The notes under the pieces were generated by a model, which was not told the origin of the DNA, searched no databases, and was given only the letters and a program-made list of their open reading frames with translations. A stretch of DNA of 64,000 bases, taken from Xanthostigma xanthostigma. Lineage: Eukaryota > Arthropoda > Insecta > Raphidioptera > Raphidiidae. The DNA lies in assembly GCA_963575645.1 (NCBI GenBank), contig OY754465.1, positions 43,550,401-43,614,400 of the forward strand. The letters run 5' to 3'. Position numbers and translations under genes: made by a program. This document shows, one piece after another, positions 1 through 64,000 of the stretch. Every line of letters begins with the position of its first letter. The stretch's first letter is position 1.

Positions 1-335
1 TTCAATATTGCGCCTGGCGAAGACAGGTTTTATCACTATAGTTTTATTCAATAAATAAAATTATCGACCAATTTTTCAGACAATATATTGACAAAAAATA
101 TAATTAATATATTAACGTTTCGATCCAGATTTGGATCTTCTTCAGAACGGATCTAAAAATATAAAAAATAATTAATAATTATATAGTCCAAGAACGATCT
201 TCGTGAAATACCTAAAATCTCAAACGGCCAAAAATTTGAGTGATCGTTCCTGGGGTTACAAGAAACTACTCTGACCACGAAAGTTTCTTCTAATCAGACG
301 TTAATCAAAGATTTGACTATAGTTTTATACAATAA
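1..335. repeat. Dispersed palindromic repeat with hammerhead-like core, left copy
   Basis: The segment from about 41 to 165 (ends like TTCAATAAATAAAATTATCG, then a TTAACGTTTCGATCC block) recurs at 56404-56470 and 56820-56880. The block at 285-313 recurs inverted at about 56370-56400. On the minus strand 145-111 reads CTGAAGA, A, GATCC-loop-GGATC, GAAACGTT, which resembles a hammerhead ribozyme core. The element is cut by the window edge, so its true left end is unknown. A Penelope-like or related retroelement origin is inferred from that motif only. Confidence 0.5.
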
Positions 336-568
336 ATTACCAGAGACAGTTGAAAATTTTGAAATTAAAAAAAATGTATCCTGAAATTAAATTTCCAGAC
401 AAAGAACTTTGGCAAATTACACACATTTCTTTCAATTATGCCGCGTAAATACATATATATTATATATAGTACCTATGCAAATATAGTAAGTACTAAGTAC
501 TTATAGATAAATGTACATAGGGCTCCGCAAATTCAGGAGCCAGCTCTGCCACCTCACATTTCACGTAA
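336..568. other. AT-rich intergenic sequence
   Basis: Nothing recognisable beyond short TA-rich runs around 450-490. Confidence 0.4.
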
Positions 569-998
569 GTAAAGGCCGTTGCACACGGGCTAGTTTTGCC
601 ACTAGATTCCTTGCTAGATTTCAAGCGTGCCGTGGCGCTAGCTTTCGTGATGGCTTTTATGTTTTCGTTTCACGCAATACTTATTCTGAAGCTAGCTTTC
701 TAGATAGGTTTGGTGCGCGCGCTGCGACAGTTCCCTGAACAGAACGCACATTATAACGCCATGTTTGTTTGTGGACGTTTGCCCATCTCTCCCACGTGAC
801 AAGATACTGTTTTCTTATTGGTTCTTGACCAGAACAAGCGCAAAAAATAGCTTCGGTTCTAATTTTGAAATCCATCTAGTAACCACGCACGCGAGCCCCA
901 GTGACGTTATTTCCAGCTTCGCAGCCAGCGCGCCAGCCAGCACAAGTCCCAGCAGTGATTACAGCGGCAAAACCAGTGTCGTATGCAGCAGCCTTTAA
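569..998. mobile_element. TTAA-type MITE, copy 1
   Basis: The ends are TAAAGGCCGTTGCACACGGG on the left and ...GCAGCAGCCTTTAA on the right, imperfect inverted repeats. The interior is homologous to 24181-24625, 39022-39391 and 14690-15578. Shared inner landmarks are the GCGCGC...GACAGTTC stretch, the CATGTT(T/G)GTTTGTGG stretch and the TGACGTTATTTCCAGCTTCG stretch. The short ORFs here are incidental. The best copy is flanked by TTAA, which suggests a piggyBac-type non-autonomous element; this copy is decayed (GTAA at the left). Confidence 0.7.
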
Positions 999-1481
999 CT
1001 TAGAGAATTTGAGGCGCCTAATACTTAGATGTTTATTTGTATTGGCTACTGCTGGTTTGCAATGTACGTACTGTAGGTACTGTTCATACAACGGAGCCAG
1101 GCTTGCCCGACTAGCCGACCTGCTCACGGCCGTTCGCGAGTCGTGAGGTACTGTGTTTGTTATATTATGTTGAAATAACTTAGGTACTACATTCAACTAA
1201 CACGCTGTTTATGCATACATATTATGAGCTAGGGATGGTGGTCTCTATAGTCTTTATTTATTTTCCTAATCGTAGAACTGAGGGTGTAAACAGTAGCTTA
1301 AGAACAAATGGAATCGGATTTTCGAAACAATTACCTATGTCCTTCAAGATAATATAGGAAATCGGCTATCATTGATATTATGTCTCTTTTGGAAGTTACA
1401 CTTCTCTTGACGCGTTATGAATAAATGATGAGAGTTAATTTTGAAGACATAAGATCAGAATTAATTAGCAGCATGATGTCG
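999..1481. other. Unassigned intergenic sequence
   Basis: No gene, repeat family member or structured element recognised. Confidence 0.4.
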
Positions 1482-1489
1482 CCGACTGT

Positions 1490-1773
1490 CAGTGGCGTAG
1501 CGTGGACTAATGTAGACGTGGGCGAAGGCCTTTTCTTTCAGTAGGTACCTATTACCAAGAGTCAAGATCAACGCAGTGATCCTGCCATATTTGTAGGTAG
1601 GTTATATTTAGTAGGATCTTTTAAGGCACTAATCGTGCTATTTATTTAGCGTAGATAATATAGACCATGGCGTTTGGCCTCAAGTCAGCGCACAAGAGGG
1701 TCTTGCGCGGGGCCCTCAAAGGCGCGATGTAGTGGGCGAGGACCCGCTTTGCTCGCCCCTAGCTACGCCACTG
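1490..1773. mobile_element. hAT-type MITE with perfect 8-bp target duplication
   Basis: The termini are CAGTGGCGTAGCG and ...CTACGCCACTG. The flanks 1482-1489 and 1774-1781 both read CCGACTGT. At 284 bp it has no coding capacity. The 8-bp duplication together with CAG...CTG ends is diagnostic of the hAT superfamily. Its terminal repeat resembles that of the element at 18614. Confidence 0.85.
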
Positions 1774-1781
1774 CCGACTGT

Positions 1782-2209
1782 AACATCAGGATAAAATTGT
1801 TCGTTAAATCGTACACCGTGGACATTTTCTTAAATATTTTGATTTTCAGCACTTTTACCAAAAATTCGAGTGATGGAAAATGTAAAATAGTGAATATGAC
1901 AGATGTCAGGAAATGTTTTATTTCAATACGATAAACATTATTATAATATGTGCTTATAAATTGTATACAATGGTGATTGATATTATGAATATTATTATTA
2001 TTTAGTTTTGCCACGTTCAAAATAAGTCCACTGGGACATACGATGAAGTGACGTAACGACAACGCACGTAACGTGATACTCGTCTACATAGACCAATGCT
2101 TATGTAACGCCGATGACTACTATTTATTAATATTATGTATTGATTGATAAATTCCTTCTCAGTACCTAATATTTTGAAACAAATAAAGTAGGTAGATACA
2201 AATAAAAAT
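1782..2209. other. AT-rich intergenic sequence
   Basis: No coding or structural feature recognised. The ORFs on both strands overlap each other and look random. Confidence 0.4.
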
Positions 2210-2862
2210 ATTCCAGCCAATTGGGCGACGGAGCCATTCCAAATTCAAAAATGTTGACATTTGATTATAATAAAGAAAATAAAATTTCTGATATCGCGTG
2301 AGGTGACGCGGGTAAGGGCTAGTATTCAATATGATATTTGCTATTCGTTGCCCTGGTTACTTACATAATATGTTCCACGTCATGTAAAAATTAATCAAAG
2401 CATGCCGAACTAGTTTATTTCTGACAGATCCATAAAACAAAAGAGCGGCTGATTTTTTTTTATTTTAAAAGTATTCCCGAAACTATAAAGTTTGGAAAAA
2501 ATAATGTTTTTACGAAACTTTCATGAAAAAAGATAGAATAATAAGTCGTTATGAAAGGTATACCATTATTATATAAAAAACACCGTTATAGCATATATAT
2601 TTTCTGCGCATTCACCGATTTTCCTCAAAAACAACAGGGCTCTTCATATTTGCATACCAAACATCCTCCCAAAATTTGGTTTCAATCCGCTATTCCGTTT
2701 GACCTGTATAGTGTTCACAGACTAACAGACAAAAATATGTTTTTTGGATTCGGGGGACCTCAAAACGGAAAGATATTGTAAAATTTTTGAAAAGTGATTT
2801 TTGACCTAAACTAGAATCATTTGTGGGTTCGAATGGTAAAATTGAGATGATGAAAAAAAGGT
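2210..2862 (+). repeat. Dispersed repeat family (ATTCCAGCCAATTGGGCGACG end), copy 1
   Basis: It begins with ATTCCAGCCAATTGGGCGAC and GGAGCCATTCCAAATTC and ends near GTGGGTTCGAATGG. Closely similar sequence occurs at 29828-31060, 37055-37716 (reverse), 46026-46650 and as a half copy at 26262-26605 (reverse). The inverted CCATTCCAA / TTGGAATGG near the two ends suggests a DNA-transposon derivative, but no target duplication is clear. The ORFs inside are not conserved between copies. Confidence 0.75.
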
Positions 2863-3099
2863 ATAATATTCCAGAATAAAGCGTTTTCGGGTGTAAGACG
2901 CATCTGTAATGATTTCTTTTTCGCCAACGTTTTAAGTTTTTACCTTTTGAACTTGAGAACAACTTCTTGAATTTTATCGCGGAAGCCCAGTTTTTTTTTA
3001 TCAAAAAAAGTTATGAAAGTAATTCTATGGCGATATTCTTCTATCTTTGACCCATCCTTGCCACAATCTTACGGTAGTGCCCGTACTCTCTCACAGATC
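2863..3099. other. Unassigned AT-rich sequence
   Basis: No feature recognised. Confidence 0.4.
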
Positions 3100-3826
3100 C
3101 ACCGACCACCATTCTCAGTCAGTTCAGTGTTAACGCGTCCATTACAAAGAGCATCGAATCAAAAGATTCGTATCCTGTTCTTCTTAATCTGTTTATTTAT
3201 CCACGTTGCTTGTGCTCAAAACGTGTCGCACAACCCCAACGTGCACACTATCGACCAGTGTACAACGCGGTGTCATCTTGAACGAACCTAAAACAGAACA
3301 GAATTATTTTGACAGATTGACTTTACATTTAAAAAAAATAATTAAACACTGTTTCGTTTGAGAGATTTATCGTTAAATACTTGTTTTGTGACTGTTTGGT
3401 GTCGTGTTATTTGCAATTTTAATATATTTTGTTTAAAAATATAGCAGCTATCGTAAGTTACGTAAAAATAAGGTTATGTGTGTTTGGAAAATTAACATTG
3501 CGTTTAGTTATTTGTTTTTAATAATTGTTAAAGTGACTTTTTTGTGTACTAAATTTGCGTTATAATTTAATACTTTATTGCCTCGGGTGTCTGTTGTTTT
3601 AAATAATTTTTTTGAAATCGTTTTGGCGGTTAAAAAAGTAGTTTTCATCAAATGTTCATAATAAATTACCTTAATACATTTAATAATTATAAAGATATGT
3701 TACTTTTTGGCAGTTGTAAAAAGAAAAAGAGCTAATCGTGTTGAGTGCCTTGTAATGTGTAAATAATACCGTCCTATTTACTGTGTTTTAAATAAACGTT
3801 TGCGGTTGTTATTTTTCACCTTCAAA
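3100..3826 (+). promoter_or_regulatory. Putative promoter and 5' UTR upstream of the first exon
   Basis: The 3060-3290 stretch is less AT-rich than its surroundings and contains the tandem initiator-like words CTCAGTCAGTTCAGTG (about 3115-3130), matching the arthropod TCAGT initiator. The following 540 bp are AT-rich with many stops and lead without an obvious intron to the ATG at 3827. The assignment rests on motif and position only. An ORF from 3013 runs through the region and contains a hydrophobic stretch, but it starts upstream of the proposed initiator. Confidence 0.3.
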
Positions 3827-3916
3827 ATGCAGACAGTGCCGCCTCGTCCGAACAAATACCGCCGCAATTTGATTTCGTCGGGTTCAGGAACGGAACATTA
3901 CAAGTCTAGATTTGGG
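3827..3916 (+). CDS. Putative first coding exon (30 codons), unknown protein
   Basis: The ATG at 3827 sits in the context TTCAAAATG, close to the insect consensus CAAAATG. The frame reads MQTVPPRPNKYRRN at the start and HYKSRFG at the end and is open for 30 codons. It then reaches GGG|GTAAGC at 3916/3917, a strong splice donor in phase 0; continuing in frame would run into intron-like AT-rich sequence. Codons are richer in G+C and CpG (CCG, CGT, TCG) than the flanks. The peptide is basic and proline-containing, typical of an N-terminal extension. I do not recognise it. No acceptor or second exon could be identified in this window, so the gene would need a long intron. The nearby exon-like segment at 29506 is on the same strand and also ends in phase 0. 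This may be chance; transcript data would decide. Confidence 0.5.
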
Positions 3917-4125
3917 GTAAGCTTATTTTATTTTAGTCCTGACACTATGGGCTAATTGCCATTGAAAGAATTTCTTAGGTAAATTTGTTTCCAGCTAGCT
4001 GTTTTTGGTAGTGCGAAGTCTGAAAGAAGAATTGAAGGAAAATATGATTGCTGTGATTTAGTAGTTTTGGTCAAAAAGGTTTATTGCTAATTTTCATCGT
4101 AAATACCTAATATATTTCACCCACT

Positions 4126-4270
4126 TGATTGGATCATAACAAACTTTAACTAGGTATGCCAAATTTCAACTCTTTATTTTGGCTCTGCGAGCTTGTAACA
4201 GACGGACGGAACAACGGACAGACACCGGGGTGAATATTTCGGTTTTTCAGTTTTGGTACGGAATACTAAA
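4126..4270 (+). repeat. Retroposon 3'-tail fragment (LINE/SINE-like)
   Basis: It contains the typical sequence CAGACGGACGGAACAACGGACAGAC followed by a TACGGAATACTAAAAA-like tail, in the order seen in insect non-LTR element 3' ends. Similar tails are at 9262-9521 and 9620-9790. No reverse transcriptase is visible. Confidence 0.45.
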
Positions 4271-4347
4271 AACGACGTATGGTTAACTGGAAAAAAATAT
4301 ACGGAATGTGCAAATACATATTTCGTTTTCACGTGAATATATTTTTA

Positions 4348-4547
4348 ACATGTATCATGTTTTAGCCCTGGGGTACTAAATTTTTTTGAGCGTCAATTTT
4401 GTTTGAGCGTCAATTTTGAGCGTCAATTTTTTCCGCGCAACACATAGCTGAGAGACGTATGAAATTTTGAGCGTCATTTCCGAACGTCGATTCCGAGCGT
4501 CGAGTCCTCCGCGCACGAAACATATAGTGGAGAAAACATGATACATG
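4348..4547. repeat. Inverted repeat enclosing a GAGCGTCAATTTT short tandem array
   Basis: The arms ACATGTATCATGTTTT (4348-4363) and AAAACATGATACATG (4533-4547) are inverted. Between them GAGCGTCAATTTT and variants (GAGCGTCATTT, GAACGTCGATT, GAGCGTCGAGT) recur five or six times. It looks like a small MITE. Confidence 0.55.
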
Positions 4548-4922
4548 GTTGAAATTTTTGGTTCTAGAACAGAAATTTTTTTTTTATTCAACTTCTCGGC
4601 TTTTATTGGTAGTAATTCAAATCATAGGCGGATATAGAAGGGAAGCTTCCCTCGAGCCGGATAATTTAACAATGTTTCCTCGGGCATTTTGAATATATCA
4701 TATGCATAAAATTAATTATTATACCAAGCATTGTATATATATTCAAAGTGTGGTGAGAAAAGGCAACAAGAGCGTCAAAATATGCCTTCGTCTCTTTTTT
4801 CGAAGTAATTCCCTGGTTTTTCCTATAATATATTAGCATGGAGTATATCTCTCTATATCAAAAGTTCTGTCTTTATTTATGAGTAGCCAATCAGAGCCAA
4901 CGAGCCACAAAAAAGACAGATA

Positions 4923-5187
4923 GGGACCATTCAAGTATTACGTAAGCAGAATTTTATTAATTTTTGACCCCCCCTTGTCAGTAAAAGTAAGCAAAACTCT
5001 TACCCCTCCCCCCTATGTTTACGTAAACATTAGTATATATTTGTTTAATCTGTTCCAGTTTATTGTTATAAATAAATATTGCTGACGTCATCACCATCTA
5101 GACCCTCCCGTCCCTCATGTTCAAAAATAAGCTAAGCAAAGACCTTCTCCCCTCCCTTTGGTGCTTACGTAATACTTGAATGGCCCC
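4923..5187. mobile_element. MITE with GGGGCCATTCAAGTATTACGT ends, copy 1
   Basis: The terminal inverted repeats are GGGACCATTCAAGTATTACG and, at the right, ...CTTACGTAATACTTGAATGG CCCC. The interior has C-rich and T-rich blocks. A shorter copy at 23310-23465 is flanked by TAA on both sides. The 3-bp TWA-type duplication hints at PIF/Harbinger; superfamily uncertain. Confidence 0.7.
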
Positions 5188-5270
5188 AATTATATCTTTG
5201 CACCCTAATCGTGCGATTGCGATTTTCGTACTTTTCTCGGGACATATTTAATAAGCACATGGAATGTATA

Positions 5271-5410
5271 TGTTACGGTTAATACAAGAAAGTAGTTAAT
5301 TCGCGAATTAACCGGCTTATACCCGAATTAACCAATCCTTGACGTTTGGTTAATTCGGGTATTAGCCGGTTAATTCGCGAATAAACTACTTTCTTGTATT
5401 AACCGTAACA
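5271..5410. repeat. Foldback element, copy 1
   Basis: It is almost entirely an inverted repeat: TGTTACGGTTAATACAAGAA on the left and its complement on the right, with internal AATTAACCGG and AATTCGCGAATT. A second copy is at 6387-6536. A TA dinucleotide abuts both ends here, consistent with a 2-bp target duplication, but the palindromic ends make this ambiguous. Confidence 0.75.
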
Positions 5411-5465
5411 TATATACAATCTATTGTCTATACTCTATATATTATGTACCTCTACTTATACTCAA

Positions 5466-5634
5466 AATCAAAAGTCTGTCCGACAAAAACTTTTGAACGG
5501 TAACTCCGATCATCATGAAATTTAAACACAACATTCATTTCGGTAAACTAAGATGAACGTGCGTACTCATGTTACCCCCCCCCCCGCATTCGTTCTTTTA
5601 CCCCAGGGTGAAACCGGGACGGACCGCTAGTCTA
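5466..5634 (-). repeat. Fragment of the composite tRNA-like retroposon (reverse)
   Basis: This is the reverse complement of the 5' part of the elements at 34019 and 49788 (CGGTAACTCCGATCATCATG, then CATTCGTTCTTTTACCC, then the GGACCGCTAG end). It contains a poly-C run near 5575-5585. It lacks the tRNA-like part and the 3' end. Confidence 0.65.
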
Positions 5635-6386
5635 ATATATTAAAATTAATGTTCGTTCGTCTGTCTGTTCAGGACCTGTACGTTGTTATAGCATTCATCC
5701 GATTACTTTGAAACTTTGGTCAGTTGTGAACGTTCTTGCGAAGGCTTCGGTCAATCAGTATATAAACCTTGTTTTTTAAAGTGATACTACCATGCAAAGC
5801 GCCGGGTAGGGCTAGTAATCCTTATAAAAACGACCCCTCCCCTCTCAAATAAAAGTTCGTAACCGCCACTGCTTCAAATCTTTATATCCCATAGCAAACA
5901 GAAGTAATTGTTTCATTAAAATAAGACAGTGTTCTGATACCTATAAGAATTTTATTTTGGCGCGTCGCCGCTGATCTTAGATGAAAATCTAAAACACTTG
6001 TGGCCGTTATTATAAGACCAGGTGTTTGACGTTTAACTGCTAAATGAACACGTTCACCGCCATATGTGTAAAAATAAACTAGAATATTATGTTTCTCTGA
6101 AATAGTTCTCCTTACGTTTTCATTATAACCGAATTGCTGACTGAACACTATCGATATACGACTATCAGCCAATCGGTGGCAGAGAAAAAAAATCTTTTTG
6201 AGGGCGTAATGGAGAAAACTTTATTATATCGTGCTATATTAATTAGCGTGGCTATACAGTATGTAAACACGTAAGGTGCACATAGGGAAATTAACATTGG
6301 GAAAAAATGACTGGATCAGAGTGAGCCTTGAAATCTTGTTTTTCAATAATTTGACAGATAATATTCTTTTGCAAAATGAATGTGTA
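5635..6386. other. Retroposon-like tail, then unassigned sequence
   Basis: 5636-5830 has the TATTAAAATTAATGTTCGT...TTTGAAACTTTGG arrangement of short insect retroposons, also seen at 23504 and 31072. 5880-6386 shows nothing recognisable. Confidence 0.35.
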
Positions 6387-6536
6387 TGTTACGGTTAATA
6401 CAAGAAAGTAGTTTATTCGCGAATTAACCGGCTAATACCCGAATTAACCAACGTCAAGGATTGGTTAATTCGGGTAATTAGCCGATTAATTCGCGAATTA
6501 ACTACTTTCTAGTATTAACCGTAACATGTAAACTAC
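6387..6536. repeat. Foldback element, copy 2
   Basis: It is homologous end to end with 5271-5410, with the same outer TGTTACGGTTAATACAAGAA, and differs mainly around the loop. The internal loop sequences of the two copies are reverse complements (CGTCAAGGATTGG here versus CCAATCCTTGACG there), so the loop is inverted relative to copy 1. Confidence 0.75.
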
Positions 6537-7526
6537 CGAAGAAAATATTCAAATGATTACAACATAATCGGACTTTTTTTATTAATGGGACATTAAATTC
6601 CCAAAAATACTTAAATATGGTGCGAAATCAAATATCTCCGCCTATTCGTGTTGAACCTAAAGACATTGGGTCACTGATTTACCAACGCGCATATGTCATA
6701 CCAGTCAGACAATTTTTGAATGAAATGTTTCCAAACAGATGGAGTTGTTTTTTTGTTTTATTTTTGTACGAAAAAAATAAAATAATGATTTATAAGAGCT
6801 TTTTATTATTAAAAAACTAAAATAAAAATAAATCAAAATAAGACAGAAATCCTCAAGATTACCACGATAATTCAATAGAAATAGCAATTAATGCAGTCAT
6901 GGCTAACTCTGATCCAAGTATTTTTTCCCAATGCTAATTTCCCTATGTGCACCTTACGCGTTTACATACTGTTTATTGTTATGTTTTTTGCGTATGTCAA
7001 TGATTTTTGAGAATGGTCCATGTTATTAATTTACGAAGTCAAAGCTATACGCGGGTGTATCGCGATTGTACGCCATTCGTTCCTACAACCGGATTCATCC
7101 GAGCCCTCGGACAATTATGAGTGTTGTTCAAAAAAGTAGTTTACGGGAGAATCGTGGAGGAAAAAACGGGGAAAACTTCGAACAATTTCTGTGAATACTT
7201 GATAATGACATAACATATTTTCGTAGTGACATAACATAACGCCAGGACCGACCTCAAAATTTAATTTAACTTTTATTTTTGAGTTTTGACGAAAACGTTA
7301 CTTGAAATATTTGCTCGTCTATTTGATTACTACACGCTGTTAAAAAAGAAGAATCAGCTTAAAAATCACTCTATATGTGTGCACAGATAAATAGTCAAAA
7401 TCCGTCGAAAACTGAAAATTCTGCTAGGAATCTTTAAAACTAAGCTATTTGTATTATTTGAACGAACTTCTAATTCATAAAAAAACAACTCTCGCTGTAT
7501 GTGGATTTGTAATCCATTGTTATATA
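6537..7526. other. Unassigned AT-rich intergenic sequence
   Basis: No gene or repeat family recognised. The ORFs are overlapping on opposite strands and random-looking. Confidence 0.4.
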
Positions 7527-7856
7527 CAGTAGTCTCACTAATCCGGCACTATTAAAAATTAGGAGGTGTCGGATTATTGGAATGTTCGGATTATTGAATT
7601 GTATAGAAAAATTCATAAAATATCCATTTTTTCTTTCAAAGATAGAGTCGTTGCCGTCAATTGACATTTTTAGCTACACTATTTTCAACTTGAAACCAAC
7701 AGGTAAATAATATGTACGTACTATTGTGATAATTTTTGAGGTTATACTGATGCCGGTGCGCGAGCGCGGAACGCCAGTGGGTGGGGGAAGGGAGGTGTGA
7801 GCGGAGGGTGTCGGATTATTGGACGCACCGGACTACTGAAGTGAGACTCTATACTG
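7527..7856. mobile_element. Tigger/pogo-like MITE with TA flanks
   Basis: The left end is CAGTAGTCTCACTAATCCGG and the right end is ...CTGAAGTGAGACTCTATACTG, with imperfect inverted ends. TA occurs on both sides (7525-7526, 7857-7858). The CAGTA...AATCCG pattern and the repeated TCGGATTATTGGA motifs are typical of Tc1/mariner Tigger/pogo ends. The 330-bp sequence is non-coding and has a GC-rich patch at 7750-7810. Confidence 0.6.
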
Positions 7857-9261
7857 TATATAAAAAAATTACGTTTTGTATAGATATGTTATACGGAATA
7901 AATGGATCAGTATGCCGCGCATAAACGTCACAATATTTTCGTAACGTAAATTTACAAATGCGCCCAAAGAAGTTTAACTCAATAAAAGTTCTTTTGTGAA
8001 TTCTTTAAAGTATATATGATACCAGTTCTTTTCGTACTTCCGTAAAGAAATGGGGGTATGAGTCGCAAAAACAGGTTATATGTTGATTGTACTACCCTGT
8101 AACCCTAATAATGATTTTCATCATGGTGCGGCTGTATAACATTTGTCTGGAATTCATATTCGTTCACAATAACTTCTACAAACATTAACCGATTGGAATA
8201 TTTTTTTTATGTTGTTCTCAGTAAAAACTCAAGATCTACTAATATTGGTGCCAATCAGATCAATGGTTTTGAATTTTGTTTATCCTATATTATATAAGAG
8301 GTTTTTGACAAATTCCACTATTTTTCATTTTAAAAATTATTCTGGAAACTATTTTTGTAACATAGAACTTACGTGTGGTTCTGCATACCAATATTTAGAA
8401 ATACCTAAACTTTTTATCCTATAACTGCGCCAGAAGAGGGTAATGTTTTTCGAGTGTATGTATGTATAGCTATTTCTTTGACACACTCTGCAGCCTAAAC
8501 GGCTTGATGAATTTTAACATAATAAATGAGGTGTCGTTATTTACTCTCTGTTATAATAGACATGCCAATTCAAGGCACACGTGAATTTTTCTGTACGATC
8601 AACGATTTTTTGCAGACGGAATTACAAAAAAATTTCAAATTATTATTTTGAGCTCTAATTTTTAATCAATCAATAATAATCAATAATCATACATAATATT
8701 ACTTATGTACTTTCATTGTTCTCGTGTTTTTTTTTGTCATGTCATTGCACCGGTAACGAAAAAATATTGGCAAATAACTATTTCCTAACAGTATAATAAT
8801 AATCGCAATTCTGGTGAAATAATATTTCGAGAATGCAAAATATGCAGATATATGCCGAAGTAAAAGGTACTTATTCTGTCAGTATTGATAAAAATGTATT
8901 TTAAATTTTTTTTCGTTGCCTGTTGGGCTTGGATTTTTTTGGGTTTGGATAATAGTAGAGTGAATACGTGTACCTAATAGAATCAATTCTATGTCGACAC
9001 TTTTGGATGTTTGGTTAACAATTTCTTTGACCTTGAGACAAGCAATCACAATCGTGTTTGATGTTGGTGATAGTCGTCAGATCCTTCGACTGCATACAGT
9101 GTAATATGGCTGTATTAAAGTATTAAAGAACCAGTGACTCAAATGATATCACAAAACATATTTTTTGTGGTGTAACTACAAATTTGAGGTTTTCGGATTT
9201 TTCCCTTTACATGTGCTATATAAAAGACATTGTTTTTTGCCAAATTTTATATTCTAGGTCA
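7857..9261. other. Unassigned intergenic sequence
   Basis: No feature recognised. 8420-8540 resembles a decayed retroposon tail. Confidence 0.35.
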
Positions 9262-9521
9262 ACACGAAGTACCCTACGGTTTTGATTCCCTTGCGAGTGT
9301 CCAAATATGCGACATAAACGGCCGTATCTTTTGATTGCGTTGACTTAGAAGTTTGATTTTTCACAGCTCCAAGGGATTGCAGACCTGAGTATTTGATATT
9401 AATTTCAACTTGATTCTGCCAAGCGTTCCTGAGAAAAAGGGTCTTGACAGACAGACAGCCGGACAACGAAGTGATCCTATAAGGGTTTCTTTTTTCCTTT
9501 TGAGGTACGGAACCTTAAAAG
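9262..9521 (+). repeat. Retroposon 3'-tail fragment
   Basis: It has the order CACGAAGTACCCTACGG ... GACAGACAGACAGCCGGACA ... GTACGGAACCTTAAAAG, characteristic of non-LTR retroelement 3' ends in insects. It is followed immediately by a second such tail at 9620-9790. Confidence 0.45.
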
Positions 9522-9619
9522 GCATAAAATAATAAAGTTCTGAGGTCGGCACCGATTTAATTACTATAACTTTAGCTAAATTGACTAGCTTGAAAAAAAT
9601 GTTTTCCATTTCTCAATTT

Positions 9620-9790
9620 AAAATTAGTCCCCAGAATCAAAATTCAACTTTGTAGACTTCACGTCTGTATTTGGGCCAAATTTCAAATTTTACGTCAAAT
9701 AGTTTCAGAGAAAATCATCTGTGACAGACAGATGGACGGACATCGAAGTGATTTCATAAATGTTTCGTTTTGCACGGAACACTAAATACA
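9620..9790 (+). repeat. Retroposon 3'-tail fragment, second copy
   Basis: It contains GACAGACAGATGGACGGACA and a terminal GCACGGAACACTAAATAC. It is similar in layout to 9262-9521 but diverged. Confidence 0.4.
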
Positions 9791-12059
9791 AAAGAGTCGT
9801 CGTACGCGGTTTTGCTTTTTGGCCACAGATAATGTAAGTACCATATGCATATATGTATTTAGTGAAGGTTCATTGACTTACGAGACGAGTTGAGAGAAAA
9901 AGACAGTAAGACGGGACAGGAGAGTCCGACTGTTGCACGGGGCACAGCCTGCTACCACCGCCCACTCTGGCGACACGCGACCCGTGCATTGTGCAATTGC
10001 GCTATCTCTTTATGTACCTATAAATGTACAGGATGTTTCGATTTATGAGAACGACGTGCACTTATACCGACAGTTTTTTTTAAACCTTATTACTGAAAAA
10101 ATACCGCAACATCTTGTCTTAGTCTCTTGAAAATTAATTTTATGAGTTTGCGTCTATTTGCTGTAGAACAGACAAAAGTTTTAAGAACAGTGGGAAAGTA
10201 TTTTAATACAGTTACTGTAATAGGTTAAAGAAATCGTAATTTTTTTAGACGAAAATTCCCTATTTTTTTTTTTGAGACCCTATTTTGCAATTATTATAGC
10301 AGTATGCCTGTTTCATTTTTTATTTGTGTCAAAAAATCGGTCACTCCTGACTTTATGACATTGTACTCTTACATGAAAGTTTCCCACTATATACGATACA
10401 CTGATCCACAGTTGCAAGGAACGCGGTATATTCCAGGTGTCGCCATTGAGGAAGTTAAATTTGATTAAACAAATCAAAAATATAAGATTTATAATCCTCA
10501 TTAATTGTTGTTTTTATATTCTTTAAAACTGCACACCTATATGTTATCGGTATTTAAAAAAAAGACGAGCGCTTCTCTCTCATATTGGATGTTGTCATCA
10601 AAATAAAATATTAATATAGGGAATGCTAGGGTCCATTTATATATTTTACGTCTTTGTTTTTAGTAGTTTAGATTACAGAAAGTGTATTGTATTGCTTTAG
10701 TTTGGAATTTTGAAACGGATGCCAGTGGTTACCACTTTTATTTAGTACGTATTCCATTTACGAGGTGTCAAATGATTTAATTGATATCAGGACTTACGAT
10801 TCTTGTCAAGGAACAACACACAATATTATCTTGAAATTAGATCTTGCGTTACAAGTTCAAAATACGCGTGGGCAAGATAAACAGCCATCGGATGTAGCAG
10901 CTGCCGTGCAACGTTGTCGTGTCTATCAGTCGATGAAAAATCAAAACACGCGATGCTCTTTTTTTACGGTTCAGCATTTATAAACATTGACCAGTTACTT
11001 ATCATAATGATGCAGGAGTGACGATAAAAATGTTGGATGTAAAACGATATAGCTCCATGGTCCTTCCTTCCCGAACAGGGGCTATGGCGATGACAATTGA
11101 CCAGTTTGTACATTGTACATAATACTTGCAGATGGTGTATCTCACGAGTTTATGAGGTACTTAAGTCAGAAACTACTGGACCGATTTTTATCAATCTTAT
11201 TTGTCGTTATTTGTTGTTCATCATGAAGACTGCATATTTACGTACCATTCATGTTTTTGGGTCTAAAAAAGGATGCCCACATTTGGTCTTCCGATTTAAA
11301 TTGACTACCATTTATACCAATCTTCATTGAATGATGTATTACAGTGACAGACGTCAAGTAAAAATTTTGCGATTAGTTGTGGCTTAGTTATCATAGAACG
11401 ATTTAAGACCAATAATAAAATTAATAGTAGAAGAACATTTTTAACCCAACCGCTCATTACACTAGGTATAGAATGTACGTATACGTAGCATCAGCTCAAT
11501 CGGAAACCGGGAAGTGGGTCAAATTTAACTTGCAAGATTTGATTTCAGACACACAGACGGACCCCGGGACAGGTAAAACTAAATAAAAGCTTGTAAAAAA
11601 ATAACAGTTTTTGGGTTTGGACCATCAACTTACATGCTTAGTTTGGGAAAAAAGACAATGGTGAGAATAGTGTTCAGTCTTCTGGATACGACACCATAAA
11701 AATAAATGCAATTTGTGTAATAATTTTAGATCAAAAGAAATTTAGAAACTTTCTTAAAGGAATCAAATATTCCCTAAGAAAATGATTTCGCAAGTGAGAA
11801 ATAATTAACCTTTGAAATTTGATCGAATCAGTAATCACTTAAACAGACGTAAACAAATCAGATTAGATAACTTGTATATAAAATATTACGTAATATGTTG
11901 ATTGTGTACGTACTTCAATGATATTTACGTACATCCGCTTCAGGAACCCCCAAATTACGCAACGTACATACTTAAATTGCGATTTCAGCACGCGTTTGTT
12001 GGGTTTTAGCGATGCGATTATTGACGCGCGCAGTTGTACATGACAACAGACCCGCGCGC
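9791..12059. other. Intergenic sequence with short retroposon remnants
   Basis: 11158-11340 (GAAACTACTGGACCGATTTT) and 11490-11600 (CACACAGACGGACCCCGGG) look like decayed retroposon tails. Nothing else is recognised. The 72-codon ORF at 10765 has no homology I can name. Confidence 0.35.
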
Positions 12060-12160
12060 CCAGCCTCGACCAATGGGACTATTCCAATCGCCCACGCTCT
12101 CTTCAACGATTGTTTATATACGTTGCGAGTCGTAGGGTTTCCCAAAGTCTGAATCACGAC
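12060..12160 (+). promoter_or_regulatory. Promoter-like segment: two CCAAT boxes and a TATA box
   Basis: GACCAATGGG at about 12068 and ATTCCAATCGCCC at about 12082 are followed by GTTTATATACG at about 12110. The surrounding 12000-12250 is GC- and CpG-rich compared with its neighbourhood. It could drive the 67-codon ORF starting at 12295 or be a retroelement promoter. Inference only; the reverse strand also offers TATATAAAC. Confidence 0.25.
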
Positions 12161-12644
12161 CTACTATTCGACTCGCGTAAAACTTTTAGTCAGGACACAC
12201 GGACTGCGTAACCCAACATATCAATACACACCGGATCAGTCTGTGCCCGGACGCAAACATGCGCAACAACTAATTTTGAAATTGTAATTTATAAATGCTT
12301 CAGCGGTCGTCAAAGTCAATATACATAGAGGAGTCACTTTTGAGTTTTAAATTAATTGATGAGCTGCCTACTTACTTAAAGCATTTTGAGGATTATAGCT
12401 TAGGGTCTAACGGAAGCCTATTGTGGCATCGTCTGTCCATTTTTCAGAGACTTCTAACTTTAAACAAAATGAGATATCGACTTGAAATTCACACATAGTA
12501 TATGTAAATTCTTGGCCCAAAGACGAAAATCGTATTTAAAATTATAAAAGACGTTTTGAGGGGGCGCCACAGGTGTAAACAGGACGAAAACAATTTTTAA
12601 TTCTATACCTATGCTTGTAAAGGGTATCCTTGGAAAGAGTTTTA
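12161..12644. other. Unassigned; contains a small ORF of unknown meaning
   Basis: An ORF of 67 codons starts at 12295 and ends at 12498 on the + strand (MLQRSSKSIY...). No family is recognised and codon use is not clearly biased, so I do not call it a gene. Confidence 0.3.
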
Positions 12645-12791
12645 CTGCACAAAAATGAAATTAATAACTAAAAAGAGGAAAACAAGTCGACAAATCTCAA
12701 CATGCAGCAGGTGAAGAACTATTTCTCCACTGCCTGTTGATATTTTCTTTCTTGTTTTCCTCTTTTAGTTATTAATTTTGTTTTTGTGCAG
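12645..12791. repeat. Hairpin repeat of the ACTAAAAAG-arm type
   Basis: The arms (CTGCACAAAAATGAAATTAA... and ...TTAATTTTGTTTTTGTGCAG) include AATAACTAAAAAGAGGAAAA. The loop (about 12690-12745) is unrelated to those of the other hairpins. The arm composition resembles the hairpins at 35780, 58281 and 62883. Confidence 0.65.
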
Positions 12792-14689
12792 TTGGATTTC
12801 TTGTTTTTTTAATAATTAATTTTATTTTCTTCCTTTTAGTTTCCAACTTTCTATTTTATACACAATGCCATTTCAATGAGTACTTTAGGAAATACAACAG
12901 ATTCATTCATTACGCGCAACAAGAAATATGCAGAGATTCTACCTACACAACTTTCAGGTTGTGTAATTCTTAAACGGAGCTTATGACTGTAAAATAGTCT
13001 AGGAAACATCATATTGATTTTGAAAGACATATTCAGTGATCTCTACCGGCATTTTGTGTTTTATAAAAACAAAACCTAGTCTATAACTATCGCTCGGTTT
13101 ATAGGCGAATCGATTGACACCTCATTGATAAAAAAAACTATCCAGCCGTTGGGATGCTTCGAGGGTATGAAGAATCTCACATGCATACATATTTAGATAC
13201 GCGTGAAAAACATAACCTTGTTTTTGCTGTCGGGCAGTAGGATATAAAAACATTTACTTATACAGTAGAAAAAATGTTAGTAATTTACGAAAGTAAAAAC
13301 TTAACAATTAGCGTCTATATAGCTTAATGTCTAAATTTTTTCTACTCGATTTGAAAAGAAAAATTTAGTATTTATTAAATACTGAATTCGAATACCTAAT
13401 TTGCAACTTAACATTATTTCATTTTTGTTTATTGAAAAATACTTGGCTGACAGTCTTTCATAGGATCTCGGAAATTTTGGGCCCGGCTCTAGATCCGCTA
13501 TTAGACCACAGTTATCTTTCTTTGAAGTATTAAAAAGAATTTGTCCATCCCTGTTCTAGAATTACGATACGATAATAATTGCACAACATAATTGGTATTT
13601 AGGTGGACAAAAATACGGCATTCCGTGTGAAAAACGCATTGCAAACATCTTATCAGCAATTGTTTTATGAGTAAGAAAACAAATACACGAACAGCGAAGT
13701 GATTTCCGCTTGTGAGTTGTGAGTAGGTAATGGAAAATGTTTAAATTATTGTATTTTGTCATTATTTTGCTATTTTTCCTCGAAATCGTGATTATTTTAT
13801 TGTTCTCGATTTGATCGAAATAAACTGTAGGTACTTATACTCGGAACACGACACATCTAAGGCGCCAGATCGGTGGTTGTATTTGAGAAGGGATAAACCT
13901 ATACCTACGCAAAAAAACTTACAAACTTACATAGGCATTGAAAGTTTTTGTATTTTTTCCTTTTTAGTAATTTTAAAATACCTACGTAGTATTAATATTT
14001 TGATATTAAACTAGAAAAAGAACTACTGAACCGATTTCAGAAAAACTTATGTGTTAGACCACCTTGAAGGTATACAGAAAAACTGTTCAAAGTCAACTTA
14101 AACACTGAAAACACCGCTTGACAGCGCTGAAAGCGCGTTAGCGCACAAAACGAATACACCCCTAGAGTCAGTAATTTAATTTGTGGTAAACTACGCCTCC
14201 AAAAAGTGGATTTAATAATATAGGACACTCGCGGGTGCATTACGCTTATTACCGTGTGTTCAGAATATAATTTCTTGTATAAAGTAGCAGAGTACTGAAA
14301 CAGATCTGAAATAAAAAGAACGTTAAACTTATAGGTGATTGTAAGTTTTCTAATATTTGATCGAAATCTTGCGGCAGCATCCGTAATCGGTCGTGGATGA
14401 ATCATTGCATTGTGCAAGCAATACTATTAAATTGGTTGTCGCTAATTACATTAGAAAAGACGGCGACATCGTGCTTCGACTGTGAATCACTTGTTCGTTC
14501 TGATGTTGAAAAGGAAAAGAAACGATTATTACATGGAAATATAACCGGTGGGTTGACTTCTGGTTAACAGAATCTATTATTAAGCAGTAGTCACATTAAA
14601 TGACACTTAAATTACTTAGTTCTGATTTTAAGCAAGTTCAATATTTTAAATATAGTAGAAACTTTATGGTTCGAACTTCGTGAAGTCGA
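12792..14689. other. Unassigned AT-rich intergenic sequence
   Basis: No gene or repeat family recognised. The 126-codon minus-strand ORF at 14037-14417 lies in ordinary AT-rich sequence and has no recognisable motif. Confidence 0.35.
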
Positions 14690-15578
14690 AATTCTCTCAC
14701 ACGAGGTTGGTTTTGCCGCGGGAATCGTTGTTGGGACTTGTACGGGCTGTCGCGCTGACTGCGAGGATGGAAATGATGTCACTCAGTGTTGCTAGAACTT
14801 TTTTGTGTTGCGTACTAGATTAGGGTTGAAAAAAGTAGAAAAAGTACTAGAATTTTTTTAAGATTTGCCAACCACAAATGACCTTTTTTTTAACAACCTA
14901 GCTTTAATAATTTTCTCCTGTGCACAATTGAAGAGCAAAAAAAAAACGAATGACCGTTTTTTTTAATAATCTAATTTCACAAATATCGTATATGGGCACG
15001 GCACAATATAGGAGAGCAAAAAAAATATCCTTTCATTTTCACAACAAAAAAATCTTTTTTTGGTAATTTCCCTTTTTTCGTTTGTGTGGTAGGTGTGTGG
15101 ACATTGGGTATTAAAAAGTAGGTACTAGATTTTTGCTTCAACGTGCTAGCATACAGAAAATGACAAAAAAGTACTAGATCTAGTACAATTGTACTAGACT
15201 GACAACACTGATATCACTGCGGTTTCGCGTGCGTGGTTACTATCTGAATTTAAAAATTAGAGTCGGGGCTATTTTTCGTATTGTTTCGACCAAGAACCAA
15301 TCAGAAAACAGTATGCTGTCACGTGGGCGACATGGACAAACGCCCAGAAACAAACATGGCGTCACAATGTATGTTTTGTCCAGAAACCATAAATGTTAAC
15401 ATTTGTTAATATTCGAACTATCACTGCGCGCGTACCAAACCCGTTTATAAAGTTATCTTCAAAACACATATCGCGTGCAGCGAACACATCAAGCCATCAT
15501 TAAATTCAGAGCCACAGCACACTTGAAATCTAGTAAGGAATCCAGCGATAAAACCAGGCTCGTGTGCAGTGACCTTGA
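14690..15578. mobile_element. TTAA-type MITE, copy 2, interrupted by a hAT MITE
   Basis: The left part (CACACGAGGTTGG... GATGGAAATGATGTCACT) and the right part (GCGGTTTCGCGTGCGTGG ... CAGGCTCGTGTGCAGTGACC) together match 39022-39391 and the reverse of 24181-24625. The match is interrupted exactly at the 8-bp duplication of the inserted hAT element. The TTAA ends are eroded. Confidence 0.7.
14784..15210. mobile_element. hAT-type MITE nested in the TTAA-type MITE
   Basis: The ends are CAGTGTTGCTAG and ...CTGACAACACTG. The flanking octamers are ATGTCACT (14776-14783) and ATATCACT (15211-15218), 7 of 8 identical. Uninterrupted copies elsewhere carry a single related octamer (ATGACGTCACTGCGG at 39100), which confirms the insertion. 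The 427-bp interior has repeated GTACTAGA words and T/A tracts. Confidence 0.85.
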
Positions 15579-15657
15579 GGCTACACCTACATTGGATCCG
15601 TATTTCTCCCGATCCGATGTCGGCCAACATCGAAAGATTAGCAAACACCAAGATTAT

Positions 15658-16314
15658 TGTAACAAAACTGTTCTAGTTCGTAGTGGAAAATATTAATTTA
15701 CAATAGTGAAGCTTTAACGAAACAAATAAACAAACTGAAAAGAACTTCTCTGAACGTGAAACTAAACAACAGTTCTAATCGATAAAATAATAGAATAAGT
15801 AACGAGGAATACAAAGTCACTATACAACTATATAAACAAGATTATTTACAACACAGGAGCACACCAAAATTTATTTAACACATTTATTTATTAATTATAT
15901 ATTAGTTCTATTTATTTCGTACACTATTATTTACACAGTTCATTTATTTGTTTATCTACAGGAGATTATTTATGTTAAACTATTTATTTCAGCAGTTCCC
16001 TCAGCATTGTTTCTTGGCTGCTAAATTTATGTCGCAATGTATCACGTATCATTGTCGTACCATAACTGTCTGCTGATGACTGTCCCGATCGTGAGCTATC
16101 TTCTGGTTTATATAGGCGCTGGATCGTTCTTTCCTTTATTGCTTTCATTGTTGTCTGGAATTTGGCAACAAAGCCCTTTTTACCTACGCGTATTGTTAGA
16201 ACAACAATCAAGTCGATTGTTGTCTCCCACAACAATATGTGTCTCATTGTCAGAACGGCTAGCTGATTGTCGTCTCACAAATTTCTTTGTTGTCCCAACG
16301 GGGAGATTGTAACA
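15658..16314 (-). mobile_element. Candidate solo LTR
   Basis: Read on the minus strand, the 657-bp segment starts TGTTACAATCTCCCCG and ends ...AGTTTTGTTACA, so it has TG...CA termini. About 200 bp in is CCTATATAAACC (16106-16117), a TATA box. About 30 bp further is GGGACAGTCATCAG, an initiator-like site, and AATAAA words follow. This is the layout of an LTR with promoter and polyadenylation signals. A target duplication is not clear (ATTAT versus ATAAT) and no internal gag/pol is present. The 87-codon ORF inside is taken as incidental. Confidence 0.5.
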
Positions 16315-18154
16315 ATAATAAGAAAAACAAATATATAAACCAAGTGTCTAAGATACAAAACACTGTCTTAGGATGTAAGACGATTCCTCAAAAATTGTTA
16401 TTCTATTTGTTTGTTCGGACATCACTTAACACGAACTAATTTTCGCGAAACTACGAGAACAATGTGAATGTTTCTTTATGCAGTGCACACCTTTACATTA
16501 ATGCAAATCTGCACGATGCAGCTGCGTGAGACAACTTTATTTGGGCATAACTAGTGTCGGATCATTTGGACGGCTGCAGCAATATGGTCAACTTGCACTA
16601 TCCAACTTGTCACCTCGTTCGTCCGTGAGCATACATTTATTTCTACAGAAAATTATAGAATTGTTAATACCCGTGTTATGTACAATTTTCCTACAGTATA
16701 CCTATGATACGATCCCATCCTGCTGAGTAAGTTTTCTGGGAAGAACACTGCTAAGATTATTCGAACCTGGTTGAAAGAAAATTCGGAGAATGCTTTCACC
16801 ATCGATTTTGAGTAAAATCTAGGGTGACTATTTTTAATTTTAATACAGTGCAGGATAGAAAATGTTTGACTGTTTGTTGTTACCTGAAATTAAAAAAAAA
16901 ATACGCCTGTGCGAAAACGAGTGACCTTTTTTAACAAACATCAGCCAGCAGTCTGCACAGGACGAATAACTTCGGGCAGGCTGGTGTTTATTGTAAGGTC
17001 CTTACAACAAACATAAGCATAACTGAGTGATTGCGTTCCTTATGAATGAATATACATTTTTATTCTATATACTGAGCATAGGAATAAAATCGCAATCGAA
17101 CCATTAGGCTGCAAACATATTATACTTCTGTCTTTTTTTACTCCGTAAGTACTGGCGTATCCAGGAGTGTAAAACAAGCACGGGAGACCCGGCTTAAGAA
17201 ATTTCTAATTTGCTCCCTCCTGGGCCAAAAGCTGGGTACGCCCATGTCACCGTCATAGAAAAAGACAAAGTTTTTGAAACAGAGATACTTTATTCAGATT
17301 GAATGCAAGTACATCAACCAATCCTATCATCGGAGGAATCAGGGAATTACATCGAAGAAAGAGACGCAGATATATTTTCGATACGCTTTGGTGCCTTAAT
17401 ACTCACCGCACATTGAGTAGATAGACTATGATTCATATAGTAAATTATTAAATATATGGTATAGTCACACGAGTAAAATATAATCAAATATTGTAAAATT
17501 CACATATTAATGCGGGTAATTTTCTCTAATGCGGGACATTTTCCGGGATACATATTAATGCGGGATTTGGGGCTTTAATGCGGAACTGCCCCGGAAAATT
17601 TGGGACCTTTGGTCACCCTTGTAAAACCTTCCGTTGATATATGTCTGAAGTGATTGAAATAATCAGAAACTCAGCCAGGCTAGTCGTTCTCAGAGTAAAA
17701 TTCGGAACTTTTAATTATTAGTTTCGTCAGTACACTGGTCGTCGTTGGGTTATATTTTTGTGTTGCTGTCTGATCGCCGCAGTTCACCACGTAGCTTTCA
17801 ATAATTAATTTGCGTGTGTGGTTGTTTTTTTCCATATTAATACCGCGTGATGTCTCACTTCATCGTATGGCATAAATGGAAATAACTACTTTAAAATATA
17901 TGTAACCTATCGAATACACCGTTTTGCTGCTTTATAATGTGCCGCGATAAAACGTGAATGGAGATGATGATGAATGCGTGATTTACACAATGCTTTTTGG
18001 CTTTTGCTAGCAGCTAGTAATGATAATGATCATATAGGAGGAGTCAGGAATGTAAGTTTGTTATGTGTTGATCGTAATCTAAAGTCTTGCCCGCCCTGTA
18101 TCTTCATAAAAAGAGATCAGGACATTCGCATTAAACCTGTCTAATATATGAGTT
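16315..18154. other. Intergenic sequence with a possible decayed MITE
   Basis: 17152-17246 has inverted ends (ACTGGCGTATCCAGG / GCTGGGTACGCCCATG) but no matching flanks. 17500-17620 repeats the words TAATGCGGG and TTAATGCGG. The TCAGT at 17716 with CG-containing downstream sequence is initiator-like, but nothing supports transcription. Confidence 0.3.
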
Positions 18155-18162
18155 GTCTAAAC

Positions 18163-18549
18163 CAGTGTTTTTCAACCTTTTTCATGATGCGACCCCCCTG
18201 GTATGAAAAAATATTTCACGACCCCCCGATCCTTCGCTTTTTTATCATGTATGTATGTATGTGTATGTTACAGTGTTACAAATATTCATTCCATACGACG
18301 GTATTATACGTCTCCATAATTAGAATTCGGATATAAGTACATAATTTAGTACGTAAAACACATTATTTTACAATTATGTACATACATCGAATACGTATAT
18401 ATTCCTTTTGTTAAAATTCTCTTACTTAATAAATCAGTCTTTTTAATCTTTATTGTTTTTTTACTAAAATTCTCTCGACCTCTGGCGACCCCCCTACAGA
18501 AGCTTCGCGACCCCCCAGGGGGTCGCGACCCACAGGTTGAAAAACACTG
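18163..18549. mobile_element. hAT-type MITE with SPIN-like ends and perfect 8-bp duplication
   Basis: The ends are CAGTGTTTTTCAACC and ...GGTTGAAAAACACTG. The flanks 18155-18162 and 18550-18557 are both GTCTAAAC. The right end read inward gives CAACCTGTGGGTCGCGACC followed by CCC, the subterminal signature of hAT families such as SPIN. The 387-bp element is non-coding apart from a chance ORF. Confidence 0.9.
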
Positions 18550-18613
18550 GTCTAAACTAAAAAGTGTACATTTTCATGTGGCGACACTATCTGGAATATA
18601 GATAACGAGTCAG

Positions 18614-18779
18614 CAGTGGCGTAACAATAGGGTGACAGGACGGGCAAAATTCCACGGGCCCCAAGCCGGAGGAGGCCCCCAGCCCGACGGGACCGTCAGC
18701 ACAGGAAGATCCTTGCGTTTACTATTACAACATTTAGGCAAATTTGCCACGGACCTCAAACGGTATAGTGACACCACTG
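18614..18779. mobile_element. Short hAT-type MITE
   Basis: The ends are CAGTGGCGTAAC and ...TGACACCACTG. The flanking octamers are CGAGTCAG and CGAGTCAC. The 166-bp interior is GC-rich (GGGCCCC, GGAGGAGGCCCCC). It lies 65 bp downstream of the preceding hAT element. Confidence 0.8.
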
Positions 18780-18787
18780 CGAGTCAC

Positions 18788-19817
18788 TGTTAGAATAGGT
18801 CTAGATATGGGCAGCTGACCAAGGAGATTAAGTATATAGCATATGCTACGCTAGGACATGTAGAACTGTTCCGATGTGACCTTTGACCGAGTCGCTATAG
18901 CAGATTTTTGGGAGAAATTTCAGTAAAGATGTTCACATATCGAGAAGATTGAGAAACCATATCCAAAATCGGTCATGAATAAAAATCTAGGATCCGTGAA
19001 TGAAATGTTGTTGACGGGCAATTCGTCTTGAAAGCAACTGATTGAAAATAATCATTAGTCGTACAACGTCCCTTATACAAGTTTTATGATTTTAATGTAT
19101 ACAATTACCAAATTAGTGAACTACCTTTTGCGTGTCTTTACTAATTTGGTAAACCGCTATTAGACGTGTGAATTGTGTGTTTTTATTGTTTATACATATT
19201 TGGTGAATCAGCGCTTTTATTATTGTTAATTCTTCTTAAACTTGAAATGTCTCGAAGTACACTCATACTTGCAAATATAATAATTAAATGATTAACAATT
19301 AATGTTTGTTATTTTTCCAATTATGGTAACAGTGTCACTTATTGCTAAAACATATAATTACTAAAGCAAAAATTGTCTAAATAGTAATTTCTAAATATAA
19401 TAACAAATGCGTTCTATTGATTTGTAGGTATAGGTTTTTTTGTGAAAGGAATTGTATTTTTTCTGTCACATTTTTAAACTTCTGTAAAACATGTGGTTTG
19501 GTCACCAAATGTAACCAAATTACATACTTAGGTGGAAAATGATTGTTCGTTTTGTTTTTAAACCACTACTGACACGGCCGTTTTAGTTAAGGTTCGGTGT
19601 CTAGATGACTATAAAAGCAATTCGTCAACGGTATACTGGTACGAAGGAAAGCGCGAAATTAGCATCTATCTGATAACAGATAACAGATTGAAACTCGCAG
19701 GCCGCGACTTCAAAAACGGAGAGAGCACACCCCGGTAACGGATCACTGAGTTTGATTGTGACTGTACAGAATGAGAAGTCTTGCCACTAACATCTTATAA
19801 AGAGCACATGCAAGGTT
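18788..19817. other. Unassigned intergenic sequence
   Basis: No feature recognised. Confidence 0.35.
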
Positions 19818-20310
19818 AGTAGAGCAGATGTTGCCTCGTTCAGTTGGATAGTAGTGGGCGGATGACGTCACCCGACAAACCTGTCAGTGATGATTGCGGG
19901 ACAACGGCTGTTGTTCATACTATGCAGTGACAGTAGGTATCAATATTCGGTCTTTTTGATATTTGTTAAATATCGCCAAGTATATGTATGTGTTTTTTTG
20001 TACTTTTGTTTATTTCGGCTTATGTATTTCTGCTAATTACTGTACTCATATTGTGTATATTTCTATGATCCTAGACCCTGAGGATGCTAACAAACATTAG
20101 CGAAACGTCGACTATACTTTAAAAACAAAAACAAAAATTCTCTAGAACTCTAAATTGGCTATTTCACCGGTTAATTTTCTCCTTTACTATCAAGATCACA
20201 GCCGTCATCATATCAACATTAAAGTATATAAACTTAACAGTCGTTGCCTTGTAATCATTTGACAGGTCCGCCGGGTGACGTAATCAGCCCACTACTATCC
20301 TCTGCTCTAA
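19818..20310 (+). repeat. Inverted-repeat element with hammerhead-like core
   Basis: The arms are about 85 bp. The left (19818-19900) contains GGATAGTAGTGGGCGGATGA CGTCACCCG. The right (20235-20310) is its diverged complement (CGGGTGACGTAATCAGCCC ACTACTATCC). Near the right arm, 20078-20108 reads CTGAGGA, T, GCTAA-loop-TTAGC, GAAACGTC. The arms are AT-poor, the interior AT-rich. This may be a Penelope-like or other retrozyme-type element; superfamily inferred from the motif only. Confidence 0.5.
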
Positions 20311-20483
20311 TTAATCTTGGGTCTAGGTGGATATCTAGGTATGCTAAAATTTCTCTCAGATCGTATCTGCACAATACTTTCTGGGCATATGCTTGTAATA
20401 GCACAAACATATCCTGGACGTATCATTCAGAAATTCCCCAAGAGCAATTTCACTATCTTTATCTTTATGTTCTTGAGATAATA

Positions 20484-20940
20484 CTTTTTCTTCATACCTT
20501 GATCGAAAGTGCTTACTTTCGGCATCAATTGTAAGGCAGAAAGTCGAACATTTACGCACTGGTGGGATTACACGCCCAAATGCGAAAAGTTCGTACGTTC
20601 GGGCGGTTGTAAAGCAAAACAACCAATCAACTGTTGTTTAGATGTCGTTTCCATAGCAACCCTATTACATTTTAGCTAACAGTCGTGAACCGCTGTCATT
20701 TGTGTTTTTACGTACAAACTCAAAGCTGCAACTTACTTGGAATTTATCTGTGTTTTTATTAATTAATACGTATTTAATAAGCGTGCTTACGACCGAGGTA
20801 TGAAGAAAAATAGTATACACAACACTGGCCAAAAGTGTGATACCTTGTCTTGCGCGCCATGATGCCCTCGGCTTCCTTATGCATCATGGCGCGCAGGGCA
20901 TGATATCACACTTTCGGCCCTTGTGGTGTAATATACTATT
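20484..20940. repeat. Dispersed repeat with TTTTTCTTCATACC ends, copy 1
   Basis: It begins TTTTTCTTCATACCTTGATC and its inverted end is GACCGAGGTATGAAGAAAAA at about 20791-20810. A terminal hairpin follows with GCGCGCCATGATG...CATCATGGCGCGC and GTGTGATA...TATCACAC. The same body is present inverted at 50471-50841. Confidence 0.7.
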
Positions 20941-22183
20941 ATAAAGTGAAACTTTTAAAGTCTGGCAGGAGTAGAATTTTTATTGTGAAAATCCTGTACA
21001 TACAAAAAAGTGAAAACATGAATATATTTAAGTTAGTTTGCGTCATTCTTTTATCAGTTGAATACCTGTGTTATCTATTAATTCGTGTGACTAATGACTA
21101 ACGCCCACGGAATTATTGTATATTATTGTATCTATATTTTGCCGTATTTGTTAAATATCTTTTTAATTAATCTATAAACTGTTATATCAAAGTGGCGCTT
21201 ATTAATACTCAAGTAAGGCACTTGTTTTCATAATTAAAAAGTCGTATTCATTTGTGTTTTATCAATTTTTTACCATAAATAGGTAAATGAGCTTTTTGCT
21301 TTTAAGCATTCTTGTTTAGAATGAAAGTTGAACCGTTCATTTTTTACTTGGATACGAGCCCAACAAGGATTCAAATAAATAATATCACAGATTATAACAT
21401 AGCAGTTTATGTATCTAGTTTGTAATGCATTATGCTGTGTACCTGCAGTTGGAATTGTGGTAGAACGAGTGATCAGCGAGTTAATAGTCACACGAGTGAT
21501 ATAAGCATTACAATCGAGATGCTACTATACATTTTTTGCCCGTAGTTGCTTTTCACATCATAGTAAGTATATTTGTAATATTTTTGACAGTTCACGTTCT
21601 GCCATATTGGTGTCTATGTGGACTGTTAAGCGCCTACTTTGCTTCTCTGTCCCTCATATGGATTTAAATGGCAACTAACAAAGATATAAGATCGGATTGG
21701 TAAAATCGCACACATTTTGTTTTATTTTACGCACTAGTTCGAAAATGCGATATTTTACTACCACTATACGGACATGAAAAACGGTTGTTTTAAATAGAAG
21801 TTCGTTCAAAAAAAAGTATTGCGTAATTTTTTATTTTTCGTTCGTGTGTTTGCTTGGTACATTGAATTACTTGATTATTAGAGGTCAATATTCTATTTTT
21901 TGATTGTCTATAATTTATACGTATGACGTACTATGTCAGTAAATTGTAAGTCTGGTTATTTTCATTTCGCATTTCCGAAATACAACTTGACGTTTACGTG
22001 GGCCCATTACGTTTCGCAGACTTTGAATTAGGCCCGTTCTGGTACTATGTTCGCACTTAATGAAATTTGTATAATACGATGTATATCGAAATAACATGAT
22101 TGTTAACATTGTTATTTCAGTTGCAACGAAAAATGCATTCCGCGTTCTTTATATTTGATTAAAATTATTGAAATAACATTTCT
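20941..22183. other. Unassigned intergenic sequence
   Basis: No feature recognised. 21715-21800 (TTTTACGCACTAG...) shares short words with 35340-35410. Confidence 0.35.
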
Positions 22184-22395
22184 TTTTCTTCATACCTCGA
22201 TCGAAAGTACGTACTTTCGTCCCTTATAGCAGGGATGAAAGTTTGACATTTACTCTCTGTTATTAGTGTATTTGCCATAAGGCACTTACACTATTGGCGT
22301 CGGTCGGATGGCGGGACCTAGAGGTCGGACCAAAATTTCTCGACGTTTCATAAGTTTCTAAGAAGTTTGGCACCATTTTTGGAAATGTTTATATA

Positions 22396-22467
<72 letters not shown>

Positions 22468-22471
22468 TATA

Positions 22472-22513
<42 letters not shown>

Positions 22514-23283
22514 ACCACGATAACTCTCGACAGACTAAATCGATTTAAACGAAATTTGGTCCACATGTTGGAATCCATCATCGCAAGAAGCCTATTTAAA
22601 ATGGGCCCGATCGGGCCATTTTAAGGGGGGTATTTAGGGGTTGAAAAATGTTTTTGGGCCCAAAAATACGGAAAAAATTCTCAGAATCACTTCAAATTTG
22701 AAATTTAACCCTTTAGTAATTATTGAAATGTGCTGCTAAAATTTAAATAAAATCGGCCCGACAGGACCGGACTTACAAATTTTATGAAAACGCAAGTTTA
22801 CTGATATGGATTTACATACTGAAGGGTGTATATAATTTGGTACAGATGTTGAATTGGTATGTAGTATTGAAATTAAGTAAAAAAATGTTGTTTTAAGGGG
22901 TGTATTAGAGGGTAATTTTTTTTATTTTGTCCAAAAACAAAGTTAAGTTCATACAATAGAGCCACACTGCTTATAAAAGCAAATACACTATATTGTCGGC
23001 AGGGTTTCGCACTGCGACCCGAGTTTTTTATTATATTAAATTACAGCGGTAACCCTAGTTACGAGTATAAATACGCATGAGAAATTTTTTCCTCCCGCCG
23101 TTCTCACTGGGAGTAAATGTCAATCTTTCGTTCCTGCTGACGAAAGTACGTACTTTCGAGCGGATATGAAGAAAAATCGTAGGTATACACCACACGGGCC
23201 TTAAAAGTTGAAATCTCGGCCCTGCGCGTCATGAGCCCGAGACGAAATTCAACTTTCGGCCCTTGTGATGTAATATACTATTT
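22184..23283. repeat. Dispersed repeat with TTTTTCTTCATACC ends, copy 2, carrying an insertion
   Basis: The left end TTTTTCTTCATACCTCGATC at about 22184 and the GATATGAAGAAAAATCG and GGCCCTTGTGATGTAATATA right part match copies 20484 and 50471. The middle (about 22270-23090) is unrelated and contains a TA microsatellite and GGGCCCGATCGGGCC palindrome. It is probably a second element inserted in the first. Confidence 0.6.
22390..22508. repeat. TA microsatellite
   Basis: About 119 bp of TA/AT dinucleotides with a few TG interruptions. It produces alternating Tyr-Ile ORFs on both strands, which are artefacts. Confidence 0.95.
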
Positions 23284-23309
23284 ATGGGTAACATCGATTG
23301 AAAATGTAA

Positions 23310-23465
23310 GGGGTCATTCAAGTATAACGTAAGCAGAATTTTAGTAAATTTTTACCCCCCCTCCCCCGTTGTCAGAAAAAGTATACAAAATAAAGCATTG
23401 TAAGTAAGCAACATAAGCTAAGCAAAGACCTCTCCCCTTTTTTTACGTAATACTTGAATGACCCC
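23310..23465. mobile_element. MITE with GGGGTCATTCAAGTAT ends, copy 2
   Basis: GGGGTCATTCAAGTATAACG and ...CGTAATACTTGAATGACCCC are inverted. TAA flanks both sides (23307-23309, 23466-23468), a 3-bp duplication. It is shorter than copy 4923-5187 (156 versus 265 bp). Confidence 0.8.
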
Positions 23466-23503
23466 TAATTAACGTGTCGCAATCTACGTATACCGTCTAT
23501 ATA

Positions 23504-23900
23504 AACAAAATTATAAATGCTCGTTTGTTCAAAATCTTACATTTCCGAAATTTCTTCACCGATTGCTTTGAAACTTTGACGCCATGTTGCAATTGAATAC
23601 GTGCGTGTTTTTATATAGCAGGTGAAAATATGTTTTTCTTTTAAAACAGCGCCATCTGTTGGACGTTAAAGCGACACACGTTATACTAAATATTTTACGG
23701 CAATGGGAACGTCATCTGTTGAATACAGAGCCGTCTGTTGGACGTTTATCAGATTGAGCCACTCCATTAACGCCTGTAGAACATTAGCTAAGGTGGCGGC
23801 GAGGCAGAACAGTTGCTTCGTAACCTAAAGACCGTAGATTCGTTTCCGGCGGTCGATGTCATTATTATTTTTGTTTTTATTTTTAGACATTTTGTAGTGT
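23504..23900 (+). repeat. SINE-like element with tRNA-related segment
   Basis: 23787-23860 reads GCTAAGGTGGCGGCGAGG ... CGTAACC ... GTAGATTCGTTTCCGGC, which aligns with the tRNA-like segment on the minus strand of 46660-46733 and retains A-box- and B-box-like blocks. The upstream part has CAGCGCCATCTGTTGGACG repeated as GAGCCGTCTGTTGGACG. It is too degenerate to be a functional tRNA. Confidence 0.5.
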
Positions 23901-24180
23901 GTAGTGTAAAATACACAGTCTTTTTTATAAGCAATAAATGATTTTGTAATGCAAGTATTTAAACACATTACCCTCCTTCAGGTGCAGTAGGGTAAAAAAT
24001 CGCATTACCTTGCAAATAAGCACATAGTGACTTCAATGCATGCATAGAACAGAAACCCCTATATATTATTATTAAAATAGATGATCATATAAACGTAGGG
24101 ATATCAAAATTTTAGAGAGACAACAAGTCAATATCTATTTTATGTAACAATATAACATTAGAATGTATAGTTAGCATACC

Positions 24181-24625
24181 TTAAGGCCGCTGCACACGAG
24201 GCTAGAAACGCTGCTAGATTCCTTGCTAAAATTGCCTACTAGTTTTCTAGCGCTGGTTTTCTTGATTGCTGTTAAGTGCTCGCTTCACACGAGACTATTT
24301 TTCAAGCTTGTTTTGTGGATAGATCTGATGCGCGCGCAGTGACAGTTCTAATATAAACACAGAGCAAAACGCGTCTGAATGAAGCCATGTTGGTTTGTGG
24401 GCGTTTGTTCAAGTGCCCGCGTGACAAGACACTGCTTCCTGATTGGTTCTTGCTCATACCTAGCAGCAGATCTATAGCAGGGAAGATAGTCCCTGTTCTA
24501 ATTTTAAAATCTATCTTCTGAGCTAGCAGGCCAGTCCGCAGTGACGTCATTTCCAGCTTCGTACCCAGCCTACCGGCTAGCAGAACCCCTAGCAGCATTT
24601 TTAGCCTCGTGTGCAGCGGCCTTAA
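24181..24625. mobile_element. TTAA-type MITE, best-preserved copy
   Basis: TTAA, then GGCCGCTGCACACGAGGCT at the left; GCCTCGTGTGCAGCGGCC, then TTAA at the right (19-bp perfect inverted repeats). The TTAA flanks match piggyBac-type target sites. At 445 bp it is non-coding; the 111-codon ORF inside is not conserved in the other copies. It defines the family with copies at 569, 14690 and 39022. Confidence 0.85.
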
Positions 24626-24639
24626 TATTTTACACACCC

Positions 24640-24904
24640 TTTTGAGACGGAAGAGCCAAAATTGACAATTTATAACATTTTACAGTTTTTAAAGAGCCAC
24701 TAAAAAATTTCGTGTCAATATTTTAGTATTTGCATAGGTATATATATTTGATTAAAATAAACGACTCAAACGTGGATCGATTGCATAATATTTTTTAGGA
24801 GTTTTTATAATAAAATAATTAATTTTGGCGTATAGAACTGGAGAGCCACAACTTACATCGAAAGAACCACATGTAGCTCGCGAGCCGCAGGTTGCCGACC
24901 ACTG
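24640..24904. mobile_element. hAT-like remnant, right end only
   Basis: The right end GCGAGCCGCAGGTTGCCGAC CACTG, with AAAGAGCCAC and GAGAGCCACAACTTACATCG repeats, is typical of hAT termini. The left end is not recognisable and no flanking duplication is seen. Confidence 0.45.
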
Positions 24905-25050
24905 GCCTAGGCAAAAACTAGTTTGTCCTGAAATCGAGTTTGGCCGGTAACACATACCTACATTCGACCGAATTCGAAGTTCAGTAAACCCTGCCGAAAT
25001 TCAGTGTCTCCCAATGTGAACCGAATTTAGGTGCATCTCCAGTTGATATT

Positions 25051-25162
25051 AAGTTTGTTCCAAACAGCCAGCAAACGGTAATGATACCATCACCCGCATG
25101 CGCAGTAGCTAAAACGAAGCTGTTAGTGACGGTTTCATTACCGTTTGCTTTGGAACAAACTT
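25051..25162. mobile_element. Small MITE (112 bp)
   Basis: The ends AAGTTTGTTCCAAA and TTTGGAACAAACTT are inverted, and the arms continue inward with GCAAACGGTAATGATACC versus GGTTTCATTACCGTTTGC. ATT on both sides may be a 3-bp duplication. Confidence 0.65.
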
Positions 25163-25183
25163 ATTATATGTGTTGATTTAGAT

Positions 25184-25712
25184 CAGTGGTCTATATCGAC
25201 ACCCAGGGGTTGACGACAACTTGCAAGGGGTCCATGTCAGGGGGAAAAAAATTGGGGGTCAATGAAATGGAAATGGGGGTCAACGATAGTGAATCTCCTA
25301 ACAAAAAAAAGAAACAAACTGGACATCGTTAACCGAAGAGATTTAAGATTAAATCTAACTAAATTGATGCCAAATGTCGAAAATTTATTATTAAAGCATC
25401 AGGTTCATCCTTCACACTAAAAGCATTTATTTTTTGCTTAGTTATTTTATGTAACAGAAATTAAATTTTAATTTGGTTTGTTTTAATTTGAATCTAATTA
25501 ATAAATGTACAAAACTAAACATTTCACACTATATTTCACTACCGTTATAAATTTAAATCGTTCAAAGTGAGTAGCACTATACCGGTTGTCAAAAATACAT
25601 TTGAAATTAATGAATTTGCAAAAAATCAATATCAGATAAGCAGGGGGTCTACCCAAAACCGAAAAACGTGGCAAGTGGTCTACGATCAGACAAAAAAGTT
25701 TGGGAACCTCTG
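25184..25712. mobile_element. hAT-type MITE with perfect 8-bp duplication
   Basis: It starts CAGTGGTCTATATCG and ends ...GGGAACCTCTG. The flanks 25176-25183 and 25713-25720 are both ATTTAGAT. A reverse copy at 48837-49304 shares GGTCTATATCG, CTTGCAAGGGGTCCATG and the AT-rich core. Relative to that copy, the left end here has lost about 12 bp between two CAGTG/AGTG words. Confidence 0.85.
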
Positions 25713-25720
25713 ATTTAGAT

Positions 25721-26261
25721 TCTAGAATCTAGACCCTGTGCGCCGCAGTACGTGTTCGGCTTTAATGTTGCACTTCGGACAAATCAGAATTATTTACCGG
25801 GTTGCATTATTCGCAGTGTGTTATTTTTGATCAGGCAACAGTTTTGTTTCTGTTCGAAGTAAACACACTCATAACGTGTTTTGTTTTTAACTGTAATATT
25901 TTGGGTCAAAATACTTTTTATACGGAAATATTGTTAATCTGATTTGCCGTGACAGACAAAATTACGTTGAAAACTGAAAACACAAATTCTGACGACAAAA
26001 CGTGACGGTTGTGCTTCGACGAATGTTTGCAATGTTCACATTTTGTATTTCATATGCATCGTGATCATCTAGATATTTTGAGCGGAACCGCGGAAAAAGA
26101 TTTTTGAAGAAATTGGAAATTTGCGATAGGAGTACAGTATTATTAGATATATTATGCTTAAAGTCGAAAGTGTTGACCTACGTAGTTAATCTATTTTTTT
26201 TTAAATGTGCATTTTTTTGTCCGAAAACTTTCAGCGTCCTCCCCTTGACCGATTTTGATAT
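25721..26261. other. Unassigned intergenic sequence
   Basis: No feature recognised. Confidence 0.35.
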
Positions 26262-26605
26262 TTTTACCATTCCAACTCCGCAAGTGCTAATTTACGTCAT
26301 AGTTCAGTTTTCAACAATTTACAATTTTTTTTTCATTATGAGTTCTCTCGAGTTCAAAAAACATAGTTTTGAAAAGTCTGTTCGTCTGTTTGTGAGGAAG
26401 ATATAGGTCAAACAACTGAACGGATCGAAGTCAAATTTTAATAGGATGTTTGACACATAGAGATAGAGCCCTATTGTTTTGGGGGAAAATCGATGCATGC
26501 GCAGAAGAGAGGTGCTATTACGTTGTTTTTTCCTATTATAATGGCTGTACGGTTTATTATATTCCATTCATTTTTTAAAGAAAGTTTTGTAAAAATGTTT
26601 TTTTC
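26262..26605 (-). repeat. Dispersed repeat family (ATTCCAGCC end), truncated copy
   Basis: This is the reverse-orientation match of the distal half of 2210-2862 (ACCATTCCAAC, GAGTTCAAAAAACATAGTTT, GCCCTATTGTTTT, GCATGCGCAGAAGAGA). The proximal half is missing or too diverged. Confidence 0.6.
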
Positions 26606-27853
26606 TTAAGGTTTCTAAAGTTTAGTAAATGTTTTGAAAATAAAAAAAATTGGGCGACGTTGGGATCTAAGTTACCCGGAGACGAATCGAACAAAAAACA
26701 GTTTTTTAAAATCGATTTAAGGCGTTTGAGCTGTACACGTGTCACAAAAAAGCGTGGCATATAGATTCACAGACAAAGCGAGTGCATATAGGTTCTTCCA
26801 GCTATTGCTTGGGTCGCGCCTCAAATCAGCGGTTGGTTTTGTTCTGCTTTGGCTAAATATTACATATGAAACCATGAAAAGCAAATATCCTAATATTTAT
26901 AACTAGCAGGTAACCGTGTCACAGCATGCATAAATAGAATTTTTATTTTATTCTCGCGACAAGTTTTTGAACCTGTGCTGCGCAGTTTATTCCCTAGGCC
27001 TAGGTTAATGACATAGTTATAGAAACATAGGTCTTGTCCAATAAAAATGTCAAATTTCGTGATCGTCTTTCTGTGTCGACAGTCAACTTCCTTGTTAGAG
27101 TGTCTCGTCTTATCTAATCTTTGATGGATTTATAAAAAACTCTCGCCCCCAAATTAGAATGACATAACATATAGGTGTCTGGTTCTGGCATGATTTGAAC
27201 CGTAAAGTTAAGTCACTTAAAGAGATTAAATGAAATTAAAACCAACATTAATTTTGTGTTTTTATTTGAAACCTGTCACTTTCAGAGACTGTGACGGTAT
27301 GGCAGCGAAAATTTCCGAGAAGTGATTCGTTCTTTTCTTAGCCTCGGTTTTTATAACATATTCTTACTTCAGAAGTTGTCGCCTTTAGTAAAAGAAAGTC
27401 ATTACGGGAACGAATCCGGGGATGGGGAATCCTAGCTCACGTAATATAAGAAGGTACTTCGATGCACCTGATTGACAGTGCCGTTTCTTTTCATTGCTGT
27501 GAAAAATAAACTACCGAGTGACCCATGCACCTACTGACGAATCTATAAGTCTTTTTGAAATGCATTTTAAATTTAAAAATAAAGCGTTTTTGCCTAGAGT
27601 TGAAAAAAAGGAGTAGAAAAGTATGCAAAATTATTAATTACTGTTAAGGCGGGTGAGAACAACTCATAAGCCATCAAAATTCAAACGACTACGATTTTGG
27701 TACCTCGATGTCTGTTGGAACAAAAGATAACCTTTCGTGAAAAAGTGAATAATTCGGGTATCCTACTATGGACACAAAAAAAAAGTTTAAATAGTTTTTC
27801 GTTCAACATGATTTTTTTTTAAATGACAAAATTTATTTTTTTTTACATTGTGG
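26606..27853. other. Unassigned intergenic sequence
   Basis: 27415-27450 contains a possible tRNA B-box-like block on the minus strand (GGATTCGTTCCCG), too little to call. Nothing else is recognised. Confidence 0.3.
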
Positions 27854-28081
27854 AAGTCTCCATTTTTTTCTCTATAAATTCATATAAAATTTTCATAAGA
27901 GTGCATAAGAAAATATTCGAGAAAACCGTTATCACTCCACACATATGTAAATTATTAATAATAATTAATTTTTACTGTGTATTTAATTAATAAATTGATA
28001 GTGTTTTTCTCGAATATTTTCTTATGTTACCTTATAAAAATTTTAGGTATATGAATTTATAGAGAAAAAAATAGAGATTTC
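27854..28081. repeat. AT-rich hairpin repeat
   Basis: The arms of about 72 and 79 bp (27854-27925 and 28003-28081) are inverted with a few gaps. The left arm carries TTTTTTTCTCTATAAATTCA and AGAAAATATTCGAGAAAA. The loop is pure AT (TTAATAATAATTAATTTTT). Confidence 0.7.
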
Positions 28082-28940
28082 AAAAATAAAAAAAATATAC
28101 GTTGCCATTTGAAAAAAAAGCATACGTAGATACACTTCTAGTTGAGTTAAGTACAAAAAAATATACCTACCTCAGCAGTTTCCGATAGTAAATCTCGAGT
28201 TGTAAGTTGAACAAAAATCTATAACATTTGGTAACATTTTACTGAATAGACACTTACGATTTTGGCGAATTTTTGCATCACTATCGACACCACTCCGTTA
28301 TCTTTTTTTTTTTTAGGGAACTTCCCCCCTATCCCTTCCTCTTTTCACTACGCAAAATTAACACCATCGCATCGACATCACTTCGTTATTGTGTTTTGTA
28401 TCTAGTAGAATACAGAATTATTCACTATTACCACTTTCGGCGAACACTCTGTATTACATGCTTAGCTGAAAAAAAACTGTTCAGTAAGTATAATATATTG
28501 AGAAAATACTGCACAAATTTTAGACCGAAATATTAAATATTTACAAAGCTGTAGCGTATAGTCGAGAGCTGCAACGGTCTTACGGTAAGACTTTTACCTG
28601 CACTTACCTCTCAATTGTTATCACGTCACTCTTATACTCTCGCAGAGTAGAGCAGTAAAATTAGCAGAAAACGATGCATTTGAAGAAACGGAAGGTTTAC
28701 ATGCACCGGGCATAGCTGATTAGTGTAAATATACATTTTTATTTTTTTTGTAAGAAATCTGAAATCAAAACTTTAAACTTAGTTCCGAAATAGGGTGATT
28801 TATGCAGCGTTTGCACATCCCTACCGACTTAAGTAAGATCGGTGGGTGTGTGTGTGTGTTTACTGTATTTATAGGTACTATACACGCGCGCTTTAAGTAG
28901 AAAAGAGCGGGGATATGCGAGGGGACTTAAGCGTTTATAA
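28082..28940. other. Unassigned sequence with a GT microsatellite
   Basis: 28843-28860 is a short GT run. The 87-codon ORF at 28273 begins in AT-rich noise. No gene recognised. Confidence 0.35.
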
Positions 28941-29505
28941 CACGGTCTTTATTGGCTGGCCGAGCCAGAAACAGAACGACCGTCGCGCTGTTCAGCGCAC
29001 AAACGTGACGTGACGAACGAACGAATCCATGTGAAAATTATTATTATTATTTATTTATTGAAACGAATTATTATTTTACGAATTCAATGTCAATTGTTGC
29101 ACTTTATGCATAATTTATCAAAGTAAATAGTGGGATAGAAATCATATTGATTTTTGTCTAGGAAAGTTCTCGAGTGCCAAATTTTCTGACTCGTGTTTTG
29201 GATATTTTTGTCGTACATCGCGACTTGAAATTTCCAAATAAGTGTTTTTAAAGTGCAAACACGAGACTGGGACGTTGCATGTTTGAAATTAAAATAACTC
29301 AACATATTGCAATATAGCTGTGCGATTGAAAATAAACTGCGGTAACGTTGCCAACTTATAAAATTCCGAGATTCTTTTTTCGAGAGCGTTTTATTTAGGT
29401 TTACGTGAATATTGTGATCAGTGTATTTAATTAAATCAAATTAATCCTTGTGTTCAGATTTGACATTTGTAGTGAATAAACCCAATCGTACTTAAAATTG
29501 ATAGT
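28941..29505 (+). promoter_or_regulatory. Putative promoter and 5' UTR of the second exon
   Basis: 28960-29030 is a CpG-rich island (GACCGTCGCGCTGTTCAGCG, GTGACGTGACGAACGAACGA) in AT-rich surroundings. GTGATCAGTG at about 29414 is an initiator-like word 90 bp upstream of the ATG at 29506. Motif-based inference only. Confidence 0.35.
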
Positions 29506-29577
29506 ATGGTCGTGAGTAAAATAGCAATGCCGGCTCAACCGAACGTCAACGCAAGAAGAATGTTTTTCACGAAAAAG
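29506..29577 (+). CDS. Putative first coding exon (24 codons), unknown protein
   Basis: The ATG at 29506 lies in AGTATGG (A at -3, G at +4), a strong context. The frame starts MVVSKIAMPAQPN, has a second Met at codon 8, and ends RRMFFTKK. It then meets AAG|GTAATT at 29577/29578, a good donor in phase 0. Unspliced it would run 11 more codons into AT-rich intron-like sequence. The exon is richer in CpG (CCGGCTCAACCGAACGTC) than its flanks. A CpG-rich upstream region and an initiator-like word support a start of transcription. The peptide is basic and not recognised. It shares strand and splice phase with 3827-3916, so both may be alternative first exons of the same long-intron gene. No downstream exon was found in the window. 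Confidence 0.5.
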
Positions 29578-29827
29578 GTAATTTACGTTTGTTCAATTTT
29601 CTATTTATAAACATAAACATCTTCAGCCAATTCACGTTCTTTAAAATTGCATTGCAAAAACCTTGTGTTGATAACAAATGTGTTGACAAAAAAAATGTCA
29701 TTCTATAAATAGGCAAAAAAAAGTATATGCAATGTGCATTGTACATTCCCATTGATACCTACTGCGTGTCTTTTTGGTTCAGTGTTGCTATAAATTATTT
29801 TAAGTCAGAGGCGATTTTCAGCTAAAA

Positions 29828-31060
29828 AATTCCAGCCAATTGGGCGACAGGACCATTCCAACTTCAAAAATATTGACATTTCATTTAGTATAATGAAGAG
29901 AATAAAATTTCTAATATCGCGTGAGGTGACGCGGGTAATGGCTAGAATTCAATAATTTGCTATTCGTTGCTATGGTTACCTAATAAATATGTTTCACGTC
30001 ATGTAAAAATTAATCAAAGCATGCTTAACTAGTTTATTCCTGACAGATCTACGAAATAAAGAATAGCTGTTTTTTTTATTTTCAAAATATTTCCGAAACT
30101 ATAGAGTTCAGGAAAAAAATTTAACAAAACTTTCTTGAAAAAATTAATGGAATAATAAATCATTACGGGAAGTATCCCATTATTATATATAACACAACGT
30201 TATAGCATAATATATCTGCTTTGCGCATACGCCGATTTTCCCCATAAACAATAGGACTCTTCATATTTACATATAAAATATCCTCCCAAAATTTTGTTTC
30301 AATCCAGCGTTGCCAGTTTTTTTTTTGCCAAGTCGAGATTTTGGAACTCTTTGAGTGAAAACAGCGGGATTCTTTCGTCGAAAGCGGGACATAGTAAAAA
30401 TACGTATATAATCAGAAGTTTTCAAATATATGTTTCTATTTGAATTAAAATTACGTTTGCGTGACAATAGATAGCAAAAATAGCCATAGAAAATGTATTT
30501 TAATAAAAATATAATATTTTAATCAGATTTACCCTATCGTTAAATAATAGTTGAGTCTTATTCGTCTTCAGAATAAAAAAAAAAAAAAAAAAACAGAAAT
30601 CAAAAAAGTTTTATTCATTAGAAAAATATGGCGTTTCAAACAATAGTCTGTGGAGTGAGTGTTACAAATTGCAATTTACAATAAGAGAATAATTTTTTAT
30701 AAGAATTACTTATTCATGATATTTCTGTGAAGATTTAACTTCTTTTAAAGTTATCCCCGAAAAGCGGGACATTTAATTTTTATTTAAAAATCGGGACGTC
30801 CCACCAAAATCGGGACGTCTGGCAACGCTGTTTCAATCCGTTAATGATGTTTAACCTGTATCGTGTTCACAGACTAACAGACGCACAGAGTTTTTCCAAA
30901 AATATGTTTTTTGGATTCGGGGGACCTCAAAACGAAAAGATATTGTAATTTTGAGAAGTGATTTTTACCTAAGTTAGTACCATTCTCCTGTGGGTTGGAA
31001 TGGTAAAAGAAAGCGCTACAAACGTTGACATGTAAAATTGAGACGATCAATATTTTATGT
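29828..31060 (+). repeat. Dispersed repeat family (ATTCCAGCC end), copy with nested hAT
   Basis: It begins AATTCCAGCCAATTGGGCGA and ends near GTTGGAATGGTAAAAG. It is homologous to 2210-2862 and 46026-46650 throughout. It is interrupted at AATTTTGTTTCAATC by the hAT element at 30305-30830 and then continues as TTTCAATCCGTTAATG. Confidence 0.8.
30305..30830. mobile_element. hAT-type MITE nested in the dispersed repeat
   Basis: The ends are CAGCGTTGCCAG and ...GTCTGGCAACGCTG. The flanks 30297-30304 and 30831-30838 are both TTTCAATC, present once in the uninterrupted copies (for example near 2689). It has repeated GCGGGAC and CGGGACGTC words near both ends and an A-run at 30577. It is 526 bp and non-coding. 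Confidence 0.9.
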
Positions 31061-31071
31061 TCATCCATACT

Positions 31072-31260
31072 AATATTATAAATGCGAAAGTCTGTTTATC
31101 TGTCTGTTACCTTTTCACGCCCAAACCACTGAACAGATTTCGATAAAATTTGCCAAGGAGATAAATTACATCCTGAGGAAGGACATAGGCTACCTTTTGT
31201 CATTAAAAAAAACCTCTGAAGAGGATGAAATGGGGGATGAAAGTTTGTAAAAGCAAAAAG
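31072..31260 (+). repeat. Short retroposon of the ATATTATAAATGCGAAAG type
   Basis: It begins ACTAATATTATAAATGCGAA followed by GTCTGTTTATCTGTCTG and an AAACCACTGAACAGATTTC block, the usual layout of a very common lepidopteran/insect short retroposon. Confidence 0.5.
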
Positions 31261-31929
31261 ACAATATATTTTTTTAATAAAATAACAAAAACCAATTATC
31301 TAGCTCGGGGAATCTCGCATCTTGGTTTCATAAATGCGCACATAACCTTACGAAAACGATTCGCGCGCTTTCGTACATAATCGGTTAATTCATGTAATAT
31401 CAGGTAGCTTGAAATAAATCATGTCGAACTAAGTAGTATTTACCTAACGATAGAAAATCATGTCAAGTAGTTAAATTTTAAAAAGCTTGCTTGTCAAGTC
31501 AACTGGTTAGTAAAAACGTCAAGCTCTACATGACTTGGTGAATTCCTTGGCAGTTGGTGATCTAACAAAAGATATTTGATTTTTTTTAACTAGGTACCTA
31601 CCATCAAACTCCAGGCTCTTCTGGGCCTCCTATCAGTTTTTGTTTTGTTTTTTATGAAGTTTTTAATAAAAAAAAAGTATGATAAATATTTAGTTTTGAC
31701 TATGTTTTTATGAAGTACCTGCTTAAATAGTATAATTCAATATTAAAAAAATATATAAAAAACGTTCGGTTGGTGTGAGTTGTGGGTTATATACCTAATC
31801 ACCTATTAAACGACATAAGTAATTAACATTGTGGTCACAATGATAATTGTTGATAACTTTTTTATACTGTCTCTCAACAACTTCCTGTATTGTGTGAAGC
31901 GTGTGACAATATGTAGTGTAGAGGAAATC
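31261..31929. other. Unassigned intergenic sequence
   Basis: No feature recognised. Confidence 0.35.
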
Positions 31930-31999
31930 TGCCTAAAAAACATTGGGATCGTTCAATTTAATAGGAATTTTTGAAGAAGTTCTTCTTAGCGTAAGGATC
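31930..31999 (+). repeat. Direct repeat, copy 1
   Basis: TGCCTAAAAAACATTGGGAT ... GGAATTTTTGAAGAAGTTCT matches 32691-32762 (TGCCTAAAAAAAATTGGAAC ... GGAATTTTTGAGGAAGTTTT). The two lie about 760 bp apart and are probably ends of related retroposons. Confidence 0.55.
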
Positions 32000-32690
32000 A
32001 ATCTCACCGAAAACGTAAATATAAAAAATAGACCAAATTCGATACAAAGAAGCAGTAGGTTGGCGGTTTTGCCGAAAAAAGAAAGATTTAATATAAGACG
32101 CAAAAGTTTTTACTTGGCATATTTACATACACGAGTCATTTATTTATAATATGAAACATAAAAACATGCAGGTCTCGCTTCTTTTTTTCAGCTAAGCTTT
32201 ATAGAATTTTGTCCTTTTTTCACGTTTATGTTTTTGGTAGGATTTCAATATTTTTTTGTAAAGTTATATTCTTACTTATTCTACTTGGATTAAATAGTAT
32301 CGGGACACATAATGTTATCTATATGTACCATACTTCACTATAATTATAATATCGGCTAAACGCGAGTAGTCTTCAGACGACCGGTTGATGCATTCGGATC
32401 GATGCACCGGCTAGACGCTTATGAATTATGATGATCTATCAGTTAGTCAGTCAATGAATGTCCAAAATCGTGAATTTTGAGCAATCGTATCTTATAAACT
32501 ATTCCAACTAGACGCATGAAATTGGCAATACGGCTTCTTTATGGTAACCTTGACCCCCGTGGAAAAATCAGTTGTGTAACTAATGTAACTAGTCTCAGAG
32601 ATAAAGACGAGTCTAAAAGGGCTCGAAATGGTTCATGTAATAGCACAGTGCTTTGCGAGAACTTGGCCGGCACACTTCTTGCGCTAGATA

Positions 32691-32762
32691 TGCCTAAAAA
32701 AAATTGGAACTATTAAATTTAAAAGGAATTTTTGAGGAAGTTTTTTTAGAGGATGGATCAAT
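32691..32762 (+). repeat. Direct repeat, copy 2
   Basis: Partner of 31930-31999, with about 75-80 percent identity by eye. The preceding 32515-32690 (AACTAGACGCATGAAATTGG) looks like retroposon body. Confidence 0.55.
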
Positions 32763-32902
32763 AAAGCACATCAGCGATACTAATGTTATCGCTTTTGCAT
32801 TTAATTGTTAACGTTTCGAGATATGATACCTAGAATAATATCGGTTTCTAATAGTTAAAGAATTTTCGAAAGCGGTCCAGCAATTTTCGAATTTACTTCT
32901 TA

Positions 32903-32969
32903 CAAACAAATTTTCTCTCTTTATTATTATTCCTAATAGGAATAATAATAAAGAGAAAAAATGTGTTTG
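32903..32969. repeat. Short perfect hairpin
   Basis: CTCTTTATTATTATTCCT and AGGAATAATAATAAAGAG are directly opposed around a tiny loop (AATAGG overlap). The outer CAAACAAATTTT / AAAAATGTGTTTG continues the arms with mismatches. Confidence 0.75.
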
Positions 32970-32970
32970 C

Positions 32971-33501
32971 CCATATTCACCGAACACTATTAAAGATAGA
33001 AGTTACTGATCTTGGAACAACTTTATTCGTTAGAATAAAATTTACTTTTAATTCACCAAGCAAACTATCAGGTAGAAAAGTTAGTTAAAGAATAAATATA
33101 TATATTCGACCGATGGCGTTAGTGCAAACGTCAAAAAAAATTTCACAAAATAATAATGTTTCATCCTAACCCAATTGCACACAAAACTTCCACTAATTTT
33201 AATATTTTACAACTAGGTATACACTTCACAAAAGGTTAATAAACAGCACATAAATAAATTCACAAGAGCAACTGTAGAAATAATACTCTACGTTTATGGG
33301 TTAGGTATTTTGATCCAGCAGCCTTTATTATTTTATCAGCCGAATAAATATTTATACCCCCGAAATAAGACAGAATAGATTTATACCTGCAGTAAACATA
33401 ATTATGTTTGGTGAATTGAATTATCGCTATTTATACAGAGGAATAGTTACCTGAAGAACAAATGAACCGAATAAATAACTACTTATGTTCGGTGAATATG
33501 G
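32971..33501. mobile_element. MITE-like element with 16-bp perfect terminal inverted repeats
   Basis: CCATATTCACCGAACA (32971-32986) and TGTTCGGTGAATATGG (33486-33501). The 531-bp AT-rich interior also repeats GAATAAATA words and the subterminal TATGTTTGGTGAATTG (about 33402). No clear target duplication, superfamily unknown. Confidence 0.6.
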
Positions 33502-34018
33502 CGTATTCCTATAATAGTGAATTTGTAGAGGCAGTTTCCTCTATGCGTATGACGTATACGATTAATAATTATGAATATTGTACCGCATTTAATTGCATTA
33601 TCAGCACTACGGGTATCCTAACCACAATTAGTGTCGTCTAGCGTCTTTAATTTTTATATGTCATTTCTTGCGGAATTAGATTATTATTTAGTTGTAATAC
33701 AATCATTTTAAAGGAAACTACTACGCTACCAATACATGATTTGTACGAATAATATTTGTGATAACAATGTAGGGAAATTTGTAATTGTGTAATTGTCAGA
33801 TTCTGGGCTTTATAAATGCGGATGTCAAGTTATTTTATATTTTTTTCTCACATAATTGCGTCAACAAGGTGAATTGATAATTTACCAGAACTAAAGTTAT
33901 TTTAATTATAGATGTAATATTTCGATGAATGAAAAATGTATCTAATAAGTATTTATATAAATTGAGAGATCTATACCTACCTACTTTGTTGTGAAATGTG
34001 ATGTGATTATATTATTTA
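33502..34018. other. Unassigned AT-rich sequence
   Basis: No feature recognised. Confidence 0.4.
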
Positions 34019-34616
34019 AGCGGTCCCGCCCGGTTTCACCCGGGTGTAAAAGAACGAATGGGGAAGGAAGGAACATGAGTACACACATTCATCTTAGTTT
34101 ACCGAGATCAATGTTGTGTCCAAATTTCATGATGATCGGAGTTACCGTTCAAAAGCAGTATTCATACTTTTTTTAACTAATAATTTTTTTTAATTAATTA
34201 AATAAAATTAAAATAAATTTAAATGTAAGCTTAGTAGAAAGCAATGTAGAAAATAAAAAAAAAAATAAAAATATATTCGCCCAACGTAGGGCTCGAACCC
34301 ACGACCCTGATATTGACAATCGTGTGCTCTACCGATTGAACTAGCCGGCGTTGTATTCTGGTAACGCTAATATGAGTATATTTAATTTAGTTAGTGCATT
34401 CCACTTGAATAGAAGCTTATTTTTGAGATACATTTTGCAACATTTTTCATTAATGCTCCGCTCCTAATGGTCGTAGCCTGATTTTATATAGCCTATAGCC
34501 TTCCTGGATAAATGGGCTATCCAACAAGAAAAAAATTCAATTTGAACCAGTAGTTCCTGAGATTAGCGCGTTCAAACAAACAAACAAACTCTTCAGCTTT
34601 ATATATTAGTATAGAT
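34019..34616 (+). repeat. Composite tRNA-like retroposon, copy 1
   Basis: It starts AGCGGTCCCGCCCGGTTTCA and ends CTTTATATATTAGTATAGAT. The whole element is repeated at 49788-50395. In the middle (34276-34349, minus strand) is a tRNA-related block: GCCGGCTAGTTCAATCGG (A box), loop ATTGTCAAT, GTGGGTTCGAGCCC (B box), ACGTTGGGC. The body resembles tRNA-Lys but the loop presents GTC. The order of header, antisense tRNA-like block and retroposon tail is unusual. Confidence 0.7.
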
Positions 34617-35038
34617 ACTATAAAAGGAGATTTCGAAATAATATAGTTGGTACCTATTTGAAATGCTATAGTACTGTTTTTTACCTCCGTGTTCCCTGAG
34701 AAAATGTAAGTCGGGTCCAAAATCGTGTCCTACTGTCATAAGTAAAACGTAAGGAAATTTTGAATTGAAATACTCTTTTTTGCAAAATGCGTTTATATTA
34801 AAAAAAATATTTTTTTGTGTAATTGCTTTTTTTTCAATAAAACCGTACGTTATGTTTCTAGTGCGTGATGCCATATATATGTGACATTATGTTAAAACGA
34901 GTCCCAACGAGTTCTAATAATCATATGAGTCATAATATCATCACGCACCCCATATACCGCATAGAAAATAAGCTGATTTTCATCTAATTTAAACAAAATG
35001 TTCACAAGTGTGTAGGGTTTCACGGCAGGTGTTGTTCC
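34617..35038. other. Unassigned AT-rich sequence
   Basis: 34855-34950 shows imperfect inverted TAGTGCGTGATG / CATCACGCACC words related to those at 45417-45510. No gene. Confidence 0.35.
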
Positions 35039-35222
35039 AAATATTCTTGACTTCCAGGCTTGTAGGCTGTGGTTCACTGGTATGTCTACCTGACGTTTTG
35101 ACTACAATTGCGACAAAAATTAAAGGCGATGTGGCAGTGTCATAAGCCGCCCAGAAACCGCAGTAACGTCAGGCAGACATACCAGTGGATCACAGTCGAC
35201 AAGATCGGAAATCAAGAATATT
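35039..35222. repeat. Foldback element (184 bp)
   Basis: The arms of about 58 bp (ATATTCTTGACTTCCAGG ... CTGGTATGTCTACCTGACG and CGTCAGGCAGACATACCAG ... GATCGGAAATCAAGAATAT) are inverted with several mismatches around a 65-bp loop. Confidence 0.75.
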
Positions 35223-35500
35223 TTTGACAGTTTAATTTTGAGCATGTTCACTTCCAATTGTGGGCTGTGTTGGATTTTCACACATTTATTTTGGAAATGG
35301 TAGTACCTACGTCTACGTTTGGCATTTCTTTTGTTTTACTTTACGCACTAATACGAAATGGGTCATTATACCCGCTACATAGGCATGAAAAGCAGCTATT
35401 TTATAGAGGGTCTTGCAAAAAATATTTTCAAAATTTTGTAAAAAGTATGTCGGAACTCATGTTACTTTTAACCGGTATAATTTTGAAAACTGCTCTTTTT

Positions 35501-35993
35501 AACCGACTTCAAAAAAGGAGGAGGTTATATTATGTTCGTGTGTATATAAATCTTTTTTTTATGATGTTCACCGATTTCTCCGTCAATTATGGATCGATTT
35601 TCAATTTTTTTTTTATTCGAAAGAGTGCACTTCCGAGGTGGTCCCATCGGAAATAAGTCAGGATCTGATGGTGGAATCCGGAGAAATCGAGGGAAACTCA
35701 AATTTTACCCATTGCAATACTTCATAAAATAACTGCATAATTTTTAATGTTAGATTATCTAACACTAAAAAGAGGAAAATAAAATATTTTTAAGAAAAAA
35801 ATTGAACCGACTTCAAAATATGCACTAAAAAGTAATAAATAAAATAATTGCATTTTTGGAGTCGGTGTCAGCCAAGGAAACACTACAATATACCTAGCAA
35901 TAATAACACCGACTCTAAAAATGCAATTATTTTATTTATTACTTTTTAGTGCATATTTTGAAGTCGGTTCAATTTTTTGTTAAAAATATTTTA
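35501..35993 (+). repeat. AACCGAC...GGAGGAGGTT repeat with terminal hairpin, copy 1
   Basis: The header AACCGACTTCAAAAAAGGAG GAGGTT at 35501 is a well-known insect repeat word. The 3' part is a hairpin: the left arm (35780-35873) contains GAACCGACTTCAAAATATGC and ACTAAAAAGTAATAAATAAA; the right arm (35907-35993) is its near-perfect complement. A second element of the same plan is at 47064-48027. No coding capacity. Confidence 0.7.
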
Positions 35994-37054
35994 TAGAACC
36001 AATTTTTATGCGGTAAGAGTCTCAAAATAACTGTCACTGTGTTTTCGTACCTTTACTGGGTTCTTGTTATTATAATATGGTCACTATTTAGAAGAGAAAT
36101 TATCATAATTTACCACCACTAGGAAGGAACAGCAATCATTCTGTTTAATGAGAAGAAATTAAATCAAAACCAATTCATCTTGCGCAGGGCGTTCTATAAA
36201 ATATAAATTAATCAAACTGTCGTGGACTTTCGACCCCGGCAATCCCACTGACAAGATGAAAACCCAGCGCTGCTAAACCGGAAACGCTTATTGCAATCCG
36301 CGACGAACGACGCTCTTTCTAAAATAAACTCACGTTTGTTGTCGTTCACTTTTTATTATTTTGTGTTTACAGTGCATTGACACAGCCAGGACCGTACTTG
36401 TAATAATTTGAAGCACGTATATGACATAAATAACAGAATTTACTGTAAAAATATGTCTGAAAATTTAAAATAAGCAGAAAAATACAGCGTAACCTTTACT
36501 CGCTGACCTCGAATCCATGCAGTCTGGAGTTACTGGGATCACTACGAAACGAGAGAGTGAGTGGTAAACACGTGAGTCAGTAGCGTATACTAATATAATT
36601 TAAACATTTTTATTTCCCAGAATAAACATGTTTTTTTAAGTAAGTTATAAAAAACAGAGAATTTTTAAATTGTTAACGGGTTAGGCTACTCTCGTAGTTG
36701 CGGAGTTGGTTCATTCATGCGCAAAGTAGGTGTATGGCAGTAGTAAAGAGATCAAGTACACACTAATACTCTGAACTTTCACACTTATATAAAGCACGAT
36801 TCAATTGGCTCCTCCAACTCTGTTATAAACCAACACGTTTTGTGACTCATAATCGGAAAAGGGTTAAATGTATTGTGAGTGTTTCCCAATGATCTAAGGC
36901 TTGTTAGCCTGAGCTAATATGCTCCTGCTCATTTTTTTTTAAATTAATTATTTGATATGATTTTATAGCACGTATACTGTCACAAGGTTATTACGTATAC
37001 CTGTCAAGTCAGAAAACGGGCATCTAATCCAAAATTTGTATTTAATTTGGGTTT
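35994..37054. other. Unassigned intergenic sequence
   Basis: No feature recognised. 36230-36340 is slightly GC-richer (TCGACCCCGGCAATCCC). Confidence 0.35.
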
Positions 37055-37716
37055 TTTTTACCATTTTAACACCACAAATAGGGAATGGTACTAATTTAGG
37101 GCAAAATTCACTTTTCAAAATTTTACAATATTTTTTTCGTAAGTTTCCCGAATTCAAAAAACATATTTTTGGTTTAAGTGTGTGCGTCTGCTTGTCTGTG
37201 AGCTCGGCACAGGTCAAAAGGTAAGCGGATTAAAACCAAATTTTGGGAGGATGCTTGATATGCAAATATGAAGAGCCTTATTGTTTTTGCGGAAATTTGG
37301 CGCATGTGCAGAACAGATATATGCTATAATGTTGTTTTTTATGTATAATAATTGTGTACTTTTCATAGCGGAATATTATTATATTTATTTTTAAAACAAA
37401 GTTTTGTAAAAAAAATTTTATATAAATTTTGTAGTTTAGAAATTATTTTGAAAATAAGTTTAAACACCTGTTCTTTTGTTCTGTGTATCTGTTTGTTAAG
37501 TAGTTTACTAGCATGCTTTAATTAATTTTACATGACGTGGTAACATATTATAAGTATAGATAACCGTGAAATAACAAATGTCTTAATATTTAATACTAAC
37601 CGTTACTCGCGTCACCGCACTCGTTAACAGAAATTTTCTTTTAGTTATTTAAATATATCAAATGGCAATATTTTTGAAGTTGGAATGGTTCCGTCGCCCA
37701 ATTGACCAGAATTTTT
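37055..37716 (-). repeat. Dispersed repeat family (ATTCCAGCC end), reverse copy
   Basis: The reverse complement matches 46026-46650 and 2210-2862. The right edge reads GGAATGGTTCCGTCGCCC AATTGACCAGAATTTTT; the left edge is ACCATTTTAACACCAC. Confidence 0.75.
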
Positions 37717-37770
37717 ACACTGCATCGCCATTTTCGGTTTATCCTCCATTTTTGGTGCCCGGAAAAATTG

Positions 37771-38220
37771 TTGACGTGATAACGTCTTATAAATTGATGA
37801 AACACCAGCTGCACGCACGAAAAAGTGTAACGCCGTAACGTTCCGCCTGACCCTGTGCGTGCAAGCGAGAGCGCAGTATAAGCGATAGAGAAGCACGATG
37901 GGCCCAAGTTTGACAGCTATCAAAATTTAGGTTATGTATTATTAAATATGATATTCGAGCGGAATACGTTGTCACGTAAAACTATCGTCCGTAAACCGAC
38001 TTTACAGACAACCAATTTTGACGTGATAACACTGATAACGTCTTATAAATTGATGAAACACCAATCTTATAAATTGATGAAACACCGGCTGCATGTACGA
38101 AAAAGTGTCACGTTCCGAAATGTGTCACGTTCCGCCTGACCCTGTGCGTGCAAGCGAGAGCGCAGTATAAGCGATAGAGAAACACGATCGGCCCAAGTTT
38201 GACAGCTACAAAAATTTATT
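37771..38220 (+). repeat. Two tandem copies of a 160-200 bp unit
   Basis: Unit 1 (37771-37930) and unit 2 (38016-38220) share GTCTTATAAATTGATGAAAC, ACCCTGTGCGTGCAAGCG and GGCCCAAGTTTGACAGCTA. They are separated by a spacer carrying CGTAAAACTATCGTCCGTAA and ACCGACTTTACAGACAACC. In unit 2 the words AAATTGATGAAACACC and GTGTCACGTTCCG are internally duplicated. The same material is inverted at 40314-40566. Confidence 0.75.
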
Positions 38221-38506
38221 TAATAAAGATCACAAGACACAAACTTCCAATAGACTGCCACAGTTCGCTCGTATATATACTTACAGGGAGTGAAAAATCC
38301 ACACCACCCGACCGTCCGTTTATTAAAACTGCGTGTATTTTGAAAACGGTTCATTATATTTAAAAACCGTTTCTACAGTTGGTTAGAACTCTAATTTTAC
38401 ATATTTAAATATGTAAAAATAAATGTTTGGAAACGTATCGATATAATGTGAAAAATAAAAAAAGTTATTTTTCAACACTTTACGAGTATGGTGCAATGTT
38501 TCTTTA
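38221..38506. other. Unassigned AT-rich sequence
   Basis: No feature recognised. Confidence 0.4.
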
Positions 38507-38565
38507 TGACGTTATCACGTAAAACTATCGTCCGTAAACCGACTTTACAGACAACCAATTTTTTT
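38507..38565 (+). repeat. Fragment of the TTATCACGTAAAACTATCG repeat
   Basis: GACGTTATCACGTAAAACTA ... CTTTACAGACAACCAATTTT repeats the spacer of the preceding tandem pair. Confidence 0.7.
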
Positions 38566-39021
38566 AATTTATACTCCGGTTTTGAAAATGTATACCTAGA
38601 TGAAAAGCTTGAAGAAACCGATTTACATCTTTTGAATATTCTAAGTACTTACAGTCATTAATTTTTTCCTGAGCTACTTTCAAATAAATTTATTTATAGC
38701 GCGCAGCTGCAGTAGAGACAAGTCATATAAATTAACAAATTAAAAGTCACAAATGATGCGTCGCGTACGATAGTTCCTTTGGAGCGCACGTCTTGTGATG
38801 ATTTAAAGTGCAGGCCGTGTATAACAAATAGAAAACCAGTTCATTTAATGAACTGATGGCGGCGACAGCAGCACAGCGACGTCGTCTCCGACGGCCACCG
38901 ACGTCGCCAGTCGTCAATCACCACGCTGTATGCACGTGGACTAAAATAAATACGCGCGAAATTTAGAAATTGTAACCGCCAGATATAGGCCCGGACTGAC
39001 AGCCATTTCTATCGGGTAGTG
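38566..39021. other. Unassigned; includes a GC-rich patch
   Basis: 38855-38945 is rich in GC and CpG (GATGGCGGCGACAGCAGC, GACGTCGTCTCCGACGG). No ORF or exon signal was found in it. Confidence 0.3.
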
Positions 39022-39391
39022 TTAAGGCCGCTGCACATGAAGCTGGAAACACTGCTTGGAATTCTGCTGGCCGACAGGATGACGACGAGGCTGGAAATGA
39101 CGTCACTGCGGGCTCGCCTGTTAACTCACAAGATAGATTTTAAAATTAGAACAGGGGCTGTTTTTATTGCTAAATCCTCTGCTTGCTCTGAACAAGAACC
39201 GATCAGGAAACAATTTACGACATGAAGAAGCGCCCACGAACCAACATGGCGTCATTCTGCTCAGAGTCAGACAACAGACACGTTTTGCTCTGTATTTATA
39301 TATTTGAACTGTCATTGCGCGCGCACCAGATCTACCCAAAAAACAAGCTTGAAAAGACGTCTCGTGTGAAGCGAGCACATAAAAGCAATTT
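39022..39391. mobile_element. TTAA-type MITE, truncated copy
   Basis: TTAAGGCCGCTGCACATGAA at the left matches the family end. The interior matches the reverse complement of 24181-24625 up to GTGAAGCGAGCACATAAAAG at about 39391, where homology stops before the other terminal repeat. Confidence 0.75.
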
Positions 39392-40313
39392 CAAAAAAAC
39401 AAGTTTCAAAATTTTTTTGCAAATTTATTTTTTTAGAATATTTTCTAAACTACTAAACAGATTCCAAAATCTAATCAGTTCTTCTCATCAAAACACTGTA
39501 AACCTCATCAAAATCGGTTTATTTGTGAACGAAAAATTCGTCAGAAAGTGTTTTTTTTTGAGCTCGAAGAGCAAAAAAATAAACTTATTGCTATATTTTA
39601 TTTTTGAGCGTTTTAAACTCAAAAATACCGGGAAGTTTCAGGGATGCCCTGCAGGGTCAAACTTCTTTTCAAATTATTTTTGGTCGGAGGTACCTGTCGT
39701 ATGCAATCTCTAATTAAACATCCAGTCTGCGTTCTTCAGACAGGCTGACCTCTGTGTCTGTCCGTATGTCTTGAGCGCGGCGGCGGCGGTGTGAACGAAT
39801 GATTATAGCTGCGCTGTGACTCATCGCTCATCAGTAGTCCGGTCCAACGGTCGCTATATAATACTGCTCAAAACATCGACATGCTGTGTGAATGTGTTCG
39901 TTTGACAACAATGGATCGACTGTGGCCGAGACGCGCGTGTCCAGGATGACGTATACGAATCAGACCCGGGTCGTTTGGGGTCGGATGATTCATCGTACGA
40001 CCCCGTCTCGGCCATGTCTTCCGCAGTTTACAATATCGTATTTTTGTCCGTCCTTTTCGTGGCGGCACTTCAAACCTTTTATTCAGAATTTTTGGTTAAC
40101 TAAAATTATGACGATTTAATCATCTTGTTCAATTAATGATTCAGTTTTCGCTACAATGAAATACAAAACTGTACTGTCGATTACATATGCCACGATGCGT
40201 CTTCCTTCAAACAAAATAAATAAAATTACTTCACTGGATAAGAAGTGTTAGTTATTTTTTTAATTCCCCTTATTTTTTTTTTTGATCTTACTACAGTTCC
40301 CTAAATTTGAGTA
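39392..40313. other. Retroposon-like tail and a GC-rich promoter-like patch
   Basis: 39440-39640 has CTACTAAACAGATTCC and related retroposon words. 39770-40030 is GC-rich with GCGGCGGCGGCGGTG, a TATATAA at 39855-39861 and an inverted pair TGGCCGAGACGCG / GTCTCGGCCA around GACCCGGGTC. No exon could be defined. Confidence 0.3.
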
Positions 40314-40566
40314 AAATTGGTTGTCTGTAAAGTCGGTTTACGGACGATAGTTTTACGTGATAACGTATTCCGCTCGAATATCATATTTAATAATACATTA
40401 CTGCGCTCTCGCTTGCACGCACAGGGTCAGGCGGAACGTTACACTTTTTCGTGCGTGCAGCTGGTGTTTCACGCTCAGGCGGAACGTTACACTTTTCGGA
40501 ACGTTACACTTTTTCGTGCATGCAGCCGGTGTTTCATTAGTTTATAAGACGTTATCACGTCAAAAA
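40314..40566 (-). repeat. Inverted copy of the 37771-38220 repeat unit
   Basis: It reads AAATTGGTTGTCTGTAAAGT ... GATAGTTTTACGTGATAACG ... TTGCACGCACAGGGTCAGG ... TTATAAGACGTTATCACGTC, the reverse complement of the unit order at 37771-38015. The CAGGCGGAACGTTACACTTT block is duplicated. Confidence 0.75.
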
Positions 40567-41782
40567 ATGAAGTATTTTTTTGGGTTTGTGGTGTGTGGAC
40601 CATCAGCTTAATAATACTATTTCGCGCGTCTCAAGATATGCTGTCAGAATATTGATCGAAGATATACATTGATCAAATTGCTCGTGATATCGCAAGCGAT
40701 AGAAAGAAAAGGGAACCAATCAGGAGCTCGGAAAGCCGAACGAAAATGGCCGCATTCATGGTGAGAAACGACGACTTCACTCTTGTGTTCTCCTTTTTCT
40801 CTTTTAGATATTCTTAAATCTTTATTGTAGCACTTACAGTTTAGAAGTAAAAAATTAGCAGATAGACAGAATACTGAGAACAATAAGGTTCCATCCTTTA
40901 GATACTAAATCCTAAAAATTAATTAAGAATTGTGTTATCTAACGGACGCCAGTGCAGTACATTCTGATGCTCAGTGGCAGTCAGCAGCACGTCCTTAATT
41001 ACAATAAAAAATTTTATCATTAATGCATATAGTAAATAAAAGAGAGAGAAAGGAGATCAGTTGTGAGTGAGAGAAAACGTATGTGGTCTGTTCTGATTTA
41101 ATTTGCAATGTCTTTTCGATTTCAAATGCATTTTGAAACCACACGCACATGAGTTTGTGATTCATTGTTTAACTTTAAATAGGTACTTCACACATTAATT
41201 TGCATAACAATTTAGTAAACACCGAAATCGTTTAATGTCAGTAAAGGAAACACGTATTGTTTCCGGTAATGACAACCTATTGTCTTTAACTCGTTATTTG
41301 TTTGTTCAATCTGACATATTGGCTGGTTTCTCGAGAAGTGTTTGTCAACAAAAACATTGAAATCGCACTGTTTATACAAAAAACTTAAAAAAGAGGTTAT
41401 CAATTGCAGTAATGTTATCTCGGGAACTACTGAATCGATTTAAAAAATGCTTTTCATTTTGTAAAAATCTACCCTTTCTCTAGTAACATTCATAGGCGTA
41501 TAATATGAGCAATGAGCAACTATAGGGTTAATTATTTCAAGAACGATTTGTATCAAAGTTTTATCATAATATTTTAAATCTTATTCGTTTGCGGGCTTGT
41601 AGCAACGAGCGAAGTGCCCTCACAGGTACCTGTGTCGATGATTGCTGTTGAATCGTGATTTCGAGGTAGAAGGCGGTGTGATAGCGGACCACACAGCCTA
41701 GTGTGTCGATGACTGCTGTTCTCCCTTATTTTGTGCTCATCGTGTTAGTGTTCTCTGCTCGGTAGTAGTTCGTTTTGCCGTG
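40567..41782. other. Unassigned intergenic sequence
   Basis: No gene recognised. TGTGTCGATGA(C/T)TGCTGTT occurs twice (about 41631 and 41703), 72 bp apart. Confidence 0.35.
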
Positions 41783-41790
41783 ATTGGTCG

Positions 41791-41970
41791 CAGGGCCCGA
41801 TCGAGCTATTTCGCCGCTCCGGGCAAAATAATATTTGCCGCCTTTTACCCATGCGTTGTTCCATAGATGGTGTAATTTTTTTTGTTTATCCATCTTTCAA
41901 ATTTTCGCCGCCTTCAATTTTGCCGCCCCGGGCAATTACCCGATTTCCCCCCCCCCCAGATCGGGCCCTG
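41791..41970. mobile_element. Short hAT-type MITE
   Basis: The ends are CAGGGCCCGATCGAG and ...AGATCGGGCCCTG. The flanking octamers are ATTGGTCG and GTTGGTCG (7 of 8). The 180-bp interior repeats TTGCCGCC and TTCGCCGCC and has an 11-base C run. Confidence 0.8.
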
Positions 41971-41978
41971 GTTGGTCG

Positions 41979-42847
41979 TCAGGTAAAAAAACAGCGCCGA
42001 CCGTAAAAGCTTACAAATTTTATCATATTATTCAGGATTATATAAGAAAGGGGCAACCCAGAAGTAAATAAAGACACTAAAAAAAATGATTAAAAATAAT
42101 GGGATTATTTTTCAATTATACTTAATATTTGCGTATCCTGCAATTATAAATTGAATTTTTAACTGTAATTTCGCTTTTTTTATCTGTATCTCTGTTTGTG
42201 CCGTACCGATTTTGATGAAGCTTAATGCTGCTACAATATAATATTCCGGTACTAAAAATACAGGATAATTTTAAATGATAAAATCATGATTAAAAAAGAT
42301 CACGTATATGTACGAAAATAGTTTTAAAAGTGAAATACCATTTATCCGGTGTCTACTTATCTATGTTGAATAAGATTACGATAACATTTTGAGTGACCTA
42401 TTTAAACTATACAATTTGACATCTTCATTTATTTGTGTTTTGTATGTGAAAAGAATACGTATTATTGTTTTAAAGCGAGGGTGTTACGGTTCGAATAGTA
42501 AGTACAATATATTGCATTTAACAGATTTGTTCAAAATATATTTTCAAATTTTATTGTCAAAACTTTGACCGCAATTCTATTATCGATAAATTAATTAATT
42601 TTTTTTTTGAAATGATTTATAATTATGTTCTATCTCTTTGCTTTCAGTTCTTTTATATCACAAAAGTTTTATGTAGAAAACGTTGTCAAAATTTCAAAGA
42701 ACTTTCTGAGATTTTTTTTGAAAAAACGGCCATTACAATTTTATTTATATATTCAAATCTTTGGTCGATAATTTTATTTATTGAATTTATTTATATATGT
42801 CATAGTCAAAGGTCGATATGCAGCCTCTTCGCAAAATGACTAGTTCA
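41979..42847. other. Unassigned AT-rich sequence
   Basis: No feature recognised. Confidence 0.4.
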
Positions 42848-43112
42848 TCCTAGGTTTGACCAAACGCCTTTCGGAAACCCCGAAATAGATTCCAATTTCG
42901 GCCTTTGACTGATATATTTTTAGTCAAACGTTGAAAGTAAAATAATCTGTTTCAGGCTTTGCCTAGTCTATCCTAGAAGCGACTAAAACAAATTCGGTTA
43001 AACTATAAGTTTAACCGAATTTGTTTTAGTCGCTTTTAGACTAGGCAAAGCCCGAAACAGATCCGAAGAAGTATACTTCTTCGGATCTGAGGTTTGACTG
43101 GTCAAACCTAGG
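42848..43112. repeat. Nested palindromic element
   Basis: The inner hairpin 42947-43061 pairs CTGTTTCAGGCTTTGCC... with its complement, with a loop of about 5 bases (center near 43012, AACTATAAGTTT). The outer CCTAGGTTTGACCAAAC / GTCAAACCTAGG pair encloses it. A separate perfect palindrome AGATCCGAAGAAGTATAC followed by its complement lies at 43060-43088. Confidence 0.75.
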
Positions 43113-43360
43113 AGAGCCAGAGCTTCGATGTTTGACTATAACACATAGATGAAAAAATAGTCGTTTCGTTGAAAATATTTTGTTTTGTTGTTTGGGAATT
43201 ATTGAATTGAGATCAGAGTCGATTTATATTTGCAGTGTAAATTTTTATGAGCAGGTAATATGTTAACAAGTTTAGAGACTGTGTCATTACTTCTTCTACT
43301 TGTAATCCTTAAAGAGAGTATTGAGAGGAACGTCATCGTTCAAAGCAAGCATGTATACTG

Positions 43361-43687
43361 TATAGTACGCGCCACGAATCTAAAAGGCTCGGAAGTTAGA
43401 TGCGAAAGCAGGCTTTTGCTTGCACAGTTTGTTGAAAAACTACAAACTCGCAACTCAACAAAACTAACATAGCAATAACAACTTGACAAAAGCGTACTCG
43501 ACTGTACTTTAAAGCAAGAAAGCGACAAGTGACAAATGCAACGAGCGATCACGGCCAATCACCGACGAGCGCAAGTTCCATGCAGGTAGCTGGGAAGTGG
43601 TGGGAGTATCAACGGCTCTAAAATGTGTCTTTGCGACGCTGTTTGTGACTAACTTCCGAACCTTTTAGGTCCGTGGCGCGTACTATA
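43361..43687. mobile_element. MITE with TAGTACGCGCCACG ends
   Basis: TATAGTACGCGCCACGAATC TAAAAGGCTCGGAAGTTAG at the left and its near-complement (CTAACTTCCGAACC ... GGCGCGTACTATA) at the right. TA at the borders may be the target duplication (Tc1/mariner-like). The 327-bp element ends 31 bp before the next one. Confidence 0.65.
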
Positions 43688-43717
43688 CTTATAAAGCCGA
43701 TTATAGGTACTATTTGG

Positions 43718-44064
43718 TAGAGCTGTAACAAACCGTATGTATTCGCTTTTGAGTAACGGGGTACATCGTCTGACTCGAAGTAACGAATCGTTATTTACAA
43801 ATTCATTTCGTTACTCGCATCTTGCGCATCCCTGTCAGTGCGACACGTTTGATGCGGTTATATGTTATACGAAGTAATACCGCATTACGTATGCGACGCG
43901 CTTGGATGCGATGGTACATGCTTGATGCTGTTGCCTGGTTAGTACACGATTGTATGTCGTATGAAAAGTAACGAGTAACGTAACGATACGAAAGTAACGG
44001 GTACTGGTTCTTTAAGTAACGAATACATACGGGTACACAATTTCTTGTTACTTTTACAGCTCTA
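43718..44064. mobile_element. hAT-type MITE with TAGAGCTGTAAC ends
   Basis: TAGAGCTGTAACAAA at the left and TTTTACAGCTCTA at the right. The flanking octamers are CTATTTGG and CTATTTAG. The interior is full of GTAACG/CGTTAC words (AAGTAACGAGTAACGTAACG) in both orientations. 347 bp. Confidence 0.75.
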
Positions 44065-44072
44065 CTATTTAG

Positions 44073-45416
44073 ACTTCTAACAATATTACTAATAATTAAT
44101 TAGAAGGATGGGATGACTCATGTAACTGTGTCTCCGAATTGAATACTTCTCTCACGCTTTTTAGAGCAAATATTTAATTGATTTCTCTTTGACTGCCGGC
44201 GCACGTACAAGCAGTTCTTCATTATAATATGCAAATTTGACACTCATACAAACAAATACACATGGCTGGATCATTTACATATTTCTTTCGTACGCTGACT
44301 TGAGATAATATCTATTTTTAAGTCAATGACTACAATTTTATTTTTCTGGCTATTTTTTTTGTTTGTTATATTAGTTCATCGTACAAATAAAAATATGAAC
44401 GCCTTTATCTATTTTCTGTCAATAATTTTAGTCTTATCTTCGATATACCTGGGGAATTACGTGATTACCTACGATAAACTATATATTTTTTCCGATCTCT
44501 AATTTCTTGACGCTTTAAGACCCTTCCTTCCCCTTGGTTAAATGGCTTCGTGTACTTCTGTACGTGCGTTAAAAGTTATACTTCTTTGGCGGGAATAAAA
44601 AACTAATTTTTAATTTGCATGCAAATAATTAATTGAAATAAAATAATGAAAAGACCATGGTCTCTGCCATACTCTACCCTCTTCATCCGGTAAACCGAAA
44701 AACATCTACAAGGATATATATGAACATGTCCACCAGTGTAAGTCAGTGGCTCACTACCTCTATTCTGTCGGTGGCCCGGCTTTTCTTCGAAAAACTTCAT
44801 CCTGCGTTAATTTTGTCATTGCATCGAAAAAATTCACTCTCGCATTTGTTCATAACGCACCGAAAGAAGTATAAAAATATATAACAGTAAATAAAAAATT
44901 ATTTAAAAAAGTAGCCAGACCACTTTTTGAAAAAACCGGCCAAGCCAGCTGACGGTTGAAGCTCCAAACTTATACAGAAATAATACATAAATTTTATCTA
45001 CTAATTAAACACGTTTTTAGTCGAATAGTTAAAATTACTTTTTTCTATCATGGATAAAATTCCATTGACCTTTGTGTTTAATAACTATAGTGTGTCGCGA
45101 AAAATATGAACTCATAACGAACAGTAAAGCATAATTTTATTCGACCGAATTACGAGTACTTTAGTTAGATTCTTTTTATATATATCCAATTGGAAAAATG
45201 CAATTTTATTTAATTTTTATGCAATTTCCCTGTTAGTTGATATTAAAAACCATATGAGAAACAGAGACAGCAAAGCAGACGTAATCTTCATAAACAATCC
45301 AAGATTCCAATTTGGACAAAGTAGAACTGTCAGATTACATAAATATATACTTATTATGAAGTGAAAATCAGCTATTTTATAGGAGGTACGTGCAAAAAAT
45401 ACTATACGCGTATTCA
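44073..45416. other. Unassigned intergenic sequence
   Basis: No feature recognised. The ORFs at 44603-44884 overlap on opposite strands. Confidence 0.35.
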
Positions 45417-45510
45417 TCTCGTGCGTGATTATTTTATGTTTTGTGTGACTCGCCAGGCTCTCGTTTTTGCGCAATGTCACGAGTCCTAAAATAATAATTC
45501 ACGCACTAGA
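45417..45510. repeat. Imperfect hairpin
   Basis: CTCGTGCGTGATTATTTTAT ... GTGTGACTCG is inverted as CACGAGTCCTAAAATAAT AATTCACGCAC. Related CACGCAC/GTGCGTG words recur at 34855-34950. Confidence 0.5.
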
Positions 45511-46025
45511 TACATAACCTACTATTTCCAGTTGATGGCATCTCTTGTTTCCTAATCTCGTATGGTGGCGGGTTTTACTACATTGCTCAGAAATGAGTAA
45601 TATTTTAATTATATATATAGTTGATAACAATAATAATAATTACTTTAATAATAGCAGCGATCCACCTGTTACATTATGTATGAGGTGTGTGGATGCTGTA
45701 CGATGTTTTGGTACCGGTATGTTAATTGTTTCACGTGTTCCCCTTCCCCCCACCACCGCTTCTCTCGTAACGATGTAACAATTTTCTTGAATGAATCATC
45801 AACTTGGACTTTTTGTTTATTGCATATTTGTTGTATAATATTTTGCGATATTATCATAATAATATTGTTAACTTTGAATTACTCATCTGTGTCGTTTTTT
45901 TTAAGTGTTCTTATAAATAAGTTTATAATAATAGATAAATTATGATTTTTTGTTTAGTCAGTTACAGTAGACAGTGTTTTTACATTACACACTACAGAAG
46001 TTGTACTGGCCTTATTGTAAAAAAA
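45511..46025. other. Unassigned sequence
   Basis: The 77- and 89-codon ORFs here lie in different frames of the same AT-rich stretch. Not called. Confidence 0.35.
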
Positions 46026-46650
46026 ATTCCAGCCAATTGAGCGACGGGACCATTCCAACTTCAAAAATGTTACATTTGATTATAATAGAGAAAATAAAAT
46101 TTCTGATATCGTGTGAGGTGACGCGAGTAATGGCTAGTATTCAATATATTTGCTATTCGTTGCCATGGTCACCTACATGTTCCACGCCATGTAAAAATTA
46201 ATCAAAGCATGCCGAACTAATTTATTTCTGACATCCATAAAACAAAAGAGCGACAGATTTTTTTTTATTTTTAGAAAAAAAAATTTTAACGAAACTTTCT
46301 TGAAAAAATAAATAGAATAATAAGCCGTTATGAAAAGTATACCATTATTATATAAATAACACCGTTATAGCATGTATCTCTTCTGCGCATGCGCCGATTT
46401 TCCCCAAAAACAATAAGGATCTTCATATTTGCATACCAAACATCCTCCCAAAATTTGGTTTCAATCCGCTCATCCTTTTGACCTGTATCGTGTTCACAGA
46501 TTAACAAACTAACAGACGCACAGAGTTTTTTCAAAAATTTGTTTTTTTGGATTCGGGGGCCTCAAAACGGAAAAATATTGTAAAATTATTGAAGAGTGAT
46601 TTTTGACTTAAACGCAGTACCATTCCCCACTTGTGGTTTGGAATGATAAA
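46026..46650 (+). repeat. Dispersed repeat family (ATTCCAGCC end), intact copy
   Basis: AATTCCAGCCAATTGAGCGA CGGGACCATTCCAAC at the left, TGTGGTTTGGAATGATAAAA at the right. Homologous throughout to 2210-2862. It is directly followed by a tRNA-like segment. Confidence 0.8.
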
Positions 46651-46659
46651 AGTATTGAC

Positions 46660-46735
46660 ACTGACCGTCGGGATCGAACCTACGACCTTAAGATTACGAG
46701 ACAAGTGTTCTCCCTCTTGGCCACCTTAGCATGAT
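46660..46735 (-). repeat. tRNA-like SINE segment
   Basis: The minus strand reads GCTAAGGTGGCCAAGAGG, an arm with CTCGTAA loop (CGT, Thr-like), and GTAGGTTCGATCCCGACGG (B box). The acceptor ends do not pair, so it is not a functional tRNA. Homologous to 23787-23860 (+). Confidence 0.6.
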
Positions 46736-47063
46736 TTTTTTTTATGTACGGTATACGTACATTGCGACACGTTCGATACGCATTTTCAATCTCAGGAATG
46801 AATTTCACCGCATTGTGCAAAAAGAAGTTTTACTTCAAAAAAACAATAAGATACCCACAAGAAGCATGACGTCTGAATACGATAGCAGCTACATATAACG
46901 CAAAATTTTGATAGCTGACCAAAAAGGGTGAAGTTTTGTGTCTGTTCCGTTACGTTCCGTCACTCGCAGATTTGGCGGTTTAAGATACTGATTCCGTATC
47001 AAATATCAATACTGTAATTCGATTATACAGTTGTGTACTGCGTACAGATGTGGGTAATTTTTA

Positions 47064-48027
47064 ACCGACGAAAAACAAAAACGGAGGAGGTTCTCAAGTC
47101 GACGCGTATATTTTTTTTTTTATTATTTTTTTTTTTATTTATGTATGACCACGCATAACTTTTTACAGAGTAGTCCGATTTTGATAAATATTTTTTTGTT
47201 TGAAAGGGTATACCCCGAAGTTGGTCCCATATAAATTTAGTAAAAAAATTCCAACCCTAAGGGTAGGAAAACAGGGGATGATTGATTGTTTACTCACTGA
47301 TTGTAATGTATGACCACACATAACTTTTTACAGAGTAGTCCGATTTTGATAATTATTTTTTTATTGGATAGGGTATACCTCGAGGTTGGTCTCATACAAA
47401 TTTGGAAAAAAAATTCCTACCCTAAGGGTGGGAAAATAGGGGTGATTTAGTGTTCACTCACAGATTTTCATGCTGAGTTGTGTATTACAATAATTATAAA
47501 TTATATAGCCACAAAAAATTATAAAATAAAAACTTTTTAACAAAAAAATTAAACCGCCGAAAAACTGAAAAGCAAAAAATAATAAATCTTTTAATTTAAC
47601 TAAGTTCTATTTAAGTAGTTGAACGTATGTGACAGTCTAGTATATCTAAGTAATTTTGAGTCGGCGTCAAACAATCAATGAACAAAGATCACTAAAAGAA
47701 ATAACCAAATCAAATTAACAATGATACGTGAAATCTCCTGCGATAAACATTAACATTCTAAACATGCGCTCTCCACACGACCACTCGCAAAGACGTGTGC
47801 CCTCAGTGTGTGCCCGTTCGGGTTGCTCTGTCGCTGACATTAACTTCGTGAACTCTCAGAGATTTCCGGCGAAGGATTGTTGACGCCGACTCAAAATTAC
47901 TTAGATATACTAGACTGTCACATACGTTCAACTACTTAAATAGAACTTAGTTAAATTAAAAGATTTATTATTTTTTGCTTTTCAGTTTTTCGGCGGTTTT
48001 ATTTTTTTGTTAAAAAGTTTTTTTATT
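47064..48027 (+). repeat. AACCGAC...GGAGGAGGTT repeat with large terminal hairpin, copy 2
   Basis: The header AACCGACGAAAAACAAAAAC GGAGGAGGTT is at 47064. Two direct copies of a TATGACCACRCATAACTTTT block follow (about 47142 and 47311). The 3' part is a 505-bp hairpin: arms 47523-47670 and 47880-48027 are nearly identical complements over about 148 bp, with one mismatch near the base. The 209-bp loop is unique and GC-richer. Same plan as 35501-35993. Confidence 0.75.
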
Positions 48028-48836
48028 AATGAAAACTCGTAAAACAATAGTTTGTAATCAGTACTACAAGCAAGTAAACAAAACAATCGCATGGTTACAG
48101 TGACACGCAAAAACTGCGTCTTTAAGCGGATCAATAATGACCCAGGACCGGTTGAATATACTGCATTTATTTTTTTTTAGAAGTTCGTTGGTATAGCTGA
48201 TTTTGTTTTGTCATTTTATAATTTATTGCTGTTAATTTGATGACAATATTATTAAAATGATTACCTTGTTGCAGGGACTTTTTCGTAGTTTATTTATCGT
48301 GTCGTTGTTACACAAGAATATATAAAAAACCCTATTTAGTTTTTTACCGTTTCGAAATACGCGTGTTCTGCATCATTTACTTTCTGTTTATCATTAGGTA
48401 TACTAGCAACCCGGCCCGGAGTCGCCCGGATTTGTAGATCGCCTGTTAAAGACAGACATATTATACTGTCGCATACGTTTTTTAATGAACTAAATATGTA
48501 TTTACCCGACGTTGCCCGGTAATAATAGCCTCCTGTTATGAGAGCCTAATGGGATATATTTTATCTCGGTGTTCGTAGAAGTCAAAAAAAGTATCCGGCT
48601 AGGAGCAGCACTTGTACAATGCACGTCGTGTGAAGTCAGAAGTCGAATGATTTTGACTATGGCTGTTTCACGGCTCATGTACCGGTAACATAATTTTGCT
48701 CATAACTAAATTTCACCACCTAACCAAAATCTATCCGAGAGGAAAGTTGGTTGCTAATATTTCTCGTACAAAATTCCAAATGAAAATAGAATTCAGCTGT
48801 GAAGGATAGCCGTATATGCGAAACACGCGTCGAAAT
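48028..48836. other. Intergenic sequence with retroposon header fragments
   Basis: 48402-48440 (TATACTAGCAACCCGGCCCG GAGTCGCCCGG) and 48505-48530 (TACCCGACGTTGCCCGG) resemble the header of the composite retroposon. Nothing else recognised. Confidence 0.4.
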
Positions 48837-49304
48837 CAAAGGTCCCTAGACTTTTTTTGTCTCGTAGACCACTTGCCATCTTTTTTGGTTTTGGGTAGAT
48901 CCCCTGCTTACCTAGTATTGATTTTTTGCAAATTCATTAAATTCAAATGTATTTTTTACAGCCGGTATAGTGCTACTCACTTTAAAAGATTTTTTATAAC
49001 GGTCGTGAAGTTTAATGTGAAAACTTAAAAAAAACACATGTTAATTAAATTAAAATTAAAATTTACTTTCTGTTTCTTAAAATAATTAAGCAAAAAGTTA
49101 ATGATTTAGTGTGAGGGATGAACCTGATGCTTTAATAATACATTTTCAATATTTGGCATCAATTTAGTTAGGTTTTTTTGTTAGGAGATCCATTATCATT
49201 GACCCCCGTTTTTATTTCATGGACCCCAATTATTTTTCTCATGGACCCCTTGCAAGTTATCGTCGACCCTTGGGGATCGATATAGACCACTTTGGGAATC
49301 ACTG
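48837..49304. mobile_element. hAT-type MITE, decayed reverse copy of 25184-25712
   Basis: The reverse complement starts CAGTGATTCCCAAAGTGG TCTATATCG and ends ...GACCTTTG. Shared blocks are TAGACCACTTGCCA, GTTTTGGGTAGA and GACCCCTTGCAAGTTATCG. The flanking octamers GTCGAAAT and GACTAGAT match only at five of eight positions, so the duplication is eroded. Confidence 0.7.
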
Positions 49305-49787
49305 GACTAGATAAAAAAGTATTGTTTTAGAGGAAAACGGCGATTTGTTTTCGTCTCATCGTCATTATGGTCTACTTTCACTGTTACTGTCAACAAATAA
49401 AGCGCAGTTCACACGTAACGGCATTCCGATGCTCTGCATTCCTGTCATAGTTGCGTGTTACTCTGTAACTCATCTACCTGAGCTTCTTCGGTTGGTGCGT
49501 TGAGCAGACCGCACGCGAGTGGCACGCAGTTTAAAACCCATTTACGGCATTAGTCATCCTCTGGACAAACTCATTGCATTTAATATTGTTCTTCTTGGAA
49601 TGTGCAATTGCCTATACTTTACTATATTAGCTGCCTGCCGGACAGTTAGTTAAATGAGTGACCGATCCAGTCATGAATGAGTCATGCAGGTAATATGTGT
49701 GTTAGTGTGTACCATTTGTGTTGCATCGACCTGTAAGCGAATCTTATTTTGAAATCTCGAGCTTGGAACTGACTTTCTTTATTTTGT
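49305..49787. other. Unassigned intergenic sequence
   Basis: No feature recognised. Confidence 0.35.
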
Positions 49788-50395
49788 ACTAGCGATCTCG
49801 TCCGGTTTCACCCGGGTGTAAAAGAACGAATGGGGAAGGGAGGAACATGAGTACACACATTCATATTAGTTTACCGAGATGAATGTTGTGTCCAAATTTC
49901 ATGATGATCGGAGTTACCGTTCAAAATTTTTTGTCGATAAAAAGCAGTATTTATACTTTTTTTAACTAATAATTTTTTTTTATTAATTAAATAAAATTAA
50001 AATAAATTTTAATGTAAGCCTTAGAAGAAAGCAATGTAGAAAATAAAAAAAAAATAAAAATGCATTCGCCCTACGTAGGGCTCGAACCCACGACCCTGGT
50101 CTTGACAGTCTTGTGCTCTACCGATTGCGCTAGCCGGCGTTGTATTCTTACATCGCTAATACGATTATACTTAGTGCATTTCACCTGAATAGAAGCTTAT
50201 TTTTTAGATACATTTGGAACATTTTTCGTTAATGCTCCGCTCCTAATGGTCGTAGCCTGATTTTATATAGCCTATAGCCTTCCTCGATAAAAGAGCTATC
50301 CAACAAAAAATTTTTTTTTCAATTTGAATTTGATTAGCGCGTTCAAACAAACAAACAAACAAACAAACTCTTCTGCTTTATATATTAGTATAGAT
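49788..50395 (+). repeat. Composite tRNA-like retroposon, copy 2
   Basis: TACTAGCGATCTCGTCCGGT TTCACCCGGG at the left and TATATATTAGTATAGAT at the right. Homologous end to end with 34019-34616. The antisense tRNA-like block is at 50064-50138 (GCCGGCTAGCGCAATCGG, loop TGTCAA, GTGGGTTCGAGCCC). It carries an extended CAAA repeat near the 3' end. Confidence 0.75.
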
Positions 50396-50470
50396 ATGAT
50401 TACGCCCATTCCTATACAATTGAGTACTGTCCCACTTGTCACTGATGATTGAAACAAATCAATGAGGAGG

Positions 50471-50841
50471 AAATAGTATATATTGCACCACAAGGGCCGA
50501 AAGTGTCGTGTATACTATTTTTCTTCATATACCTCGGTCGTAAACACGCTTATTAAATACATTAATTACTTATTAATTACATAAAAACACAGATAACTTG
50601 CAAGCAAGAAGCTTTGAGGTTATACTTAAAAACACGAATGACATCTGTTCGCGACTATTAGCTAAAATGTAATAGGGCTGCTATGGAAACGACATCTAAT
50701 CAATAGATTGGTTGTTTTTGCTTTACTACCGCTCGAATTTCCCGCATCAAGCGTGTAATCCAACCAAGGAGTAAATGTTAGACTTTCTGCCTTACAATTG
50801 ATGCCGAAAGTATGCACTTTCAAATGAAGTATGAAGAAAAA
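50471..50841. repeat. Dispersed repeat with TTTTTCTTCATACC ends, inverted copy
   Basis: The left part AGTATATATTGCACCACAAG GGCCGAAAGTG forms the terminal hairpin seen at the right of 20484-20940. The body (GCTATGGAAACGACATCTAA, GTAATAGGG, GATGCCGAAAGTATGC) is the complement of that copy. Confidence 0.7.
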
Positions 50842-51389
50842 CAATTTATCCATATTTTCTCGTTTTGAAAATATCGATAAATAATAAAGTTATAGTTAAT
50901 TAAAAAACGACCATCGCTATCGAACAAAGCGTGACGTCGTTTCTCTGCAGTCTACGTACAAGCAACAAAAAGGTACATTAAAGTAAATGCGTTACTAAGC
51001 TATACTGAATTTTTTATAAACTTAATAATAATGACTGACTTGCATAGATAAAGAAAGGGCATTATGAATGATGCAGCTATGAATACACAATATCGCAGCC
51101 TTTTGACATCACTTATGAAATTAGCGGGTTGATAAGCGTTCAAATGCCAGTACAGTTTTAACATGCTTTTCCTGCTTAATTTGTAAATTTTTCTATTATG
51201 TTTCAAAATGTAATTATATAATCTTGTAATTGAAATTTTTATTTTTAAATATTTTTACAAAAAAAATATTCACATATCCAATACACACCAGTTCATGTTA
51301 TCGTGTTTGTAGTTTTGTGCACTCTAATATGAAAACCGGAGCCTTATGGGGAAACTTCGTTGTCCGTATATCCATTTATCATTTCTAGT
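50842..51389. other. Unassigned AT-rich sequence
   Basis: No feature recognised. Confidence 0.4.
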
Positions 51390-51475
51390 CACTGGGATAC
51401 GAACCCTGTCTCTTCCGAATACGAGTTAGTACTTTCAAGGTGACAGCATTCTCTCGGTGGGTACTATTATATTTA
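51390..51475 (-). repeat. tRNA-like SINE segment
   Basis: The minus strand has an ACTCGTATTC loop region and AGGGTTCGTATCCCAGTG (B box). The 5' half (GAGAATGCTGTCACCTTG) is only weakly A-box-like. Similar to 56577-56665. Confidence 0.45.
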
Positions 51476-51780
51476 AATATGGGCATTAATGTACGTTAAA
51501 TCGTGAAATCGGTAATATGTATGTTTAATAATAAATACGGAATTTTATAAAACAGATAATAATATGTTATGCATTCGATGCTGTACACTTGCATATACCT
51601 ATATACAGGGTGTAGAAAAGAAAGGATTCAAAGAAATAGGGAATTGCAAAGTGACGAACCCCAAAATGTCCGTGTCTGTGCCCTATGGACTATTTCTCCC
51701 TCAGATAAATAATACCATTATTATCACTTATCATTATTAATTTATACTACTACGTTTTTTATTTCTCCCGGCCTAATAGT
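51476..51780. other. Unassigned sequence before the large hairpin
   Basis: AT-rich. The last bases CTCCCGGCCTAATAGT together with the start of the hairpin form a small GC-rich stem (CTCCCGG / CCGGGAG). Confidence 0.4.
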
Positions 51781-52489
51781 CCGGGAGGTGAGGTCAAAAT
51801 TTATCAGTGATTTATCTCCGACTCAAATGTAATTGATTGAAGAGTTTAACCATTACTCTGTTCGAAATCGAAAGTCAGTCAGCACACCCGCGGTGGGTGT
51901 GGGCGTGGGAGGCTGTGAAACTCGTCGGAAAAACTATGAAAAAAAGTGATAAATCTGCTGATGAAAATTTGTTAGATTGTAAATAATTGATGATTAAACG
52001 TGAAAATAGTCGTCAGTCACTTTCCCGACGGGGGGAACATCGTCAGTCAGAGGTTTGAAGTCTTTAAAAGAATATCAATCTCAGTGTTTGAATTTAAAAT
52101 CGATATTTTCAGAACGAATAGTAGGAATAGAATGTTTCAGTTCCTACTATTCGTTCTGAAAATATCGATTTTAAATTCAAACACTGAGCAATTGACATTC
52201 TTTTAAAGGCTTCAAACCTCTGACTGACGATGTTTCCCCCTTCGGGAAAGTGACTGACGACTATTTTCACGTTTAATCATCAATTATTTACAATCTAACA
52301 AATTTTCATCAGCAGATTTATCACTTTTTTTCATAGTTTTTCCGACGAGTTTCACAGCCTCCCACGCCCACACCCACCGCGGGTGTGCTGACTGACTTTC
52401 GATTTCGAACAGAGTAATGGTTAAACTCTTCAATCAATTACATTTGAGTCGGAGATAAATCACTGATAAATTTTGACCTCACCTCCCGG
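51781..52489. repeat. 709-bp near-perfect inverted repeat (arms about 347 bp)
   Basis: The left arm 51781-52127 begins CCGGGAGGTGAGGTCAAAA; the right arm 52141-52489 ends TTTTGACCTCACCTCCCGG. The loop is only about 13 bp (ATAGAATGTTTCA). Reading both arms side by side, the outer 230 bp or so are identical. The inner part has a few substitutions and small gaps, for example CGACGGGGGGAAC versus GTTTCCCCCTTCG and AGTC versus GGC. No target duplication or second copy was seen. The ORF within is incidental. Such arms would fold into long double-stranded RNA if transcribed. Confidence 0.95.
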
Positions 52490-52984
52490 AATATAATGTC
52501 GGCACCAACATTATAATCTCGCTGTTTGCTTTTCTTCCGATCTCGACCGACATTGGATCGGGAAAAATACGGATCCAATGTAGGTGCAGCTTATATAATT
52601 GCTGCACTAAGAGAACTTTACGTTGAACAGTTTGGTGTAAACTGATTAGTCGCCAAGATCCATGAACAGTAAACACTTACACGTGTATTTATGTCATGCT
52701 TGTAACTGCCTCCTGTTGCTGTTGTTTTTGTTGTTGTTGTTATTTAGCGCCACTTGCTGAGCAATCGACGCAGTTCATGTCTGATCTTGTTTTACATTAG
52801 CATACAGGCAATTCAAAAATTACTAAATAACAAAACAGAAAAAAGTGTCATCTTAAGTTATTAAAAAATATATAGGCATGGGTTGGGTCGTAACGCTTGC
52901 CGTCACAATCATAGGTACTCCCCCCAGAGGAGAGTATATTTTTTATTCAATATTATTTTCAATAGTTCGTCACTGTAAAAAACA
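52490..52984. other. Unassigned sequence
   Basis: 52708-52742 has a TGTTGT-rich run. Nothing else recognised. Confidence 0.4.
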
Positions 52985-53205
52985 GAGAGATATTACAATA
53001 GAGTACGCGAGAGAGCAGTGAAAATGTCTGCAATTAAGAGAGAGAACAGTTCCTTATCTCTATGGTAACTAATGATGTAAAACAATGCTGATATGAATGA
53101 GTAAACAAATTTCTGGTTTTCTGCGGCCGTCTCTCTTAACTGAGGACACTTTCACTTATGACAAGCATACGCACTAGCGTACTCTAGTTACTTATATCTC
53201 TATGG
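52985..53205. repeat. Diverged inverted repeat (MITE-like)
   Basis: AGAGAGATATTACAATAGAG TACGCGAGAGAGC at the left is matched in inverse by GCGTACTCTAGTTACTTATA TCTCTATGG at the right. Inner AATTAAGAGAGAG / CTCTCTTAACTG also pair. Confidence 0.55.
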
Positions 53206-55370
53206 TAGAAGACGATACATTGATAGGAAAATATGAAAAAACTACTAAAAAGCGTTGAATAGTAAATTATCTAATCGTTATTATTATTACTACTAATACT
53301 ACAACAGCAAACTGAAAGAGGGAAGTGAGCATTTTTCCATCGTTTAGGTGTATGTTGTATAAAAAAAACAGTTGCGTGGTTTTAAGAAACCACGACGCAA
53401 GTGAAACTTTTATTGGATTGTAGGCGTTGAATTGTAGACACTTATCCATCACGATTAATTATAAACAACAATATTCACATGAATACACGAATAAAAACAT
53501 GTAAACACTGTACAGCACTTGCCCGCATGACAGATTGACTATGTGTTATACATACTACACGGTCAGCTGATGCTAACCATGGGCGCCGCCATATTGGCCT
53601 TGGCTGCTCTACCGAGCGCCTACTCTGAACGCCTTTCACTTTACCCCTACTCCGCGGCCGCCTGTAATGCGACATGCAACAGACGGCCAGAAAAATTCGG
53701 GGCGATAGAATAAAAGTTTCACTTTAAAAATCACAAAATAAACCCAGACATAAAATATATTTTTTTTGTCGAGTTGTGTAATAATTATTTCATCTCGACT
53801 GATTTTTACTCTTGCTATATTATAATAATGAATTGACTTTTGAACTATCTTTATGTTTAATGATAAATCATTATGGCTACCTCTCAAACACCCACGCTAA
53901 TAACGGGCGCGCATTTACAGTCAAGGCTCTTTATCTTTAGTAATAACGAACACTGTCTAATCATAACATCAACGCCAAGTTACTGTAATCACGGACTATT
54001 ACACTATTATTTACCAACCAGAAAAGAAAGAGGATCTAGATTCTAGACGTACGGTAATGTGTCAAGCCAAGTTCTTGCATTAAGCCAGACTTTTTACATG
54101 AACCGACTTTAAAGACATATTTACCAACTTCATAAGTTCGCTTCCAATTAAGCTAGTAACACATTTTGTTAAGGGAAATGTCATCAAGGCTCTGTAAAAA
54201 TTTCAAGCTTTTATCTCAAAGCGGGTGGACGATGTAAACCTTATTAAATCGCCAATTTTGGCACTGACTGATTTACTAAAATCAGTGAAATTTAAAAGTT
54301 GACACCTAGGGATCCAGGTACAAATAACAGGAAAATATCAAAACAACATAATCATCATCAACCTTTCCAAATGCAACTTTGAGTTGTGACACACTTTTAA
54401 TGACTTTTCAACCTGTGATAGTTTTTTTTATTAATCTTATCTATCCCCTTTCATAGAATCACTGAAGGTGACGTGATCTTACTATATTTGTACTATATTC
54501 GTCTGAGGTCACTGTCAAGATTTAAAAATAGAAATTGTATCAAATAGCTGGAAGTAACGTTTGCTAAAAGACCGGGAATTTCCTCGTACGGAACAAATGA
54601 ATGATTCAAGTCGCTTGTTAAATACTCTTTACATTCAGTGCATTATGAGAAGTTCTTGGAAGCCGAGTATCTTTTATAATTCAATAAAGCAAGATGATGA
54701 TTCAGTGACAGATGCTAAGTGTCAATGGACATGTTTTATGGTGTATGTTGTTACATTGTCAGAACTATAGCAAATAGAACCAGGCGCGGTGACATAACAT
54801 TTTGAGCCCGATATACTAACGTTTATGAAACCTTTTTCTAATTGGTATGAACACTACTTTCAACAGAACATTTTTCCGACAATGCGTTTTTAAGGACTGT
54901 CTTGTGTAACGTGCAAATAGAAAGGAGTCATAACTTTATAATATTGATATTTCGTGATGGTATTCTACTTTAATTGAGGTACAGTTGTCTTTATAACTTC
55001 CTCCTGTTCAGTCCATGTCGCTGCAGGATGGAAGGAATATTATAAGTATATCGGATGTGCAGGAGACAATTTTAGACGAAGTGAAAAGAAAGAAATCGCG
55101 ATTGAGATTAGATTTAGAAGCTTTTAAGTTGAAGTTCAAAAAGTGGAAAGCAACGGGAAACTGATAAGTAGAAACTCTGCTATATAGGTACTATGATTAA
55201 TGTCGAAAAACGGACGTTAAATGTATTAAAGACCGCGCGAACTATACCTGCCCGAACCAACAACTTTTAGTGCAGGTTCCATATGCGGCAGACATTTTTT
55301 ATATTCAAGCAATGAGTGTGCTACGTGGACGCGCGTAGCTCGGTGGAAAAAGTCTTTATTTTGACGATGT
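53206..55370. other. Unassigned; one CpG-rich promoter-like patch
   Basis: 53560-53690 is CpG-rich. On the minus strand it contains CAATATGGCGGCGCCCA, like the YY1-type ATGGCGGC element of housekeeping promoters; on the + strand an ORF of 44 codons (MGAAILALAALPSAYS...) starts at 53579. A 49-codon ORF at 55016-55165 (MSLQDGRNIIS...) is lysine-rich and of unknown meaning. No exon boundaries are convincing. Confidence 0.3.
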
Positions 55371-55690
55371 TGTTTGAAGAGGAATATGAGGAAGAATCCA
55401 GAAAGAAAAGAAGATTTTGGGTTCACTCTATCAATGAAAAGAGGAATTAATATGGTCAAGTTCATCTTTATTTCCTGAATTATCGAGACATATCAACAAA
55501 CATTTTTTCTATATTTTAGAATGTCACTTCAGAAATTCTATGAGCTCTTGAATATCATTTCTCCTCACCTCCAGTACCATAAAAAAACAAGATTAAGTCG
55601 ATCCAGCACGACCAGACATACAAATTGCGGTCGTTGCTGGTTTAATGTGTGCTACTTCGTTGCTGCAGTCTATTATATTATTTAATTGAA
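55371..55690 (+). pseudogene. PIF/Harbinger transposase remnant (HARBI1-like N-terminal part)
   Basis: Translated pieces in successive frames read like the N-terminal region of PIF/Harbinger transposases. KKRRFWVHSINEKR (about 55399-55440) matches the conserved RRFWV.PI motif. LFPELSRHINKHF (about 55469-55507) and then YFRMSLQKFYELLNIISP (about 55512-55570) match the RMS...F..LL..I.P segment. RPDIQIAVVAGLMCATS (about 55611-55664) is at the position of the RLA..L..LATG segment. At least three frame changes and one stop (after EKRN) interrupt it, and the catalytic DDE half is absent. This is therefore a dead, truncated copy. It may be related to the short TWA-flanked MITEs in the window, but no shared ends were identified. 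Confidence 0.75.
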
Positions 55691-56403
55691 GCGCGCTGTT
55701 ATTGCGGCCCTGACCGTTGCATTTCGGTGACGTAGTTTATCTGTCTTTAGAATGTTTGCAGCATCTTTGCGAGACGGCGAGTAAAATAATCAAACAAACG
55801 TACACACACACGAACACACACAGTCTAAACGTCTGCTCTGAGATAACCCTTCCTGGCGTAGCGCTGTGAATGTGTTTTACACGGATCAGCTGGAACAATA
55901 AAACATGCAGTCTTCATCGTGAATCGGTACAGTAGATGCTGGGGAATCGAATTGCCAACAAGTGACATTGGTTAATAGACACAGTTGTGCCGTTGGGTCA
56001 TTAGCGTGGGCGTACCGCGAGGACGCAGGCTATAATATTATACAGTTGGTGGTGGTCGGTCGGCCGTGTTATACGTGGATATATCTGTCGTTTACATAAT
56101 ATTCGCGCATTTTCTCGTAAGTGTTGTTCACAAAGGTGATTTCTCTGGTCTACGTGTAACATGACTTACAGACGATGGTTGTGCTCAGTGCTGTGATTAA
56201 TTAATTATTGTTACAGAAAACTTATGGTTGGATAGATCGTACTGCGAAGTATTGTCAAAGGTTTTTGTAGGTATCTGCTATTTCAACATGTTTTATATAT
56301 GTATTTCTATGTGTATGCATTGAACGTATCCGCCGTACTCTGTATGCATTATTTTAGGATAAAATAATGTTCAAATCTTTGATTAACGTCTGATTAGAAC
56401 TCT
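55691..56403. other. Unassigned; AC microsatellite and GC-richer patch
   Basis: 55801-55828 is a CA-rich run. 55990-56110 is GC-richer with TATAATATTATACAG, promoter-like at most. GTTGGATAGATCGTACTGCG AAGTATTG at 56227 is the first, isolated member of the diverged repeat described at 57530. Confidence 0.3.
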
Positions 56404-56996
56404 TCAATAAATAAAATTATCGACCAATTTTTCAGACAAATGTTATATTAACAAAATATATAAAAATTAATACATTAACTCTTTTTTTATAGAGTAGCTA
56501 CTGTTTGCTACAATTGTTAAGAAACACCCATTGTTACAATGCTATCAACATAGAAAAATTAGTTTATTTTTTCAAACAATGTCACCGTCGGGATACGAAC
56601 CCCGAATCTTTCCACTCTCGCGGCGGACTGTGTTACATTACACCAAAGTGACACAACTATCAAACTATCATTCTAATATTTATAGCACTGGTAACCGATT
56701 TTTTCACATCATGCGAGAGCCAATTATATTAGTTAACGCTAGATATGAACCAATACAGTAGTGAGAGCTATGAGTGAATCAAAGGTGAAATTGTTTCCTT
56801 ACATTAAACTCATCAAAAAATTAATACATTAACGTTTCGGTCCGGATTTGAACCTCTTTCAGAACTGATCTAAAAAATATAAAAATCAACTAATAACTAT
56901 AGTTTCTAATTAAATAAACTAAAAGCGAATTTTATATTTTTTGTTAATATATTTATCTGTAAAATTGGTCGATAATTTTATTTAAAGAATAAATAA
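56404..56996. repeat. Palindromic repeat with decayed hammerhead-like core, split by a SINE
   Basis: 56404-56461 (TTCAATAAATAAAATTATCG ACCAATTTTTCAGACAA) is inverted at 56928-56996. Between them, 56825-56861 carries on the minus strand CTGAAAGA, GGTTC-loop-GGACC, GAAACGTTAA, a mutated version of the core at 111-145. The element is interrupted by the SINE at 56480-56815. Confidence 0.65.
56480..56815 (-). mobile_element. tRNA-derived SINE with 18-bp target-site duplication
   Basis: AAAAATTAATACATTAAC occurs directly before (56462-56479) and after (56816-56833), an unambiguous retroposition duplication. Read on the minus strand, the 336-bp insert ends in ATAAAAAAAGA. It contains a tRNA-related block (56665-56577: GTGTCACTTTGGTGTAATG ... 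GGGGTTCGTATCCCGACGG). The tRNA-like block lies about 150 bp inside the 5' end, which is unusual for a SINE. Confidence 0.8.
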
Positions 56997-57118
56997 AATG
57001 GTTATGATTATGATTAATATTGTGAATTAGTGAGATAATTATTGGAAGATATTATCCAAGATTTTATAGGCGTCTGTGATTTTAGCATTTTTGATATAAT
57101 ATATTGATATAATCATTT

Positions 57119-57517
57119 ACAATTATAACCTCCGCACACGAATCTACTGTTTCTAAACCTGAGTTTCAAAACATATGAGTTATGACTATATTGTTGAATT
57201 GATTTGCAATCGATTAAGGTTTTTTGTTCGCGCACACGACCGCAACTAAAATCTGAATAGGTAAAGATTGTTTGCTCATACCTCCGAAGAATAATTTCGC
57301 AACGACATGCAACCAAGGAACTGAAATTGTTTCTCGATCTGATAACACAGTCGCGCACGACCAGTTTGAAACTAATTTCAAATCGGTCGTGTTTCTGTCG
57401 ACCCATGTGCAGCTCCCCCATTCTCTGACGTATGAACGGTCACAGAACGATCGCATCCTATTCCTATACCGGTTTGAAACTCATTGCAAAACAGTCGCCC
57501 CGTGTGCGAAGGGCCTT
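57119..57517. mobile_element. MITE-like element with CGCACACG ends
   Basis: CCTCCGCACACGAATCTACTG TTTC at the left and ACAGTCGCCCCGTGTGCGAAG GGCC at the right are inverted, as are GAGTTTCAAAAC / GGTTTGAAACTC. The end sequence resembles that of the TTAA-type MITEs (GCACACG) but the interior is unrelated. Confidence 0.5.
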
Positions 57518-57529
57518 AGTGATTAGATA

Positions 57530-58010
57530 AATAGAACTATGAAGTATTGTCAAAGATTTTTTTATTCAATGTTTTTTTTTTGTGTTGGTGTTTTGTGTAA
57601 ATAGTTTATTGGCCACACTTGGTTACATGTTAGTTCTATTTTCCGAAAACATACCGTGAATTGATAAGCGTATAGTAAAATATTTGTTGTTTTATAATAC
57701 TATTTATTGTTCGCAGTTGGTTGGTTGCAAAATACTACCAAAGAAATTGTTGGATAGGTTGTGTTGTGAAATGCCGATTATTTTGTGTGCAATGTTTCGC
57801 AACAGTTATTGTGTTTACTTACATTATTTTATTTGGATAGTAGATCGCGTTGCGAATTGTTATCACAAAAATTCTTGGATAGGTCGTACTTTGAAATGGC
57901 AAAATATGTTGCCGATTCCTGTAAATACATTTTATGATATTCGTATTTTGAACCTTTGGTACACTTTTTTACAGTTTATTGTTCATATTTGGTTATATGA
58001 TGAATATTGA
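57530..58010 (+). repeat. Diverged tandem repeat (GGATAGGTCGTACTGTGAAGT type)
   Basis: The block (G/T)TTGGATAGRTYGTRYTRYGAARTRNC recurs at about 57752, 57876 and, more diverged, 57523 and 58650, plus 56227 upstream. Between blocks CAGTTTATTG / TTTATTGTTC and TTGGTTA words recur. Spacing is irregular (about 125-350 bp). The 108-codon ORF 57684-58010 is a by-product of this repeat and its amino-acid repeats (WIG, WIV) reflect it. Confidence 0.5.
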
Positions 58011-58280
58011 ATGAAGTGCATTGCTCATTATTAACACTCTTCTATTAGCTTCATTTGTATGTATATATGTATGTAACTATGGATGTATCTATCTAATGAA
58101 ATTTTTCAATTTAATTTTTATTAACTTCCAGACGTCTAAATGATTTATATAAATATTTATAAATATATAAATAATTGATGTAAACATAGTCTAAGTGTTG
58201 GTTTTTAGGGTTAGGTATAATTAAAATTACAGTTTGAAAAAACTCCAAACATACACACACACGCACACACACTATTATTA

Positions 58281-58430
58281 TTAGCAATGTGGACTAAAAA
58301 GTAAAAAACAATTTTTAAATATAAAGATTTTGTTCAACAGCGATAGGTACGAGTTAGAGGGTTTCCTATCGCTGTTGACCAAAATCTTTATATTTAAAAA
58401 CTATTTTTTACTTTTCAGTCCATATTGCTA
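58281..58430. repeat. Hairpin repeat of the ACTAAAAAG-arm type
   Basis: TAGCAATGTGGACTAAAAAG TAAAAAACAATTTTTAAATATAAAG... on the left and its complement (CTTTATATTTAAAAAC...CTTTTCAGTCCATATTGCTA) on the right; loop about 58347-58363. The arm words match those of 35780, 62883 and 12645. Confidence 0.8.
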
Positions 58431-60190
58431 TAAAAGACTGTTTTTTTTGCTTTTTTAAGTTCTAATTTTTTACATTATGAGGTTAAGAATCCTTAGTAGT
58501 CCTTCGTAAGTAATTTTGTGATTTGTGAACTTCGTACTTAATATTAGTAGGTACTTGTGATTACAGCATGTTCTGTGTATTTGTTTACAGTTTATTGCTC
58601 AGAGTTGGTGACTGTTTGAGTTGCGAAATGTTATCACAAATAATCAGATTTTTGAGTAAAGCGTAGGTTGTGAAGTATTGTCAAATACCTTTCAGATTAC
58701 CCCGAGATTAACAACTTTATTTTGGTATTTGTTTGTACAATGTTTTGCTTACAGTTATTTAAATATTTAGAGATTTTTATTTGTCTGTATCAGCATCACG
58801 GCTGAACCGATTTTGACTAAACATGGTACATCATTAACTGTATTTTTTATCCGGTTACAATAAGGTTAAGATCTGTCAAAACAAACAATGCTAGTAATAT
58901 CCAAATAATGATTATATCAGTTAAAAATATGTAGGTATTACGAAATAATTATTGATAAAAATATCGATAATTCCTGGCGCGTATAGGTATAGACGTTTTT
59001 AAATAGATACATGAATAGTCAGTGTACATAGCTTAGACATAATTAAACACGAAAACAGGTGTGTTTTATATAAAAATATGTTCTTAGCGCTAACTCCTGC
59101 TCCAAGGTTATCAGCTCGCTAAGACAGCGTTATCAGTGCTCCGGTTGACGATAACGTCACTTTAAAGTAATCATACTGAATTGGATTATTTCAGTTTTAT
59201 GCACGCGTTTGTAATCGATGCGTCCACATAACCTTATTTGGTAACGATAACAAAAATTCAGAAGCGGGTGAAATATCGGTTTTGAATTCGAGTGATAATA
59301 ATGTAGTGGATCGAGTCGGTTAATTTTTTTTTTGTTGGATAACAGTTTAGCTTTTTTGTATGTGACATGAATTATAATAAAAAGAATAATTAATTATTAT
59401 TTTTTCTAAAATTTAATACTCTTTAATTAATTATCAGTATGTACTAGTATATAAAATTGTTAATTGCAGTGAGACCTTTGTCTTTGTATTATTGCTGGTT
59501 CCTAGGGGTTTGTGAGTAGTTTAACAAAACGTGTTTCTACAGTTTTTTGCCAATTGATACTTTTATCAGACTACGACCTCGTTATAAGATAAGGTTTATG
59601 TCAAAGACGAAAATAAAAGAAGCTTATAACAAAAAGTATTTTCGCTTAATCGTGTAGAACAGCCGCAATAGCAGTCGCAAAAATGATGTCGTCTAATTTT
59701 GTCAATTATATAAGTTCACATACGTCTTAAGTTGTAATCCGAAAAAGTTTCAGCTAAGATTTCAATGCAAGAAATAAAAAATAACGACAAACTTAAAATA
59801 TCAATTGATATCAGATTATCCTGGCTGTTGGTGAACTTCAAAAACGATAAAAATTTAAGGCTCGGCTAGTGTGAGATTCAAAAGCGAGAATATTTAGTTC
59901 CTATATAATTATTGAGCGCTGCATTTTTACTTTGAAAATGTTTGACTTTTGAAGTCTTTTGTTTGTCCTGACTTCAAAAGGACATGTACGCAATTTCGTG
60001 ACTATACCGGTGCTGTTATCCATTCATAAAACTGGTAACATCACCGATACCGTCGCGTACCACCATGTCCTTCCGGAAGACGCATAGTGCGTGATGTATT
60101 ATTATATATTTTCTTCCATCGACCTGGATAGACTGCTAGTCTGGTGGGCGCGAACCAAGTTCCGGTAGAAAGAGACATTGACAAATGCCT
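58431..60190. other. Unassigned intergenic sequence
   Basis: 58570-58760 continues the diverged repeat of 57530. 59976-60075 is an imperfect inverted repeat (AAGGACATGTACGC / GCGTACCACCATGTCCTT). Otherwise nothing recognised. Confidence 0.35.
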
Positions 60191-60408
60191 TAATAAGAAA
60201 GGATGAATTATTTCGGAGAAGGCTATAAATGATTTCTAATGGTATATGCTGCCGACGTATCGGAAAATATATTTCCTTCCTCAGGGCTTACATCTGTGTT
60301 CACAGATGTAAGCCCTGAGGAAGGAAATATATTTTCCGATACGTCGGCAGCATATACCATTAGAAATCATTTATAGCCTTCTCCGAAATAATATATCCTT
60401 TCTTATTA
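60191..60408. repeat. Near-perfect 218-bp palindrome with hammerhead-like strings
   Basis: The arms of about 105 bp are complementary from TAATAAGAAAGGATGAATTA to TAATATATCCTTTCTTATTA, with the center near 60300 (GTGTTCACA). Each arm contains CTGAGGA, A, GGAAA-loop-TTTCC, GATACGTC on one strand. This is close to the CTGANGA...GAAACGTC string of the other elements but has GATAC instead of GAAAC. Confidence 0.85.
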
Positions 60409-61223
60409 AACATAGGCTAAACTAATACACCTTACACATTAAATGCCTTAATATCTTCGTCTTCGTCACGCTCATTAGGTCCAAAGTGTTTTATGTAAAT
60501 TTTTTGAAAACGAAAAAATGTCAAATTTTTAGTGAAGTTGGCTTTCCAGCCAAAAACATTATTTAAATGACGTATACCATTCAAGGTTAATCAAAAGTAA
60601 TATTTCGGATTATTTTGTTGTTTGATAAATTATTTCAAAATAGTTTGTGTCAAATAGATTGTCAGTTTTTTTGCGTTTCGAATATAAACTTCAGCCAATT
60701 ATTATGAATTCATCCCTTCTGTTGCAAGCAAACCTGGATGCGCAGTAGTAAACAAGCTCTCCAGAAGTACATTACGTTGGTTTCTTCAACACACTTTTAT
60801 TTATTTTGTCCGCGATTGTACTTCGAATGTCAAGCAAGTATGTAACAAAATCATAAATTGCAGAATGTTTTAATTGTCTTTATTGATCGAAGTTTGCCGA
60901 CTCGACAGTTATAATAATTAGCAATTATTTGTATGTCCTAGATAATATTATAACTCATCGTAATAATGTAGGCTGTTTTGTTTGAAAACATCCGACAATC
61001 GTCGACTTTTTAACCTTTGAATGCATTTGTCGCTTACAGTAATTTTTGTGATATGAAGATTCCACAGTAGGTAATTATTATTGATACCGTTCTCCTTCAA
61101 TCTTTACACAGTTACTTTATATACTGGCTGATTCTTAATCTATTATTACGCATAAACTTGGGGAATTATAGCTAATGATAATTAATAATGATTATTGAAT
61201 GAGATTTATTTGGTTGAGGAACA

Positions 61224-61356
61224 ATTGAAAAATAAGCTTTACCAGAGTATCGGTTGTGACCAACTTTTCGAAAAATATATCTTCATCATCAGGGTCTCAA
61301 TGCATTTTTCGAAACGTTGGCCACAACCGATACTCTGGTAAAGCTTATTTTTCAAT
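61224..61356. repeat. 133-bp palindrome with hammerhead-like core
   Basis: ATTGAAAAATAAGCTTTACCAGAG... is inverted to 61356. On the minus strand the left half reads CTGATGA, T, GAA-loop-TTC, GAAAAGTTGG. The right arm has CGAAACGTTGG on the + strand, so the core is intact only once. Confidence 0.8.
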
Positions 61357-62474
61357 TCGAGTCCATAATTACTCTCAAAATTATAATTGATAATCTCGAA
61401 CAGCAGTTATCGGTTGGTCTGTATGTACGTCCGAGCTCTACAGACCGAAATTTTGGTCGAATTATATTTTACTACACTATTTCCTAACATTAAATATTAG
61501 TTAAATATGGAAAATATAATTCATGACGTACCTAAGACTTTGGTTGTTCTACAGCTCTGCAGCGCTCATTGAGGAACCGTCACTGCGAAATCCCATACTT
61601 GTTTTCTTCTGAGTAGCCATATAGCTCCGAATTTTTCCGGACATGTCCAGAATGCGACTAGAATTTTTACGTCTTCGGAAGTTTTGTAAATGTTATTAAA
61701 AAATAAATATCAATCACTTCAGGCAAGATTTTATTATTACAAATACTATACGGAGTACGGATAACACGTAAAATCATCTTATAAAAATTTTCATCAAAAG
61801 TTATAGAGTGAAATGATTTTTTTTTTAATTAATTGATATTAAAAATATTTTTTTCAGTTTTCAAATTAAATTATTTTGAGTTTGATAAGGATGATTGTAC
61901 CTTGAGAATTGAATTGTTTATAGAATGTTAATCGTTTTCAATTAATACAATAATTAATTAATTAAAAATATCAAATTTATTTTTTCGTATAATTTTACTA
62001 ATCTGTAATCTAGTGTGAGGATTTAGTTTAATCTTTATTTATAAAAACTAAAATGGATATTGTTTGTACAATTATTTATCTATTAAAAAAACACTAGTCG
62101 CAGTGCCAAATCCTGCCGACTAAATAGTTTGCTAAATTCTTTTAATCAGTTCGTTATATCCGAATTTCGCAATACACAAAAATGGCGGGACTTGAAATTA
62201 AGATCATTAGGAACGGTAGCTCGGTGAACATAAGGACGTTATAACGAAGTTCTACTGTACATTCATTTTGATATTTGGCTGTATATATCCTTAAATTTGT
62301 ATTTGGTCACATAGTTAACCACATCATCTGTTAGAATGGTCACATTTTTAAACGCTTTATATTAGTTTGGGTTGTAAATATGTATGTTGTATGTATGTTG
62401 TATGTATCTAACTATGTATGTAACTATGTGTAACGGAATCTTTGAGCATAATTTTCACCAATTTCCCGAAGTCT
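61357..62474. other. Unassigned; Tigger-like end fragment and TATG repeats
   Basis: 62225-62262 (ACGTTATAACGAAGTTCTAC TGTA) looks like a Tc1/mariner-type right end with no partner found. 62375-62432 is a TGTATGTA-type short repeat. Nothing else recognised. Confidence 0.35.
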
Positions 62475-62869
62475 GATTAATTTGAAACTTTGCATACGTA
62501 TCAAGGACCGATGACAATGCAATAATTTGATAACAGTTTCCCATTATCCTTATTAGGACCCCCAGGATTAATAAATTCTTTTATAGATCCTCTGTAGTAA
62601 ACGCTTTATTTTCACCAATTTCCCGAAGTCTGATTAATTTGAAACTTTGCATACGTATCAAGGACCGATGACAATGCAATAATTTGATAACAGTTTCCCA
62701 TTATCCTTATTAGGACCCCCAGGATTAATAAATTCTTTTATAGATCCTCAGATTAATTTGAAACTTTGCATACGTATCAAGGACCGATGACAATGCAATA
62801 ATTTGATAACAGTTTCCCATTATCCTTATTAGGACCCCCAGGATTAATAAATTCTTTTATAGATCCTCA
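62475..62869 (+). repeat. Three near-identical tandem copies
   Basis: Copies start at 62475, 62632 and 62751 with GATTAATTTGAAACTTTGCA and end in TTATAGATCCTC. The first interval is 157 bp, the second 119 bp; the 38-bp difference is a TTTTCACCAATTTCCCGAAG-containing block missing from the third unit. The shared 119 bp look identical in all three. Confidence 0.9.
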
Positions 62870-62882
62870 AACTAAAAAGTGA

Positions 62883-63107
62883 AAAATAAAATATAGTTTA
62901 AAAAAAACTAAAAAACACGCTTTATATCGCACTAAAAAGTAAAAAATAATTGTTTTAAAATAAGCTTAAAAAGCGTTGGGCGCTCGATGTACGAAAATGT
63001 GGAACAAAGCGCCCCACGCTTTTTAAGCTTATTTTAAAACAATTATTTTTTACTTTTTAGTGCGATATAAAGCGTGTTTTTTAGTTTTTTTTAAACTATA
63101 TTTTATT
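62883..63107. repeat. Large hairpin repeat of the ACTAAAAAG-arm type
   Basis: The arms of about 100 bp (CACGCTTTATATCGCACTAA AAAGTAAAAAATAATTG and its complement) are nearly perfect. The loop of about 30 bp contains CTCGATGTACGAAAATGTGG. A partial duplicate of the arm start (ACTAAAAAGTGAAAAATAAA) lies just outside at 62874. Confidence 0.9.
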
Positions 63108-64000
63108 CTCAAAATATTCGGCAAGCATTTAAACAATCTAAAATCTGTACATCTTCATTATTATCCTTATGCTGGGTTGCAGAAAGAACTGTCAAAAAAA
63201 TTTATTTGACAATGATCTTAGATTGTGATAATATGATAACAATTTTTATACAACAGGAGCAGTCTAATGGAGTGAAACTCCTTGTCATGTTTAACACTAA
63301 ATTGTATACGCAGACTGATCTACATAGAAACATATCGCTTTGAAAGCTAAATTTTAATCAAAATTCATAGAAAAATCTTATTTAGAAATGGAAATCGGAC
63401 AGAAAACTATGTTTATCGTCGTTGGCTCTGTAATACCTCTTATGTGCAAAAAGAAAAATTTGCAGGAAAGGCCAAAAAGTGGTTATTTCAGCAATGGATG
63501 GTAAGAACAAGCAATTTCAGAGGTATATTACTAATTCATACTTATCTTCACTATACGTGTTTAATTAATTAAAACGAAGTATTTTCTTAAAAACTATTTA
63601 ACGTTAATTTCGGATTTATTGGCACATGGGAGGAATTATTTGATACAACTTTTCACATAAGAGTTACTTCCCTTTGTTGGTTACTGTAAAATTAATTTGG
63701 AGGTATTACTAGTGTATAGCTAGAGCTCCGTTTCCTGAATCTTTTCATCTAAAAAACGTAAAATCTGCCAACTATGCACATAATAGCTTATTACAGAACC
63801 AAAGACGTAATTAATTATTTTTCGAGCAGGATCTATTTGAAATTCTACAATGCTTTTCTTATGGAGAAATATGTGTGGTCGCAAATCACAATATAAGGTC
63901 GCAAACAGATTTTTTGACAATGCTTTGTGCAGCCCGCAGTGTTAAGGTAGGTTCTGAATTGTATCAAAATTGGTCCCGTCGCTCTTTCGAGTAATGTCGC
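63108..64000. other. Unassigned sequence at the right edge
   Basis: An open stretch of about 75 codons around 63346-63570 (contains RRWLCNTSY and KAKKWLFQQW) has no start, no recognised family and ordinary composition. The last bases CAAAATTGGTCCCGTCGC faintly resemble the ATTCCAGCC family end. Nothing is called. Confidence 0.3.

Follow-up and report, generated by a model that had tools for sequence, protein, structure and literature searches.

Anatomy of the hairpin

The window (the whole 64 kb stretch of DNA that was analysed) has a G+C content of 34.6% and a CpG observed/expected ratio of 1.24. Its longest start-to-stop reading frame covers 163 amino acids, and it looks like non-coding animal DNA. 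Its longest palindrome is a DNA hairpin of 711 bp at 51780–52490, as delimited by BLAST and by a gapped alignment of one arm against the other. The left arm (51780–52127, plus strand) is 348 bp long, and is followed by a loop of 13 nt (52128–52140), within which three pairs form in the predicted RNA fold, and by a right arm of 350 bp (52141–52490, minus strand), which is the inverted copy of the left. An earlier note on this DNA had placed a hairpin of 709 bp with a 13-bp loop at 51781–52489, and those coordinates prove right to within one base, the difference being a single paired T/A at each end. When copies within 1 kb of each other are considered, the longest perfect inverted repeat in the window measures 249 bp, compared to 13–15 bp in 20 shuffled windows (first-order Markov, same distance limit), so that the hairpin is far beyond chance expectation.

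The tips of the arms read TCCGGGAGG...CCTCCCGGA. The motif CGTCAGTCA occurs twice in the left arm, at 52011 and 52041 (the pair spanning 52011–52049, plus strand), where it flanks the first two differences between the arms, and both copies are mirrored in the right arm at 52221 and 52251. A related motif, GTCAGTCAG, is found at 51874 and 52388. The CGTCAGTCA copies are possibly subterminal protein-binding motifs. No tandem array was listed in the hairpin.

Arm identity is arranged in three zones. The outer zone (51780–52028, plus strand, 249 bp) is the perfect complement of 52242–52490, and the innermost zone (52080–52127, plus strand, 48 bp) is the perfect complement of 52141–52188. Every difference between the arms falls in the 51 bp that lie between them (52029–52079, plus strand, with its partner at 52189–52241). 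There are five events: C/A at 52029, G/A at 52035, T/C at 52061, A/G at 52074 and a 2-bp indel after 52079, with transitions accounting for three of the four substitutions. If the events were placed uniformly over 348 bp, the probability of finding all five within 51 bp would be about 0.0017, a value to be read as that of a test chosen post hoc. The outer part had been described previously as about 230 bp of identical complements and the inner part as about 115 bp that differ; the arm alignment retains the perfect outer stretch at a length of 249 bp, and finds the differences in the inner part confined to 51 bp, leaving the innermost 48 bp perfect.

The clustering of the differences is compatible with partial homogenisation (partial conversion) of the arms, and template switching between the arms would fit it too, a process that has been documented between inverted-repeat arms in yeast (PMC8604942). 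Zero differences in 249 bp place an upper bound of about 1.2% on the divergence of the outer zone (95%, rule of three). A mutation rate of ∼3e-9 per site per generation is taken here for insects. At this rate the bound is compatible with an age of up to ∼2 million generations, so that the word “young” spans a wide range and is to be taken loosely. With that proviso, the structural half of the earlier note holds: the arms are either young or homogenised, and could form a long double-stranded RNA. The pattern of identity (perfect, ∼10% different, perfect) provides a small natural record of the possible homogenisation of a long hairpin.

The hairpin is accompanied by 13 further palindromes in the 64 kb, ranging from 67 to 316 bp and from 72 to 97% in self-complementarity. 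This set leaves out five palindromes of 30–44 bp, the TA microsatellite at 22390–22508, and eight inverted repeats in which a spacer separates the arms. Palindromic elements are thus common here.

Similarity searches and predicted RNA

The hairpin and its edges contain 23 stop-to-stop frames of at least 25 amino acids. Eight of these were compared with Pfam, and none gave a match above the curated cut-off (best E 0.11); several of the other 15 are mirror copies of the eight. The small frame with an ATG at 51936 (within 51837–51983) had no Pfam match. Elsewhere in the window, ten of the 30 frames of at least 90 amino acids were searched and none passed the cut-off, with weak matches below it for six of the ten (best E 0.018). 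A Pfam transposase was not found in any of the 18 frames searched (8 from the hairpin and edges, 10 from the window). An origin of the arms from a gene or gene fragment was considered and set aside, as there was no Pfam match above the cut-off in the 8 of 23 frames searched. The lack of a Pfam family in the frames searched (8 of 23 and 10 of 30) is what would be expected of a non-autonomous element. No tRNA was found. Patterns of bacterial promoters and terminators gave nothing useful, and are not meaningful in what is apparently animal DNA.

The arm has no second copy in the window, either by BLAST (E up to 1), which gave otherwise only matches of 16–29 bases, or by a scan of both strands for left-arm 14-mers, none of which recur outside 51761–52510. 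The earlier note had said as much. Exact arm patterns of 20–40 bases had 0 matches in viral contigs, and an exact 27-base arm pattern had 0 matches in the genome contigs of collections of bacteria, archaea and viruses. A phage collection gave only 7 short matches (E 0.3–0.9) and a plasmid collection no match at E 0.1. The collections searched hold viruses, bacteria and archaea, so the lack of relatives among them says little.

The predicted RNA fold of the hairpin has an energy of −633.2 kcal/mol, compared to a mean of −168.4 for 20 shuffles (z −57), and the right arm contains exact complements to 262 of the 328 left-arm 21-mers, which means that the shape would suit Dicer. A siRNA role is therefore possible on grounds of shape. 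It would require a functional hpRNA locus, arising by way of either a foldback element or a local inverted duplication, in which transcription of both arms gives a dsRNA of ∼350 bp that is processed by Dicer-2 to siRNAs of 21–22 nt, and these silence a related gene or transposon. The near-perfect long inverted repeat found here is of the form expected of such a locus. It shares with the hpRNA loci of Drosophila (hp-CG4068, Nmy, Tmy and hp-ODox) an inverted repeat able to make a long dsRNA, but in those cases Dicer-2-dependent siRNAs, primary transcripts and targets are on record (PMC10317233). As described in the same source, fly hpRNAs are typically complementary to one or a few targets, and hp-ODox2 has arms with homology to a BS2/Jockey transposon (PMC10317233). 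No complementary target was found within the window, where no left-arm 14-mer is shared outside 51761–52510.

The Rfam results bear on this in both directions. At the gathering score nothing was found in the whole window, and this counts against a hpRNA. In a relaxed search of 51700–52600, 20 rows were returned, all sub-threshold and all within 52050–52249. Sixteen of them belong to 12 miRNA families with dissimilar names, four of which match on both strands, and the remaining four are unrelated RNAs. The best row, a match of the inner stem to a microRNA precursor model, has an E of 1.2e-10 and 58.1 bits, against a gathering score of 95, and such sub-threshold matches of the inner stem can be cited in support of a hairpin RNA. 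Given the unlike names of the miRNA families, the matches of four on both strands and the unrelated RNAs among them, the rows are taken as generic stem matches, and a known structured RNA at this position was rejected. The rows for microRNA models do not speak against a hairpin RNA.

Against a hpRNA locus it also weighs that an equally good fold is expected of any perfect inverted repeat, the shape being common to every young foldback, and that none of the eight frames searched has a Pfam match above the cut-off. A functional hpRNA locus is unlikely on this evidence. A more specific version is very unlikely: that of a recently born hpRNA gene in a lineage other than the well-studied flies, which would carry in its arms part of a selfish gene or transposon from another locus and silence that source by means of siRNAs. 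Repeated correction within the hairpin would keep the arms identical except in the 51-bp patch, which would track a second variant of the target. If siRNAs were found, hpRNA silencing and its arms race would extend to another lineage. The hairpin is probably ordinary, and of low interest unless small RNAs map to its arms.

Ends, flanks and origin

Target-site duplications were sought at pairs of ends between 51764–51785 on the left and 52485–52506 on the right, and none of 5 bp or more was present at any pair tried. The Mutator-like (MULE) type of duplication (8–10 bp) is missing, as there is none of at least 8 bp with up to one mismatch, and so is the 7–8-bp type of P-superfamily foldback (Galileo-like) elements at the hairpin ends. 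The flanks share five 4-bp matches (AATA, TAAT, CGGC, and CCGG twice); 425 of 500 shuffled flank pairs equal or beat these, which places them at chance level. At symmetric ends two bases further out (GTCCGGG/CCCGGAA), both flanks have TA. Such a match would agree with a TA duplication, yet is often expected by chance, and at the hairpin ends a duplication of 2–4 bp (TA or AATA) is indistinguishable from chance. When the symmetric test was applied to the 13 neighbouring palindromes, a duplication of at least 5 bp was seen in only one of the 13, and some of them probably have sites of 2–4 bp, such as TA or TTAA. The test is therefore a weak instrument for elements with duplications of 2–4 bp, and the comparison a poor control.

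Beyond the tips, BLAST takes the arms 12 bp further out (to 51768 and 52502), where 8 of the 12 positions match; the similarity is weak and may be a product of chance. The fall in arm identity, from a perfect stretch of 249 bases to eight matches in 12 beyond the tips, was counted in favour of an element-like anatomy. The heptamer CTCCCGG occurs, on either strand of the window, at the two arm tips and once more at 51765–51771 (plus strand), 8 bp outside the left arm; this extra copy may be due to chance. Next to the right arm lies a fragment of a dispersed repeat that is unrelated to the hairpin (52513–52590, plus strand; 86% identical over 78 bp to 15580–15657, minus strand). The resemblance of the right flank to that repeat starts at about 52508 and is not carried on in the left flank. 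Insertion of the hairpin within this repeat was examined and rejected: the joined flanks score 126 against it, where shuffled left flanks give a mean of 125.4 and a maximum of 155 (300 shuffles). With the left flank by itself the score is 36, and 58 of 300 shuffles do as well. As the joined flanks fail to rebuild the repeat, the window offers no empty site.

The explanation we favour, with some reservation, is that the hairpin is a copy of a non-autonomous foldback-type DNA transposon. An ordinary foldback MITE, the outcome that the earlier note had set against its own proposal, is the most likely reading of the locus. Terminal inverted repeats of 348 and 350 bp around a loop of 13 nt form most of the structure, and it is this combination of long arms and tiny loop, together with the lack of recognisable genes, the repeated motifs in the arms and the neighbouring palindromes, that favours a foldback element. 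Such an element would consist of two long terminal inverted repeats and the 13-bp loop, would carry no gene, and would owe its past movement to a transposase encoded at another locus, which would bind the ends of the arms and perhaps also the repeated CGTCAGTCA motifs. The near-identity of the arms would mean that the copy is fairly recent, or that its strands have corrected each other (by gene conversion or template switching), or both, and the 51-bp patch would then have escaped correction or be derived from a different copy.

Comparison with known families is by anatomy. No terminus of a known family was identified at the hairpin. Galileo is a foldback-like element of the P superfamily in Drosophila. 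In D. willistoni, 124 of its 191 copies have a pair of TIRs and nothing but a spacer between them, an arrangement common in families of this kind, and the hairpin is like these two-TIR copies in having two long inverted repeats, a spacer and no coding content (PMC4168063). It is also unlike them, as the Galileo copies mostly have duplications of 7–8 bp and the hairpin has none; identical duplications are reported for ∼89% of the Galileo copies whose ends are preserved (PMC4168063), and by that standard their absence here counts against a foldback element. Long TIRs and non-autonomous forms are also described for the foldback Tetris and MITE DAIBAM of D. virilis (PMC4079207) and for the Mutator-like Muta1 of Aedes aegypti (PMC5225508). 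Tetris and Muta1 have tandem repeats within the TIRs and duplications of 8–10 bp, whereas the hairpin has a few dispersed copies of CGTCAGTCA, no array and no such duplication. For Galileo, Tetris and Muta1 together, duplications of 7–10 bp are given in these sources (PMC4168063, PMC4079207, PMC5225508). In being a short, non-coding inverted-repeat element, the hairpin resembles the insect MITEs, of which iMITEdb holds 6012 families in 98 species (PMC5199201); set against insect MITEs generally, it is distinguished by arms that exceed those of the other palindromes listed in the window.

The lack of a second copy in the window likewise counts against a foldback element, and a one-off local inverted duplication would account equally well for this and for the absence of a target-site duplication. 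In such an event a polymerase at a fork or repair site would have switched strand and copied ∼350 bp of non-mobile DNA alongside in inverted orientation, so that one arm would be the original and the other its copy, and no transposase would be involved. Inverted duplications formed by fold-back and break-induced routes have been described (PMC3907307, PMC10622511). This origin would leave no target-site duplication, and it therefore keeps an appreciable minority share of the probability. It is the less likely explanation, with 13 other palindromes sharing the window, and a simple fold-back gives no cause for the 51-bp zone to have diverged more than the outer and innermost parts.

DNA palindromes are reported to trouble most sequencing approaches (PMC4057610), and a fold-back chimeric read could in principle have produced an artefact of sequencing or assembly. 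With such a read the left flank should reappear, inverted, beyond the right arm. In this sequence the inversion comes to an end before an unlike flank, and five events separate the arms. An artefact of this kind is disfavoured by the unlike outer flanks and by the differences between the arms, and is very unlikely. If the hairpin is indeed a foldback element, it represents a further family of a common type, of use chiefly in repeat annotation.

Other repeats in the window

The palindrome at 60190–60409 (220 bp, 97% self-complementary, with ends TTAATAAG...CTTATTAA) slightly exceeds the hairpin in BLAST identity (97.3 vs 96.3%), the value for the hairpin being computed over a span that includes its loop and the weak outer stretch. 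It is perhaps a TTAA-site element. The palindromes at 5267–5414 and 6386–6527 are two copies of one palindromic element (ATGTTACGGTTAATACAAGAAA...), located ∼1 kb apart and 96% identical. Those at 62885–63107 and 35779–35994 have similar A/T-rich ends (ATAAAATAT...) and, judged by their ends alone, possibly belong to one family.

A dispersed element of up to ∼660 bp is present in at least four copies (2204–2841, 29824–30305, 37056–37716 and 46020–46651), the pairs listed being 74–83% alike, and has more distant or partial matches at 26262–26649 and 30830–31009. At 62451–62869, tandem duplications overlap each other; their units, of 157 and 119 bp, match at 100%, so that the duplications are probably recent. 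The segments at 47522–47676 and 47875–48028 form an inverted repeat of 155 bp, 97% identical, with its arms ∼200 bp apart.
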